From Aromatoleum diolicum (GTDB lineage Bacteria > Pseudomonadota > Gammaproteobacteria > Burkholderiales > Rhodocyclaceae): a stretch of DNA of 55,762 nucleotides. Of this stretch, positions 1-55,762 are shown piece by piece. The stretch spans positions 1 to 55,762 of the forward strand of contig NZ_WTVQ01000031.1 of NCBI RefSeq assembly GCF_012910955.1. Direction: 5' to 3'. Position 1 is the stretch's first letter. Each line of letters begins with the position of its first letter. The notes beneath the pieces are model-generated. The model saw only the letters and a program-made list of their open reading frames with translations, ran no database searches and was not told the origin of the DNA. Made by a program: the position numbers and the translations under genes.

Positions 1-22
1 CTCCCCGACCAGCAGGACTCCC

Positions 23-1006
23 ATGCACGCCACCCTTCCCCTCCTCCGCGCGACCGAATTCCCTCCGCTGCGGCGCGGCAAGCTGACGACGCTGCAGGTC
101 AACCTCGGCTATCGCTGCAATCAGGCCTGTGTGCACTGCCATGTCAACGCCGGCCCGTCACGTACCGAAATGATGGCCAGCGAGCTCGTCGAGCTGATTC
201 CGCAGGTGCTGGTGGCACGCCGGATCCCAACGCTGGACCTGACCGGCGGCGCGCCCGAGTTGCATGCCGACTTCCGGAAGCTGGTGCTCGCCGCCCGAGC
301 GCTGGACCTGCGGGTCATCGACCGGTGCAACCTGACGATCCTGCTCGAGCCCGGCCAGGAAGATCTCGGGCAGTTTCTGGCAGAACAAAGGGTCGAGGTC
401 GTCGCCTCGCTGCCGTGTTACTCGCTCGAAAACGTCGACCGACAGCGTGGCAAGGGCGTGTTCGACAAGAGCATCACCGCGCTGCGGCAACTCAACGCGC
501 TCGGATATGGCCAGCCCGGTTCGGGGCTCACGCTGAATCTGGTCTACAACCCGCAGGGGCCTTCACTGCCGCCGGATCAGGCAAAACTGCAGGCCGCCTA
601 TAAGCGCGAACTGTGTGAACACTTCGGCATCGTCTTCAACGAACTCCTGGCGCTGACCAATATGCCGATCCAGCGCTTCGGCTCGATGCTCGTCTCCAAA
701 GGGCAGTTCAACAGCTACATGCGGCTGCTGAAGGACAACTTCGCGCCCGGCAATCTCGCTAACGTGATGTGCCACACGCTGGTCAGCGTCGATTGGCAGG
801 GCCATCTCTACGATTGCGATTTCAACCAGCAGCTCGGCCTGACCCTGCCGGCCGATTCCGCCACGTCACGCGGTCTGCCGGCGCGTCCGCATCTGCGCGA
901 CCTGCTGCAAGCCGACCCTGCAGGCCGTGCGATTGCGGTCGCCGATCATTGCTATGGTTGCACCGCCGGTCAGGGCAGCAGTTGCGGCGGCGCGCTACAC
1001 GAGTGA
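23..1006 (+). CDS. arsS: ArsS, arsenosugar biosynthesis radical SAM protein
   Basis: A 327-residue radical SAM enzyme. Near the N-terminus C32-x3-C36-x2-C39 (CNQACVHC) is the 4Fe-4S/SAM motif. The C-terminal part is the cysteine-rich DUF3641-type extension, ending CYGCTAGQGSSCGGALHE. This combination is typical of ArsS, which transfers the 5'-deoxyadenosyl group to methylated arsenic on the way to arsenosugars; the family role is known, the substrate here is inferred. The start ATG follows an AGGA-like ribosome site. The stop overlaps the next start (GTGA), and two arsenosugar-type glycosyltransferases follow in the same operon. The arsM methyltransferase usually found nearby is not in the window and may lie upstream. 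Confidence 0.93.
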   Translation: MHATLPLLRATEFPPLRRGKLTTLQVNLGYRCNQACVHCHVNAGPSRTEMMASELVELIPQVLVARRIPTLDLTGGAPELHADFRKLVLAARALDLRVIDRCNLTILLEPGQEDLGQFLAEQRVEVVASLPCYSLENVDRQRGKGVFDKSITALRQLNALGYGQPGSGLTLNLVYNPQGPSLPPDQAKLQAAYKRELCEHFGIVFNELLALTNMPIQRFGSMLVSKGQFNSYMRLLKDNFAPGNLANVMCHTLVSVDWQGHLYDCDFNQQLGLTLPADSATSRGLPARPHLRDLLQADPAGRAIAVADHCYGCTAGQGSSCGGALHE

Positions 1007-1149
1007 GCCCGGTGGAAAAACCGTTTATCCCGGCCCTCGTCGTGATTCCGGTCATTGCTTTCTTTGCCGTCGACCTCGACCAGTGTCTGAGCCTGCAAGG
1101 CCTCAGGGCGGACTGGATCAGCCGCCTGGAACCGGGGGCGAGCGCATGA
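1003..1149 (+). pseudogene. 48-aa remnant resembling the N-terminus of a TVP38/TMEM64 membrane protein
   Basis: A 48-codon frame begins with GTG overlapping the arsS stop and ends with TGA overlapping the ATG of the next gene, so it sits in the operon as a translationally coupled cistron would. Residues 8-24 form one hydrophobic segment (IPALVVIPVIAFFAVDL), followed by a short polar tail. The segment and the following CLSLQGLRADW resemble, from memory, the first helix of TVP38/TMEM64 proteins, which often accompany arsenosugar gene sets and are normally about 200-240 residues. The simplest reading is a large in-frame internal deletion that left both junctions intact. A functional single-pass micropeptide is the alternative. 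Confidence 0.5.
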
Positions 1150-1838
1150 CTTCGACCGATACCTGGCAGTTGTCGATCATCGTACCGGTGCTGAACGAAG
1201 CTTCGGGCATGTTGGACTTGCTGGATCACCTTTCGCCACTGGCGCGGGCCGGAGCCGAAGTGCTGATCGTAGACGGCGGCAGCGAAGACGCCACGGTTGC
1301 CAGCGCCGAAGCCGCGGGTTTTGCGGTGCTGCACTCGGCGCGCGGCCGTGCCCGGCAGATGAACACCGGCGCCGCCCATGCCAGCGGCCGGGCGCTGCTG
1401 TTCCTGCACGCCGACACCCGCCTGCCCGAGCAGGCCGCCATGCGGATTGCCGATGCCCTGCAGGACTCCGCGCATGTCTGGGGCCGCTTCGACGTGCGCA
1501 TTGCAGGGTGCGCCACGATGCTGCGCGTGATCGCCTGCATGATGAACTGGCGCTCGCACTGGACCGGCATCGCCACGGGCGACCAGGCAATGTTCCTGAG
1601 CCGCGCCGCCTTCGACGCCATCGGAGGCTTTCCCGATCAGCCCCTGATGGAAGACGTCGAACTGTCGAGGCGCCTGCGCACCCTGTCGCGGCCGGCGCGC
1701 ATTGTCGACAAGGTCACGACCTCGGGCCGCCGCTGGGAAACGCGCGGCGTCTGGCGCACGATCTTCCTGATGTGGCGCCTGCGCTGGGCCTACTGGCGCG
1801 GCGCCTCCGCACACGAGCTGGCCGAGGCGTACCGATGA
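1146..1838 (+). CDS. Arsenosugar biosynthesis glycosyltransferase, TIGR04283 family (GT2)
   Basis: A 230-residue family 2 glycosyltransferase. The N-terminal nucleotide-binding half carries SIIVPVLNEA and the acidic motif DGGSEDAT. A second acidic cluster, FLHADTRLP, follows at about residue 90, and GDQAMFLSR plus MEDVELSRRL mark the acceptor half. The length and the WRTIFLMWRLRWAYWRG tail match the TIGR04283 branch that travels with ArsS. It probably attaches or remodels the sugar moiety of the arsenosugar, but its exact donor and acceptor are not known. It overlaps the preceding mini-ORF and the next gene by 4 bases (ATGA at both ends), so translation is likely coupled. Confidence 0.9.
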   Translation: MTSTDTWQLSIIVPVLNEASGMLDLLDHLSPLARAGAEVLIVDGGSEDATVASAEAAGFAVLHSARGRARQMNTGAAHASGRALLFLHADTRLPEQAAMRIADALQDSAHVWGRFDVRIAGCATMLRVIACMMNWRSHWTGIATGDQAMFLSRAAFDAIGGFPDQPLMEDVELSRRLRTLSRPARIVDKVTTSGRRWETRGVWRTIFLMWRLRWAYWRGASAHELAEAYR

Positions 1839-2470
1839 AGCCGACGCGTATCGTCATCATTGCCAAGGCACCGATTCCCGGCTTCGTCAAGACACGCCTG
1901 ATTCCCGCTCTCGGCCCGGACCGCGCGGCCGGCCTGGCACGGCGCATGTGCGAGCACGCGGTCCATGTGGCGGTGGATGCCGATATCGGTGTTGTCGAGC
2001 TATGCGTGAGCCCGACGCCCTCGGACCCGGCATGGCACCAACTCGCCCTGCCCGATCGCCTCATCTGGTCTGATCAGGGCGGCGGGGATCTCGGCGCGCG
2101 CATGGCACGGGCGGCCGAACGCACGATCCGCGGTGGTGAATCGGTACTGCTGATCGGGACTGATTGCCCGGCGCTGAGCGCTACCCACCTGCGGGAAGCC
2201 GCTCACGCGCTTCACGAACACGACACGGCCCTGGCACCCACGGCCGATGGCGGCTATGCCCTGCTGGGCCTCAGGCACTTTCACCCGCTGCTGTTCGACA
2301 ACATGCCGTGGAGCACCGAGACCGTCGCATTCGAAACCCTGTGTCGGCTCGGACGACTCGGATGGACAGTGAAGAACCTGCGACGGATGCACGACATCGA
2401 TGAACCGGCGGATCTGAAATGGCTCCCGCAGGGGTGGCGCTCCGAGGCCGATCCCTTCGTCCCGGGCTGA
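1835..2470 (+). CDS. Arsenosugar biosynthesis glycosyltransferase-like protein, TIGR04282 family (DUF2064)
   Basis: 211 residues with a nucleotidyl/glycosyl-transferase-like Rossmann fold of the DUF2064 type. It opens RIVIIAKAPIPGFVKTRL, then has the conserved GTDCPAL at about residue 109 and ADGGYALLGL at about residue 136. The C-terminal NLRRMHDIDEPADL is characteristic of the family. It is paired with the TIGR04283 gene in arsenosugar gene sets; the specific step is unproven. It overlaps the upstream gene by ATGA and is the last gene of this plus-strand operon. The convergent ferredoxin-like gene ends 5 bases beyond it. Confidence 0.88.
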   Translation: MKPTRIVIIAKAPIPGFVKTRLIPALGPDRAAGLARRMCEHAVHVAVDADIGVVELCVSPTPSDPAWHQLALPDRLIWSDQGGGDLGARMARAAERTIRGGESVLLIGTDCPALSATHLREAAHALHEHDTALAPTADGGYALLGLRHFHPLLFDNMPWSTETVAFETLCRLGRLGWTVKNLRRMHDIDEPADLKWLPQGWRSEADPFVPG

Positions 2471-2474
2471 ACGA

Positions 2475-3170
2475 TCAGCAGAACTGCTGGATGGCTTTCA
2501 GGGAAATCGAATAACAATGCCGGATCTGGTCGTCGCAATAGCGGTGGATGCTGCCCACCGGGCAACTCACCCGCGCAATACAAGTCGTCGCGCAGCGTGA
2601 CAAGGGTTCCTTGCGATAGCCGATGCATTTTTCCAGCGCGAACGTGCCGCCCGACAGCGCCCCCGCCGGACAACTGGTAATGCACACCGTGTCCTGGCAC
2701 CGATCGCAGGGACGCTCCCCTTGCATGGGCGGGGTCGGCGCGAGATCGGTATCAGTCAGCATCACCAATCGGTATGCATACCACGTGCCCCACTCCTGGT
2801 GGATTCCGACCATGAGCGGCGACTCTCGGTGCCAGCCCGCGATTTTCCCGAGCCTCTGCAGCCCTATCGCAATATTGCCGGGGTAGATGACTTCCCCCTG
2901 CTTGTCGGCAAACTGCGCCGAAAACCATCGCTCGACAGTCTGGACACTGAAATCATCGATCGGGTTTTCCGAAGCCCCCCCTGACGCCGTGACGGCGTCC
3001 CACAGCGTCTTCCCTGCATGGCCGATCAGGATCAGCTGGCGATACCGATTTTCCGGGTCGTAACAGCGTCGGAGTTCAGCGGTGATGTCCGTCGGCAGAT
3101 CGTCCAGGTTCAAAATGGCCTGCAGATTGAGCCCCGCGTCATTCAGCGTCGTGAAGTCACACGGCGTCAT
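2475..3170 (-). CDS. QueG-like iron-sulfur protein of unknown function
   Basis: 231 residues. The C-terminal third is cysteine-rich. CDRCQDTVCITSCPAGAL looks like a ferredoxin cluster motif but with spacing C-x2-C-x4-C-x3-CP instead of the usual C-x2-C-x2-C-x3-CP. A second group (C-x9-C-x3-C-x5-CP) and further cysteines at the end could hold another cluster. The N-terminal part contains GHAGKTLWDAV and resembles, loosely, the catalytic domain of epoxyqueuosine reductases, but it is too short to be QueG. The start ATG overlaps the stop of the thioredoxin gene upstream (ATGA), so the two are probably co-translated. An electron-transfer role is inferred only. Confidence 0.75.
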   Translation of the reverse strand: MTPCDFTTLNDAGLNLQAILNLDDLPTDITAELRRCYDPENRYRQLILIGHAGKTLWDAVTASGGASENPIDDFSVQTVERWFSAQFADKQGEVIYPGNIAIGLQRLGKIAGWHRESPLMVGIHQEWGTWYAYRLVMLTDTDLAPTPPMQGERPCDRCQDTVCITSCPAGALSGGTFALEKCIGYRKEPLSRCATTCIARVSCPVGSIHRYCDDQIRHCYSISLKAIQQFC

Positions 3171-3502
3171 GCCACACCATCGATCCGTGCAAGCGCCCCT
3201 TCGATCGTGCTGGAATCGGACGGCCGGACCAGACGCTCCACTTCGACACCCTGACGCAGAAACACCAGCGTCGGCCACAGCTTCACGCGAAATGAGCGGC
3301 CCAGGCGGCGACCCGGACCATCTTCGATCCTGAGGTGACGTACGTTTGAATGCTTGGCGAGTGCTTGGTCGATCAATGGCCGGGCAGCCATGCAGTAGCC
3401 ACACCAGGGTGCACCGAATTCGATAACGGTCGGTCCTTCGAGTTGATCGACGTCTTCACGCGACGGCTCCACGCCCGAATCGGCGGATTGTTGCAATCCC
3501 AT
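3167..3502 (-). CDS. Thioredoxin family protein
   Basis: 111 residues, the size of a bare thioredoxin fold, with no signal peptide. The redox motif W33-C34-G35-Y36-C37 sits in the usual IEFGAPWCGYC context and the cis-proline loop is VKLWPTLVFL. The active site differs from canonical WCGPC, as in the thioredoxin-like oxidoreductases that serve one partner. The ATG at 3502 is chosen because GGAG lies about 9 bases upstream and the fold begins soon after; a longer open frame reaches upstream but has no family match. It is coupled by ATGA to the iron-sulfur protein, so it may keep that protein reduced (inference). Confidence 0.85.
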   Translation of the reverse strand: MGLQQSADSGVEPSREDVDQLEGPTVIEFGAPWCGYCMAARPLIDQALAKHSNVRHLRIEDGPGRRLGRSFRVKLWPTLVFLRQGVEVERLVRPSDSSTIEGALARIDGVA

Positions 3503-3794
3503 ATTCGCTCCATCCTGGTCGCATCGGCTGTTGGTATCGTCAAAGGATACCGTACCTTGCCCCAGGTGATCGTCGGCCTGGAATCCGGAGCGACGCCGTC
3601 GCGGCGGAGGATGCAGTACAGGAAGGCTACGGGAGGCTGAATATTGACGATCAATGCCAACACGTTGCGACGCGAAGGAACTCGCCAGTCGCACCGGACT
3701 TGAAGGCGAAACGCTTTGCGCTCACCTGCCAACACCAATATCGCAGGGCGTCAGCAGGTGATATGCGCTGTTGCGCAGTCGCAAACATCGGAAA

Positions 3795-4178
3795 CTAGTT
3801 CCCCAAAGCGCCCACGCAGTCCATCGCAGCCCCAGCCGCCGTATTGATCCCGTAAGCACTATCGAGCTTTGGTTTCGCTGCGTTGGCGAGCGCCGTGGCG
3901 GTACTTACGATGTTCATCAGCTTGTCCACCGCGTCATCGTACTTCTCCAAGCCGACTTTGGCATTGGCAGCATCGAGCTTCGCGAACAAATTGCTTTCGT
4001 CGGTGGTCGCTTTATTTCCAAGGAAAGTCGCGTCTTCGATTGCCTGGCCTACGGCATTGAGTTCAGTTGCGCATTCCCCAGAATACTTTACAAATTCGAC
4101 AGCGCTTGCAGGCCCCGCCCACGCGCCCATCGCCGCCAGCACCACAACCACGCTTGCCACCCTGGTTCTGCTCTTCAT
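3795..4178 (-). CDS. Small secreted all-helical protein of unknown function
   Basis: 127 residues with a clear signal peptide: MKSRTRVASVVVVLAAMGAWAGPASA, cleavage after ASA. The mature part has about 100 residues, is alanine-rich and predicted helical, with the heptad-like stretch LFAKLDAANAKVGLEKYDDAVDKLMNI. That stretch recalls FIMAH/FIVAR-type helical repeats (weak resemblance). One cysteine near each end of the mature chain (GEC and MDC) could form a disulfide. I do not recognise the family. The ATG has GGAGCGGAGACC upstream. It stands alone, between the thioredoxin pair and a PEP-CTERM protein on the same strand, with about 290-350 bases of non-coding DNA on each side. Confidence 0.7.
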   Translation of the reverse strand: MKSRTRVASVVVVLAAMGAWAGPASAVEFVKYSGECATELNAVGQAIEDATFLGNKATTDESNLFAKLDAANAKVGLEKYDDAVDKLMNIVSTATALANAAKPKLDSAYGINTAAGAAMDCVGALGN

Positions 4179-4528
4179 GGTCTCCGCTCCTAGGATAAGA
4201 ATAAGCTCTACGTCTCTATCTTCATCACCGCTTCTCGCTGCCATACACCGGCAATGCCCAAGAGCACTGCCGCGTGAACACACCAGTATCAAGAACTTAA
4301 TAATATTGATTAAAACTAATTCACAAACCGATACACACCAATCTTCCCGACGCTCGCGGGAATCATTAACCAATGACGCAAGTGTGGGTATTGGGTCAAA
4401 CCCCTACGACTGCGCTCCCTTGCGTGGGACGAGCACTTCACGTTGATCGCCTTCCGGCGCCGACACAAGGTACCCATCTTCGGAGCCTGTGCGTAAGCAA
4501 GGGAAGAGGATCACACCACGACTCCCCG
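4179..4528. other. 350-base intergenic stretch with an AT-rich patch
   Basis: No ORF with coding character is visible. Bases 4290-4325 are markedly AT-rich for this genome and, on the minus strand, hold TTGTGA and TATTAT-like hexamers that could serve the small secreted protein gene, though the spacing is not ideal. I saw no clear terminator for the PEP-CTERM gene that ends at 4529. Confidence 0.4.
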
Positions 4529-5245
4529 TCACTGAGCGGCCAGAACACCCTTCCGTCGGCGGAACCCCAAAGCTGCCAGGCCACCCGCCAACAGCAGCAG
4601 GGACGACGGCTCCGGCACTGCCAAAACGCTCGCCGGCACTGTCGCTGCGGCGTCTTTCGTCAGCGTGAAGGTTGCCCGGATCAGGTTGTCATCCGGCTTC
4701 TTGTAACTGCATTCGTTCGTGCCCTGGCAGTTCCAGGACAGCGACGAAAAATCTATCCTGATTTCCCCGCCCGTGGCGAAAGCGAGAAGCACGGAATCGA
4801 AACTCGCATGCAGGTCTTCGTTCAGCGCTCCGTTATCCTTGAGTGCACCGAAACTTGCCGTAGCGCTTGCTGCACTGCTGGTTTGTCCGAGTGTCGGAGA
4901 ACTGAAATTCAGGATGGCCGAGAGGATCAGATCGTCGGTCTCAGCGTGGTCTATGAAGGAGTCTTCCTCCGCGAAAGTCGCATACCCGAAATTCACGGTT
5001 TGACTGGCACCAACATTGTTGAGAACAAAAGACGTCGATGCCAGTGCCGAATCAATGCTCCAACCGACGTTCAAGAAAGAATGGGTCGGGTCACAGTCGC
5101 TTCCGGCGCATAAGGCCCCCCACCCACTACCGGCAACCCACGCCCCCGACGCGATGGAAACCGTGACAGGAGCGGCATGAGCCAGCAGCGGCGACAACAT
5201 TGCAGCCACAAAGGCTGCCGGGGCAAGAATCCGGTATTTTTTCAT
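4529..5245 (-). CDS. PEP-CTERM sorting domain protein
   Basis: 238 residues: signal peptide (about residues 1-25, ending LLAHA), a beta-rich secreted domain, and a C-terminal sorting signal VPEPSSLLLLAGGLAALGF followed by RRRK. That tripartite tail (PEP motif, hydrophobic helix, basic end) is the substrate mark of exosortase/EpsH, which cleaves and anchors or exports such proteins in exopolysaccharide-producing Gram-negatives. Two close cysteine pairs (C-x4-C and C-x5-C) may form small disulfide loops. No exosortase gene is in the window. The start is the ATG preceded by AAGGA; an ATG 30 bases upstream would only lengthen the signal peptide. The function of the secreted domain is unknown. Confidence 0.9.
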   Translation of the reverse strand: MKKYRILAPAAFVAAMLSPLLAHAAPVTVSIASGAWVAGSGWGALCAGSDCDPTHSFLNVGWSIDSALASTSFVLNNVGASQTVNFGYATFAEEDSFIDHAETDDLILSAILNFSSPTLGQTSSAASATASFGALKDNGALNEDLHASFDSVLLAFATGGEIRIDFSSLSWNCQGTNECSYKKPDDNLIRATFTLTKDAAATVPASVLAVPEPSSLLLLAGGLAALGFRRRKGVLAAQ

Positions 5246-5642
5246 TTCCTTGTCCGTCCCGTGCGCAGGATTCATTCGATTCGGGGCAGGACGACACGCC
5301 CTCCCCAAGCGCCAACTGGCCCAGCCAAATCGATGCCGACAGATACAGGGTATCTGCATAACATCTGGAAACAACTCTAGCGGAAAAGGCTGATTCTCGA
5401 CCGTGACGCATGACACGTGCCGGGCGGGATGGCAATTGGAGCCCGCCGTTCCCGTGGAGCGCAGCCCGCACACCGGCAAAAACAGGCTAGGCTAACCCGC
5501 AGAATATGCGGCGTGGGTCAGGGCCATCGCTCCGATCGTGTTGCGGTGACCCGGTGCGGCCATGGGCTGGCGGGCGCTCCAGGTCCACAGAAGGTCGGCG
5601 ATCGTCACCCGCCGCGGATTTTCGCTGCCTTCGGCCCTAGCA
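5246..5642. other. 397-base non-coding region upstream of the PEP-CTERM gene
   Basis: It separates the PEP-CTERM gene from the end of the E2 gene, both on the minus strand. It holds a perfect dyad at 5340-5356 (listed separately) and otherwise no convincing ORF or terminator. A GG-N10-GC pair on the minus strand near 5310-5325 was considered as a sigma-54 element but fits poorly. Confidence 0.4.
5340..5356 (-). promoter_or_regulatory. Perfect dyad, possible operator for the PEP-CTERM gene
   Basis: CAGATAC-AGG-GTATCTG: two 7-base arms, perfectly inverted, 3-base spacer. It lies about 95 bases upstream of the PEP-CTERM start codon, in otherwise featureless DNA. The size suits a dimeric regulator. 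No known regulator's consensus is recognised. Confidence 0.35.
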
Positions 5643-6746
5643 CTAGCTCGGCAACGTCAGATCCGCGATCACGGCGGCCAGGAAACGCGCCGCTTCGCCA
5701 CCGGTCACGACCCGATGATCGAAAGTCAGGCTCAGCGGCAGCACCCGGCGCACTGTGGGCACGCCATCGACCGCCAGCACCTGCTCGTGCACCCGTCCGG
5801 CGCCGAGAATCGCGACGGTTGGCGGCACGACGATCGGCGCCGCATATTTGCCCCCGATCATTCCAAAGTTCGACAGGGTGATCGTATTGCCACGCAGCTC
5901 TTCGGGCGGAATCTTGCGCGCGACGACATCGGCGCGCATGCGGTCCAGGCCGTGGCGCAGATCAGCTGCATCGCGATTGGCGACATCCCGCAATACCGGC
6001 ACGAACAAGCCCTCCGGCAGATCCACGGCGATGCCGACATCGACCTTGCTCAGCACACGGCGCCCCATGGTATGGCTTTCGTACCAGGCATTCAGCACCG
6101 GCGAGGCCCGGCAGCCCGCGACCAGCGCGCGCACCAGACGGATCGTGATGTCACTGTCAGGTTGCCAGGCATGAATATCGGCGTCGTCGATGACCGTCGC
6201 GGCGGCCACTTCGCTCTGCGCCAGCGTCATGTTCTGCGCCATTGCACGCCGTACCCCGCGCAGGATTTCCGCCGGCCCGACTTCGGCCAGAATCTTCGCG
6301 ACGCGCTGCACGTCGGCAGCGGTGATCACGCCATCGGGGCCGGACGGTGTCACCATCTCCAATTCCACATTCAGCTGACGCGCCATCGCGCGTACGGCGG
6401 GGGTCGCCTTGATCGCCGCCCCGCTCCGCCCCACCGCGGCCGGTGCTTCCTGCTGCAACTGGTGGCCGACCTGCACTTCACCGACCACGGTACCGGAGTC
6501 GCTGTCTTCGGCCGCAGCTTCGAAGCCGACCAAGGGCGCACCGACATGCACGATCTGTCCAGGCTGACCGAACAGCTTTTCGATACGGCCCGCTTGCGGT
6601 GACGGGATCTCGACGATCGCCTTGGCCGTTTCCACTGACAGCAGCAATTGGTCGGCCTGCACCTCATCACCGACCTTCACGTGCCATTCCACGATTTCCG
6701 CTTCCTGCAGCCCTTCCCCGAGGTCAGGCAGTTTGAAGATCTTCAT
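5643..6746 (-). CDS. Dihydrolipoamide acyltransferase (E2) of a 2-oxoacid dehydrogenase complex
   Basis: 367 residues. One N-terminal lipoyl domain (about 1-75) with the lipoylated lysine K42 in VETAKAIVEIP; a short linker; a peripheral-subunit-binding domain at about 115-155 (TPAVRAMARQLNV..GPDGVITAADV); then the acyltransferase domain. The active-site motif reads DHRVVTGG where classical E2 has DHRxxDG: the histidine is kept but the aspartate position is threonine. It transfers the acyl group from E1 to CoA. It overlaps the E1-beta stop by ATGA. Substrate could be pyruvate, a branched-chain oxoacid or acetoin. No E3 gene follows, so lpdA elsewhere would have to supply it. Confidence 0.88.
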   Translation of the reverse strand: MKIFKLPDLGEGLQEAEIVEWHVKVGDEVQADQLLLSVETAKAIVEIPSPQAGRIEKLFGQPGQIVHVGAPLVGFEAAAEDSDSGTVVGEVQVGHQLQQEAPAAVGRSGAAIKATPAVRAMARQLNVELEMVTPSGPDGVITAADVQRVAKILAEVGPAEILRGVRRAMAQNMTLAQSEVAAATVIDDADIHAWQPDSDITIRLVRALVAGCRASPVLNAWYESHTMGRRVLSKVDVGIAVDLPEGLFVPVLRDVANRDAADLRHGLDRMRADVVARKIPPEELRGNTITLSNFGMIGGKYAAPIVVPPTVAILGAGRVHEQVLAVDGVPTVRRVLPLSLTFDHRVVTGGEAARFLAAVIADLTLPS

Positions 6747-7723
6747 GAGCCCTCCAGCGTCTTCCGGACTGCCGCGACAATACGTTCGACACTCGGCAGA
6801 TACTGATACTCGAGCCGCGCCATCGGAACGACGATGTCGTATCCCGTAACGCGCTGCACCGGTGCCAACAGGGAATACAAGCCGTGCTCGGCCAGATTGG
6901 CAGCGATTTCCGCGCCGAATCCCGCAGTGCGCGCCGCTTCATGCACAATCACGCAGCGTCCGGTCCGACTCACCGATTCGAGAATCGTCTCCATGTCGAG
7001 CGGCTTCAACGTTGCGACATCGATCACCTCGGCCATGATCCCTTCCTGCGCCAGCGCGTCGGCCGCCGCCTGGGTTTCGTGCAGCATCGCACCCCAGCTG
7101 ACGAGCGTCACGTCGGTCCCGGAACGCAGCGTGAAGCACACGTCGAGCGGGAGCGCGGTACCGTCATCCACCACTTCCTGTTTGAAGAGACGGTACAGCC
7201 GCGTCGGCTCAAGAAAGATCACCGGATCGGGATCGCGCATCGCCGCCAGCAGCAGGCCATAGGCCCGCGACGGCGACGACGGCATCACCACGCGCAGTCC
7301 CGGCATGTGCGCGAACAGCGTCTCCGGGCTTTCCGAATGGTGCTCCGGCGCATGGATACCGGCGCCGCAGGGTGAGCGCAGCACCATCGGGCACGACAGC
7401 CTGCCGCGTGTGCGATTACGCAGCCGCGCGGCATGGTTGATGATGTGATCGATCGTCGGGTAGATGAAGCCCGAGAACTGGATCTCCGCGACCGGTTTCA
7501 GTCCCATCGCCGCCATACCGATCGCCGTACCGGCGATCGCGGTCTCCGCGAGCGGGGTGTCGATCACCCGTTCGGCGCCGAATTGCTGCTGCAGGCCGAC
7601 CGTTGCGCGAAAAACTCCCCCATTGACGCCGATGTCCTCGCCGAGCATGACCACCGCCGGGTCATGCGCCATCTCGTATGCGAGCGCGTGATTGATCGCC
7701 TCGATCAGATTGAGCTCAGCCAT
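6743..7723 (-). CDS. 2-Oxoacid dehydrogenase E1 component, beta subunit
   Basis: 326 residues, the usual size for E1-beta. It has the transketolase-like pyrimidine-binding domain with MLGEDIGVNGGVFRAT at the start, then ETAIAGTAIGMA, the conserved HSESPE loop, and a C-terminal transketolase domain with VIDVATLKPLD. Together with E1-alpha it forms the thiamine-diphosphate decarboxylase that loads the lipoyl arm of E2. The ATG has an excellent AAGGAGG site and lies inside the last codons of E1-alpha (8-base overlap). The downstream E2 start overlaps its stop, so E1a-E1b-E2 form one tightly coupled operon. Confidence 0.93.
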   Translation of the reverse strand: MAELNLIEAINHALAYEMAHDPAVVMLGEDIGVNGGVFRATVGLQQQFGAERVIDTPLAETAIAGTAIGMAAMGLKPVAEIQFSGFIYPTIDHIINHAARLRNRTRGRLSCPMVLRSPCGAGIHAPEHHSESPETLFAHMPGLRVVMPSSPSRAYGLLLAAMRDPDPVIFLEPTRLYRLFKQEVVDDGTALPLDVCFTLRSGTDVTLVSWGAMLHETQAAADALAQEGIMAEVIDVATLKPLDMETILESVSRTGRCVIVHEAARTAGFGAEIAANLAEHGLYSLLAPVQRVTGYDIVVPMARLEYQYLPSVERIVAAVRKTLEGS

Positions 7724-8804
7724 GTTCGCCTCCTTGCGGCGGCGCAAAGTGGAGCGCGGTGTCGCGCTGCTCCTGCAGCGCAGCCGGCAGCGTCGCATAC
7801 AGGTGATCGAACATTGCCGCCGTGGTCGGTGGCGGCATCGCAAGATAGGCCTCCACTGCTTCATTGACCGCATTCGTGCACTCTTTGACGAGTTGCTCTT
7901 CCTCCTGCTGGCTCCACGCATTCACGCGCAACAGATAGCTGCGCAGGCGCACGATCGGTTCGAATGCCCATTGCTGCTGAACAACTTCGGGATCACGGTA
8001 ACGTGTCGCATCGTCGGCGGTGGTGTGATCGCCAAGGCGATAGCTGATCGCTTCGATCAGGCTCGGACCACCGCCTGTGCGCGCTTTCTCGATTGCCTGT
8101 TGGGCCGCGTGACGCACCGCAATGACGTCATTGCCGTCCACCTGGCAGCCTTCGAACCCCGCTGCAATCGCTTTCTGCGCGAGCGTTTGCGCCACTGTCT
8201 GCACGCTGCGCGGCACCGAAATCGCCCACTGGTTGTTGTTGACCACCACCACCAGCGGCGCTTGCCACGCCGCGGCGAAGTTCAGCGCTTCATAGAAATC
8301 GCCCTTGGAAGTCGCACCATCGCCAAGAAAACTCACTGCGACGCGCGCCTCCCTGCGCAGCTTGAACGCGTAGGCGGCACCGGCCGCGTGACACACCTGG
8401 GTCGCGATAGGCACGCAGATCGGAAAGTCATCGCGCGGCACGGCAAAATTGCTCCCCCGCTCGTCACCGCCCCAATACAGGAGGCTTTCCGACATCGTGA
8501 CACCGCGCATGAACTGGGCTGCGTGGTCGCGGTAGGACGGCACCAGCACATCCTCGGCACGCATCGCGCTGGCAACGCCAACCCCGATTGCCTCCTGCCC
8601 AAGCGCCGACGCGAAGGTGCCGATCTTGCCGGTGCGCTGCAGTGCGATTGCCTTGGTGTCGAAGGTGCGCGTCAGAAGCATCGCACGGTACAGGGGAATC
8701 AGTGCAGCGGGATCGAGCGCAAACTCGGGCAAGGGCTGGGTCGCCTCGCCTTGAGGATCGACAAACCGGGTGTACTCGACCTGGAACCGCGCAATCGTGG
8801 TCAT
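7716..8804 (-). CDS. 2-Oxoacid dehydrogenase E1 component, alpha subunit
   Basis: 362 residues. The thiamine-diphosphate motif starts at GDGATSKGD and ends with NN in VVVVNNNQWA. SYRDHAAQFMRG and the phosphorylation-loop region YRLGDHTTADDATRYR are typical of the alpha subunit of alpha2beta2-type E1 enzymes. It is first in the operon, with AAGGAGC ahead of the ATG. Sequence alone does not settle pyruvate versus branched-chain oxoacids. Because a full aceEF-lpdA set is also present in the window, a non-pyruvate or condition-specific role is plausible (inference). Confidence 0.92.
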   Translation of the reverse strand: MTTIARFQVEYTRFVDPQGEATQPLPEFALDPAALIPLYRAMLLTRTFDTKAIALQRTGKIGTFASALGQEAIGVGVASAMRAEDVLVPSYRDHAAQFMRGVTMSESLLYWGGDERGSNFAVPRDDFPICVPIATQVCHAAGAAYAFKLRREARVAVSFLGDGATSKGDFYEALNFAAAWQAPLVVVVNNNQWAISVPRSVQTVAQTLAQKAIAAGFEGCQVDGNDVIAVRHAAQQAIEKARTGGGPSLIEAISYRLGDHTTADDATRYRDPEVVQQQWAFEPIVRLRSYLLRVNAWSQQEEEQLVKECTNAVNEAVEAYLAMPPPTTAAMFDHLYATLPAALQEQRDTALHFAPPQGGEHG

Positions 8805-9005
8805 GACGAGCTCCTTGTTTTTACCTCAGTCTAGACCACGATGCGGGCGAATCCGAAACACGCTCCCCGCTGCAGCATGACCAGATCAAACCTCATTATC
8901 CATGTCGAATGCAAGCGCCCGGACGCGCTTCGGAACGCCCGACGATCAAGTTGGCAAGGACAGTGCCCCTTTCAGTCACGCCATTGATCGGCTGCCATGT
9001 CCGAT

Positions 9006-9248
9006 TCATTCAGCAGCCCGAATCCACTCGGCGACCGCAGCGGGGACAGGAATCCTGCCGGAGGAAACCAGTTTTCCGTTGATCACCAGGCCGGGCGTCT
9101 TCAGCACATCGTACGCAATGATCTCCTGCATGTCCGTGACCTTGATGATCTGCGCTTCGACCTGCAACGACGCCACGGCACTCTGCACCACTTCCTCGAG
9201 TTTCCTGCAATTGGCGCACCCCGGGCCGAGTACCTTGATGGTCAGCAT
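9006..9248 (-). CDS. Small thioredoxin-fold protein (redox-active disulfide protein 2 type)
   Basis: 80 residues covering only the thioredoxin core, with C11-A-N-C14 right after the first strand (LTIKVLGPGCANC) and a cis-proline segment KTPGLVINGK. This is the MTH895/TM0996-like family of miniature thioredoxins. It starts 2 bases after the permease stop, so it is translated with it. Such mini-thioredoxins commonly sit beside DUF318 permeases; a redox or metal(loid)-handling role for the pair is inferred. Confidence 0.88.
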   Translation of the reverse strand: MLTIKVLGPGCANCRKLEEVVQSAVASLQVEAQIIKVTDMQEIIAYDVLKTPGLVINGKLVSSGRIPVPAAVAEWIRAAE

Positions 9249-9250
9249 GA

Positions 9251-10717
9251 TCAGACTCCTTTCAACGCGTTTGAATGGCGACTAGCGACGGACAGCAAAG
9301 CGGCCAGCACCGCGATGAATCCGGCCAGCCAGAGCGCCAGGACGAAGACCGAGACCCCATTGACCCAGGCACCATAAGTCATTCCGGCACTGGCGCTGAA
9401 CAAGGCAACCAGCCCGACGTACGTAGCGGTTTTTTTCCTGCCGATGATTGCGGAGATGATGAGAATGCTCTGCAGCGACAGTTCCGGGTCGGACATCAGA
9501 TAGGCCAGCAACGGCCCACGATGCATCCCCAGGTCAAGGAACATCTTGGCGATCGGCACCTCGACCAGGGTCGGAAAGTACATGAAAACGCCGAACGCGA
9601 CCCCCGTCAGGTTACCGAGCACGGAATTGCTACCGGCCAGCGCTTCGATCCACTCCGGGCGAATCAGCACACGGATCATGCCAACGATGAAGACACCAAC
9701 GACCAGCAACGGAAAGATCTGCTTCACAAAGCGCCAGGACTCCCACAACCAATCCCGCAACTCATCCACCGAGAGGCGCACGCTGCCGATTCGGTACAAT
9801 GCGCCCAGCGCGATGCTCACGCCGAAAAACTTCCCGGTCAGTCCGATATGCAGGCCAGTTTCTGTCGACTCGACGGCAAGCGACGCCAGCAGGAGCGTCA
9901 CGCCGATCAGGACGAGACTTATGCGGGTCCAGACATTTGCGCCATCCTGGATATTTTCCAGCCCGCGCCAGGCACTCCATCCGATCGCAGCAAGCAGCGC
10001 GATCAAAACCACACCCTGGACCGACACGCCCTCCTCGCCTTTGCCGGCGTCGTAGGGCACAAGCCGATCGAGACTTTGCTGCCACGCCCCCGCGCCCGAC
10101 AGCGGCAGATCAAATTCAACATAAGAGCCGGTCAGGATCCCCAGCTTCAGGGTTCCCGCCAGCAGCAACGCAATCCAGACGAACAGGAAGAGGATCGCCC
10201 ACCTTCCCATGCCCTCCGCCCCCTGAGCGGCAAACAGCGTATCGGTCGCGCGATCGTGTGCGGCATCGTCGTCGCGAAAGACAAGCGCCATGATCAGCCC
10301 GATGCCGATGCCGAAAATCAGGGAAAGGATAAGCCGCGCGACGGCCAGGTCGGGACCGATAATTCCGCCGGTATAGACCAGCGCAAGAATGTTGGCTGCC
10401 GGGGCAAAGAACAGGAAGGTGATCGCCGGCCCCAGACCCGCGCCCTTATTGTAGATACCGGCAAACAGCGGAACGATCGTGCAGGAGCAGACTGCGAGCA
10501 GCGAACCTGCGGCCGCCGCAGCCGGATAGGAAACCGCCTTGCTTGAGTTGCGCCCCAGGAAACGGGTGATGGTCTCCTTCGGAATCAGGGCCGCCATGGC
10601 TCCGGCAATAAAGAAGGCCGGCAGCAGGCACAGCAACACATGGGCCGCGAGGTAAGCCGCAAGGTTACCAATCCCCCCGTAAAGAACGGGCCCAACGTAG
10701 GCGAGCAACATATCCAT
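9251..10717 (-). CDS. DUF318/ArsP-YraQ family membrane permease
   Basis: 488 residues, polytopic, with roughly ten hydrophobic segments. The signature CSCTIVPLFAGIYNKGAGLGPAITFLFFAPAANI near residues 78-110 belongs to the predicted permease family (PF03773) that includes ArsP, an exporter of trivalent organoarsenicals. Homologues elsewhere have unknown substrates, so arsenic export is only suggested, helped by the arsenosugar genes 7 kb away. A hydrophilic loop near residues 150-175 divides the protein into two halves. Two ATGs two codons apart (10717, 10711) are possible starts; AGGT lies 8 bases before the first. The mini-thioredoxin gene follows directly. Confidence 0.85.
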   Translation of the reverse strand: MDMLLAYVGPVLYGGIGNLAAYLAAHVLLCLLPAFFIAGAMAALIPKETITRFLGRNSSKAVSYPAAAAAGSLLAVCSCTIVPLFAGIYNKGAGLGPAITFLFFAPAANILALVYTGGIIGPDLAVARLILSLIFGIGIGLIMALVFRDDDAAHDRATDTLFAAQGAEGMGRWAILFLFVWIALLLAGTLKLGILTGSYVEFDLPLSGAGAWQQSLDRLVPYDAGKGEEGVSVQGVVLIALLAAIGWSAWRGLENIQDGANVWTRISLVLIGVTLLLASLAVESTETGLHIGLTGKFFGVSIALGALYRIGSVRLSVDELRDWLWESWRFVKQIFPLLVVGVFIVGMIRVLIRPEWIEALAGSNSVLGNLTGVAFGVFMYFPTLVEVPIAKMFLDLGMHRGPLLAYLMSDPELSLQSILIISAIIGRKKTATYVGLVALFSASAGMTYGAWVNGVSVFVLALWLAGFIAVLAALLSVASRHSNALKGV

Positions 10718-10743
10718 GGCTCATTACCTGAAGATGCTCTGGT

Positions 10744-10754
10744 GAATCAGATTC
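10744..10754. promoter_or_regulatory. Palindrome GAATC-A-GATTC upstream of the permease
   Basis: A perfect 11-base palindrome 27-37 bases ahead of the permease ATG (minus strand), where an operator for an ArsR-like repressor would sit. It is short and may be chance; no regulator gene is adjacent. Confidence 0.25.
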
Positions 10755-10791
10755 TACTTAAATACATCCCGGCATTCATCCGGAGAATCGC

Positions 10792-10828
10792 CGCTGCCGT
10801 GAAGCGGTAGACACCGCGAGCGGCAGCG
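10792..10828. other. Nested inverted repeat (structured element) between the permease and gabD
   Basis: Outer arms CGCTGCCG and CGGCAGCG (8 bp) enclose an inner hairpin GCGGT-agac-ACCGC (5 bp) with small unpaired joints of 4 and 3 bases. No T-run follows on either strand, so it is not a standard terminator. It could fold in the gabD leader or act as a cruciform or binding site. Confidence 0.35.
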
Positions 10829-11010
10829 CCCGATCAACGGATGGAGCCCCCCGACGCGAACGCGTCATGAACATCATCACGCTCGATCCACGGCGGCGAT
10901 ACGGCGGACGAAGACGCCCATGTCAAGGTATTCTTCGCGCTGTTCTGGTGGGACTGCCGCATCCCGTGATGCCTCCACCTCAACCCTACGCTCAGGATGA
11001 ACATCGCACC

Positions 11011-12504
11011 ATGAACATGAGGCTCCCCCTCTCCGACCCCCAGCACGGCCTTCGGAATCGCGCGCTGATCCGCAACGTGGCATATATCGGCGGTGACTGG
11101 GTGGGGAGCGACGACGGGACCTGCTTCGAAGTCCGCAACCCGGCGGACGGCTCCCTTGTCGCCGAAGTGCCGAACATGGGGGCGGAAGAAACGCGCCGCG
11201 CCATCCAGGCTGCCGTGGTCGCCTTTGTGGCTTGGCGCCGGTTTACACCACAACAGCGCAGCACCATCCTGCGCCGCTGGCAGCAATTGATCCTCGACAG
11301 TGCGGATGATCTCGCCTGCCTGCTGACCACCGAACAAGGCAAGGCGCTGAATGATGCCCATGCCGAAGTCCTGCAGGCCGCCGGCTTCCTCGAATGGTAT
11401 GCCGAGGAAGGCAAGCGCCTGACTGGCGGCGTGCTGCCGACGAGCCACCCCGGCCGGCGTGGATGGGTGCTGCGCGAACCGATCGGCGTCTGCGCGGCAA
11501 TCACGCCGTGGAACTATCCGGCCGCGACCTTGGCCCGCAAATTCGCCCCGGCACTCGCTGCCGGGTGTACCGTCGTACTCAAGCCCGCAGAGCAGACCCC
11601 GCTCACCGCCCTCGCGCTCGCAGCACTCGCCGAAGAAGCCGGCCTGCCACCCGGCGTCTTCAACGTCGTCACCGGCGACGGCGACGCTGCGGAAGCCATC
11701 GGACGCGAGCTTTCGACCCATCCCGCAATCCGCATGTTGAGCTTTACCGGTTCGAGCGAGGTGGGCCGCCAACTGATGCGGCAGAGCGCCGACACGCTGA
11801 AGAACCTCTCGCTCGAACTCGGCGGGCACGCCCCCTTTGTCGTGTTCGACGATGCCGACCTGGACGTCGCCGTCGAAAGCGCCATCAACGCCAAATTTCG
11901 CAACGCCGGCCAGATGTGCGTGGCCGCAAACCGCTTCCTTGTCCAGGACGGCATTCATGACGCCTTCGCCACCCGGCTGGCCGAGCGAGCGAAAGGACTC
12001 AAGGTCGGTCCGGGCCTGACACCGGGCGTGCTGGTCGGGCCGCTGATCGATCATCTCGCGCTGACGAAGGTGCAGCGCCACGTCGACGATGCCATCGCGC
12101 ACGGCGCCAAGGTGCTCACTGGTGGCCAGCGCTTCGGCCGCGACGGAACCTTCTTCGAGCCCACAGTGCTAACCGGCGTCACCAGTGCCATGATCGTCGC
12201 GCGCGAAGAAACCTTCGGCCCCGTCGCCCCGCTGATGCGCTTCAGCACTGAAGCGGACGCCATCGCCATGAGCAACGCCACCGACTACGGCCTCGCAAGC
12301 TACGTATTCACCCGCGACATCTCCCGCATCTGGCGCCTCACCGAAGCCATCGAAGCCGGTGTGGTAGCGGTCAATGCCGGCTCCTTCACTACCGAAGCGG
12401 CACCATTCGGCGGCGTCAAGCAATCCGGTCTCGGGCGGGAAGGGGGTAGCTACGGCATTGAAAGCTATCTGTCGATCAAGCACGTCAGTCTCGGACTGGG
12501 TTGA
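11011..12504 (+). CDS. gabD: NAD(P)-dependent succinate-semialdehyde dehydrogenase
   Basis: About 497 residues of the aldehyde dehydrogenase superfamily. Seen: the cofactor region ITPWNYPAATLARKFAPALAAGC, the general-base glutamate in LELGGHAPFV, the catalytic cysteine in NAGQMCVAANRF, and the C-terminal EEFGP-type motif ETFGPVAPL. The TTEAAPFGGVKQSGLGREGG ending is typical of GabD, which oxidises succinate semialdehyde to succinate in 4-aminobutyrate breakdown. No gabT is nearby, so the physiological aldehyde is inferred. The ATG at 11011 gives a normal N-terminus; ATG 11017 is equally possible, and an upstream frame to 10867 has no family support. Confidence 0.88.
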   Translation: MNMRLPLSDPQHGLRNRALIRNVAYIGGDWVGSDDGTCFEVRNPADGSLVAEVPNMGAEETRRAIQAAVVAFVAWRRFTPQQRSTILRRWQQLILDSADDLACLLTTEQGKALNDAHAEVLQAAGFLEWYAEEGKRLTGGVLPTSHPGRRGWVLREPIGVCAAITPWNYPAATLARKFAPALAAGCTVVLKPAEQTPLTALALAALAEEAGLPPGVFNVVTGDGDAAEAIGRELSTHPAIRMLSFTGSSEVGRQLMRQSADTLKNLSLELGGHAPFVVFDDADLDVAVESAINAKFRNAGQMCVAANRFLVQDGIHDAFATRLAERAKGLKVGPGLTPGVLVGPLIDHLALTKVQRHVDDAIAHGAKVLTGGQRFGRDGTFFEPTVLTGVTSAMIVAREETFGPVAPLMRFSTEADAIAMSNATDYGLASYVFTRDISRIWRLTEAIEAGVVAVNAGSFTTEAAPFGGVKQSGLGREGGSYGIESYLSIKHVSLGLG

Positions 12505-12640
12505 CCCACTTCGGCGCTTCATCATGAAGCTGAATTGAGCGGGTTTCGTCGCACTTATTCCCGGAACGTCGCGACCTCTCCAGTACTAAGCTGGTCCCAT
12601 GTCCAGACCATATGGCCGAATTGGACGAGGGAGCACCAAA

Positions 12641-12814
12641 ATGGATATCGAATACCTCGAATACGAGCTTGAAATCATCGATCTGCCAGAATCCGTGGTG
12701 CAGACCCGCGACAGCCTGACCGACGATGCTGCCGCGGAAGCCATATTCACGAAGTGGTTCACCGATTGCCGGGCGCTCAACACTACACCGTCGAACCCGA
12801 TCGCGTCCCGATGA
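12641..12814 (+). CDS. Small hypothetical protein (57 aa)
   Basis: A 57-codon frame starting at an ATG with GAGGGAG seven bases upstream. The product is acidic in its N-terminal half (MDIEYLEYELEIIDLPESV) and has one cysteine. No transmembrane segment or motif is recognised. The frame also extends 14 codons upstream to 12599. It lies between gabD and alkB on the same strand with 80-130 bases free on each side. The good ribosome site is the main argument that it is translated. Confidence 0.4.
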   Translation: MDIEYLEYELEIIDLPESVVQTRDSLTDDAAAEAIFTKWFTDCRALNTTPSNPIASR

Positions 12815-12901
12815 CTCCAATCGCAGGCACGCAGCGAACCCTCACTGCACACGCGTCGTGATCCGGTATCGCGCCAACCGGAAGCGCGTTGGCACACCTG
12901 A

Positions 12902-13555
12902 ATGACACAAGATCTATTCGAAATCCTCGACCACCCCGGCCCACCGTCCGCGTCACTCGGCCCCGGCGCCGTGCTCTTGCGCGGCTTTGCAACGTCGAGG
13001 ACTACGGCGCTGCTGGCGGCGCTCGAGCAGGTGATCGAACAGGCGCCTTTCCGCCACATGCTCACCCCCGGCGGCTTGCGCATGTCGGTCGCGATGACGA
13101 ACTGTGGCCCACTCGGCTGGGTATCGGACCGAACGGGCTATCGCTATACAGCCGCGGACCCGCAAAGCGCCCTCCCGTGGCCGTCGATGCCGGATGAGTT
13201 CCGAGATCTGGCGCAGGACGCCGCAGCACAGGCTGGTTTTGCCAATTTCCAGCCGGACGCATGCCTGATCAATCGCTACGTCCCCGGCACACGCTTATCG
13301 CTGCACCAGGACCGCGATGAACGCGACCACGACGCCCCGATCGTTTCCATTTCGCTGGGGTTACCGGTCGTCTTCCTGTTCGGCGGCCTCCAACGCGCCG
13401 ACAAGAACCTTCGTGTCCCACTGATGCACGGCGACGTTGTCGTGTGGGGCGGACCGGCAAGGCTAAGATTTCACGGCGTCCTGCCACTCAAGGAAGGACA
13501 TCACTCCCTCCTCGGCAGCCAACGCATCAATCTGACCTTCCGTAAGGCAGGGTGA
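12902..13555 (+). CDS. alkB: AlkB-type alpha-ketoglutarate-dependent DNA/RNA repair dioxygenase
   Basis: 217 residues, the length of bacterial AlkB. Iron ligands are H135 and D137 (LHQDRDE) and H191 (RFHGV). The 2-oxoglutarate-binding arginines fall in R208-INLTF-R214, and NRY (124-126) begins the substrate-side motif. The GPLGWVSDRTGYRY segment matches the nucleotide-recognition lid. It removes 1-methyladenine and 3-methylcytosine lesions oxidatively. No Ada box or ada gene is adjacent, so its regulation cannot be read here. It ends just before a short non-coding gap and a convergent yajD-like gene. Confidence 0.95.
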   Translation: MTQDLFEILDHPGPPSASLGPGAVLLRGFATSRTTALLAALEQVIEQAPFRHMLTPGGLRMSVAMTNCGPLGWVSDRTGYRYTAADPQSALPWPSMPDEFRDLAQDAAAQAGFANFQPDACLINRYVPGTRLSLHQDRDERDHDAPIVSISLGLPVVFLFGGLQRADKNLRVPLMHGDVVVWGGPARLRFHGVLPLKEGHHSLLGSQRINLTFRKAG

Positions 13556-13658
13556 GCATCACACGAAAGCCTGTTCGCTTCTCCAAAGTGACTGAAGAGC
13601 GCGGGGGAAACACGTCATGACCCGCTGCAACCCGTTTCGCGCAGACAGGCAGCCGGTC

Positions 13659-14027
13659 TTACGGCTTCTTGTTACCCAATAGAGCCTTGAGATTCGCAAA
13701 CGGTGAATGCGTAGCCACAACACCATTGTCCGTCAGCGCACTCCCCCCGGCTTGCGCCTCAAGCTCCCGCTGATGTTCGTTGTCATGACAATAGATGCAC
13801 AACAACTCCCAGTTGCTGCCATCAGGCGGATTGTTGTCGTGATTATGATCGCGATGATGAACTGTCAGCTCACGCAAATTCGCGAGTGTGAATTCCCGCG
13901 CACAACGCCCACAGATCCACGGGTAAATTTTTAAGGCTCGCTCGCGGTAACCCTGACTACGGGCGTCGGCAGCACGGCGGGCCTCGGCGACAATACGATC
14001 AAGCTTGCTGGTGTCGATTGATTTCAT
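13659..14027 (-). CDS. yajD: YajD-type HNH nuclease family protein
   Basis: 122 residues. A zinc-binding pair ICGRC (about residue 40) and CIYC (about residue 76) frames the HNH core LTVHHRDHNHDNNPPDGSNWELL, as in the YajD family. The enzymatic role is unproven even in E. coli. The ATG at 14027 is preferred over an in-frame GTG nine bases upstream because GAGG lies 8 bases before the ATG. It stands alone, convergent with alkB, and lies beyond the terminator of the tRNA-Ala gene. Confidence 0.88.
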   Translation of the reverse strand: MKSIDTSKLDRIVAEARRAADARSQGYRERALKIYPWICGRCAREFTLANLRELTVHHRDHNHDNNPPDGSNWELLCIYCHDNEHQRELEAQAGGSALTDNGVVATHSPFANLKALLGNKKP

Positions 14028-14222
14028 GATGGGCACCTCACGCCGATTTTGGCGACAATCCCAATGTCAGCCTGCCTGCGGTGGCAGCCTGACGTGCGCT
14101 CCTGCCATGCCGGCGCCGATGACCTGCCACCGCTTCCTGCGCCACGCCGCGGGACACGATCCCCCATCAGAATGCGGAGCGAAAAACGCAGTGAATTCGC
14201 GGACTTCCTCGCAATTTGGGGG

Positions 14223-14250
14223 TACCAATTCGCAGCTATGCGAATTGGTA
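14223..14250. repeat. Perfect 12-bp inverted repeat with 4-base loop
   Basis: TACCAATTCGCA-gcta-TGCGAATTGGTA. All twelve pairs match. There is no T-run beside it, so it is unlikely to be an intrinsic terminator. It lies 70 bases beyond the tRNA-Ala terminator and about 200 bases upstream of yajD. It may be an operator, a cruciform, or a scar of a mobile element. Confidence 0.6.
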
Positions 14251-14320
14251 GGGACATACCGTGCAATCTACCTCCACATACCCCCAGCTTGCAATGACCC
14301 ATATCGGAACACTACAGACG

Positions 14321-14364
14321 AAAAAAAGCCGGGAAGCCTTGTGTTTATTGGCTTTCCCGGCTTT
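14321..14364 (-). terminator. Rho-independent terminator of tRNA-Ala
   Basis: Read on the minus strand, an AAAGCCGGGAA-type arm pairs with its complement across a loop of about 11 bases, with one bulged base and a stem of about 14 bp, followed by a run of seven U. It lies 26 bases after the CCA end of the tRNA. Confidence 0.9.
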
Positions 14365-14389
14365 GTCCGGAACGTCCCGGAAGTGTTCG

Positions 14390-14465
14390 TGGTGGACCGA
14401 AGGAGGATCGAACTCCCGACCTCTGCATTGCGAACGCAGCGCTCTCCCAGCTGAGCTATCGGCCC
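14390..14465 (-). tRNA. tRNA-Ala (anticodon CGC)
   Basis: A 76-nt cloverleaf including an encoded CCA. Acceptor arms GGGCCGA/TCGGTCC contain the G3-U70 pair that identifies alanine tRNAs. The anticodon arm is CTGCG-TTCGCAA-TGCAG, with CGC at positions 34-36 (genomic 14432-14430), reading the codon GCG. The T-loop TTCGATC is standard. It is a single gene with its own terminator. The adjacent downstream DNA shows no integrase or second copy of the 3' end. Confidence 0.97.
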
Positions 14466-14521
14466 TTAAGAGCGGCGAATTATAGCGATGCTTTTTCGAT
14501 TTTGGAAGGCCGACTTGTCCT

Positions 14522-15625
14522 TCAGGTTTCGTCGCGCTCGTCGCCGGACTCCTTACCGTCACCGGAGCCGACTGCGGCGCGCCCGAGGCGGTCGGCGACA
14601 GCTTGCCAATCGGCGGTGTCCGGCAGCGCTTCGACGACGATGATGTCGGCGCCACAACCATCTAGTTCGCGCAGTCTGGCGTAGAGTTCATGGGCGTAGC
14701 CGGCGGGGTCAGCGGGCGCGTTGCGCCAGGTCAGCCGGGAATCCTTCGGATCGGCGCATTCGCGCGCCAGGACGGCGACGCGGCTGCCTTCGCCGGCAAG
14801 CGTCGCGGCCTCTTCGACGAGATACGCGGCGGACGCCGTCTGCAAGGGCGTGCGCGGGGCGTAGTGTGCGGCGAGCGAGCCGGAGACGCGCGGCTGATCA
14901 GTGTCGGTCGCTGCGGCGGCTGTGCCCTCCACCGCATGCGCCTGACGCAACTGCGGTGTGCGGCCGATGACATGGGCGATGTCTTCGGCGGAAATCGCGC
15001 CGGGGCGCAGGATCACCGGAGCGTCACGCGACAGGTCGAGGATCGTCGATTCGATGCCGACCTGGCAGGGACCGCCGTCAAGGACCAGCGCGACCTTGTC
15101 GCCGAGTTCCTCGCGCACGTGGGCGGCGGTGGTCGGGCTGATGCGACCGAAGCGGTTGGCGGATGGCGCGGCGATGCCGGAGTCGAACGCGCGCAGCAGC
15201 GCGAGTGCGACGGGGTGATCGGGCACACGCAGGCCGACGGTATCCTGCCCGCCGGTGACGGCGTCGGGCACGCCCTCCTCGCGCTTCAGGATCAGTGTCA
15301 ACGGGCCCGGCCAGAAGGCACGCGCAAGAGCGATCGCCTCCTTCGGGATTGCGCGCGCCCAGTGCGTCAGGTGCGCAGCGTCGGGCAGGTGCACGATCAG
15401 CGGATGATCGGCCGGACGGCCCTTGGCAGAGAAGATCTTGCCGACCGCTTCGACATTCAGCGCATCCGCCGCGAGCCCATACACGGTTTCGGTCGGCATG
15501 CCGACGAGTTCTCCAGCACGCAGCAGTGCGGCGGCGCGAAGGATATCGTCGGCGGTCACGACGCCGGCCTGTGGAGCACCTGCGGTCGACACCATCGCGG
15601 AGGTGCCGGAATCAGTACCCGTCAT
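14522..15625 (-). CDS. L-threonylcarbamoyladenylate synthase, long Sua5 type
   Basis: About 367 residues: an N-terminal YrdC domain (VGMPTETVYGLAADA, then KIFSAKGRPADHPL, then APSANRFGRISPT) and a C-terminal Sua5 domain with the linker motif SGSLAAHYAPRTP. It makes threonylcarbamoyl-AMP from threonine, bicarbonate and ATP for the t6A37 modification of ANN-decoding tRNAs. The ATG at 15625 overlaps the end of purK by 14 bases; an ATG at 15595 is equally possible, and neither has a strong ribosome site. It lies just after purK in the same direction, so they are probably co-transcribed. Confidence 0.9.
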   Translation of the reverse strand: MTGTDSGTSAMVSTAGAPQAGVVTADDILRAAALLRAGELVGMPTETVYGLAADALNVEAVGKIFSAKGRPADHPLIVHLPDAAHLTHWARAIPKEAIALARAFWPGPLTLILKREEGVPDAVTGGQDTVGLRVPDHPVALALLRAFDSGIAAPSANRFGRISPTTAAHVREELGDKVALVLDGGPCQVGIESTILDLSRDAPVILRPGAISAEDIAHVIGRTPQLRQAHAVEGTAAAATDTDQPRVSGSLAAHYAPRTPLQTASAAYLVEEAATLAGEGSRVAVLARECADPKDSRLTWRNAPADPAGYAHELYARLRELDGCGADIIVVEALPDTADWQAVADRLGRAAVGSGDGKESGDERDET

Positions 15626-16763
15626 CGCGGATGCCGATCGCCGCACGCGCGTGCATCGCGGTGTCCAGCACCTTCGCAGCATCGTCGCCGATCACGGTGA
15701 AGTGGCCCATCTTGCGTCCCGGCCGGGCGTGGTGCTTGGCGTACAGGTGCAGGCGCAGGTTCGGCACGGCCTGCAGCAGCGACCAGTCCGGCTCGCGGTA
15801 ATCGCCAGCTTCGTCGTACCACAACTCGCCGAGCAGATTGACCATCACGGCGGCGCTGTGGGCGCGCGCTTCGCCCAGCGGCAGGCCGCACAGCGCCTTG
15901 ACCTGCTGTTCGTACTGGCTGGTGACGCAGGCGTCGATCGTGTGGTGGCCGCTGTTGTGCGGGCGCGGCGCCATTTCATTAACGTACAGTTGGCCGCCGC
16001 AGATGAAGAACTCGACACCCAGCGTGCCGACGTAACCGAGCTGCCCGGCGATGCGCTCAGCGGCCTCGCGTGCAAGTTTGGTGAGCACGGGGCCGACGCG
16101 CGCCGGGGTGATCGTGACGTCGAGGATGCCGTGGCGGTGGCGATTTTCGCCCGCCGGGAAACTGCGCACCACGCCCGACTCGTCGCGCGCGAGCACCACC
16201 GAGACCTCGCTGTCGAGGCTCAGCATCTTCTCGAGCACGCAGGACTCGCCGCCGAACTGGTGGAAAGCGTGCAGCGCTTCATCGCGATTGGCCACGCGCG
16301 CCTGCCCCTTGCCGTCGTAGCCGAAGCGGGCGACCTTGAGGATCGCCGGGAACAGCGCGCCATCGATGTCGCGCAGGTTCTCCTCGCAGCGGATCACGGC
16401 AAAGGGACCATGCGGCAAGCCGTTTTCGGCGAGGAAGGTCTTTTCCGCGATGCGGTTCTGGCACACCGCGACCGCGCTCGCGGACGGATGCACCGGGATG
16501 AACTTCGCAAGGTAGTCGAGCGTCGTCGCCGGGACGTTCTCGAATTCCGTCGTCACTGCCGCACAGCCGCCGGCAAAGTCGTCGAGCGCGGTGTAGTCGT
16601 CATAGGCGGCGACCAGATGACGATCGGCGATCAGGCCGGCGGGACTGTGCGGATCGGGATCGAGCACCCACACCTTGTAGCCCATTTCGTGGGCGGTAGA
16701 AACGAAGAAGCGGCCAAGCTGGCCGCCACCGAGCATTCCCAGGGTTGCGGGCGGGAGGATCAT
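15612..16763 (-). CDS. purK: N5-carboxyaminoimidazole ribonucleotide synthase
   Basis: 383 residues of the ATP-grasp superfamily. GMLGGGQLGRFF at the N-terminus is the PurK signature. The central part has KVARFGYDGKGQARV (ATP-binding lysine loop) and VLEKMLSLDSEVSVV, and EMAPRPHNSGHHTIDAC carries the metal-binding residues. It converts AIR, ATP and bicarbonate to N5-CAIR in purine synthesis. The next step, PurE, is encoded 85 bases upstream on the same strand. Its 3' end runs into the Sua5-type gene. Confidence 0.97.
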   Translation of the reverse strand: MILPPATLGMLGGGQLGRFFVSTAHEMGYKVWVLDPDPHSPAGLIADRHLVAAYDDYTALDDFAGGCAAVTTEFENVPATTLDYLAKFIPVHPSASAVAVCQNRIAEKTFLAENGLPHGPFAVIRCEENLRDIDGALFPAILKVARFGYDGKGQARVANRDEALHAFHQFGGESCVLEKMLSLDSEVSVVLARDESGVVRSFPAGENRHRHGILDVTITPARVGPVLTKLAREAAERIAGQLGYVGTLGVEFFICGGQLYVNEMAPRPHNSGHHTIDACVTSQYEQQVKALCGLPLGEARAHSAAVMVNLLGELWYDEAGDYREPDWSLLQAVPNLRLHLYAKHHARPGRKMGHFTVIGDDAAKVLDTAMHARAAIGIRDDGY

Positions 16764-16848
16764 GACGCCCTCCGCCGGGCCGCCCCAAGAAGGACGTTCG
16801 CCCTGTCGGGCGACAGCGCAGCAGCGAGCGCTGAAAGCGTGGGCATCG

Positions 16849-17343
16849 TCATTGGTCGTCCAGGGTCATGTCGAGCACCGCCTGGGCCTGGCGGGTGCGG
16901 AAATCCTCGAGCTTCGCGGCGAGGGCAGCGTCCGCGTTGGCGAGCAGCGCGACGGCGAACAGTGCGGCGTTGGCCGCACCGGCTTCGCCGATCGCGAAGG
17001 TCGCGACCGGAATGCCCTTGGGCATCTGCACGATCGACAGCAGCGAGTCCTGCCCGGACAGCGCCTTCGATTGCACCGGCACGCCAAGCACCGGCAGCGT
17101 CGTTTTGGCCGCGACCATGCCCGGCAGGTGGGCCGCACCGCCGGCGCCGGCGATGATCGCCTTGAGGCCGCGACTGCGCGCGGTGTCGGCATAGGCGAAC
17201 ATCAGGTCGGGCGTACGGTGTGCGGACACGACGCGTGCCTCGTAGGGCACTCCGAATTCCTTGAGGATCTTCGCCGCGGCCTGCATCGTTGGCCAGTCGG
17301 AGTTCGATCCCATGATGATGCCGACCAGGGGTTTGTCGCTCAT
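16849..17343 (-). CDS. purE: N5-carboxyaminoimidazole ribonucleotide mutase
   Basis: 164 residues, standard length for class I Pur[10 protein letters not shown] near the N-terminus and the catalytic histidine in VSAHRTPDL are present, followed by the glycine-rich [16 protein letters not shown]. It moves the carboxyl group of N5-CAIR to give CAIR. It begins 4 bases after folD ends, and purK follows, giving a folD-purE-purK purine/one-carbon operon. Confidence 0.97.
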
Positions 17344-17347
17344 TGTC

Positions 17348-18220
17348 TTAACTCTTTCTGCGCGCAGCGCGTTCGGCCGACTCGACGGTATTGGCGAGCA
17401 GCATGGTAATGGTCATCGGGCCGACGCCACCGGGCACCGGGGTGATCAGCGCAGCGACTTCCTTCGCCGAGGCAAAATCGACGTCGCCGCACAGCTTGCC
17501 GGCATCCGGCCCTTCAGTGAGGCGGTTGATGCCGACGTCGATGACGACGGCGCCCGGCTTGATCATGTCGCCGGTGACGAAGCGCGGCTTGCCGATCGCT
17601 GCAACCAGGATGTCGGCACGGCGGGTATGGAAGGCGAGATCGCGGGTCTTCGAGTGGGTGACGGTGACGGTCGCGCCGGCGTTGGTCAGCAGCATCGCCA
17701 TCGGCTTCCCGACGATGTTGGAGCGGCCGATGATGACCGCTTCGGCGCCCTGGACCGGCACGCTCTCGGCTTCGAGCATCTTCATGACGCCGTGCGGCGT
17801 ACAGGGCAGGAAGGCTTCCTGCCCCTGCGACAGACGGCCGACGTTCTCGGCGTGGAAGCCATCGACGTCCTTTTCGACACGGATCGCTTCGAGCACTTCG
17901 GCTTCATTGAACTGTTTCGGCAGCGGGAGCTGAACGAGGATGCCGTGCACAGCGGGGTCGGCGTTGAGTTCGGCGATCTTCACCATGACTTCCGCGGCGT
18001 CGACATTGGCGGCGAAATCGTAGCGCAGCGAGCGGATGCCGGCCTTTTCGCAGCCAGCGACCTTGTTGCGCACATACACGGCGGAAGCCGGATTGTCGCC
18101 CACCAGAATCACCGCGAGACAAGGCTGAACGCCGCGCGCGGTCAATGCCGCCGCACGTTCGGCGAGTTCGCCGCGGACGCGGGCGGAAAGGGCGTTACCG
18201 TCGAGAATGCGAGCCGTCAT
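17348..18220 (-). CDS. folD: Bifunctional methylenetetrahydrofolate dehydrogenase / cyclohydrolase
   Basis: 290 residues. The catalytic YVRNK lysine region, the folate-pocket QLPLP, the NADP-binding [14 protein letters not shown] and the terminal [18 protein letters not shown] are all intact. It interconverts 5,10-methylene-THF and 10-formyl-THF and so feeds the formyl transfers of purine synthesis, which suits its place before purE and purK. It is the first gene of this minus-strand operon; the roughly 230 bases upstream to iorB hold the probable promoter, which I could not pin down. Confidence 0.97.
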
Positions 18221-18452
18221 GGTCGATGCCCTGAAAAAACCTGTGATTTTATCGCAGGATCAGGGGCTTGTGCGCGAATCACTCCCATGGAAGGCTTTGG
18301 ACGAGAACCGCCCCCGACGGCGGATGTTCCGCGCTTCGTTGGCGCGTGGCGGACGCCTCAGCCCGAAACATCCGCCGTCGGGGCCTACACCTTGCCGGAA
18401 TCAGCTTTGACAGCGGGCGATGATTGATGGGCGACGTGCGCCTCCCGGCCCC

Positions 18453-19070
18453 TCAGGCCGCGAGCGCTTCACCGGCGACTGCGCGGCGACCAAGCTCGAA
18501 GGCAGCGCGGTTGGCCTCGACCAGATCGGGCTTGCGCGTGCCGAAACGGGCGAGGACCGCATCGCGCAGCACTTCGGCCGGAAACGGCAGGCGATCCGAG
18601 CTGGCACCAAGCATGACGGTATTGCCCAGGCGGATGTTGCCAAGTTCCACGGCCAGCGAGGTGGCATCGAAGGCATGGACGGTCAGGCCGAGTGCACGCA
18701 TTTCGGCGACGGGGTCAGCGGGGTAGTCGAACAGGCCGATGTTGACCACCGGCGGGACGATGCGCCCGACATTCACGAGCGCAACACCGCCCGGGCGCAG
18801 CATGTGCCCCCAGCGCAGCGCCTCGGCCGCTTCGAAGCCGACCAGCAGGTCCGCCTCACCGGGAAGGATCTGCGGCGACAGCACGACCGTGCCGAAGCGC
18901 AGGTGCGATGTGACCACACCACCGCGCTGGCTCATGCCGGCAACTTCGGTTTTCTTTAAGTCGAAGCCGAGGGAAATTGCAGCTTCGGCGAGGATTTCGG
19001 TGGCCGTCATGACGCCCTGCCCGCCGACGCCGCACACGAGGATATTGGTGATTTTCGACATGGCGTTCAT
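18453..19070 (-). CDS. iorB: Indolepyruvate:ferredoxin oxidoreductase, beta (gamma-domain) subunit
   Basis: 205 residues of the pyruvate:ferredoxin oxidoreductase gamma-domain type. VCGVGGQGVMTATEIL is the nucleotide-like loop, then EVAGMSQRGGVVTSHLRFG and FEAAEALRW, as in IorB. It pairs with IorA to decarboxylate aryl-pyruvates oxidatively to aryl-acetyl-CoA with reduction of ferredoxin. The start ATG overlaps the iorA stop (ATGA); a second ATG three codons on is an alternative. A longer upstream frame is a shadow inside iorA. Confidence 0.94.
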   Translation of the reverse strand: MNAMSKITNILVCGVGGQGVMTATEILAEAAISLGFDLKKTEVAGMSQRGGVVTSHLRFGTVVLSPQILPGEADLLVGFEAAEALRWGHMLRPGGVALVNVGRIVPPVVNIGLFDYPADPVAEMRALGLTVHAFDATSLAVELGNIRLGNTVMLGASSDRLPFPAEVLRDAVLARFGTRKPDLVEANRAAFELGRRAVAGEALAA

Positions 19071-20929
19071 TTCCTCACGAACTGGATGGTCTGGACGGGT
19101 TCGGCGTGGACGATGGCCTCCGGCGCGCAGGGCTGCACGCACAGGCCGCAACCTGTGCAGGCCGAGGTTTCGATGCGCACGAAGGACAGGTCGACTTCCT
19201 TGCCGGAAGCCTTGACCTCCTTGCCGCGGCGGGTGACATGGATCGCCGGACAACCGACCTCGACGCAATTGCCACAGCCGGTGCAGCGGTCCTCCATCAC
19301 CATGTAAGACTTCGTCGGCTTGTAGTGGTCGATCAGCACGCACGGCCGGTCGGTGATGATGACCGAGGGCTCCTCGATCTTGGTTTCCTCGCGCAGCGCC
19401 TTGAACAGCACCGGCAGCTGGTAGGGATCGACGACGCGGATGCGATCCTTCTTCACCCCGAGCGCTTCGCAAATCTTGGCGAAATCGACGCGCGCCGTTT
19501 CCTCGCCGTGAATGTCGCGCCCGGTACCCGGATTGTCCTGTCCGCCGGTCATGCCGACGGCGCGGTTGTCGAGCAGCAGCACCGTGACGTTGCCGCGGTT
19601 CCAGGTGATGTCGAGCAGTCCCTGCATGCCCATGTGCATGAAGGTGGAATCGCCGATCACCGCGACCACCTTCTTGTTCGCGTCGACCTTGCCACGCCCT
19701 TTGTCCATGCCCAGCGCCATACCCATCGAGGCGCCCATCGAGATGCAGGTATCGAGCGCGTTCCACGGGTGTCCCGCCCCCAGCGTGTAGCAGCCGATAT
19801 CCCCCGAGATGAGCACGTTGCGCATCTGCGACAGCGTGTAATACACGCCCAGGTGCGGACACGCGACGCACATCGTCGGCGGGCGCGGGAACACCTGCTG
19901 CGGCACGACGTGCTCGGGCTCCGCAACGATCTCGCCGCGCAGGCGGGCAACCGCCGGTTCGAGCACGTCGGGGGCGAGCTCACCTATGCGCGGCAGCACG
20001 TCCTTGCCGTGACAGGCGATGCCGGCGGCTTTCAGTTCGGTTTCGAGCAACGGTTCGGTTTCCTCGACCACCAATACGGAGTCGACCGTCGCGGCGAAGC
20101 GCCCGAGGCTTTCCAGCGGCGCGGGACAGGACAGGCCGAGCTTGAAGACCGGCGAATCGGGAAAGGCTTCGCGCACGTGCATGAAGGCCGGGCCGGAAGT
20201 GATGAAGCCGATGCGGCGGTCGGATCCATCGATCTGCATATTCAACGGCGAAACTTCCGCCTCGGCCCGCACTGCCGCTTCGCGCGCAAACATCAACGGC
20301 AGGCGTGGCTTGGCATTGCCGGGGACCATCACCCAGTGGCGCGGATCCTTGACGAAGCCAGTGGGCTCGAACGCCTGGCGTTCGCCCGTCTGAACGACAC
20401 CCTTGACGTGACAAATTCGGGTGGTGAGACGCAGGATCACCGGGGTCTTGAAGCGCTCGGACAACTCGAAGGCGGCAAGCGTCATCGTGTAGGCCTCCTG
20501 CGAATCCGCCGGTTCGAGCACCGGAACGTGCGCGAAGCGGCCCCAGTAGCGGGAGTCCTGTTCATTCTGCGACGAGGACATGCCGACATCGTCGGCCACC
20601 GCAATCACCAGACCGCCTTCGGTACCGGTCACGGTCATCGTCATCAGCGCGTCGGAAGCGACGTTCAGGCCTACATGCTTCATCGCGCAAAAGGCGCGCG
20701 CACCGACCATCGACGCACCCAGCGCCACTTCAAGCGCGACCTTCTCATTGATCGACCACTCGGTATGCAGGTCGCGGTAGCGCGACAGCACCTCGAGGAT
20801 TTCGGTCGACGGGGTGCCGGGATAGGCGGCTGCGACGCGGGTGCCGGCCTCCCAGACTGCGCGGGCGACCGCGTCGTTGCCGGACAGGAACATGCGGGCG
20901 GCTGCGGGGGCAGACTGGATGGCGGACAT
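19067..20929 (-). CDS. iorA: Indolepyruvate:ferredoxin oxidoreductase, alpha subunit
   Basis: 620 residues. The N-terminal alpha domain (PGTPSTEILEVL, NEKVALEVALGASMVG) is followed by a thiamine-diphosphate beta domain (GDIGCYTLGAGHPWN, GDSTFMHMGMQGLLD) and a C-terminal ferredoxin domain with CTGCGNCVEVGCP and CTGCGLCVQPCAP, eight cysteines for two 4Fe-4S clusters. Substrates known for the family are indole-, phenyl- and hydroxyphenyl-pyruvate from aromatic amino acids. The ATG at 20929 (MSAIQ) has CAGGG upstream and is preferred over an in-frame start 10 codons earlier. An FNR-type promoter lies directly upstream. Confidence 0.94.
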   Translation of the reverse strand: MSAIQSAPAAARMFLSGNDAVARAVWEAGTRVAAAYPGTPSTEILEVLSRYRDLHTEWSINEKVALEVALGASMVGARAFCAMKHVGLNVASDALMTMTVTGTEGGLVIAVADDVGMSSSQNEQDSRYWGRFAHVPVLEPADSQEAYTMTLAAFELSERFKTPVILRLTTRICHVKGVVQTGERQAFEPTGFVKDPRHWVMVPGNAKPRLPLMFAREAAVRAEAEVSPLNMQIDGSDRRIGFITSGPAFMHVREAFPDSPVFKLGLSCPAPLESLGRFAATVDSVLVVEETEPLLETELKAAGIACHGKDVLPRIGELAPDVLEPAVARLRGEIVAEPEHVVPQQVFPRPPTMCVACPHLGVYYTLSQMRNVLISGDIGCYTLGAGHPWNALDTCISMGASMGMALGMDKGRGKVDANKKVVAVIGDSTFMHMGMQGLLDITWNRGNVTVLLLDNRAVGMTGGQDNPGTGRDIHGEETARVDFAKICEALGVKKDRIRVVDPYQLPVLFKALREETKIEEPSVIITDRPCVLIDHYKPTKSYMVMEDRCTGCGNCVEVGCPAIHVTRRGKEVKASGKEVDLSFVRIETSACTGCGLCVQPCAPEAIVHAEPVQTIQFVRK

Positions 20930-20959
20930 GGAACGACCCTGGACAAAAAGAGAGAGCAA

Positions 20960-21001
20960 AGTTTACCGACCGGTCAGCTTTGCTCCATTGACCAAGATCA
21001 A
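20960..21001 (-). promoter_or_regulatory. FNR/ANR-type class II promoter of iorAB
   Basis: On the minus strand, TTGAT-CTTG-GTCAA (20988-21001) matches the FNR consensus TTGAT-N4-ATCAA at 9 of 10 positions. A TAAACT -10 hexamer follows at 20965-20960. With a transcript start near 20953 the box is centred at about -41.5, the classical activating position of FNR, and the start codon is about 25 bases further on. This predicts anaerobic induction. Confidence 0.7.
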
Positions 21002-21033
21002 ACGACACCGGATGCCCGGTGTCGGCACATCAA

Positions 21034-22674
21034 TCAGCTGACGCGGAATCCCGCGGTGAGGCTTTCAAGTGCCTCGGCACTGTGTTTGAGTTTCTCGGTG
21101 GATTCGGTGCTGCAGCGGATCTCGTCGCTGCTGCGCTCGGCCATCTCGGCCACTTCCTGCATGTTGGTGGCGACGCTGTTGCTCGCAGACGTCAATTCCT
21201 TCATCGACGACACGACGTCTTCCAGTCGGTCCAGCGTGTCGCGCGCGCCCTCGCGGATCTCACGCAGCGCATCGGCGGCCTGTTTGGACAGGCGCGCGCC
21301 GGAATCGACCTTCGGCACGATCTGTTCGATGCTGGCCACCGCACTTTCCGTTTCGGCCTTCACGGAGACGATCACCTGCGAGATCTGCGCCGTTGCCGCA
21401 CCCGTACGTTCGGCGAGCTTGCGCACTTCGTCGGCGACCACCGCGAACCCGCGGCCCTGCTCGCCGGCCCGCGCCGCCTCGATCGCGGCGTTGAGCGCCA
21501 GCAGATTGGTCTGGTCGGAAATCTCGCGGATCACGTCGGCAATCTTGCCGATCTCGCCAGACCGATCGCGCAGCACCTGAATCTGCTTTGCAGCGCCGGT
21601 GACGGTATCGGAGATCTGCGCGATGCCCTCGGAGGCATCACGAGCGAGAGCCTCGCCGCGCTGCGCCACGTCCACGGTGCGCTGTGAATTGCCACGCGCC
21701 TCGTCGGTGTTTTCCGAGACATGCGCGATGCTGACTGCCATCTGCTCGATCGCCGCCGCCGTACTGCCCGCGACTTCGGTCTGTCGCAACGACGCGTCGT
21801 GAATGGCACGCCCGGCGTCGGCGGCCTGGCGCACGGCATCGGTGACGTCGTGGGCGTTGTCGCGCACCCTGCGGATCACCTCTGCCAGGCGCGACTGCAT
21901 CTGGTCCATCGCATAGGTGACGCTTCGTGCGTCCCCCTCCCTCACCTTGACCTGCGCGGTCAGATCGCGCTCTGCAATCTGCGCCGCAATGCGTTGCAGG
22001 TCGGACGGCTCGCCACCAAGCTGACGCAAGACCCCGCGTCCGATGCGCCAGGAAAGCACCAGCAGCAGCAGCGTCGCGATGGACCCGAGGATCAGGGAAT
22101 GCGACGCATGCACCCAGAACACTTCATCCAGATCGTTCACATACACGCCGGTGCCGACCACCCAACCCCAGGGAGTAAAGCCCTTTACGTAGGACACCTT
22201 GGGTTGCGGCGCCGTCGCGCCCGGCTTGGGCCAGAGGTAGTCGACGTAGCCGCTGCCCGACTTGCGCACGGTGTTGACGAATTCGACGAACAGGCGCTTG
22301 CCGTTCGGGTCGACAACTTCGCGCATGTCCTTGCCGTCGAGTTCCGGCTTGATCGGATGCATCACGGTGTGTGATTGCATGTCATTGATCCAGAAATACT
22401 CGCCGTCACCATAGCGCAGACCGCGAATCACCGCCTTCGCCCCGTCCTGCGCCGCTTCGCGGGTCATCTCACCGGCTGCCTCACGCTTTTGGAAATACTC
22501 CAGGATGCCGTGCACGGCCTCGACCGAATTTTTCGTCTGTTCGTTCCGCTCGTCCGCCAACACTTCCCTGAGCGATCCAACCGCCTCGAACATCACCACC
22601 GCGAACATGGCGAGGGCCATGATCACGATGAGGCGCAGGCGAAAACCGACGCTCAGGTTGTAAAAATTCAGCAC
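21034..22674 (-). CDS. Methyl-accepting chemotaxis protein with a single Cache (sCache_2) sensor
   Basis: 546 residues. A transmembrane helix (about 12-32), then a periplasmic sCache_2 domain with the typical [20 protein letters not shown], a second helix near 185-205, a HAMP domain, and a signalling domain whose hairpin tip [20 protein letters not shown] binds CheA/CheW. Related Cache receptors often sense small carboxylates, but the ligand is not predictable. The start is GTG with GGAGG six bases ahead. A sigma-28 promoter lies 48 bases upstream, placing it in the late flagellar regulon although no che genes are nearby. Confidence 0.94.
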
Positions 22675-22721
22675 AAAACACCTCCGGAAATAATTACAGG
22701 CCGCGCCGGGCCACGGTCAGC

Positions 22722-22748
22722 TTATCGGACGATGCGAACAAAACTTGA
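22722..22748 (-). promoter_or_regulatory. Sigma-28 (FliA) promoter of the chemoreceptor gene
   Basis: Minus strand: TCAAGTTT-N11-TCCGATAA, against the consensus TAAAGTTT-N11-GCCGATAA. Seven of eight bases match in each half and the spacing is exact. It ends 47 bases before the GTG start codon. Confidence 0.8.
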
Positions 22749-22883
22749 GCGCAAAGTCTCATTCGCCACGTGACGCGGCGCGCGCGAATTCGCCTTCAGC
22801 GCGGGCTACCGGCATCACCCGGCCAGGCGGACTCTCGTCCGAATCGGCAACCGGCGTTCCGGGCCAGATCCCGCGTCGCGCAT

Positions 22884-23483
22884 TCACTCCATGACGCTAA
22901 GGAACTGTGCGACCGCTTCGATCTCGGGATCGGTGATGTTTTCGACGACCGTATGCATCACCATGTTGGGCGACGTGCGCGAATGGCTGCGGAACGCACG
23001 CAGCTGTGCGGCGAGATATTCCGCATGCTGCCCCGCCAGCCGCGGCAAATAGATTGCACCGCGCCCCGCCGGGCCGTGACAGGTCGTGCAGGCGGTCACG
23101 CCCTGGGTCGGCTGTCCGGAAAAATAGATGCGTCGACCGATCTCGACCAGCGCCGGATCGGCCGTGCGTTCCGGAACCAGCGACTTCTCGCTGAAATACT
23201 CCGCCAGGGCTCTCATTTCGCCGCCGCTAAGGTCCGCAACCCTTTGCTTCATCCGCGCACTCTTGCGCACTCCGGTCTTGAAATTGGCCATCTGGCGCGT
23301 CAGGTAATCGGGATCCTGCCCAGCGAGCTTGGGAAACTCCGGTTCGCTGCTCAGACCATTGAGGCCATGGCACTTCCGGCAGCGTTCGCGGACGAGCTGC
23401 TCAACCGGACGGTCAACCGCCGCCTCGGCAACCGGCACCGCCGCCAGCATCAGGGCCACCACCATGCACACTCTGACTCTCAT
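22884..23483 (-). CDS. Dihaem cytochrome c, c4-like
   Basis: 199 residues with a signal peptide (about 1-21, ending AEAA). There are two c-type haem sites, CRKCH near residue 35 and CTTCH near residue 131. After each, a PKLAGQ/PRLAGQ-type segment and a methionine-bearing helix (QMANFKTG, MVMHTVVENI) supply the sixth ligand. Two class I domains of about 90 residues match periplasmic cytochrome c4 donors to terminal oxidases or denitrification enzymes. The ATG has GGGAGG upstream. It follows the FixJ-type regulator gene on the same strand, about 90 bases on. Confidence 0.9.
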   Translation of the reverse strand: MRVRVCMVVALMLAAVPVAEAAVDRPVEQLVRERCRKCHGLNGLSSEPEFPKLAGQDPDYLTRQMANFKTGVRKSARMKQRVADLSGGEMRALAEYFSEKSLVPERTADPALVEIGRRIYFSGQPTQGVTACTTCHGPAGRGAIYLPRLAGQHAEYLAAQLRAFRSHSRTSPNMVMHTVVENITDPEIEAVAQFLSVME

Positions 23484-23575
23484 GATTTGACCTCCCTCGC
23501 TCGGCCATGCCACGACACTCACGGCACGAATCCAGTTACACCACGGCACATCCGGACGACAGCGGCAGGCCGCTT

Positions 23576-24211
23576 TCAGCGCCCCTGACCGGGCTCCGCG
23601 GCAAGGACGTTCTGCACCAGTTCCGCAAGCGAATTGGCTTCCATTTTCTCCATCACGCGCGCGCGATGCACTTCGACGGTCTTGATGCTGATACCGAGCA
23701 CATCGGCAATCTGCTTGTTGAGCTTGCCCGCAATGATCAGATCGAGCACTTCGCGCTCGCGCTGGGTAAGGTGGTGCAGGCGACGCGCCGTTTCCGCTTC
23801 GTGCTGGCGTTTGCCACGATTTTGCTGCTCGGCGGCAAGGCACTCCGCGATCAGCCCGAGCATGTCGCGTTCGCTGAACGGCTTTTCGATGAAATCCACG
23901 GCACCCTTCTTGACCGCGGACACCGCCATCGGCACGTCGCCGTGGCCGGTGATGAAGATCACCGGCAACGTACAGTGACGACGCGTCAGTTCTTCAAAAA
24001 GCTCCAACCCGCTCATCCCGGGCATGCGCACATCGAGTACGAGGCAACCGGTCATCGCGGCGTTGTAGAGCCCGAGGAAGGCTTCGGCCGATTCATAGGC
24101 GCGAACGTGATGCCCACTCGATTCCAGCAACCAGACGAGCGAATCGCGAAGGGCTTCGTCGTCGTCGACGATGTAGATGAACTGGTCAGGCGCGGCGGAC
24201 AAGTCGCTCAC
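23576..24211 (-). CDS. FixJ/NarL-type two-component response regulator
   Basis: 211 residues. The receiver domain has the acidic pocket D16-D17-D18, the phospho-acceptor D60 (CLVLDVRMPG) and the lysine of FIEKPF near residue 110. The C-terminal LuxR-type helix-turn-helix reads LTQREREVLDLIIAGKLNKQIADVLGISIKTVEVHR when its two parts are joined, which is typical of FixJ. The GTG at 24211 is chosen because GAGG lies six bases ahead and the receiver fold begins soon after. It overlaps the histidine kinase by 26 bases and is surely its partner. Target genes are unknown; the divergent binding-protein gene and the cytochrome are the nearest candidates. Confidence 0.93.
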   Translation of the reverse strand: MSDLSAAPDQFIYIVDDDEALRDSLVWLLESSGHHVRAYESAEAFLGLYNAAMTGCLVLDVRMPGMSGLELFEELTRRHCTLPVIFITGHGDVPMAVSAVKKGAVDFIEKPFSERDMLGLIAECLAAEQQNRGKRQHEAETARRLHHLTQREREVLDLIIAGKLNKQIADVLGISIKTVEVHRARVMEKMEANSLAELVQNVLAAEPGQGR

Positions 24212-26897
24212 TGGCAACCTCGGTAGGCAGTGTGAAGGAGAAGATGGTACCGCCTTCCGGGTTGCTGTCCACAATTAAACGCCCGTCATGAAACTCGATG
24301 ATCGAACGGCAGATGTTCAAGCCCATGCCCATGCCTTCCGTCTTGGTGGTGTAGAAGGGCGTGAAGAGCCGGTTGCGTTCTTCGTCGCCGATGCCGTGGC
24401 CACGATCGATCACCGAGACTTCGACGGCACGCGGGCCGAGGGCGCGCGCGCTGACGACGAGGATGCGCTCGCCTGCGGGCAGGTCGGACATCGCGTCGAG
24501 GCCGTTCTTGACCAGGTTGAGCACCACCTGTTCGATCATGATACGGTCGGCAAAGACAGGCGGCAGGTCGGGAGCCACCTCGGAGACGATGCGCGAACTC
24601 ATGCGGCGAGCGTCGATCTCGGCAAAGCCGATGGCATCTTCGAGGACATCGGTGATTTGCACCGCGCTGCGACGTGGCTCGCTCTTTTTCACGAATTCGC
24701 GCACGCGGCGAATGATCTTGCCAGCCCGCTCGGCCTGGAAGCTGGCTTTCTGCATCGCCGCCAGCAGGTCTTCCTCGCGAGCATTGCCGGTCTGGATGCG
24801 CGTGACGCAACCCATGCAGTAATTGGCAATCGCCGACAGCGGCTGATTCAGTTCGTGCGCCAGCGTAGAGGCCATCTCGCCCATCGTGATCAAGCGCGAC
24901 GTGCGTTGCAGACGCTCGGCCTGTTGGCGCGAGACTTCGGCCGTCTGTTTGCGCTCGGTGATGTCGGTGGCGATCCCCATGCGCACCACGCGCCCGTCGA
25001 CCCAGCGCGTGGCGTGCTCGCGCACGTGGTACCAGCGTCCTGACAGCGGGTGCTGCAATTCGCCGTCGAACAACTCGCGCGGCAAGTCCGCCGCCGACAT
25101 CCCGCGCGGATCGATCAGGTAATCGCCGCGCTCGGGCTGCGGTACCGCGACGCCGCGCACCGTGCGCCCGACCGCGTCGAAGCCGTGAATGCTCTTGAAC
25201 GCGCGGTTGGCGAAGAGAATCTCGTCGGTGCGGGCGTCGGCGACGAACACCGCGGCTTCGAGTCCATCGAGCACCGCCTCGAAGCGCTCGTGCGCCGCCT
25301 CGAGCGCCGCGCGGATGCGCTTCGGTTCAGTGATGTCGGTGACGGACGCCATCCATCCGGTCTGGACGCCATTGCTGTCGATCAGCGGCGACAGGTAGAA
25401 GCGCGCATCCAGCCGCTCACCGTTCTTGCGCCGGATGTGCATTTCAAAGCCGCTGGGTGGGGCGCGGCCCAACAGCGTGAGATCCAGGTTGCGGCTGCAG
25501 ACATCGAGTTCTTCCGGCGCCCAGTACGGGAACGGTCGGGTCGCGCCGAGGAGCTCTTCCTGCTCGAACCCGACCATGCGGCAGAACGCCGAATTCACAT
25601 AAATGATGCGCCCCGTGAGGTCGATGGCACGCATGCCGGTCATGACGGATTCTTCCATCGCCTTGCGGAATGCGGACTCGGCGCGCAGCGCTTCTTCGCC
25701 GGCCTTGCGTCCGGTGATGTCGTGCGCCACCGCGTACACAAGCTTTTCCTCGCGCACCGGATTGATGCTCCAGTCCAGCCACTTGAAGCTGCCGTCGGCA
25801 CAACGACAGCGAATCTCGAAACTGACCGGATTGCCCTCGGCCAGGCGGCGCAGTTGCTCCACGGCATCCGGTACGTCGTCGGCATGAATCAGGTCCAGCA
25901 AGGGGGTGCCGGGCAAGTTGTCGGGCTTGTAACCGAGAATCCGCTCGAAAGCCGGATTGGCCCGCCGGAACGCGCCATCGAGGCCAACGATGCACAGCAG
26001 ATCGAGCGACAGATTGAACAGCCGGTCGCGCTCCTTTTCGACCTGTACCCGGCGCTGCACATGGGTGCGCAGCAGCCACAGGCTCCACAGCACGATCACG
26101 GACAGGCCGATGATCATCGCCGCCGGCAGGGCCTGCGGTAGCTGGCTGGCGGTGCGGAAGGCCGTCGCACGCAGGATCAGGCCGCTGCCCGGGGGGTCGA
26201 GCGGGATCGAATAGGAAATGCTCTCGTCGAGATCGCGCACGCTGGAATTGACCGCCAGCGTGTCGCCTTCCGGACCGATCAGCGCAAGGTGGTATTTTTC
26301 GGCGAACCAGCTGGGCACCAGGTGTTGCACCATCCGGTCGATGGAATAGACGCCGACGATGGCGCCGCGGAATTCGCGCCCGTGGCGCACCGGCACGTAC
26401 ACTTCCAGCACCATGCGGTTGCGCGGATTGAAATACGCCTCGCCGTAGCTGGGCCGACCGAGGTCGCGTGCGCGGTAGAAGGGCACCGTCTGCACGCGCG
26501 ACAAGGCATCGCCGGCGAGCCAGTCGGTGGTATCGAAAGGCGCGGACCAGCGCACGATTTCTTCCGGCCCGGCCCATACGACGTTTACCAGCTCGCCATT
26601 ATTGGCGATGTGTTGATTGGCACGCACCTGGAAGCCGTCCATGTCGAGCGTGTCCACCGCCAGATCCCGGGCAAGCTGGCTAAGGAATTCTTCCGTACCC
26701 TGCATGTGGAGCCGCATGGTCTGCTCGGCCCACTGCACGTCGCGCGCGACGGCGTTGCGCTGCGTCTCGGCATCGCGCGATTGCAGCAGCCATACCAAGC
26801 CCAGCATCGTCAGCGCGAACACACCGACCGCCACATAGGGAGCGGTCCAGTACCAGCGGGCTCGCGCGAGGCGGCGGGATTCAGAGGAATCGGGCAT
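24186..26897 (-). CDS. Membrane-bound multi-PAS sensor histidine kinase
   Basis: 903 residues. Two transmembrane helices (about 20-40 and 265-285) bracket a periplasmic sensor domain of about 220 residues of CHASE/Cache-like character. Three PAS domains follow in the cytoplasm (about 310-420, 430-550, 555-670). The dimerisation motif STLAHELNQPLSAI has its phospho-histidine near residue 680, and the ATPase domain has LVKNGLDAM, DRGHGIGDEE and GMGMGLNICRSI. The HELNQPL form is that of FixL/StyS-type kinases paired with FixJ regulators. ATG 26897 is chosen; an in-frame TTG lies three codons upstream. Signal unknown. Confidence 0.92.
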   Translation of the reverse strand: MPDSSESRRLARARWYWTAPYVAVGVFALTMLGLVWLLQSRDAETQRNAVARDVQWAEQTMRLHMQGTEEFLSQLARDLAVDTLDMDGFQVRANQHIANNGELVNVVWAGPEEIVRWSAPFDTTDWLAGDALSRVQTVPFYRARDLGRPSYGEAYFNPRNRMVLEVYVPVRHGREFRGAIVGVYSIDRMVQHLVPSWFAEKYHLALIGPEGDTLAVNSSVRDLDESISYSIPLDPPGSGLILRATAFRTASQLPQALPAAMIIGLSVIVLWSLWLLRTHVQRRVQVEKERDRLFNLSLDLLCIVGLDGAFRRANPAFERILGYKPDNLPGTPLLDLIHADDVPDAVEQLRRLAEGNPVSFEIRCRCADGSFKWLDWSINPVREEKLVYAVAHDITGRKAGEEALRAESAFRKAMEESVMTGMRAIDLTGRIIYVNSAFCRMVGFEQEELLGATRPFPYWAPEELDVCSRNLDLTLLGRAPPSGFEMHIRRKNGERLDARFYLSPLIDSNGVQTGWMASVTDITEPKRIRAALEAAHERFEAVLDGLEAAVFVADARTDEILFANRAFKSIHGFDAVGRTVRGVAVPQPERGDYLIDPRGMSAADLPRELFDGELQHPLSGRWYHVREHATRWVDGRVVRMGIATDITERKQTAEVSRQQAERLQRTSRLITMGEMASTLAHELNQPLSAIANYCMGCVTRIQTGNAREEDLLAAMQKASFQAERAGKIIRRVREFVKKSEPRRSAVQITDVLEDAIGFAEIDARRMSSRIVSEVAPDLPPVFADRIMIEQVVLNLVKNGLDAMSDLPAGERILVVSARALGPRAVEVSVIDRGHGIGDEERNRLFTPFYTTKTEGMGMGLNICRSIIEFHDGRLIVDSNPEGGTIFSFTLPTEVASERLVRRA

Positions 26898-27147
26898 TGG
26901 GATCAAGGCAATCGGGACAATCGGGAAAAGCGCACCGCGGGAAACTGGCCCCTTCCTGATGGCCCGCTGCCATTGTCATGGGGCGGATGCTGCGACGGCA
27001 ATCGGGTTTTCCCCTAGCACGTCCGTCATCGACCGCTGCAGCGCACCAAACGGCAGCCATGACGCGGCCTTCGGGTTTTCGCCAATTCAGTCCGATGGCC
27101 GGGACCCGTACATTGAGCCCCCGTCCCCAATCGCGAGAGGCCCCTGC

Positions 27148-28326
27148 GTGCTGCGTCCCATCTTCGCGTTGCTGTGTCTCATCGCCCTGCCCGCCATCGC
27201 CGCCGCCCCGATCAGGGTCGGTGTGTCGGGCCCGTTCACCGGGGGCTCCAGCCCGATGGGCATTTCGATGCGCGAAGGCATCCGCATTGCCGCCGCCGAA
27301 CTCAACGCCGGCGGTGGCGTGCTCGGGCGGCCGATCGAACTGGTCGAGCGCGACGACGAGGCACGCAACGAGCGCGGCGCGCAGGTGGTGCAGCAACTCA
27401 TCGACAAGGAACGCGTGGTGGCGGGCCTCGGCATCGCCAACACCGGCGTGGCGCTCGCGAGTCAACGCTTTTACCAGCAGGCGCGCATTCCGGTCGTCAC
27501 CTCGGTCGCCACCGGCTCGCTGTTGACCAAGCAGTTCCTGCCGCCGCAGCATCCGGACAATTTCGTGTTCCGCGTGTCCGCCAACGACACGATCCAGGCC
27601 GCGATGATCGTCGCCGAGGCCGTGGACCGACGTGGCCTGAAACGTGTTGCGATCTTCCACGACGCGACCAACTACGGGCAACTCGGGCGCGAGGATCTGG
27701 AGCGCACGCTGGCCCAACGCAACATCCGTCCCGTCGCCGTGGAACGCTTCCAGATTCCCCAGGCCGACATGAGCATGCAACTGCGCCGGGCACGCGACGC
27801 GGGCGCGGAGGCGGTCCTGACCTATGGCATCGGCCCGGAGCTCGCACAGATTGCCAATGGCATGGCACGCATCAACTGGCGCGCGCCGCTGATCGGCAGC
27901 TGGACGCTGGCGATGTCGAACTTCATCGACAACGCGGGCCCCAACGGCGAAGGCGCGCGCATGCCGCAAACCTTCATCCCCGAGGCAACCACCGCACGCC
28001 GCAAGGCGTTCCTCGACGCGTGGAAGAATGCGACCGGCAGCCCGCGCATTCCTGTCCCCCCCGCCGCTGCACAGGGGTATGATTCCCTGCTTCTGCTCGC
28101 GGCGGCGATTCGTCAGGCTGGCAGTACGGAAGGCGACCGGATCCGCGAAGCGCTCGAGAACCTGGACGAGAAGATCGACGGGGTCGTCATGACGTATCAG
28201 CGCCCCTTCACGCGCGAGCGCCACGAGACGATCACCAGCGTCCACGACATCTTCATGGGCGAGGTGCGCAATGGCCAGGTCGTCTTTGCCTACGATGAAG
28301 ACCGCCGCCGGGCATCGGCCCGGTGA
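27148..28326 (+). CDS. Periplasmic branched-chain-amino-acid-type (LivK) substrate-binding protein
   Basis: 392 residues. Signal peptide at residues 1-20 (MLRPIFALLCLIALPAIAAA), then the type I periplasmic-binding fold starting IRVGVSGPFTGGSSPMG, with GGGVLGRPIELVERDDE and TYGIGPELAQIANGM typical of the Leu/Ile/Val-binding family. Such proteins also bind aromatic acids and other carboxylates. The start is GTG with GAGAGG seven bases upstream; the frame is open further upstream without family support. No permease or ATPase genes accompany it. It is divergent from the histidine kinase and followed by a strong terminator. Confidence 0.9.
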   Translation: MLRPIFALLCLIALPAIAAAPIRVGVSGPFTGGSSPMGISMREGIRIAAAELNAGGGVLGRPIELVERDDEARNERGAQVVQQLIDKERVVAGLGIANTGVALASQRFYQQARIPVVTSVATGSLLTKQFLPPQHPDNFVFRVSANDTIQAAMIVAEAVDRRGLKRVAIFHDATNYGQLGREDLERTLAQRNIRPVAVERFQIPQADMSMQLRRARDAGAEAVLTYGIGPELAQIANGMARINWRAPLIGSWTLAMSNFIDNAGPNGEGARMPQTFIPEATTARRKAFLDAWKNATGSPRIPVPPAAAQGYDSLLLLAAAIRQAGSTEGDRIREALENLDEKIDGVVMTYQRPFTRERHETITSVHDIFMGEVRNGQVVFAYDEDRRRASAR

Positions 28327-28354
28327 GCCACGCGCCACCCATTCAGCTTTCTCG

Positions 28355-28408
28355 ATCGGCCGGGAGATATTCCTCTCCCTCCCTCCCCTTCTCCCGGCCG
28401 ATTTTTTT
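28355..28408 (+). terminator. Rho-independent terminator after the binding-protein gene
   Basis: ATCGGCCGGGAGA (28355-28367) and its exact complement TCTCCCGGCCGAT (28390-28402) form a 13-bp stem with a 22-base pyrimidine-rich loop, followed by seven T. It begins 29 bases after the stop codon. Confidence 0.92.
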
Positions 28409-28530
28409 CCTGCTCCCGCATTCCGCAGCACCTGCGACATCGCGTACTCGGGCTCACGTGCCGTTCGCCGCGAGCGTTTTTTTCCGTCTGCGCGCGGCCA
28501 ATCCCCACCCGAATTTCGTTACATTGATTA

Positions 28531-28559
28531 TTGCACATCCTGAAATCTCGTTTTAGAAT
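28531..28559 (+). promoter_or_regulatory. Sigma-70 promoter of aceE-aceF-lpdA
   Basis: TTGCAC (28531-28536), exactly 17 bases, TAGAAT (28554-28559). The transcript would start near 28566, giving a leader of about 100 bases before the ATG, which has AAGGAG at 28657-28662. No PdhR-like operator was recognised. Confidence 0.7.
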
Positions 28560-28669
28560 GCGAAACATGTCGATCAATAAACGGGATCGGCGACCCGCGA
28601 ATTCAGGCTCCAACGCTTCGCAAGGACGGATTCGCTAACCGCTAAGCTCAACGCATAAGGAGACAGAGC

Positions 28670-31339
28670 ATGGCCGCGACACCCAACGTAATACTGCAAC
28701 CCGACCAGGACAGCCAGGAAACCCAGGAATGGCTGGACGCCCTTCAGGCCGTCGTTGCAAACGAAGGCCCCGAACGGGCGCATTTCCTGATCGAGAAGAT
28801 GATCGAAGCCGGCCGCGAGGAAGGCATCGACATCCCCTACTCGGCGACGACGCAGTACATCAATACGATTCCGGCCAGCCAGCAGCCGAAGTATCCGGGC
28901 AACCCGGACATGGAAATCAAGCTGCACTCCTACATCCGCTGGAACGCGATGGCGATGGTCGTGCGCGCGAACAAGCACACCAACGTCGGCGGCCACATCG
29001 CCTCCTTCGCTTCCGCTGCGGCGCTCTACGACGTCGGCTTCTCGCACTTCTGGCGCGCTACCTCGGCGAATCACGGCGGCGATCTGATCTTCTTCCAGGG
29101 CCATTCGGTCCCGGGCGTCTATGCCCGCGCCTACATGCTCGGCCGCCTGAACGAGGAGCAACTGGACAGCTTCCGCCAGGAAGTTGACGGCAAGGGCATC
29201 TCGTCCTACCCGCACCCCTGGCTGATGCCGGATTTCTGGCAGTTCCCGACGGTGTCGATGGGCCTCGGCCCCCTGTGCGCGATCTACTCCGCCCGCTTCA
29301 TGAAATACCTCGACAGCCGCGGCTTCATCGAAGCGAAGGACCGCAAGGTGTGGGCCTTCCTCGGCGACGGCGAGACCGACGAAGTCGAGTCGCTGGGCGC
29401 AATCGGCATGGCCGCGCGCGAGAAGCTCGACAACCTGATCTTCGTGATCAACTGCAACCTGCAGCGCCTGGACGGTCCGGTGCGCGGCAACGGCAAGATC
29501 ATCCAGGAACTGGAAGCCGAATTCCGCGGCGCCGGCTGGAATGTCATCAAGCTGATCTGGGGCACCCACTGGGATTCGCTGCTCGCACGCGACACCAAGG
29601 GCCTGCTGAAGAAGCGCATGATGGAATGCGTCGACGGCGAGTATCAGACCTTCAAGGCGAAGGACGGCGCCTATGTGCGCGAGCATTTCTTCAACACCCC
29701 GGAACTGAAGGCGCTGGTCGCCGACTGGACGGACGACGAGGTCTGGGCACTGAACCGTGGCGGCCATGACCTGTTCAAGATCTTCTCCGCCTACAAGGCC
29801 GCCGTCGAACACAAGGGCCAGCCGACGCTGATCCTCGCCAAGACGGTCAAGGGCTTCGGCATGGGCCAGGCCGGCGAGGCGATGAACATTTCGCACCAGC
29901 AGAAGAAGCTGGACGAGGAAGCCATCCGCCGTTTCCGCGATCGCTTCGGCCTGCCGGTGCCGGACGACAAGCTCTCCGAACTGCCCTACCTGAAGTTCGC
30001 CGAGGACTCGCCCGAGCACAAGTACATGATGGAACGTCGCGTCGAGCTGGGCGGCTTCCTGCCGCAGCGCCGCCGCAAGGCCGATCCGCTGCCGGTGCCG
30101 GCACTCGACACCTACGCCGCGCTGCTGAAGGCATCGGGCGAAGGCCGCGAGCTGTCGACGACGATGGCGATCGTGCGCATCATGAACACCCTGCTCAAGG
30201 ACAAGCAGATCGGCAAGAACATCGTCCCGATCGTGCCCGACGAGTCGCGCACCTTCGGCATGGAAGGCATGTTCCGCCAGTACGGCATCTGGAACCAGCA
30301 AGGCCAGAACTACGTGCCGGAAGACCATGACCAGCTGATGTTCTACAAGGAATCGAAGACAGGCCAGGTGCTGCAGGAAGGCATCAACGAAGCCGGCGCG
30401 ATGGCCGACTGGATCGCCGCCGGCACCGCCTACTCGGTGCACGGCGTGCAGATGGTGCCGTTCTACATCTTCTATTCGATGTTCGGCCTGCAGCGCACGA
30501 TGGACCTGTGCTGGGCGGCTGCGGACCAGCGCACCCGCGGCTTCATGATCGGCGGCACCGCCGGCCGCACCACGCTCAACGGCGAAGGCCTGCAGCACGA
30601 AGACGGCCACAGCCTGCTGCTCGCGAACATGATCCCGAACTGCATCAGCTACGACCCGACCTTCCAGTACGAAGTCGCCGTCGTCGTGCAGGACGGCATG
30701 CGCCGCATGTTTGCGGAACAGCAGGACGTTTATTACTACATCACGGTGATGAACGAGAACTACGAGCATCCCGAGATGCCTGCCGGCGCCGAAGCCGACA
30801 TCATCAAGGGCATGTACGCGTTCAAGAAGGGCGGCGAAGGCAAACTGCGCGTGCAGTTGCTCGGTTCGGGCACGATCTTCCGCGAAGTCATCGCCGCGGC
30901 CGACCTGCTGAAGAACGACTGGGGCGTCGAGTCCGACATCTGGGGCTGCCCGAGCTTCAACGAGCTGGTGCGCGACGGTCAGGACGCCGAGCGCTGGAAC
31001 ATGCTGCACCCGATGGAAGCGCCGCGCGTCAGCCACGTCGAGAAGTGCCTCAAGGGCACGACCGGCCCGGTGGTCGCCGCGACCGATTACATCAAGCTGT
31101 TCGCCGAACAGATCCGCCCGTTCGTCAAGCGCAGCTACGTTGCACTCGGTACCGACGGTTTCGGCCGTTCGGACACGCGCGAGAAACTGCGCCACTTCTT
31201 CGAGGTGGATCGTCACTGGGTCACGGTTGCCGCCCTCAAGGCGCTCGCCGATGACGGCCTGATCGAACGCGACAAGGTAGCCGCCGCGCTGCTGAAGTAT
31301 CAGCTCGATCCGAACAAGCCGAACCCGATGACCGTCTGA
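28670..31339 (+). CDS. aceE: Pyruvate dehydrogenase E1 component (homodimeric type)
   Basis: 889 residues, the full length of a homodimeric AceE. The N-terminal domain opens with the E2-anchoring region and IDIPYSATTQYINTIP; the thiamine-diphosphate motif is GDGETDEVESLGAI to NCNLQRLDG; the middle domain has VPDESRTFGMEGMFRQ. It decarboxylates pyruvate and acetylates the lipoyl arms of AceF. The start has a strong AAGGAG site. aceF follows 20 bases later and lpdA 12 bases after that: one operon with a promoter upstream and a terminator downstream. Long antisense frames across this gene are GC-codon shadows. Confidence 0.98.
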   Translation: MAATPNVILQPDQDSQETQEWLDALQAVVANEGPERAHFLIEKMIEAGREEGIDIPYSATTQYINTIPASQQPKYPGNPDMEIKLHSYIRWNAMAMVVRANKHTNVGGHIASFASAAALYDVGFSHFWRATSANHGGDLIFFQGHSVPGVYARAYMLGRLNEEQLDSFRQEVDGKGISSYPHPWLMPDFWQFPTVSMGLGPLCAIYSARFMKYLDSRGFIEAKDRKVWAFLGDGETDEVESLGAIGMAAREKLDNLIFVINCNLQRLDGPVRGNGKIIQELEAEFRGAGWNVIKLIWGTHWDSLLARDTKGLLKKRMMECVDGEYQTFKAKDGAYVREHFFNTPELKALVADWTDDEVWALNRGGHDLFKIFSAYKAAVEHKGQPTLILAKTVKGFGMGQAGEAMNISHQQKKLDEEAIRRFRDRFGLPVPDDKLSELPYLKFAEDSPEHKYMMERRVELGGFLPQRRRKADPLPVPALDTYAALLKASGEGRELSTTMAIVRIMNTLLKDKQIGKNIVPIVPDESRTFGMEGMFRQYGIWNQQGQNYVPEDHDQLMFYKESKTGQVLQEGINEAGAMADWIAAGTAYSVHGVQMVPFYIFYSMFGLQRTMDLCWAAADQRTRGFMIGGTAGRTTLNGEGLQHEDGHSLLLANMIPNCISYDPTFQYEVAVVVQDGMRRMFAEQQDVYYYITVMNENYEHPEMPAGAEADIIKGMYAFKKGGEGKLRVQLLGSGTIFREVIAAADLLKNDWGVESDIWGCPSFNELVRDGQDAERWNMLHPMEAPRVSHVEKCLKGTTGPVVAATDYIKLFAEQIRPFVKRSYVALGTDGFGRSDTREKLRHFFEVDRHWVTVAALKALADDGLIERDKVAAALLKYQLDPNKPNPMTV

Positions 31340-31359
31340 ACGCCGAGGGAGATAAAAAC

Positions 31360-33054
31360 ATGAGCCAACTCGTAGAAGTAAAAGTTCCGGACATCGGCGA
31401 TTTCGACGAAGTGCCGGTGATCGAACTGTTCGTCAAGGTCGGCGACACGATCAAGGTCGAAGACGCGATCGCGACGCTGGAATCCGACAAGGCGACGATG
31501 GATGTGCCGTCCTCGGCGGCCGGTGTCGTCAAGGAAGTGCTGGTGAGCCTCGGCGATAAGGTTGCCGAAGGCACCGTGCTGATCCGCGTCGAGGCCGCTG
31601 ACGCCGCAGTTGCCGCGGCGCCCGCCGCTCCGGCTCCCGTAGCCGTGGCCCCGGCGGCGCCGGCCGCGGCAGCCGCCGCGACTGTAGCTCCGGCCGTCGC
31701 AGCCGCGGCAGCGCCAGCTGCCGCCGGCCCGATCGAAGTCACGGTGCCCGACATCGGCGACTTCTCCGACGTGCCGGTGATCGAGCTGTTCGTAAAGGTC
31801 GGCGACACCATCAAGGTCGACGACGCCATTGCGACACTCGAATCCGACAAGGCGACGATGGACGTGCCGTCCTCGGCCGCTGGCGTCGTCAAGGAAGTGA
31901 AAGTCAAGCTCGGCGACAAGGTGTCGCAGGGCAACGTGCTGATCGTCCTCGAAGGCGCGGGCGCAGCGTCGGCCGCAGCCGCACCGGCACCGTCGGCGCC
32001 GGCGCCCGCCTCGTCGGGCGTCACCCCGGCGGCCTCGACGGCCGCGTTCGGCCAGTCGGCCCTGTCGGCCCCGGCCATCGTCGTCGCCGCACCGTCGGCG
32101 GTCACGCTCGGTGGCAAGGTTCATGCAAGCCCGTCGGTGCGTGCCTACGGCCGCGAACTCGGCGTCGATCTCGCCCAGGTCAAGGCCACCGGGCCGAAAG
32201 GCCGCATCCTCAAGGAAGACGTCACCGCCTTCATCAAGGGCGCAATGCAGACCGGCGTCGTGCCGGGCAAGTCCGCGGCAGCTGCCGCAGTCGGCAGCCT
32301 GGGCGGAGGTCTCGACCTGCTGCCGTGGCCGAAGGTCGATTTCGCCAAATTCGGCGAGGTCGAATCGAAGCCGCTGTCGCGCATCAAGAAGATCTCCGGC
32401 CAGAACCTCGCCCGCAACTGGGCGATGATCCCGGCGGTGACCTATCACGAAGACGCCGACATCACCGATCTGGAAGCCTTCCGCGTCCAGATGAACAAGG
32501 AGTTCGAGAAGTCCGGCAAGAAGCTCACGATGCTCGCCTTCATCGTCAAGGCCTCGGTGCGCGCGCTGCAGGAATTCCCCGAGTTCAACACCTCGCTCGA
32601 CGCGAGTGGTGGTGAACTGAGCCTAGTCTACAAGAAGTACTTCAACATCGCCTTCGCCGCGGACACCCCGAACGGCCTGGTCGTGCCGGTCATCAAGAAC
32701 GCCGACAAGAAGAGCGTGTTCGAGATCGCCGCGGAATCCGGCGAACTGGCGAAGAAGGCGCGTGACGGCAAGCTCGGCCCGGCCGACATGTCCGGCGCGT
32801 GCTTCACGATCTCGTCGCTGGGCGGCATCGGCGGCACCTACTTCGCGCCGATCGTCAATGCGCCGGAAGTCGCGATCCTCGGCGTCAACAAGTCGGTGAT
32901 GAAGCCGGTGTGGGACGGCAAGCAGTTCGTGCCGCGCCTGACCCTGCCGATGTCGCTGACCGCCGACCACCGCGTCATCGACGGTGCGCTGGCAACCCGC
33001 TTCAACGTGTATCTCGCCCAACTGCTGGCCGACTTCCGTCGGGTCATGCTGTAA
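31360..33054 (+). CDS. aceF: Pyruvate dehydrogenase E2, dihydrolipoamide acetyltransferase with two lipoyl domains
   Basis: 564 residues. Lipoyl domains at about 3-76 and 124-198, each with the modified lysine in ESDKATMD, are joined by Ala/Pro-rich linkers. A subunit-binding domain lies near 250-290 (VHASPSVRAYGRELGV, GPKGRILKEDV), and the catalytic domain ends with the intact motif ADHRVIDGALATRF (His and Asp of acetyl transfer). It passes acetyl groups to CoA and forms the core of the PDH complex. Spacing to neighbours is 20 and 12 bases. The lipoyl domains resemble each other, and that of lpdA, very closely. Confidence 0.98.
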   Translation: MSQLVEVKVPDIGDFDEVPVIELFVKVGDTIKVEDAIATLESDKATMDVPSSAAGVVKEVLVSLGDKVAEGTVLIRVEAADAAVAAAPAAPAPVAVAPAAPAAAAAATVAPAVAAAAAPAAAGPIEVTVPDIGDFSDVPVIELFVKVGDTIKVDDAIATLESDKATMDVPSSAAGVVKEVKVKLGDKVSQGNVLIVLEGAGAASAAAAPAPSAPAPASSGVTPAASTAAFGQSALSAPAIVVAAPSAVTLGGKVHASPSVRAYGRELGVDLAQVKATGPKGRILKEDVTAFIKGAMQTGVVPGKSAAAAAVGSLGGGLDLLPWPKVDFAKFGEVESKPLSRIKKISGQNLARNWAMIPAVTYHEDADITDLEAFRVQMNKEFEKSGKKLTMLAFIVKASVRALQEFPEFNTSLDASGGELSLVYKKYFNIAFAADTPNGLVVPVIKNADKKSVFEIAAESGELAKKARDGKLGPADMSGACFTISSLGGIGGTYFAPIVNAPEVAILGVNKSVMKPVWDGKQFVPRLTLPMSLTADHRVIDGALATRFNVYLAQLLADFRRVML

Positions 33055-33300
33055 GGAGGCCGCAACATGAGCCAAGTTGAAGTCAAGGTTCCGGATATCG
33101 GCGATTTCGATTCCGTCCCCGTCATCGAACTGTTCGTGAAGGCCGGCGACACCATCGCCGTCGACGACGCGATCTGCACCCTCGAATCGGACAAGGCGAC
33201 GATGGATGTGCCGTCGTCGGCCGCCGGTGTCGTCACCGAAGTTCTGGTGAAGATCGGCGACCGCGTTGCCGAAGGTGCCGTGCTGCTGAAGCTTGAGTCG
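31366..33300 (+). repeat. Three near-identical lipoyl-domain coding repeats (two in aceF, one in lpdA)
   Basis: Units at about 31366-31593, 31729-31953 and 33070-33300. Each encodes VPDIGDF..VPVIELFVK.GDTI, then ESDKATMDVPSSAAGVV, with only scattered changes. The close match at DNA level suggests duplication kept alike by recombination. Confidence 0.8.
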
Positions 33301-34857
33301 GCCGGCGTAGCCGCCGCAGCGCCGGCCGCAGCAGCGCCTGCTCCCGCCGCGGCCCCGGCTGCACCCACAGCAGCAGCAGCAGCGGTTGCCGCCCCCACCG
33401 CTGCGAGCCACGCTGGCGCTGCCGACATCGAGTGCGACATGCTCGTGCTCGGCGCCGGCCCTGGTGGCTACTCCGCCGCATTCCGCTCCGCCGACCTCGG
33501 TCTCAAGACCGTCATCGTCGAGCGTTACGCAACCCTCGGCGGCGTGTGCCTGAACGTCGGCTGCATCCCGTCGAAGGCGCTGCTGCACGTCGCTGCGGTG
33601 ATGGACGAGGCCGAACACATGTCCGCCGTCGGCATCACGTTCGCCAAGCCCACCGTCGATATCGACGCACTGCGCGCCCACAAGGACAAGATCGTCGGCA
33701 AGCTCACCGGCGGTCTCGCCGGCATGGCCAAGGGCCGCAAGGTCGACATCGTGCGCGGCTACGGCAGCTTCCTCGACCCGAACCACATCGAAGTCGAAGT
33801 CACCAGCGGCGACGCGCAGGACAAGACTGGCGAGAAGAAGGTCATCAAGTTCAAGCAGTGCATCATCGCTGCGGGTTCGGCCGCGGTGCACCTGCCCTTC
33901 ATCCCGCGCGACCCGCGCATCGTCGATTCGACCGGCGCGCTGGAGCTGCGTCAGGTGCCGGCGAAGATGCTGGTCATCGGCGGCGGCATCATCGGTCTCG
34001 AAATGGCAACCGTGTATTCGACGCTCGGCACCCGTGTCGACGTCGTCGAGATGCTCGACGCCCTCATGCAAGGGCCGGACCGCGACGCCGTCAAGGTGTG
34101 GGAAAAGCAGAACGCCCAGCGCTTCGACAGCATCATGCTCAAGACCAAGACCGTCGCCGTCGAGGCGAAGGAAGACGGCCTGTGGGTCACCTTCGAAGGC
34201 GAGAAGGCACCTGCCGGTGCGCAGCGTTACGACATGATCCTGCAGGCCGCCGGCCGCAGCCCGAACGGCAAGAAGATCGGTGCCGAGAAGGCGGGCGTCG
34301 TCGTCACGGATCGCGGTTTCATCCCGGTCGACGCGCAGATGCGCACCAACGTGCCGAACATCTTCGCCATCGGCGACGTTGTCGGCAATCCGATGCTCGC
34401 GCACAAGGCCGTGCATGAGGCGCATGTCGCGGCGGAAGTCGCGGCCGGCCAGAAGTCCGCCTTCGACGCCACTGTGATCCCCGGCGTCGCCTACACCCAC
34501 CCCGAAGTGGCGTGGGTAGGCTACACCGAAGAGCAGGCGAAGAAGGAAGGCCGCAAGGTCGAGACCGCGAAGTTCCCGTGGGCCGCCTCCGGCCGCGCGA
34601 TCGCCAACGGCGCCGACTACGGCTTCACCAAACTGATCTTCGACGCCGAAACGCACCGCGTCATTGGTGGCGCGATCGTCGGCCCGTCGGCCGGTGACAT
34701 GATCGGTGAAGTGTGTCTGGCGATCGAGATGGGCGCGGACGCGGTGGACATCGGCAAGACCATCCACCCGCACCCGACGCTGGGTGAGACGGTCGGCATG
34801 GCGGCGGAAGTTGCGCACGGCAGCTGCACCGACGTACCGGCACCACGCAAGAAGTAA
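33067..34857 (+). CDS. lpdA: Dihydrolipoamide dehydrogenase (E3) with an N-terminal lipoyl domain
   Basis: 596 residues: a lipoyl domain (1-76, ESDKATMD), an Ala-rich linker to about residue 120, then the flavoprotein disulfide reductase. FAD motif LVLGAGPGGYSAA, redox disulfide GGVCLNVGCIPSK, NAD motif VIGGGIIGLEMA and the C-terminal catalytic pair in HPHPTLGET are all present. It reoxidises dihydrolipoyl groups with NAD. The extra lipoyl domain is typical of betaproteobacterial and neisserial PDH E3. It is the last gene of the ace operon and the only E3 in the window, so it may also serve the E1ab-E2 complex encoded at 5.6-8.8 kb (inference). Confidence 0.98.
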   Translation: MSQVEVKVPDIGDFDSVPVIELFVKAGDTIAVDDAICTLESDKATMDVPSSAAGVVTEVLVKIGDRVAEGAVLLKLESAGVAAAAPAAAAPAPAAAPAAPTAAAAAVAAPTAASHAGAADIECDMLVLGAGPGGYSAAFRSADLGLKTVIVERYATLGGVCLNVGCIPSKALLHVAAVMDEAEHMSAVGITFAKPTVDIDALRAHKDKIVGKLTGGLAGMAKGRKVDIVRGYGSFLDPNHIEVEVTSGDAQDKTGEKKVIKFKQCIIAAGSAAVHLPFIPRDPRIVDSTGALELRQVPAKMLVIGGGIIGLEMATVYSTLGTRVDVVEMLDALMQGPDRDAVKVWEKQNAQRFDSIMLKTKTVAVEAKEDGLWVTFEGEKAPAGAQRYDMILQAAGRSPNGKKIGAEKAGVVVTDRGFIPVDAQMRTNVPNIFAIGDVVGNPMLAHKAVHEAHVAAEVAAGQKSAFDATVIPGVAYTHPEVAWVGYTEEQAKKEGRKVETAKFPWAASGRAIANGADYGFTKLIFDAETHRVIGGAIVGPSAGDMIGEVCLAIEMGADAVDIGKTIHPHPTLGETVGMAAEVAHGSCTDVPAPRKK

Positions 34858-34877
34858 GCAACACACAGAGCAGGTTC

Positions 34878-34901
34878 AAGGGGCGCTTCGGCGCCCCTTT
34901 T
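34878..34901 (+). terminator. Rho-independent terminator of the ace operon
   Basis: AAGGGGCGC-TTCG-GCGCCCCTT: a 9-bp stem with a stable TTCG tetraloop, ending in TTTT, 20 bases after the lpdA stop. Confidence 0.93.
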
Positions 34902-34979
34902 CATTTCCGGCATCCGGCGGTTCGACCGTCCCGTCCGCCGGCAACGCACCCCCGCCCAATCGGCGTATTCACTTCAAGC

Positions 34980-35014
34980 TTGCTCGCCGCGCCGAGTACT
35001 GTATATAATTACAG
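34980..35014 (+). promoter_or_regulatory. LexA (SOS) box overlapping a promoter -10
   Basis: CTGTATATAATTACAG at 34999-35014 is a perfect CTGT-N8-ACAG LexA operator with an AT-rich core. The same bases include a consensus -10, TATAAT (35004-35009), with TTGCTC (34980-34985) 18 bases upstream as -35. LexA bound here would cover the RNA polymerase site, the usual arrangement of SOS genes. The only downstream frame close by is the 57-codon ORF at 35053. The operator consensus is established for gamma- and betaproteobacterial LexA; repression here is inferred. Confidence 0.8.
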
Positions 35015-35052
35015 CACTCGACAAACTCGGCCCCGCAAGAAGGGCCATTCCG

Positions 35053-35226
35053 ATGGAGACCGACATGGAACTGTGGATCAATCGACTGCTGATGGGTTGT
35101 GGTGGCGCCTCCGGCCTCATGCTCGGCACCGGTCGCGTTGTCGAGGCCTCGACGCTCGCCGCAGCGACGATCTTCGCCGTGTGGTTGATGCGCATGCAGG
35201 CGCACGCGACCTTCGACGAGGGATAA
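35053..35226 (+). CDS. Putative SOS-regulated small membrane protein (57 aa)
   Basis: A 57-codon frame that I do not recognise. Most codons end in G or C, as in neighbouring genes. The product is short and hydrophobic: a glycine-rich stretch (residues 13-27, MGCGGASGLMLGTGR) and a likely transmembrane helix (about 33-48, STLAAATIFAVWLMRM), with an acidic end FDEG. Two starts are possible: ATG 35053 (AAGGG eight bases upstream) or ATG 35065 (GGAG six bases upstream). It begins about 37 bases after the predicted start of the LexA-controlled promoter. A hairpin (CCGCC/GGCGG, 35238-35254) follows. SOS-induced membrane micropeptides such as TisB are a functional precedent, not a homologue. Confidence 0.6.
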   Translation: METDMELWINRLLMGCGGASGLMLGTGRVVEASTLAAATIFAVWLMRMQAHATFDEG

Positions 35227-35478
35227 GCACGGCTGAACCGCCTCTTCTCGGCGGCTCAATCCATGGATTTCGTATAGCACCACCGTGGAAGGGCTGCCTC
35301 AGCCGTGAACACGCTAAGACAGCCCGTTTGCGGCAAAAGCCGCTCCTGGCTCGCCTGCTCCATCCCACGGGCGCAGCACTGCTTCGAACTGGTCGCGAAA
35401 GACCCCACCGGCCGGACCGGTATGGCGGCGATGCCCCTATAATCGCCACTTCCGCCGCCTGCACGAGATCTGTCGCCG

Positions 35479-37317
35479 ATGCCCGCCCCCACCCAGCCTT
35501 CGGAAATTGCCCGCGAAGTGCTGCGACTGTTCGCTGCGCGCCGCATCCCCCCCACTCCGGACAACTTTCGCACGCTCTATCACGAAGTTGCCGGAACACC
35601 AGATGACGAAGGCCCCTTCCCGGAGAAGTTCGTCAAAGCCCTGGCGCGCCAGATTCCGCGCGATACGGCCGAACGCACCCGGCTCGCCCGCCAACTCGAC
35701 CAGGCACTCGCCGAAGGCAATCCCGAAGCCGGCAACCAGGCTCTGGCGCAGTACCTCGCCAGTTTCAAGGTCGAACAGCCGCAAGCCTGGAACGAACTGA
35801 TTTCAAACCTGCTGCGGCAGTGGGAGGCACGCCAGATCGGCTGGACCACGGCACGAAAACGCGAATCGCTCGATCGCGTCTTCACCGCCAACGACCCGGC
35901 CACGCTCTACGCTCGCCTGCACGGGCTGGTGCGCTCGTGGGCGCAAGCCCCGAAAGATCCCGAAAGCGCACCGGGACGGGATAGTCCCGCGGCCATTGCC
36001 CCACCTTCAGCACTTGGCGCAACGACCACGACACCCGCAACGGCGCCACTCACCCCACCCGCCGCCACCGCACCGGACATCCGGCACGTTGCTGCGGGCG
36101 AAGCAGGGGATCTCCTGACCAGCCTGCGCGAACTCCTGCTGCTCGCGCTCGAATCGGTCGTCCCTGCGCTACTCGCCGACCAACCCGAAGTCTCGCGCGA
36201 TGCAGCAGGATTCGCGCGCGCGGTGAAGGCTGCCAGCAGCCCCGACGATCTGCAAACGCTCGCCATCCAGCTGCGGAAATTCGCCTACCGCCTCGAAATG
36301 ACCGCCGGCGACCGAGCCGAGGTGAACGCCGGCCTGCTCAACCTGCTGCGCCTGCTGCTCGAGAACATCGATCAACTCGTCATCGACGACCTCTGGCTGC
36401 ACGGCCAGATCGAAGTCCTGCGCGAGATCGTCGGCAAACCGGCAAACGTGCGTCTCATCGACGACGCCGAACGCCGCCTCAAGGAAGTCATCTACAAGCA
36501 AAGCCAGCTCAAGCACAACCACTCCGAAGCCCAGCGCTCGCTCAAGGAAATGCTCGCCGGCTTCGTCGACCACCTCGCCAGCTTTGCCGAGACCACCAGC
36601 ACCTACCACGACCGCATCGGCGAATGCGCCGACAAGATATCCGCCGCACGCGACATCACCGAAATCAGTGGCGTGCTCGGCGAGGTCATGCGTGAATCCC
36701 TTGCGATGCGCGACGAAGCCCGCCGCTCACGCGATGAACTCCAGGCCACACGCGAGCGCGCCCGCGAAGCCGAAGCCCGCATGAACGAGCTGCAACAACA
36801 GCTCGACGAGACTAGCCGCCTGATGCGCCACGACCAGCTTACGGGCGCCCTCAACCGCCGCGGGCTGGAAGAAACCTTCGACAAGGAATCCGCCCGCGCC
36901 CGTCGCCACGGCAGCCCGCTGAGCCTGGCACTGCTCGACCTCGACAACTTCAAACAGCTCAACGATCGCCACGGCCACAAGACCGGCGACGATGCCCTCA
37001 TCCACCTCGCCACCATCGTCCGCCAGAACCTGCGCCCGCAGGACACCCTGGCCCGCCACGGCGGCGAGGAATTCATCCTGCTCTACCCCGACACCAACCT
37101 CGAGCAAGCGCAGACCGCACTCGTCCGCCTGCAGCGCGAACTCACACGCAACTTCTTCCTCGCGGACGAAAACAGGGTGCTGATAACCTTCAGCGCCGGC
37201 GTAACCGAATGGAATCCGCAGGAAAGCATGGATGCCGTCATCAAGCGCGCCGACGACGCGATGTACCAGGCGAAGCAAACCGGCAAGAACAAGGTCATCG
37301 CCAACCCCGCGACCTGA
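35479..37317 (+). CDS. GGDEF-domain diguanylate cyclase
   Basis: 612 residues, no transmembrane segment. A helical N-terminal region starts AREVLRLFAARRIPPTPDNFRTLY, then a Pro/Ala/Thr-rich linker (about 155-200), a central helical domain and a coiled coil (about 410-455). The C-terminal cyclase domain has DQLTGALNRRGL and the active site GGEEF (about 528-532). RPQD five residues before it is an intact I-site for product inhibition. It makes c-di-GMP from two GTP. It sits directly ahead of the flagellin operon, and the YcgR brake encoded 5 kb downstream is a plausible reader. A TATAAT lies at 35438-35443 without a clear -35. Confidence 0.93.
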   Translation: MPAPTQPSEIAREVLRLFAARRIPPTPDNFRTLYHEVAGTPDDEGPFPEKFVKALARQIPRDTAERTRLARQLDQALAEGNPEAGNQALAQYLASFKVEQPQAWNELISNLLRQWEARQIGWTTARKRESLDRVFTANDPATLYARLHGLVRSWAQAPKDPESAPGRDSPAAIAPPSALGATTTTPATAPLTPPAATAPDIRHVAAGEAGDLLTSLRELLLLALESVVPALLADQPEVSRDAAGFARAVKAASSPDDLQTLAIQLRKFAYRLEMTAGDRAEVNAGLLNLLRLLLENIDQLVIDDLWLHGQIEVLREIVGKPANVRLIDDAERRLKEVIYKQSQLKHNHSEAQRSLKEMLAGFVDHLASFAETTSTYHDRIGECADKISAARDITEISGVLGEVMRESLAMRDEARRSRDELQATRERAREAEARMNELQQQLDETSRLMRHDQLTGALNRRGLEETFDKESARARRHGSPLSLALLDLDNFKQLNDRHGHKTGDDALIHLATIVRQNLRPQDTLARHGGEEFILLYPDTNLEQAQTALVRLQRELTRNFFLADENRVLITFSAGVTEWNPQESMDAVIKRADDAMYQAKQTGKNKVIANPAT

Positions 37318-37471
37318 ACTGCCGCCAGCCCGCGTATGCATCGGCCGCGCACTGACTGCAGGTGTATGCTGTCGTACTCTCCCTAACGGGGCCGGACGGA
37401 CGCTTGTAACGGCTCACACTCCGCTCGATGGGGTGCAGGAAATCGGCAAAAGAAGAAACCACAAAATCGCC

Positions 37472-37498
37472 TAAAGTTTTCCGGGGTGCCTCCGTTAA
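37472..37498 (+). promoter_or_regulatory. Sigma-28 (FliA) promoter of fliC
   Basis: TAAAGTTT-N11-TCCGTTAA. The -35 half is perfect, the spacing exact, and 6 of 8 bases of GCCGATAA match. The leader to the fliC ATG is about 87 bases. Confidence 0.88.
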
Positions 37499-37591
37499 TT
37501 GAATCAACGGCACACACATCGCCCCGACCAAGATGCAAACAGGGCAGGACGCCGGGATAACGAAACACCTCTCTCGCTAAGGAGAAATATC

Positions 37592-38395
37592 ATGGCAATG
37601 ACGATCAACACCAACGTTGCGTCCCTCAATGCACAACGCAACCTGAGCACTTCACAGAGTTCACTCGCGACCTCGCTTCAGCGCCTGTCTTCCGGCCTTC
37701 GTGTCAATAGCGCAAAGGACGATGCCGCCGGCCTCGCGATTTCGGAGCGCATGAACGCCCAGGTTCGCGGCCTCAACGTTGCGATCCGCAACGCCAGCGA
37801 CGGTGTGTCTCTGGCACAAACGGCGGAAGGCGCGCTTGGTGCGGTGACCGATGCCCTGCAGCGCATGCGCGAACTCGCCGTTCAGTCGGCCAACGGCAGC
37901 AACACGTTAGCTGACCGTACCAGCCTGGATGCCGAATATCAGGCCCTCTCCGCAGAAATCACCGATATCGCAACGCAAACCAAGTTCAACGGTCTCGCGA
38001 TTATCGACGGCGACGCCGGTGCTCAGGTCTTCCAGGTGGGCGCCAACGTTGGCGACACCCTGACCATCACCACAGCCGCAGTGACCACGGTTGCGGGTGA
38101 TCTCCTGAGCGCAGCGAACGCCAATACGGCAATCGGGGCAATCGACACCAAGCTGGATGTGATCAACGGCGACCGCGCGGACTACGGCGCCGCACAGAGC
38201 CGCTTCGGGCTGGCGATCGCCAACCTGCAGACCAGCGCAGAGAACCAGGCTGCCGCCCGCGGTCGGATCATCGATGCCGACTTCGCCTCCGAAACCGCGA
38301 ACCTGTCGCGTACCCAGATTCTGCAGCAGGCCGGTACCGCGATGCTCGCCCAGGCGAACTCGCTGCCGCAGAACGTGCTCTCGCTGCTCCGCTAA
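37592..38395 (+). CDS. fliC: Flagellin
   Basis: 267 residues, a short flagellin with nearly only the conserved D0/D1 parts. The N-terminal half INTNVASLNAQRNL to AGLAISERM and the C-terminal half SRTQILQQAGTAMLAQANSLPQNVLSLLR (two joined parts) form the coiled-coil tube of the filament. The central variable region (about 145-195) is small, so the filament surface would be simple. AAGGAG lies 7 bases ahead of the ATG at 37592; the frame is open further up but out of the family. It is transcribed from a sigma-28 promoter, and flaG and fliD follow. Confidence 0.98.
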   Translation: MAMTINTNVASLNAQRNLSTSQSSLATSLQRLSSGLRVNSAKDDAAGLAISERMNAQVRGLNVAIRNASDGVSLAQTAEGALGAVTDALQRMRELAVQSANGSNTLADRTSLDAEYQALSAEITDIATQTKFNGLAIIDGDAGAQVFQVGANVGDTLTITTAAVTTVAGDLLSAANANTAIGAIDTKLDVINGDRADYGAAQSRFGLAIANLQTSAENQAAARGRIIDADFASETANLSRTQILQQAGTAMLAQANSLPQNVLSLLR

Positions 38396-38421
38396 GCTGA
38401 AGTCGATCTGACCTGCAACAC

Positions 38422-38451
38422 CGGCGCGGCGCATGAAAATGCCCCGCGCCG
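38422..38451 (+). terminator. Stable hairpin between fliC and flaG
   Basis: CGGCGCGG/CCGCGCCG (8 bp), one C-C mismatch, then GCAT/ATGC closed by a GAAA tetraloop. Only TT follows, so it is at most a partial terminator. It may instead protect the abundant fliC message from 3' decay. Confidence 0.55.
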
Positions 38452-38472
38452 TTAGTCCATCAGGGGGATATC

Positions 38473-38859
38473 ATGTCCATCCAGTCTGTAACCGCCGCGC
38501 CACCCGCGGTAGTGCAGCCTCCGCAGCGCGCGAGCGATACGGCGACGTCGCCGATCAGCGGCGCGATCGCGGCCAGCGGCGAATCCCGCCCCGTCCAGCC
38601 GGTCGACGCTCCCACGGCGCCCGCCGCAACGCCTGGAAATGAAGAGATACTCAAGGCGCTCGACGAAGTCCGCGAAGCGGTCAAACCGGTGGCACAGAGT
38701 TTGCATTTTTCGCTAGACCAGGACACCGGACGCACGGTGATCAAGGTCATGGATACTGAAACGAACGAGATGATCCGGCAGATTCCGTCGGAAGACATAC
38801 TTAAGATCGCGCAGGCGATCGACAAACTGCAGGGGCTGCTGATCAAGCAGGAAGCCTGA
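38473..38859 (+). CDS. flaG: FlaG family protein
   Basis: 128 residues. The first half is Pro/Ala-rich and disordered; the second half carries the FlaG fold: LHFSLDQDTGRTVIKVMDTETNEMIRQIPSED (two joined parts), then ILKIAQAIDKLQGLLI. FlaG proteins influence filament length in some species, but the mechanism is unclear. It starts 78 bases after fliC, past the stable hairpin, and ends 22 bases before fliD. GGGGG precedes the ATG. Confidence 0.93.
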   Translation: MSIQSVTAAPPAVVQPPQRASDTATSPISGAIAASGESRPVQPVDAPTAPAATPGNEEILKALDEVREAVKPVAQSLHFSLDQDTGRTVIKVMDTETNEMIRQIPSEDILKIAQAIDKLQGLLIKQEA

Positions 38860-38881
38860 GCCGTCCGAGGAGGTTTACATC

Positions 38882-40273
38882 ATGGCAATCAGCGCACCCG
38901 GAGTCGGTTCCGGACTGGATATCCGGAGCATCATCAGCCAGCTGATGGCGGTCGAACGCCAGCCCCTTGCACGGCTTGAGTCGCAACAAACCAGTTTTCA
39001 GGCACGCCTTTCGGCCTATGGGCAGGTCAAGAGTGCACTGTCCAAGTTGCAGGATGCGGCGAAGGCGCTCACGACCTCGACGAACTTTTCCGCAACCAAG
39101 GCAAGCATTGCCGATGCCACGGTCCTGTCTGCGACTTCATCGGCGTCGGCGACCCCCGGTGTCTATTCGATTCAAGTCGACAAGCTCGCCTACGCCCAGC
39201 GGGTAGCGAGCAGTGCCATCACCGAACCGACGGTGGGCGCCGGTGACCTGACGATCACCTTTGGCAGCTACGACGCCGGCGGGGCGTTTACGCCGGACGG
39301 CTCGGGCGCCAAGACCGTCACCCTGGCTGCCGGCAGCACGCTCGCCGAATTGCGCGACGCGATCAATGCGGCAAAGACCGGGGTGACCGCAAGAGTGATC
39401 AACAATGGCACCGTAGACCAGCTCGTGATCAGCGGCGATGCAAGCGGTGCGGCCAAGGCCTTCCAGATCTCGGGCTCCGGTGGGCTCGCCGGTTTCAGCT
39501 TCGACGCCGGTAATCCCGGAGGCAGTACCCTGGGCTCCATCCAGGCGGCACAGGATGCCAGCCTGACCATCGACGGGATCGCGGTAACGCGCAGCAGCAA
39601 CACGCTGACCGACGTCATCGATGGTGTGACGCTTAACCTCACGAAAGGCATGGGTGCTGCCACGACGATTACGGTTGCCCGCAATGACGAGGTGGCAAAA
39701 ACCGCAATCAATGATTTCGTCGCGGCATACAACGAAGTTAACAAGCTGCTGCGCGATCAGTCCGCATACAACGCAGAAACGAAGAAAGCCGGCACCCTCA
39801 ATGGCGATTCGGCAATCCGATCAATCCGCAATCAGGTACGCGACGTTTTTCGCGATCCGCTCACCGGCCTGACCGGTGCAACGGCGTTGTCGGATATCGG
39901 ACTATCGTTCAAGGCGGACGGCAGCCTGTCGATCGATGACACCAAGCTCACCGCTGCGCTCGCCGACCCGACCAAGAACGTTGCCGAACTGTTTGGCGGC
40001 AACGGGACCATCAGTGGTTACGCGAAGACCCTTGGCGACACGCTGACCAGCATGCTGGAATCGGATGGCCTCCTGACTTCGCGGACCGACGGCATCAACC
40101 GCTCGATCAAGGCGCTCGATGCCCGCAAGGAGGCACTTGAATTTCGGCTTGAGCGCATCGAGGCCCGCTACACGGCGCAATTTACAGCCCTGGATACGAT
40201 GATGGCCAGCATGACACAGACCGGTAATTTCCTGACGCAGCAACTGGCAAATCTGCCCGGCGCCAACCAGTAA
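38882..40273 (+). CDS. fliD: Flagellar cap protein (HAP2)
   Basis: 463 residues. The N-terminal helix SAPGVGSGLDIRSIISQLMAVERQPLARL and the C-terminal helical region with LEFRLERIEARYTAQFTALDTMMASMTQTGNFLTQQL (each two joined parts) are the FliD_N and FliD_C signatures; the middle is beta-rich. The protein caps the growing filament and folds incoming flagellin. AGGAGG precedes the ATG, and fliS begins 15 bases after the stop. Confidence 0.97.
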   Translation: MAISAPGVGSGLDIRSIISQLMAVERQPLARLESQQTSFQARLSAYGQVKSALSKLQDAAKALTTSTNFSATKASIADATVLSATSSASATPGVYSIQVDKLAYAQRVASSAITEPTVGAGDLTITFGSYDAGGAFTPDGSGAKTVTLAAGSTLAELRDAINAAKTGVTARVINNGTVDQLVISGDASGAAKAFQISGSGGLAGFSFDAGNPGGSTLGSIQAAQDASLTIDGIAVTRSSNTLTDVIDGVTLNLTKGMGAATTITVARNDEVAKTAINDFVAAYNEVNKLLRDQSAYNAETKKAGTLNGDSAIRSIRNQVRDVFRDPLTGLTGATALSDIGLSFKADGSLSIDDTKLTAALADPTKNVAELFGGNGTISGYAKTLGDTLTSMLESDGLLTSRTDGINRSIKALDARKEALEFRLERIEARYTAQFTALDTMMASMTQTGNFLTQQLANLPGANQ

Positions 40274-40288
40274 TAAGGAACGAAACCT

Positions 40289-40699
40289 ATGTTCGGTTCA
40301 TTTCCCAACCGCGCCGCCGCCTATGCGCAGGTCGGCATCGAAACCGGCGTAAGCACGGCCGATCCGCACAAGCTGATCCTGATGCTGTTCGACGGCGCGA
40401 TCCTTTCCATCGCGACCGCCACGGCAGCGATCGAGCGGAACGATATCGCCGCCAAGGGCCAGTCCATCTCGAAAGCCATCGAGATCATCCTCAACGGCTT
40501 GAATGCCAGTCTCGACCCGAGCGCCGGCGGAGAGATTGCCGAGCGACTGGGGGCTTTGTACGTCTACATGAGTGAACGCCTGCTCTACGCCAATCTGCAT
40601 AGCAGCCAGCCCGCGCTGGCCGAGGTCAGCGGCTTGCTGCACACCCTGCGAGAAGCCTGGGAAGGCATCTCCCCCGCGCGTGCCAGCGCCGCCGCGTGA
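40289..40699 (+). CDS. fliS: Flagellin export chaperone
   Basis: 136 residues, a four-helix bundle: AYAQVGIETGVSTADPHKLILMLFDGAI at the start (two joined parts) is diagnostic of FliS. It binds the disordered C-terminus of flagellin in the cytoplasm and prevents early polymerisation. AAGGA precedes the ATG. fliT begins 7 bases after the stop, as usual. Confidence 0.97.
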   Translation: MFGSFPNRAAAYAQVGIETGVSTADPHKLILMLFDGAILSIATATAAIERNDIAAKGQSISKAIEIILNGLNASLDPSAGGEIAERLGALYVYMSERLLYANLHSSQPALAEVSGLLHTLREAWEGISPARASAAA

Positions 40700-40706
40700 G
40701 CCCATC

Positions 40707-41033
40707 ATGAACACGCTCGCGCTGTTCGAATCGATGAGCACGATATCGACCACCATGCTCGAAGTGGCACGCGCCAACGACTGGGACCGGCTCGCCGAGT
40801 TGGAGCGGGAGATGGGGCAAATCCGGAACGAGTTGATGCGGATCGAACCGGACCCGCGCGAGAACGCGAAATTGAGCCGCGCGGAACAGGAGCACAAGGC
40901 CTCACTGATCGCCGGCATGCTCGAGAACGACCGGGAGATCCGGCGTCATGTCGAGCCATGGCTCGCGAGCACCCGCAAGCTGCTCTCCGGCACGGCCCTC
41001 GAACGCGCGGTGCGGGCCGCCTACGGCCCCTGA
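40707..41033 (+). CDS. fliT: FliT-like flagellar chaperone
   Basis: 108 residues, all helical and charged (ANDWDRLAELEREMGQIRNEL in the first half), low in sequence conservation as FliT is, so the call rests on size, helical pattern and place directly after fliS. FliT chaperones FliD and in enterics also inhibits FlhDC; no flhDC system is expected here. The ATG at 40707 is chosen because the frame upstream overlaps fliS. Confidence 0.8.
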   Translation: MNTLALFESMSTISTTMLEVARANDWDRLAELEREMGQIRNELMRIEPDPRENAKLSRAEQEHKASLIAGMLENDREIRRHVEPWLASTRKLLSGTALERAVRAAYGP

Positions 41034-41080
41034 GGATCTGAGCGCCTCCCGGGCGGTCTTAGCGTAGAGGAGCGATAACG

Positions 41081-42259
41081 ATGATCCCGTCCGATCTCGC
41101 CGCCCGCCTCCGCATGCTGACCGAGGCGAGCCTGTTCGACAGCGAACCACCGATCCACGGACCGGCGCGTGTCCGCGAGATCCAGGCGCGGCTGCCGGAG
41201 CTGGCGGCGGGCGAGAAGTTCACTGCCACCCTTCAACGCAGCTTGCCCGACGGCACCTTTCAGGCCATTGTCGCCGGCAAGAGCTACACCTTGGCCCTCA
41301 ATCACGCAGCCAAGGCCGGCGATACACTGGAACTGGTTGTCACCCAGAGCACACCAAAGGCGGTATTTGCGCAACTTGCCCAGCCTGGACTGGCCAGCGC
41401 AACGGCCAGCGCCGACGCGAGCCGCCCGAACCTGAGCGCGGTCGGGCGACTGATCGGATTCCTGCTGACCGGACAACCCGACTCCCCCCCCGCCACGCTG
41501 GCCGCCGGCAAACCCCTCCTCAACGCGCCACCGGCGAACAACGGCGCAGCGCTCGCGACGGTGCTGCGCCAGGCAATCGCGCAGAGCGGCTTGTTTTACG
41601 AGTCGCACCAGTTGCAATGGATTTCCGGGAAAGTCGATACGGCCGCCTTGCTCCAGGAACCCCAAGGGCAACAATCACCCGCGCGCGCGCAGGCTGGCGA
41701 CACGCCGGAGCCCGGGCGGACGACCGACGGGCGACTTCTCAGCCTCCTTCGACCGACTCCCGAGGCAGGCGCGTCCGTGATGTCTCAAGCGACGTCCTCG
41801 GCGGCGGAGGCTACCGACGGCGCTGAGGGGGCGAGCAATCCGAATGCGCAGCCCCAGGGCGGTCCATCACGCGCCACCGTAGTACCCGAACGCCTGATAC
41901 CGGTGGTACATCAGCAGCTCGACGCCATGGCCACGCAGAATTACGTTTGGCAGGGCCAAGTGTGGCCGGGTCAGGCAATGGAATGGGAAATCGAGGATCC
42001 GCAGCGCGATCATCAGGGTGACGCCGGTGACGCGCCCACCGAGTGGAACACCACCGTGCGCCTGAGCCTGCCGCGGCTGGGCGGGGTGGAAGCGCGGCTC
42101 ATCCTGACCCCCGCTGGCGTGGCCCTTCGCCTGCAAGCCGACGATGCCGATACCGTCAAGGCGCTCGACGAGGGACGGCAACAGCTGGACGCAGCCCTGT
42201 CGGCGGCAAACGTCCCCCTCACCGGATTCGTCGCGGAGCGTCGTGATGCCGGACGATGA
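41081..42259 (+). CDS. FliK-like flagellar hook-length control family protein (second copy)
   Basis: 392 residues. An N-terminal region of about 150 residues (GEKFTATLQRSLPDGTFQAIVAGKSYTLAL, two joined parts) is followed by a Pro/Ala/Gln-rich linker (about 195-265) and a C-terminal Flg_hook-like domain: VRLSLPRLGGVEARLILTPAGVALRLQAD (two joined parts). It differs from the canonical fliK at 52134 and is coupled by a 14-base overlap to an FlhB C-terminal-domain gene, mirroring the known FliK-FlhB interaction. The role of this pair is not established. GAGGAG precedes the ATG. Confidence 0.8.
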   Translation: MIPSDLAARLRMLTEASLFDSEPPIHGPARVREIQARLPELAAGEKFTATLQRSLPDGTFQAIVAGKSYTLALNHAAKAGDTLELVVTQSTPKAVFAQLAQPGLASATASADASRPNLSAVGRLIGFLLTGQPDSPPATLAAGKPLLNAPPANNGAALATVLRQAIAQSGLFYESHQLQWISGKVDTAALLQEPQGQQSPARAQAGDTPEPGRTTDGRLLSLLRPTPEAGASVMSQATSSAAEATDGAEGASNPNAQPQGGPSRATVVPERLIPVVHQQLDAMATQNYVWQGQVWPGQAMEWEIEDPQRDHQGDAGDAPTEWNTTVRLSLPRLGGVEARLILTPAGVALRLQADDADTVKALDEGRQQLDAALSAANVPLTGFVAERRDAGR

Positions 42260-42581
42260 ACGCGCCGATGTCATGCGCGGCGAAGCCGTCGCGCTGAAAT
42301 ACAGCAACGGCGACGGTGCCCCGCGGGTGGTGGCAAAAGGCCGCGGCCTGATTGCCCGCGAGATCATCGAACGCGCACAGGAAGCCGGTGTCTTCGTGCA
42401 CGAATCCCCCGAATTGGTGGGACTGCTGATGCAGGTCGACCTTGACGCGCGCATTCCGCCGGAACTCTACGTAGCAATTGCCGAATTACTGGCATGGATC
42501 TATCGGATCGAACAGGGAGGACGTCCCGGGAATACGCTCCCAGGCGCAGAAGCCTTGGCCGCTGAGCCCCGCAGGCCATAG
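42246..42581 (+). CDS. FlhB C-terminal-domain homologue (FhlB/FlhX type)
   Basis: 111 residues corresponding to only the cytoplasmic part of FlhB: EAVALKYSNGDGAPRVVAKGRG, then IIERAQEAGVFVHESPELVGLL and the terminal IPPELYVAIAELLAWIYRIE (fragments). No membrane domain and no NPTH autocleavage motif are seen, so it resembles the FlhB product after cleavage. In other bacteria such stand-alone proteins can partly replace the FlhB C-terminus in the export switch. The overlap with the FliK-like gene suggests the two act together (inference). Confidence 0.85.
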   Translation: MPDDERADVMRGEAVALKYSNGDGAPRVVAKGRGLIAREIIERAQEAGVFVHESPELVGLLMQVDLDARIPPELYVAIAELLAWIYRIEQGGRPGNTLPGAEALAAEPRRP

Positions 42582-42622
42582 TCCATGTTATAAATCGGTC
42601 TTTGGATTCGCTTCCGTTTCGC

Positions 42623-43396
42623 ATGCGCGACCAGTCCGACGACACCAACCCGCTGCAACCCCTTAATCCGGAGACATTTGCACGCTATGCCGTGCACGAC
42701 CGGCGCGAGATTCTGCAATTGCTCAACGCACTGATCGAAAAGCGGGTGCTGCTCACCGCATATGTCGATCGCGGACCGTCATTCATCACGGTGGCGCTGG
42801 CGGTAACCCCGGATGGCGGATCGCTGATCATCGACGCCAGCCCCGACGAGGCGCTCACCGCTCGCGCTGGGAACGCTGCGCAAGTCGTCTGCACGACGCG
42901 CCTGGACAACGTCAGGTTGCAGTTCGCACTGGTTGCACCAGCATGCACCGTGTACGAGAACCGGCCCGCCCTGTGTGCGGCGATTCCGGACAGTATCCTG
43001 CGCCTGCAACGCCGGGAGTATTTCCGCCTTTCCACGCCGCAATCGGATCCACTGATTTGCTCGATCGCACAGGAGTTGCCGGATGGGCGCAAGAAATCCA
43101 TCCCGGTGCGGATCCTGGATATCAGCGGTGGCGGTCTGGCCATTGCCGTACCGCCGGACGATATTTCGTTTGAACCGGGAGCGGAATTCAGTCAGTGCAG
43201 TCTCAAGCTGCCAGACGGTGAGCCATTGGCCGTGCGACTGAAAGTGCGCAACCTGTTTCAGGTCGAAAGGCCGAATGGCGTGAAGGTGATGCGTGCCGGG
43301 TGCGAATTCATCGGGCTGTCGAGCCAGATGACGGCGCGCATCCAGCGCTACATGTTCAAGCTCGAGCGCGAGCGCAAGACCCGGGAACCCGGCTGA
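42623..43396 (+). CDS. ycgR: PilZ-domain flagellar brake protein
   Basis: 257 residues. The N-terminal YcgR domain (about 20-120) is followed by a PilZ domain whose c-di-GMP motif is complete: LQRREYFRL (RxxxR) near residue 132 and DISGGGLAI near residue 170. When bound to c-di-GMP, YcgR slows or biases the motor. The ATG at 42623 is chosen; a TTG seven codons upstream is possible, and neither has a strong ribosome site. It ends at a bidirectional terminator shared with the convergent fliE. The GGDEF protein upstream of fliC could supply its ligand (inference). Confidence 0.93.
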   Translation: MRDQSDDTNPLQPLNPETFARYAVHDRREILQLLNALIEKRVLLTAYVDRGPSFITVALAVTPDGGSLIIDASPDEALTARAGNAAQVVCTTRLDNVRLQFALVAPACTVYENRPALCAAIPDSILRLQRREYFRLSTPQSDPLICSIAQELPDGRKKSIPVRILDISGGGLAIAVPPDDISFEPGAEFSQCSLKLPDGEPLAVRLKVRNLFQVERPNGVKVMRAGCEFIGLSSQMTARIQRYMFKLERERKTREPG

Positions 43397-43424
43397 GGGC
43401 CTCCGCCGCACGCAAACACGGAAC

Positions 43425-43457
43425 AAAAAAAGAGCCGCTCATCGAGCGGCCATTTTT
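43425..43457. terminator. Bidirectional terminator between ycgR and fliE
   Basis: GCCGCTC-atc-GAGCGGC (43434-43450), with seven A on the left and five T on the right, works for both converging genes. Confidence 0.88.
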
Positions 43458-43474
43458 CCTGAATCCAGGCAAAA

Positions 43475-43798
43475 CTAAACCGGCATATTCATGATGTCCT
43501 GATACGCCGTCACCAGACGGTTACGCACCTGGACCATCTGCTGGAATGACAGGCTGGCCTTTTGCAGGTTCACCATCACATCCTGAAGGTTGACGTTCGG
43601 ATCGCCGGTGGAAAATTCCTGCGCCATTCCACGGGCTTCCTGTTGCGCGGCGCTCACGTCCTTGAGGGCACCCTGCAGCACTTCGGCGAAGTCAACGCCA
43701 CCAGCGGCCGGCGTGCTTTGCGCTGCCGACTTGCCTGCCGCGGTTTGCGCCGTGGAGCGCAACTCGCCAATCATCTGATCAATTCCACGCGTATCCAT
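43475..43798 (-). CDS. fliE: Flagellar hook-basal body protein FliE
   Basis: 107 residues. The conserved C-terminal half has VNLQDVMVNLQKASLSFQQMVQVRNRLVTAYQDIMNMPV (two joined parts), diagnostic of FliE, the junction between the MS ring and the rod. The N-terminal half is variable. It is transcribed alone, away from fliF, from a sigma-54 promoter 47 bases upstream; flrC and flrB lie upstream on the same strand. AGGGG precedes the ATG. Confidence 0.96.
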   Translation of the reverse strand: MDTRGIDQMIGELRSTAQTAAGKSAAQSTPAAGGVDFAEVLQGALKDVSAAQQEARGMAQEFSTGDPNVNLQDVMVNLQKASLSFQQMVQVRNRLVTAYQDIMNMPV

Positions 43799-43844
43799 AA
43801 TCTCGACCCCTGAGACCGAGTATCCGTTGCTCCCAGTCTAGCAG

Positions 43845-43860
43845 AGCAATCGCCATGCCA
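43845..43860 (-). promoter_or_regulatory. Sigma-54 (-24/-12) promoter of fliE
   Basis: Minus strand TGGCATGGCGATTGCT against the consensus TGGCAC-N5-TTGCT: GG and GC are 10 bases apart and 14 of the scored context fits with one change. It ends 46 bases before the fliE ATG. The adjacent flrC product is the expected activator. Confidence 0.85.
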
Positions 43861-43957
43861 ATAGGGCGCATGGACAAAATTCGGCCACGCCACACGCTGG
43901 CACCAGACGCAGGCTTATCCGGATACAGCGAAGCCGTCGCGGCGCTCCAGATTACGC

Positions 43958-45379
43958 TTACACCTCATGCCCTTCGTCGCGGTACTGCTGGAGTTTGTAA
44001 CGCAAGGTTCGTTCCGAAATGCCAAGCTTTTCGACAGCGCGCTTGCGCGAGCCACCCACCTCTCGCAGCGTCGCCAGAATGTGCTCGCGCTCGAGATCCT
44101 TCATGTTTGCGGGGCGTGCCAGATCCTTTTCTACCGCTTGCGACCGTCCCAAAACGGCAATATTTTCCGAATGCGCGGCAAGACTTGCCGGTAGAACAGC
44201 TGCGCCAGCACGAGGAGCCGAGTCTGCGGGGGTCGAGGGTCCGGCTGCCACCCAGTTGGGCAAGCACAGATGCACGGTATCGGCGGTGATCGTATCGCCG
44301 CCAGCCAGGATCAGCGCGCGCTGCATCGCGTTCTCCAGCTCACGTACGTTGCCCGGCCAGGCGTGGCACACGAGCAACTGCTCGGCTTCGGGGCTGAGGC
44401 GCGCGCGCCGCTTGAGCACTTCGCCGTGACGGGAAAGAAAATGCCGCGCAAGCGGCAGGATGTCGCCCGGGCGCTCTCGCAGACCGGGGATAACGAGCGG
44501 AAATACATTGAGGCGGTAATACAGGTCCTCGCGGAAACGCCCGGCGGCAACTTCACGCACCATGTCGCGGTTGCTGGTCGCTAGCACCCGGATGTCCAGG
44601 CTCACCGGCTTCTTGCCGCCGACGCGCTCGACCTCGCGCTCCTGCAGTACGCGCAACAGCTTTGCCTGCAGGCCCAGCGGCATTTCCGAAATTTCGTCGA
44701 GCAGGATGGTGCCATCCTGCGCCTGCTCGAACTTGCCCGGCTGGGCCGTCTGCGCCCCCGTAAAGGCGCCTTTCTCGTAGCCGAACAGTGTGGCTTCGAG
44801 CAGGTTCTCGGGAATCGCTGCGCAATTGATCGCCACGAAGGGCCCGCCGCGGCGTGACGAATGGACGTGGATGTAGCGCGCGAACACTTCCTTGCCGGTG
44901 CCCGATTCGCCGGTAAGGAGGACGGTTGCATCGGTGTCGGCCACACGCGCGGCCATCGCCAGCAGATTGCGCGTATGCGGATCGTCGGCGACCATGTCAT
45001 CGGCGCTGGGCGGCTGGGCGGCATAGCGCCGGACATGCTCCAGCAGCACTTCCGGCTCGAAGGGCTTCATCAGGAAGTCGCAGGCACCACCGCGCATTGC
45101 CGAGACTGCCTTGTCCACCTCGCCGTAAGCAGTCATCAACAATACCGGCAATTGCGGCAGGCGCGAGCGGATTTCGCCGAGCAGTTGCAATCCGTCCATC
45201 GGCTGCATGCGCAGGTCGCTTACGACGAGGTTGAACGCCTGGCGACCGATTTCGATCAGCGCAGACGGGCCGCCGTCCACGCCGGTGACGCGATGGCCGC
45301 CCATTTCCAGCGTCAGGCACACGGCATCGCGCAGCGCGGCGTCGTCCTCGACGACCAGAATATTGATCTTTTCGATCAT
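43958..45379 (-). CDS. flrC: Sigma-54-dependent flagellar response regulator
   Basis: 473 residues. Receiver domain with D55 (LVVSDLRMQP) and K105 region FLMKPF; AAA+ domain with Walker A GESGTGKE (157-164) and the sigma-54-contacting GAFTGA (204-209), Walker B ILLDEIS; and a Fis-type helix-turn-helix at the end (GGSRKRAVEKLGISERTLRYKL, fragments). This is the FlrC/FleR class that activates basal-body and hook genes. It overlaps the kinase gene by ATGA. No flrA/fleQ master regulator is in the window. Confidence 0.94.
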   Translation of the reverse strand: MIEKINILVVEDDAALRDAVCLTLEMGGHRVTGVDGGPSALIEIGRQAFNLVVSDLRMQPMDGLQLLGEIRSRLPQLPVLLMTAYGEVDKAVSAMRGGACDFLMKPFEPEVLLEHVRRYAAQPPSADDMVADDPHTRNLLAMAARVADTDATVLLTGESGTGKEVFARYIHVHSSRRGGPFVAINCAAIPENLLEATLFGYEKGAFTGAQTAQPGKFEQAQDGTILLDEISEMPLGLQAKLLRVLQEREVERVGGKKPVSLDIRVLATSNRDMVREVAAGRFREDLYYRLNVFPLVIPGLRERPGDILPLARHFLSRHGEVLKRRARLSPEAEQLLVCHAWPGNVRELENAMQRALILAGGDTITADTVHLCLPNWVAAGPSTPADSAPRAGAAVLPASLAAHSENIAVLGRSQAVEKDLARPANMKDLEREHILATLREVGGSRKRAVEKLGISERTLRYKLQQYRDEGHEV

Positions 45380-46554
45380 GTGAAGTCCTTGGAGTTCTGT
45401 CCCGATTCGCCCTCTTCGGGGCGCAGCAGCGGCAAGCTAAGGGTAAACAGCGACCCTTTGCCCAGGCTGGATTCGACCGCGATGTCACCGCCGTGACCAC
45501 GTGCAACCCCGCGCGCAATCGCCAGCCCGAGGCCGGTACCGTCTGCCCGGGTGGTGAAGAAGGGGTCGAACAAGCGTGTCTGGTGTGCCGCCTCGATGCC
45601 GCGGCCGTTGTCGCTGACGCGGAAACACACGCTCTCGCCTTCGAGCGTTGCCGCAAGCGCCACGCTGCCCGCGGCATCGGTGGCCTGGATGGCGTTCTCC
45701 AGCAGGTTGGTGAGTGCCCCTCCGAGCGCCTTGCGGTCACCCAGCAAGGTCAGTTCGCCGCAGTCGCAGTGCGAGGAGAACTCGATCTGACGTGCGCGCG
45801 CCAGCGGTTCGAGGGTGTGCACGAGCTCGCCGACCAGATCACAGATGCCGAAGCGCTGTCGCCCGAGACTGTCTCCGCGCGCAAACAGCAGCATGTCGCG
45901 AATCAGGCGTTCCAGATAACGCAGGCGCTCGATGGCACGGTCGGCCACCCGTGTACGGTCGGCGGGGGCGAGTTCGGGCTGACGCAGGTTCCCCGTATAC
46001 AACAGTGCCGCGGCCAGCGGCGTGCGCAGCTGGTGCGCCAGGCCGGCGACCATCTCGCCCATCGCGGCGAGCCGCTCGTTACGCTCGGCCTGCAGGCGCA
46101 TGCGGTGGGTATCGGTGACATCGTGAAGCAGGATGATGCGCCCTTCTCCGGACTCCAGTGCCGCCTCGGAGAGCGAGACGCGCCGTGCCCCCACTTCGTC
46201 GCCAAGATTGAGTTCGCCCGGCGTTTCGGTAGCGATCAGTCGAACGGCCAGCTCATCCCAGCACCGGCCGGCAAGCCCCGTACCCAACAGGCTTTCCGCG
46301 GCGCGATTGAACTGCACGACATGACCGCCGCGGTCGAGCATCACCACCCCCGCCGGCAGCGCACCAAGCAGCACGGTGAGCCGCTCGGTAAGTTGCGCGA
46401 CCTGTCCCTGCAGCGCGTTGTAGGCGGTCGACAACTCTTCGGATGCACGCGAGAACATCGCAAATGCTTCGGCCAGCTGCGCGGCGTCAAGGCGCTGTGG
46501 CGCACCAGGCGCGGGCCCGGCCGGCGTACCGGGAGATGGCGAGTCAGCAGACAT
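45376..46554 (-). CDS. flrB: Flagellar sensor histidine kinase
   Basis: 392 residues, soluble. An N-terminal helical segment, one PAS domain (about 75-165, LPAGVVMLDRGGHVVQFNRAAE), the HisKA motif AGLAHQLRTPLAAALLY with its phospho-histidine near residue 180, and an ATPase domain with LTNLLENAIQAT, SDNGRGIE and GTGLGLAIARG. The lack of membrane helices fits FlrB/FleS, which sense the assembly state inside the cell. The ATG at 46554 is preferred to an upstream TTG at 46617. It is the first gene of the flrB-flrC pair and divergent from fliF. Confidence 0.92.
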   Translation of the reverse strand: MSADSPSPGTPAGPAPGAPQRLDAAQLAEAFAMFSRASEELSTAYNALQGQVAQLTERLTVLLGALPAGVVMLDRGGHVVQFNRAAESLLGTGLAGRCWDELAVRLIATETPGELNLGDEVGARRVSLSEAALESGEGRIILLHDVTDTHRMRLQAERNERLAAMGEMVAGLAHQLRTPLAAALLYTGNLRQPELAPADRTRVADRAIERLRYLERLIRDMLLFARGDSLGRQRFGICDLVGELVHTLEPLARARQIEFSSHCDCGELTLLGDRKALGGALTNLLENAIQATDAAGSVALAATLEGESVCFRVSDNGRGIEAAHQTRLFDPFFTTRADGTGLGLAIARGVARGHGGDIAVESSLGKGSLFTLSLPLLRPEEGESGQNSKDFT

Positions 46555-46621
46555 GGCGTGCAGATCCGATTTCACGGCTGGCAGATTAAGCCGTGGTGGG
46601 TCTATGGTAACCGGCAAATAG

Positions 46622-46642
46622 GCGGCAAAAAATGCCGCTTTT
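46622..46642. other. Hairpin with T-run between flrB and fliF
   Basis: GCGGCA-aaaaa-TGCCGC followed by TTTT on the plus strand. It lies in the 160-base divergent region ahead of fliF, so it could attenuate fliF transcription or simply insulate the two operons. Confidence 0.5.
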
Positions 46643-46716
46643 CCACTCGCACGATTTGCCTTCGCGGACGGACAATGCGGTCATCGGAAAATGTGACGTA
46701 ATTCAAGGACTCGACC

Positions 46717-48369
46717 ATGGCTACCGCCGACACCGCCGCAGCGCGGGGAACGCCACTGCCGGCCCAGCAGGCGTTGCAGCGCTTCAATGAATTGAGCCAG
46801 CGTCAGAAACTCGCGGCTGCGGCCGCCATTGCCATCGCCGTGGCGATGCTGGTCGGCGTGTGGCTATGGACACGCGCGCCCGACTACGCCGTGCTGTTTT
46901 CCAACCTGGAAGAGCGCGACGGCGGCGCCATCGTCACCGCCTTGCAGCAGCAGAACGTGCCCTACCGTTTTTCGCCCGGCGGCGGCGCGATCCTGATCCC
47001 CTCGCAGATGGTGCACGACGTTCGCCTGCGCCTTGCCGCCCAAGGCCTGCCGAAAGGCGGTCTGGTCGGTTTCGAGCTGATGGAGAATCAGAAGCTCGGC
47101 GTATCGCAGTTTCATGAGCAGGTGAATTTCCAGCGCGCGCTCGAAGGTGAGCTGGCACGCACGATCCAGTCGATTGCGTCGGTCGCATCGGCGCGCGTGC
47201 ATCTGGCAATTCCGAAGCAGTCCGGCTTCCTGCGCGACGAACAGAAGCCCACCGCTTCGGTTATGGTGAATCTTCACCCGGGACGCAACATGGACGCCAC
47301 GCAGGTGGCGGGCGTCGTGCATCTGATCGCATCCAGCGTGCCGCAACTAGCCAATGATCGCGTCAGCGTGGTCGACCAGAACGGCACGCTGCTCACCCAT
47401 CGGGCCGACCCCCTGCGCACTGCAGGTCTGGACGCAACTCAACTGAGCTATGTGCGCGAGGTCGAATCCGGCTATATCCGCCGCATCGAAACGATCCTGA
47501 ACCCGATCGTGGGGGCGGAAAACTTCAAGGCACAAGTCACCGCCGACGTCGATTTCAACCAGGTCGAGGCGACCGCCGAAACCTTCAAACCGAACCCCTC
47601 GCCCGATCAGGCCATCCGCAGTCAGCAGACCAATGAACAGGGCATGCGTGATCCCGCTGCGCAGGGCGTACCCGGCGCACTGAGCAATCAGCCGCCGGTG
47701 CCGGCGACGGCGCCGATCACCTCGCCCAGCGTCGCGAGCGGAACGACAGCCGGACCCGTTGCCGCATTCAATGGCAACCGGGCTGCGACGATCAACTACG
47801 AACTCGACCGTACCATCCAGCACACGCGGCAGGCGCTCGGCCAGGTGCGCCGGTTGTCCGTCGCCGTCGTGGTGAATCACCGCAATGAAACGTTGCCTAA
47901 TGGCGTGACACGAACGGTCGCGCTCTCTGACGATGAGATCGCACGCATCACCAACCTGGTACGCGAGGCGATGGGTTTCAGCCAACCGCGTGGCGACAGC
48001 CTCAACGTTTCGAGTGCCCCGTTCACCACGGCGAAGGGCGATGTGGCGCCGGCGCTGCCGGTGTGGAAGGATCCCGAGATGGTCGACCTGGGCAAGGAAG
48101 CACTCAAGTATGCGGTGATTCTGATCGCCCTGGCCTTCGTATACTTCGGTGTCATCCGTCCCTTGCTGCGCAGCGTTGCGCCGCCGCCCGCCGCGACGGA
48201 AACCGAAGAAGAGGACGAGGATGCAGTGGTCAGCCTGTCGCATGGTGTCCCTGCGTCAAACTTCGACGACAAACTGGCGCGCGCCAAGGAACTGGCCAAA
48301 TCCGATCCGAGGGTGGTGGCGAACCTGATCAAGGAATGGATGGGTTCCAATGAGGACGGGAAGAAATGA
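46717..48369 (+). CDS. fliF: Flagellar MS-ring protein
   Basis: 550 residues. Transmembrane helix near 32-50 (AAAIAIAVAMLVGVWLW), the ring-building domains starting DYAVLFSNLEERDGGAIVTAL (two joined parts), and LALRVHLAIPKQSGF-type sequence in the second domain. A Pro/Ala/Thr-rich disordered stretch lies near 295-350, a second helix near 465-485 (ALKYAVILIALAFVYFGVI), and a C-terminal tail binds FliG. It forms the MS ring and the housing of the export gate. AAGGA precedes the ATG. fliG overlaps by ATGA. Confidence 0.98.
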   Translation: MATADTAAARGTPLPAQQALQRFNELSQRQKLAAAAAIAIAVAMLVGVWLWTRAPDYAVLFSNLEERDGGAIVTALQQQNVPYRFSPGGGAILIPSQMVHDVRLRLAAQGLPKGGLVGFELMENQKLGVSQFHEQVNFQRALEGELARTIQSIASVASARVHLAIPKQSGFLRDEQKPTASVMVNLHPGRNMDATQVAGVVHLIASSVPQLANDRVSVVDQNGTLLTHRADPLRTAGLDATQLSYVREVESGYIRRIETILNPIVGAENFKAQVTADVDFNQVEATAETFKPNPSPDQAIRSQQTNEQGMRDPAAQGVPGALSNQPPVPATAPITSPSVASGTTAGPVAAFNGNRAATINYELDRTIQHTRQALGQVRRLSVAVVVNHRNETLPNGVTRTVALSDDEIARITNLVREAMGFSQPRGDSLNVSSAPFTTAKGDVAPALPVWKDPEMVDLGKEALKYAVILIALAFVYFGVIRPLLRSVAPPPAATETEEEDEDAVVSLSHGVPASNFDDKLARAKELAKSDPRVVANLIKEWMGSNEDGKK

Positions 48370-49367
48370 GCACGCCTGAAGAAGGTCTGGAAAAAAGCGC
48401 GCTGCTGCTGCTGGCACTAGGCTCCGACGAAGCGGCCGAAGTCCTCAAATTGCTGGGACCGAAGGAAGTGCAGAAACTCGGTATGGCGATGGCCACGCTG
48501 CCGTCGCAACAACGCACGCGTGTCGAAGCGGTGCTCGACGAACTCGACGCCCACCACCTGAAAGGCGCACCGGTCGAAGCGGACGAGGAACAGATCCGCG
48601 CGATGCTGACCAAGGCACTTGGCGACGACCGCGCCGGTCACATTATCGCGCGCGTATTGCAGGGATCGGACACGGCGGGTATCGAAAGCCTGAAATGGAT
48701 GGATGCAGCAACCGCGGCCGACCTGATCAAGAATGAACACCCGCAGATCATCGCAACGATTCTCGTGCACCTGGAGTTCGACCAGGCGGGCGAGATCCTC
48801 AAACAGTTTCCGGACCGTCTGCGCAACGACGTGATCCTGCGCATCGCCACGCTCGACGGCGTTCAGCCGACCGCATTGAAGGAACTGAACGAGGCGCTCG
48901 GACGCATGCTGTCGGGTGCATCCGCAGTCAAGAAAGCGTCAATGGGGGGTGTAAGGCACGCCGCCGAAATTCTCAACTTCGTCGGCGCGGGCGCGGAGAC
49001 GGCCGTGCTCGACAACGTGCGCGAATACGACCCGGAACTCGCACAGAAGATTCTCGACGAGATGTTCGTGTTCGAAAACATCATGGACATCGACGATCGC
49101 GGCGTGCAGACGCTGCTGCGCGAGGTACAGTCGGATTCCCTGGTGACTGCGCTCAAGGGTGCAGCCCCCGAACTGCGCGAAAAGATCTTCAAGAACATGT
49201 CCCAGCGCGCAGCCGATATGCTGCGCGAGGATCTCGAATCCAAGGGGCCGGTGCGCCTGTCGGAAGTCGAGGCGGAGCAGAAGGAAATCCTCAAGATCGT
49301 TCGCCGCCTGGCCGAGGAAGGCCAGATCATGCTGGGCGGCAAGGGAAGCGAAGATGCTTTCGTGTAA
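48366..49367 (+). CDS. fliG: Flagellar motor switch protein FliG
   Basis: 333 residues. N-terminal FliF-binding domain (KSALLLLALGSDEAAEVLKLL), middle domain with the EHPQ motif (KNEHPQIIATILVHL), and C-terminal torque domain with the charged helix LREKIFKNMSQRAADMLREDLE (two joined parts) that faces the stator. It couples proton flow to rotation. It overlaps fliF by ATGA, and fliH follows. Confidence 0.98.
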   Translation: MSTPEEGLEKSALLLLALGSDEAAEVLKLLGPKEVQKLGMAMATLPSQQRTRVEAVLDELDAHHLKGAPVEADEEQIRAMLTKALGDDRAGHIIARVLQGSDTAGIESLKWMDAATAADLIKNEHPQIIATILVHLEFDQAGEILKQFPDRLRNDVILRIATLDGVQPTALKELNEALGRMLSGASAVKKASMGGVRHAAEILNFVGAGAETAVLDNVREYDPELAQKILDEMFVFENIMDIDDRGVQTLLREVQSDSLVTALKGAAPELREKIFKNMSQRAADMLREDLESKGPVRLSEVEAEQKEILKIVRRLAEEGQIMLGGKGSEDAFV

Positions 49368-49406
49368 ATGCTCCAATCATCCGCAGCACGACAGCCGAGG
49401 GCGCCC

Positions 49407-50096
49407 ATGAGCATTTCGCGCCACCAGGCGGTGGGGGCCTACCGGCGCTGGGAGCCGCCCTCGTTGGACGACCCCGGGCAGGCGCAGGTCCACGTGACAC
49501 CGGCGGAGCCCGAGCCACTTCCTCCACCCGAACCGCCCGCGGCCTCACTTCCCGAGCCGGCACCGGAGCCGACAATCCAGCTGCCGACCGCCGCCGATAT
49601 CGAAGCGATGTACGAGGATGCGCGCCGCGAGGGCTACACCGCCGGTTTCGCGGAAGGGGCCGAACTGGCGCGCCAGCAGGCGGAACGGCTCGCCGACCTC
49701 GCTAACGACCTCGATGAGTCGCTCAAACGCCTGGACCAGGACGTTGCCGAGGAGGTCGTCGCGCTCGCGGTCGAAATCGCACGCCAGATGGTGCGCCACA
49801 CCCTCGCCGATCATCCGTCGACGATCAACGACACGGTGCGGACAGCACTTCACCAGTTGCCGCAGTCCCAGGTGCGCATTCACGTGCATCCGGACGATAT
49901 GGCGCTCGTTCGCGAGTTTCTTGCGGAGCAATCCGTACACGTCCACCACCAGCTTCTCGAGGATGACAGCGTCACCCGCGGCGGCTGCCGCCTGCACACA
50001 CCCAGTGGCGAAATCGACGCCACGCTCGAGACCCGCTGGCGGCGAATCCTCGAAGGCCTCGGCCGCGGCGACACGGCATGGGAGGAAAAGGCCTGA
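49407..50096 (+). CDS. fliH: Flagellar export ATPase regulator FliH
   Basis: 229 residues. A Pro/Glu-rich N-terminal part (about 25-60), a coiled coil with small-residue repeats ([20 protein letters not shown]) near 75-105, and a C-terminal domain [18 protein letters not shown] typical of FliH. It holds FliI to the switch and restrains its ATPase. The ATG at 49407 has GAGGG just upstream; an earlier ATG at 49368 lies directly after the fliG stop without a ribosome site. Confidence 0.92.
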
Positions 50097-50098
50097 CC

Positions 50099-51496
50099 AT
50101 GCGCCACGCCGATGCCTGGACCAGCTATCTCGCCGAACACCGCCGGCTGCTCGGTACGATCTCCCCGTTCGAGGTGTCGGGGCGCCTGACCCGCATCAAC
50201 GGCTTGGTGATGGAAGCCGCGGGGCTGCGGCTGCCTCTCGGCGCTGACTGCCGCATCACTGCCAGCGGCGGAGCAACCGTCGAAGCGGAAGTGGTCGGCT
50301 TCAATGGCGACAAGCTGTACCTGATGCCCACCGACGACGTGTTCGGGCTGGCCCCCGGCGCCCCCGTGATGCCGGTCGAACCGCGGTCGGCGCGACTCGC
50401 AGTTGGCGCCAAACCGGTCCCGCGGCGGCGCACATCGGATCGCGCCAAACACCTGCCGGTGGGCGACAAATTGCTCGGACGCGTGGTCGATGGCGCCGGG
50501 CGTCCGCTCGATGGCCTCGGCCCCCTCGACAGCGCGGAGAGCCGTTCGCTGCAGAGCCGCCCGTTCAATCCGCTGACGCGGGCGCCGATCAACACTGCGC
50601 TCGATGTCGGCATTCGCGCGATCAACGCACTGCTCACGGTCGGACGCGGGCAGCGGCTCGGCCTGTTCGCCGGTTCCGGCGTCGGCAAGTCGGTACTGAT
50701 CGGCATGATGGCCCGCTATACCGCGGCAGACGTGATCGTCGTCGGCCTGATCGGCGAGCGGGGTCGCGAAGTCAAGGAATTCATCGAACAGAACCTCGGC
50801 GCCGAGGGCCGTGCTCGCTCCGTCGTCGTCGCCGCGCCCGCCGATACCAGTCCGCTGATGCGCCTGCAAGGTGCTGCCTACGCCACCACCATCGCCGAAT
50901 ATTTCCGCGATCACGGCAAACAGGTACTGCTGATCATGGATTCGCTGACACGCTATGCGATGGCGCAACGCGAGATTGCCCTCGCGATCGGCGAACCACC
51001 GGTTACGCGCGGCTACCCTCCAAGCGTGTTCGCGCGCCTGCCTGCGCTGGTGGAACGCGCCGGCAACGGCCTCGAAGGCAGCGGTTCGATCACGGCGTTC
51101 TACACCGTGCTGGCCGAAGGCGACGACCAGCAGGATCCGATCGCCGACTCGGCACGGGCAATCCTCGACGGCCACTTCGTGCTCTCGCGTTCGCTGGCCG
51201 ACCAGGGCCACTATCCTGCCATCGACATCGAACAATCCATCTCCCGCGCGATGCATGGACTTGTCAGCCAGGAGCACTTCGATCTCGTGCGACGCTTCAA
51301 GCAACTCTTTTCGCGCTATCAGCGTTCGCGCGACCTGATCGCTGTCGGCGCTTACCAGCCCGGCTCCGACCCGCTGCTCGACAAGGCGGTGGCGATGTAC
51401 CCCAAGCTCGAGGCCTTCCTGCAGCAACGCATCAACGAGCAGGAAACCTACACCCAAGCGACCGCACATCTGGACGCGTTGTTTGCGACCGGGTGA
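50099..51496 (+). CDS. fliI: Flagellum-specific export ATPase
   Basis: 465 residues, F1-beta-like. Walker [12 protein letters not shown] near residue 195, Walker [13 protein letters not shown] near residue 278, arginine-finger region and the C-terminal helix bundle are present. It energises loading of export substrates. The ATG at 50099 is 2 bases beyond the fliH stop; an ATG at 50078 overlaps the GGAGG site and is less likely. Confidence 0.97.
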
Positions 51497-51601
51497 CTTG
51501 TCGCACAAGCGGGAATCCGAATCACCTCTTACAATTAGCAGTACAACACTTCCGTGCACTGCCGGTTTGCGGCGGCATCGGGCACAGGCGACACGTTCAC
51601 G

Positions 51602-52057
51602 ATGACCAATCCGTTTCCCCTCAAACCGCTGCTGGACCTGAGCCAGAACCGCATGGACGACGCGGCGCGCCGCCTTGGCGAGTTGATTGCCAGCGAGCAG
51701 GAAGGCACGCGCAAGCTCGAACTGCTGCAGAACTATCGTGACGAGTATGAGTCCCGCTTTCACGAGGCCGCACGCAATGGCATCAGTCCCGAGGCATGGC
51801 GGAACTTCAGTGCGTTTATCGGCCGCATTGACGAAGCCATCGCAATCCAGAAGACCCAGGTCGATCGTTCGCGGCAACTGACCGCAGCCGGGCAGAATGC
51901 CTGGATGACTCAGCGCAACAAGGTCAAGGCCTTCGATACGCTGCAAAAGCGGCACGAAGTGGGCGAAGCGAAGAAGGCTGCCCGGGTCGAACAGCATCAA
52001 TCGGACGAACATTCGGCCAACCGCTACCGCGACCGCGGGGAAGCCGAGGAGTCCTGA
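51602..52057 (+). CDS. fliJ: Flagellar export protein FliJ
   Basis: 151 residues, almost wholly coiled coil (PLLDLSQNRMDDAARRLGEL, LQNYRDEYESRFHEAARNG, WRNFSAFIGRIDEAI). FliJ sits in the ATPase ring like F1-gamma and recycles chaperones. About 105 bases separate it from fliI, more than between other genes of the operon, with nothing recognisable in between. The ATG at 51602 is chosen; a frame 16 codons longer is open. Confidence 0.93.
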   Translation: MTNPFPLKPLLDLSQNRMDDAARRLGELIASEQEGTRKLELLQNYRDEYESRFHEAARNGISPEAWRNFSAFIGRIDEAIAIQKTQVDRSRQLTAAGQNAWMTQRNKVKAFDTLQKRHEVGEAKKAARVEQHQSDEHSANRYRDRGEAEES

Positions 52058-52080
52058 ACGGCATTTCCCGTTCTGCAAGC

Positions 52081-52095
52081 TGGCATACGCCTTGC
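52081..52095 (+). promoter_or_regulatory. Sigma-54 (-24/-12) promoter of fliK
   Basis: TGGCATACGCCTTGC: GG and GC 10 bases apart, with TGGCA and TTGC as in the consensus. It ends 38 bases before the fliK ATG and lies just after fliJ, giving fliK-fliL-fliM-fliN(-fliO) a second promoter within the operon. Confidence 0.8.
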
Positions 52096-52133
52096 GTGAT
52101 CACGGCAGAACCAGCCGTGAAAGGGAATTCACC

Positions 52134-53414
52134 ATGTCAGACCCGGTATTGAGCAACATGCTGCGCGCCACTGCGCCGTCGGGGCCAGCGCAGATGTTCC
52201 AGCGAGCCTCCCAGGAAAACCGCTCCACCGGCAACGAAGTCACGGACGACAACTTCTCGCGCGCGCTGGAACGCCGCATGAACGCGGAGGATCGCCCTCC
52301 TGTCCGTCCGGAACCGGAGCGCGCTGCCGACCTTGCACGCACACCAACGCGGGCGGCTGAACGCCCGCGCACCGATACCACTACGGAATCACGACGCGAA
52401 ACCGAATCCCGCCCCGAGCCCTCGGCTGAGGACGAATCAAAGGTCGCACAAACCGGAACCGCCGAACACGAGCCAGCGACAAGCGAATCCGCAGGCGCAG
52501 ACGAAACACCAAGCGCGCCCGACCAAGCAGTCGATCCTGCCCTGGCGGCAAGCCTTGCCGCCCTCATGCCGGGAGTTGCCGCCCTACCGGCCACACTTGC
52601 CGGCACCAGCACCGACAGTGCATTGACGTCCGACAAGCTGCTCGACCCCGACGCGCAGAAATCGGGGGCATCCGTTCTGGAGAAGCTCATCGCCGAAGCC
52701 AGCGGCAAGGCCACGCCCGGCGCACAGGCGGACAATCCAGCAGGCGGATTCGGCGAACAACTCGGCGCCTTCGCCAGCCGGACATCGAAAGGCGACGCCG
52801 CACCGGCGACCGGAGATGCAGGGGCGCTCAAGGCGCGCCTGCAGGTTCCCGTTTTGCCCAGCACCTCAAATGGCGCAGCACTGCAATCCCTGCCGCCCGA
52901 CGCACAGGCGGCCGGCCTGCAGGCCGCCGCATTCAACCCCGGCACTCGGACCGAACAAGCGCAGGTACCCCAATTGCCGGTGCACACGCCAGCCGGACAG
53001 CGGGTATGGGCCGAGGATGTGGGAAATCGCATGATGTGGATGGTGGGTCGCCACGAATCGAAGGCGGAACTCGTGCTAACGCCCGCGCATCTGGGTAAAC
53101 TTGAAGTTTCGATCCAGATCAACGGCGACCAGACCACTGCACATTTCATCGCTGCCACATCTGCCGCCCGTGACGCCCTGGAACAGGCCATGCCGCGCCT
53201 TCGCGAGGTACTGCAGCAAGCCGGCATCAACCTTGGCCAGGCCAACGTCAGCACTTCCAGCGACCAGCGTGCACAGCAGGATAGCGGCAGTGGCGGTTCG
53301 CGCCCGGGTCGCGGCTCGGGCCTCGAAAGCGCCGGACCCGAGGGACTGATGGCAAGCACGGCGTCAAGCAACTGGTCGCATGCGGGCCGCGGCATGGTCG
53401 ACACCTTCGCCTGA
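52134..53414 (+). CDS. fliK: Flagellar hook-length control protein FliK
   Basis: 426 residues. A long disordered N-terminal ruler region rich in Glu/Arg/Thr/Ala/Pro (to about residue 290) and the C-terminal Flg_hook domain with ELVLTPAHLGKLEVSIQ and AMPRLREVLQQAGINLGQANV, which contacts FlhB. A Gly/Ser-rich tail ends the chain. It is exported and measures the hook, then switches export to filament proteins. AAAGGG precedes the ATG. A sigma-54 promoter lies directly upstream. Confidence 0.95.
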   Translation: MSDPVLSNMLRATAPSGPAQMFQRASQENRSTGNEVTDDNFSRALERRMNAEDRPPVRPEPERAADLARTPTRAAERPRTDTTTESRRETESRPEPSAEDESKVAQTGTAEHEPATSESAGADETPSAPDQAVDPALAASLAALMPGVAALPATLAGTSTDSALTSDKLLDPDAQKSGASVLEKLIAEASGKATPGAQADNPAGGFGEQLGAFASRTSKGDAAPATGDAGALKARLQVPVLPSTSNGAALQSLPPDAQAAGLQAAAFNPGTRTEQAQVPQLPVHTPAGQRVWAEDVGNRMMWMVGRHESKAELVLTPAHLGKLEVSIQINGDQTTAHFIAATSAARDALEQAMPRLREVLQQAGINLGQANVSTSSDQRAQQDSGSGGSRPGRGSGLESAGPEGLMASTASSNWSHAGRGMVDTFA

Positions 53415-53507
53415 AGCGCTTGAATTAGGGCCGCTCTGCCCCACTTTTCCGCAATTCGGCCGAGGTTATTCTCGCGCATAATTCAATTGTGGAAACAGGA
53501 GAAGTTA

Positions 53508-54065
53508 ATGGCAAAGGCCCCCCCCGCTCCAGCAGCGCAAGAACAGGCCCCGGCTCCGAAAAGGAGCAAAAAGCTCATCATCATCATTATGGCCGCCGTG
53601 CTGGTAGTGCTGCTGCTGATCGCCGCGGTGGTGGGTGTATTGTTGCTGAAGAAGGGTTCTGGCACGGAAGACGATCAGGCGGGGAAGGCACCGGCAACAG
53701 CCGTGGTGGATCTGAACAAGCCGCCGACCTTCGTGGCCCTTGAACCCTTTGTAGTTAACCTCGCGCCAGCTGAAGGCGAGCGCTTCCTGCAGGTCGTGCT
53801 GGCACTGCGCGTCGTCGACGCAAGAACGGGCGAGAGCCTGAAGGGATTCATGCCGGAAATTCGGCATCAGATCAATCTGATACTGTCGAGCAAGCTGCCC
53901 TCGGAACTGGCCACTACGGAAGGCCGCGAAGACCTCGCCGATGAAATCGTCGAGCGCACCAACCGCGTACTGGGCGCGCCGCCTGTGGCAAGGCGGGAGG
54001 GAACTACCGCGGCACCGACCGGCCCAATCCAGGCGGTCCTTTTCAATTCTTTCATCGTGCAGTAA
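53508..54065 (+). CDS. fliL: Flagellar basal body-associated protein FliL
   Basis: 185 residues. A short cytoplasmic Pro/Ala-rich tail, one transmembrane helix (about 26-48, LIIIIMAAVLVVLLLIAAVV), then the periplasmic FliL domain with PFVVNLAPAEGERFLQVVLALRV (two joined parts). FliL forms a ring around stators and strengthens the motor. AGGAGA precedes the ATG at 53508. fliM follows after 14 bases. Confidence 0.96.
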   Translation: MAKAPPAPAAQEQAPAPKRSKKLIIIIMAAVLVVLLLIAAVVGVLLLKKGSGTEDDQAGKAPATAVVDLNKPPTFVALEPFVVNLAPAEGERFLQVVLALRVVDARTGESLKGFMPEIRHQINLILSSKLPSELATTEGREDLADEIVERTNRVLGAPPVARREGTTAAPTGPIQAVLFNSFIVQ

Positions 54066-54079
54066 GGAGACGGACGGCC

Positions 54080-55087
54080 ATGTCTTCCGATTTTCTCTCC
54101 CAGGATGAAGTCGATGCCCTGCTCAAGGGCGTTGCCGGGGAGCCCGAGGAGCTGGAAGAAGAGTCGGGCGAACAGTCCGGCGTGCGGCCGTACAACCTGG
54201 CAACGCAGGAGCGCATCGTACGTGGGCGCATGCCCACCATGGAGCTCATCCACGAGCGTTTCGCCCGCTACCTGCGTATCGGACTGTTCAACTACATGCA
54301 CCGCAACGCCGAAGTCTCGGTAGGCCCGGTGAAGGTGCAGAAATACGGCGAATTCGTCCGCAACCTCGTGGTCCCGACGAACCTGAACCTGGTGCTCGCG
54401 AAGCCGCTGCGTGGCACCGGGCTGGTGGTGTTCGACCCGAACCTGGTATTCCTGGTCGTGGACAACATGTTCGGCGGCGACGGCCGCTTCCACTCGCGGG
54501 TGGAGGGACGCGACTTTACGCCGACCGAACAACGCATCATCCAGGGCATGCTTGGCGTGGTGTTCGCCGAATACACGCGTGCCTGGGCGCCGGTGTTCAA
54601 AATCGAGATGGAATACGTGCGCTCGGAGATGAACTCCCAGTTCGCCAACATCGCAACACCCTCCGAAATCGTGATTTCGGCGAGCTTTTCGCTGGAGTTT
54701 GGCGGCTCGCAGGCGGACATGCACATCTGCTTTCCATATTCGATGGTCGAGCCGATCCGCGATCTGCTCTACTCGACGATGCAGAGCGACCACCTGAGTC
54801 AGGACAACCGCTGGATCAATCTCCTGACGCGCCAGCTGCAGACTGCCGAAGTCGAACTGGTATGCAACCTGGGCGCCGCACAGGTCACGTTGCGCGACAT
54901 CGTCAACATGCGCGTCGGCGACGTCATACCGATCGACGTCCCAAAAATGCTGCAAGGCGACGTCGACGGCACCCCGGTACTGGAACTCAGTTACGGCCGG
55001 CAAGGCACCAACTACGCGGTCAAGGTCGAGCGCTTCATCGCCAATGAAGAGGCCGACTCCCCATTACTCGGAGGCCAGAATGGCTGA
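54080..55087 (+). CDS. fliM: Flagellar motor switch protein FliM
   Basis: 335 residues. The N-terminal CheY-P-binding peptide FLSQDEVDALLKGV is intact, then the middle domain (MPTMELIHERFARYLRIGL) and a C-terminal SpoA domain. With FliG and FliN it sets the rotation direction. AAGGAG precedes the ATG. fliN starts inside its last codons (8-base overlap). Confidence 0.98.
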   Translation: MSSDFLSQDEVDALLKGVAGEPEELEEESGEQSGVRPYNLATQERIVRGRMPTMELIHERFARYLRIGLFNYMHRNAEVSVGPVKVQKYGEFVRNLVVPTNLNLVLAKPLRGTGLVVFDPNLVFLVVDNMFGGDGRFHSRVEGRDFTPTEQRIIQGMLGVVFAEYTRAWAPVFKIEMEYVRSEMNSQFANIATPSEIVISASFSLEFGGSQADMHICFPYSMVEPIRDLLYSTMQSDHLSQDNRWINLLTRQLQTAEVELVCNLGAAQVTLRDIVNMRVGDVIPIDVPKMLQGDVDGTPVLELSYGRQGTNYAVKVERFIANEEADSPLLGGQNG

Positions 55088-55553
55088 CAACGATATCGAG
55101 AACCAGATCACCGAAGACGACTGGGCCGCAGCGATGATGGAACAGTCGGCCGCCGAAAGCGGTACCGACGCAGAAGCGCGCCGCGTTGCCGCGGACCTTG
55201 CCGCCGCCGCGGCTGAGTCACCGTACCAGGCAAAGCCCGCGAGCCATCTGTTCCCGGACTTCGGTGCAACATCGCCGCGCTCGGGCACGCTCAACGACTT
55301 CGACATGATTCTGGACATTCCCGTCCAGCTTACCGTCGAACTGGGCCGAACGAAGATTTCCATCCGCAACCTGCTGCAACTCGCGCATGGCTCCGTCGTG
55401 GAACTGGACGGCCTCGCCGGGGAGCCGATGGACGTGCTGGTCAACGGCACGCTGATCGCACAGGGCGAAGTCGTGGTGGTCAACGACAAGTTCGGCATCC
55501 GCCTGACCGACATCATCACGCCCGCCGAGCGGATGCGGAAAATTCGCGGCTGA
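55080..55553 (+). CDS. fliN: Flagellar motor switch protein FliN
   Basis: 157 residues. An acidic, Ala-rich N-terminal extension (about 1-80) and the SpoA domain DIPVQLTVELGRTKISIRNLL to VVVVNDKFGIRLTDI (fragments) that forms the lower C-ring. The ATG at 55080 has GGAGG six bases upstream; a longer frame upstream only overlaps fliM. Confidence 0.97.
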   Translation: MADNDIENQITEDDWAAAMMEQSAAESGTDAEARRVAADLAAAAAESPYQAKPASHLFPDFGATSPRSGTLNDFDMILDIPVQLTVELGRTKISIRNLLQLAHGSVVELDGLAGEPMDVLVNGTLIAQGEVVVVNDKFGIRLTDIITPAERMRKIRG

Positions 55554-55557
55554 GGAA

Positions 55558-55578
55558 GGGCGGGCCACGCCCCCGCCC
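55558..55578 (+). other. GC-rich hairpin after fliN
   Basis: GGGCGGG-N7-CCCGCCC, 7 bp, without a T-run. It lies 5 bases after the fliN stop and is too weak in context to be called a terminator. Confidence 0.35.
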
Positions 55579-55598
55579 GTGCCGCCGAACGAGGCCAT

Positions 55599-55762
55599 GT
55601 GCGATCCAGGCCCACCTGCGCAATGCGGCGGGCACGCACTGCAAAGCCCGGAATAATCGCCTTTTTGCCCGTCTTATTGCCACCTCGGCAAGGCGCTCCC
55701 GCGCGTATCCTTCTTCCATCGGAAGAATCATCAGGCCTGCCGTGGACATCCCCCCCCCTCAT
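55599..55762 (+). CDS. Start of the next ORF, probably fliO (partial)
   Basis: A frame opening with GTG (GAGG four bases upstream) or with ATG at 55623 runs to the window edge without a stop. It encodes a basic start followed by a hydrophobic patch (GIIAFLPVLL) and a Ser/Pro-rich stretch, the general layout of FliO, the small membrane protein normally encoded after fliN. The sequence seen is too short and variable to identify it, so the call rests mainly on position. Confidence 0.35.
   Translation, partial: MRSRPTCAMRRARTAKPGIIAFLPVLLPPRQGAPARILLPSEESSGLPWTSPPL

What the first reader, a model, noticed from the sequence alone, without database searches (positions are those of the whole stretch)
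34980..35226. Putative SOS-controlled membrane micropeptide gene
A perfect LexA operator (CTGTATATAATTACAG) overlaps a consensus TATAAT at 35004-35009, and the first ORF downstream encodes only 57 residues with a Gly-rich segment and a predicted membrane helix. It lies alone between the ace operon terminator and a diguanylate cyclase gene. SOS-induced small membrane proteins such as TisB or DinQ are known in E. coli, but I recognise no homologue. The DNA directly shows the operator, promoter and ORF; SOS induction and a stress, persistence or division role are inferred. An alternative is that LexA controls the diguanylate cyclase 460 bases downstream.
Basis: partly seen in the sequence, partly recalled or inferred. 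Interest (0 to 1): 0.85.

Follow-up and report, generated by a model that had tools for sequence, protein, structure and literature searches.

The report
New LexA-controlled small membrane protein family
A tiny, unnamed gene under what looks like a DNA-damage (SOS) switch has kept both switch and protein across many related bacteria, so it is probably a real damage-response membrane protein whose job, perhaps pausing cell division, is still to be tested.

Summary
The LexA operator at 34999-35014 overlaps the -10 element, and the next gene is a real, conserved small gene. Its start is 35065, not 35053, giving 53 residues, not 57. Protein-only searches found 75 homologues in 395 genomes of the same family, in 10 genera (two false hits dropped); nothing convincing turned up in the order and class samples. 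Of the 75, 59 have an exact CTGT-N8-ACAG upstream, 12 have one mismatch and 4 (one genus) more; 0 of 1004 control windows are exact. The frame is under purifying selection (median dN/dS 0.16). Five genus members without the ORF also lack the operator after lpdA. No known family was found. The protein looks like a short helical hairpin with invariant G13 and G17 and a near-invariant R43. LexA control of the diguanylate cyclase is not supported. LexA repression is very likely; the action (division pause favoured, depolarisation next) is inferred by analogy, and no expression data could be examined.

The parts
34980..34985 (+). -35-like element TTGCTC
   Evidence: read; CTTGC kept in most of the 12 genus loci; only 3 of 6 to consensus
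34999..35014 (+). LexA operator CTGTATATAATTACAG
   Evidence: exact CTGT-N8-ACAG upstream in 12 of 12 genus loci and 59 of 75 homologues
35004..35009 (+). -10 element TATAAT inside the operator
   Evidence: read; TATACT in 10 of the 11 relatives, TAGAAT in L012
35016..35064 (+). presumed leader, about 49 nt (start of transcription inferred)
   Evidence: spacing from the -10 element; no strong structure
35055..35058 (+). ribosome binding site GGAG
   Evidence: kept in 12 of 12 genus loci
35065..35226 (+). small gene, 53 aa plus stop (MELWINRLLMGCGG...), SOS-controlled membrane miniprotein
   Evidence: 75 homologues, dN/dS 0.16, start
34878..34899 (+). terminator of the preceding ace operon (boundary, not part of the unit)

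Best explanation
This is a LexA-repressed, single-gene transcription unit for a 53-residue miniprotein, probably of the inner membrane, belonging to a family found here in one bacterial family only (genus Aromatoleum by its named records; Rhodocyclaceae is my recalled placement). Without damage LexA would sit on the operator and cover the -10 element. LexA cleavage would free the promoter, and a short leader with a good ribosome site would give rapid synthesis. The protein probably folds as two short helices joined by a Gly-rich turn, with both ends in the cytoplasm; its invariant glycine repeat suits tight packing with itself or with a membrane partner. Most likely action (inferred, about 0.4): it pauses septation by binding a membrane divisome protein, working like SidA, YneA or SosA. 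Shown: operator, conserved ORF, their joint conservation and absence, purifying selection. Inferred: LexA binding, induction, membrane insertion, partner, effect. The confidence given is for the LexA-controlled membrane miniprotein, not for the division step.
For: Homologues found by protein alone: 12 of 61 relatives, then 75 of 395 family genomes after dropping 2 false hits of 77. Exact box in 59 of 75 and one mismatch in 12, against 0 and 12 of 1004 control windows. Of the 18 homologues not in the profile, 15 have exact and 3 one-mismatch boxes. Of 18 out-of-family profile hits examined, none has a box: 17 with none at up to one mismatch upstream, one contig-edge locus with none exact anywhere. 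dN/dS median 0.16 over 55 pairs; variable columns 20, 13, 39 of 47 at codon positions 1, 2, 3. Operator absent after lpdA in 5 of 5 genus members without the ORF. The genome has LexA with a like operator; its only SulA-family hit is ImuA. G13 and G17 in 42 of 42 and R43 in 41 of 42. Model: helix 3-18, turn, helix 23-52.
Against: No expression, binding or phenotype data. Patchy: no copy detected in 5 of 17 genus genomes and 320 of 395 family genomes. Four homologues of genus g78 have boxes with two or more mismatches. Genomes are related, so counts overstate independent events. An open frame alone says little here: one antisense frame is open in 11 of 11 genus sequences and the +2 frame in 10 of 11. 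Hydropathy of this member is modest, the model is of low confidence (pLDDT 67.6, pTM 0.36) and has no PDB fold match. Nothing in the sequence points specifically to the divisome.
Confidence: 0.8

Rival explanations
1. The same LexA-controlled protein, but acting as a membrane depolariser: the glycine-rich hairpins assemble into a pore or leak that lowers the proton-motive force and slows growth under damage, working like TisB.
For: Small, hydrophobic and LexA-controlled like TisB (passages); the glycine repeat would suit self-assembly; one member has a weak holin-family match (Phage_holin_2_4, E 0.086).
Against: No sign of an antitoxin RNA or inhibitory leader: leader folds no better than shuffles, no Rfam match at the gathering score, flanks little conserved over the genus. 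No type I toxin family among the 7 weak Pfam matches of 42 members. A distant trans-acting RNA cannot be excluded.
Confidence: 0.25
2. The same LexA-controlled protein with another membrane role under damage, for example modulating a transporter, protease or respiratory complex, or nucleoid compaction as reported for DinQ.
For: Function is not fixed by sequence; DinQ is reported to act on nucleoid compaction (passages); conserved glycines and arginine fit many helix-packing partners.
Against: No specific partner is suggested by gene neighbourhood or by family matches.
Confidence: 0.3
3. The operator serves the diguanylate cyclase 253 bp downstream, and the small ORF is only leader sequence.
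For: The cyclase follows in the same direction in 11 of 12 genus loci and in 11 of 25 loci with wider flanks.
Against: The small ORF is under purifying selection and is kept with its operator in 14 of 25 loci without such a cyclase within reach; creA lies between on the other strand in 3.
Confidence: 0.04
4. Chance: an operator-like sequence beside a non-coding frame.
For: Operator-like sites with one mismatch are at chance level in the window, and GC-rich DNA leaves open frames easily.
Against: Exact box in 59 of 75 homologues against 0 of 1004 control windows; purifying selection.
Confidence: 0.01

Closest known systems
SidA of Caulobacter crescentus (and SOS-independent DidA)
   Same: Small inner-membrane protein made after DNA damage; SidA is SOS-induced, 29 aa, and acts on FtsW (passages of PMC4211646).
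   Different: 53 aa with two predicted helices and a glycine repeat; target unknown. Sequences not compared: SidA was not fetched.
YneA, SosA, ChiZ, DivS group of Gram-positive SOS division inhibitors
   Same: SOS-controlled small membrane proteins with little mutual similarity (passages of PMC6851548; listing and abstract start of PMC13396833).
   Different: Those are reported with one transmembrane domain and commonly beside lexA; here two short helices are predicted and lexA lies on another contig (C44 against C71).
TisB/IstR-1 and DinQ/AgrB of Escherichia coli
   Same: LexA-controlled small hydrophobic membrane peptides (passages of PMC8309996 and PMC3567139).
   Different: 29 and 27 aa, single helix, antisense RNA control; here two helices predicted and no evident antitoxin RNA.
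SulA
   Same: SOS-controlled stand-alone gene for a division inhibitor (recalled).
   Different: No sequence relation; the only SulA-family hit of this genome is the ImuA beside lexA.

Membership tests
LexA (SOS) regulon | LexA operator overlapping the promoter, conserved with the gene | tested here: met
   59 of 75 exact, 12 of 75 one mismatch, 0 of 1004 control windows exact
LexA (SOS) regulon | a LexA protein in the genome | tested here: met
   TIGR00498, E 2.8e-67, above cut-off, beside a like operator
LexA (SOS) regulon | LexA binding and induction after DNA damage | not testable with these tools
   no binding or expression data
SulA division inhibitors | SulA domain (PF03846) | tested here: not met
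   window protein: 0 Pfam families at E 1; SulA not among the 7 families matched by any of 42 members at E 0.1
SOS membrane division inhibitors (SidA, YneA, SosA type; a functional group) | small membrane protein under LexA | tested here: inconclusive
   operator part met; membrane insertion only predicted, weakly
SOS membrane division inhibitors (SidA, YneA, SosA type; a functional group) | blocks septation through a late divisome protein | not testable with these tools
   needs overexpression and interaction tests
Type I toxins (TisB, DinQ) | antisense RNA antitoxin or inhibitory leader | tested here: inconclusive
   none seen; a trans RNA elsewhere was not searched for
Type I toxins (TisB, DinQ) | sequence match to a known toxin family | tested here: not met
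   no such family among the 7 matched at E 0.1
Phage holins or other mobile proteins | match to phage or plasmid proteins | tested here: not met
   no tblastn match at E 0.1 of the window protein in plasmids and of one relative in phages; PHROGs best E 0.024, four families with one member each; one weak Pfam holin match, E 0.086; the viral-contig scan failed

The most novel reading that the evidence does not exclude
An undescribed family of SOS checkpoint proteins: a glycine-zipper helical hairpin, built unlike the single-helix inhibitors known from other bacteria, that arrests division (or growth) in bacteria whose SulA-domain protein, in the genome checked, is only ImuA. This would be an independent invention of the SOS membrane checkpoint.
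Probability: 0.4. Interest if true: 0.8.

Novelty: new variant of a known kind. Interest (0 to 1): 0.64.

Why it matters
How this group of bacteria (Aromatoleum, known as degraders of aromatic compounds) stops dividing while DNA is repaired was not described in the papers listed by my searches (listings and abstract starts only, and many journals are not held). The family gives a small, directly testable candidate. It also adds a protein family without a convincing match in Pfam, NCBIfam or PHROGs to the SOS-controlled membrane miniproteins, and shows that an operator kept beside a tiny ORF across genomes can reveal genes that family libraries miss.

Tried and rejected
Diguanylate cyclase as the LexA target: not supported. 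A leader RNA structure: a small hairpin, 1 of 10 predicted pairs with a two-sided change and an unfavourable covariation term, folding no better than shuffles; not pursued. Resemblance of one member to V-type ATP synthase subunit K (E 5.8e-4, 20 bits against a cut-off of 101; 1 of 6 members scanned): taken as composition. Weak Pfam matches of single members or three members (best E 0.0049) and PDB sequence matches (best E 0.011, reaction centre L chain): taken as chance. Fold search in PDB: no match. SulA distribution: 22 of 35 chosen genomes hit, but the one hit I checked, in the own genome, is ImuA, so it says little about division inhibitors. Gene calling picked some antisense frames, so the neighbourhood counts come from tblastn.

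Dropped before counting: G078 and G381 (false by their reading frames), G231 and G392, and a second G369 hit (335-aa frame with a stop, not fetched). L012 was left out of dN/dS, L006 and L012 of the leader alignment. Of 21 out-of-family places, 18 were examined. Wider flanks were read for 25 of the 75 homologues.

Full report
Observation. The window holds CTGTATATAATTACAG at 34999-35014, its only exact CTGT-N8-ACAG. TATAAT (35004-35009) lies inside it, and TTGCTC (34980-34985) stands 18 bp before that. The preceding ace operon ends in a terminator-like site at 34878-34899. The first ORF downstream is 35053-35226. The protein is therefore 53 aa.

Conservation, found by protein and not by operator. 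The 57-aa query hit 12 of 61 genomes, 12 of the 17 of the genus (own included) and none of the 44 others. Named records of these loci are five Aromatoleum and one Azoarcus sp.. A profile of the 12 hit 59 of 395 genomes of the family; a profile of 42 homologues hit 77 of 395. I fetched the hits and dropped two of the 77 as other proteins, leaving 75 genomes in 10 genera (g1, g51, g58, g60, g61, g72, g73, g78, g81, g91). In 399 genomes of the order two profiles found only two family members plus weak or partial matches in other proteins, and in 274 of the class only the own genome.

The operator goes with the gene. In the 140 bp upstream of the match, 59 of 75 homologues have an exact CTGT-N8-ACAG, 12 of 75 one mismatch, and 4 of 75 more, the four being of genus g78. 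In 1004 windows of equal length elsewhere in the same loci there were 0 exact and 12 one-mismatch sites. Related genomes are not independent, so these counts overstate the number of events; a box with at most one mismatch was seen in each of the 10 genera. Of the 18 homologues that were not in the profile, 15 have exact and 3 one-mismatch boxes. As a negative control, 18 out-of-family profile hits show none (17 upstream stretches with none at up to one mismatch, one contig-edge locus with none exact). In the five genus members without the ORF the 700 bp after lpdA hold no box at up to one mismatch. The same is true of G011, which keeps the gene, with its operator, on another contig. In g78 some operators are altered but still symmetric, such as GTGTATAAAATTACAC in L074.

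Coding. Over the window and 10 genus relatives (47 codons) NG86 dN/dS has a median of 0.16 (55 pairs; non-zero values 0.034 to 0.518), with 20, 13 and 39 of 47 variable columns at codon positions 1, 2 and 3. Openness alone is no argument: one antisense frame is open in 11 of 11 and the +2 frame in 10 of 11.

Protein. In 42 aligned homologues M1, G13 and G17 are invariant, G21 is G in 39 and A in 3, G23 is G in 41, R43 is R in 41 (window numbering). In a wider set of 29 that includes genera g58, g61 and g73, M1, G13, G17 and R43 stay invariant. Two hydrophobic stretches (about 8-22 and 28-42) are parted by a Gly-rich turn with a mostly polar residue at 24. Basic residues are common before the first and after the second stretch, which by the positive-inside rule (recalled) suggests both ends in the cytoplasm. 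G-x3-G-x3-G is the spacing called a glycine zipper (recalled name). The AlphaFold2 model from 7 sequences gives helix 3-18 and helix 23-52 at low confidence and has no PDB fold match. The window member is only moderately hydrophobic, so insertion is likely but unproven. The window protein has no match in Pfam (E 1) or NCBIfam (E 1), or in plasmids; 42 members give only weak scattered Pfam and PHROGs matches; one relative has no match in phages.

Context. Within the genus, lpdA and the cyclase flank the gene in 10 of 12 loci; L011 shows the cyclase alone at that flank, and lpdA as well further upstream (L115); L012 shows neither at close range. In 25 loci read with up to 5-kb flanks a cyclase of the window type lies downstream in 11, in the same direction, from about 0.3 to 4.4 kb away; creA (PF05981) lies on the other strand just downstream in 6, between gene and cyclase in 3; lpdA in 1; 11 of 25 have none of the three. 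The cyclase is thus a frequent neighbour, but not a constant one, and not an operon partner. A listed paper reports a diguanylate cyclase (YfiN) that inhibits division (PMC4992967, listing and abstract start); I found nothing that ties it to this gene.

The genome's own SOS system. LexA (TIGR00498) has the operator CTGTATTTTTGAACAG just upstream and ImuA behind it. ImuA is the only SulA-domain hit in this genome, so no dedicated SulA was seen.

Function. LexA repression is very likely from position and joint conservation. The action is inferred. SOS-induced small membrane proteins in the papers I saw either block division (SidA, 29 aa, acting on FtsW: passages of PMC4211646; SosA, 77 aa: passages of PMC6851548) or depolarise or modulate the membrane (TisB, 29 aa: passages of PMC8309996; DinQ, 27 aa: passages of PMC3567139). 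The latter two are held back by antisense RNAs, for which there is no sign here: short leader, no strong structure, no Rfam match at the gathering score, flanks little conserved over the genus. That tilts me to a division pause (about 0.4) over a depolariser (0.25) or another membrane role (0.3).

Literature. Seven searches listed no paper that I recognised as describing this gene; I saw listings and abstract starts, plus passages of the four papers named above. Many subscription papers are not held, so this is weak evidence of novelty.

Noticed in passing
own genome G000:C64:62904-62919 (L014:1501-1516): Box CTGTATATAGTTACAG just before an ORF for a protein of about 85 aa with two CxxC pairs (MTARFICPHCHAPV...RICPLCDEAVFF): possibly a second uncharacterised SOS small gene; no Pfam match above cut-off.
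   Followed up: partly
own genome G000:C44:94694-94709 (L051:1501-1516): Box CTGTATTTATGAACAG about 120 bp upstream of a YaiI/YqxD family gene; SOS control untested.
   Followed up: no
L061, L068, L074, L075, L078 (genus g78): Altered operators, some with matched changes in both halves (GTGTATAAAATTACAC, GTGAATAAAATTACAC, CTGAATAAAATAACAG), hinting at shifted LexA recognition; two others of that genus (L053, L077) keep exact boxes.
   Followed up: no
L133, L135, L142, L146 (genus g73): Two box-like elements in tandem upstream of the small gene, one exact and one partial (CTGTATAAATTTGCAC or CTGTATAAATTGTCAC).
   Followed up: no
window 35029-35046: Small hairpin in the leader (GGCCC...GGGCC), partly kept in the genus; weak covariation only.
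   Followed up: partly
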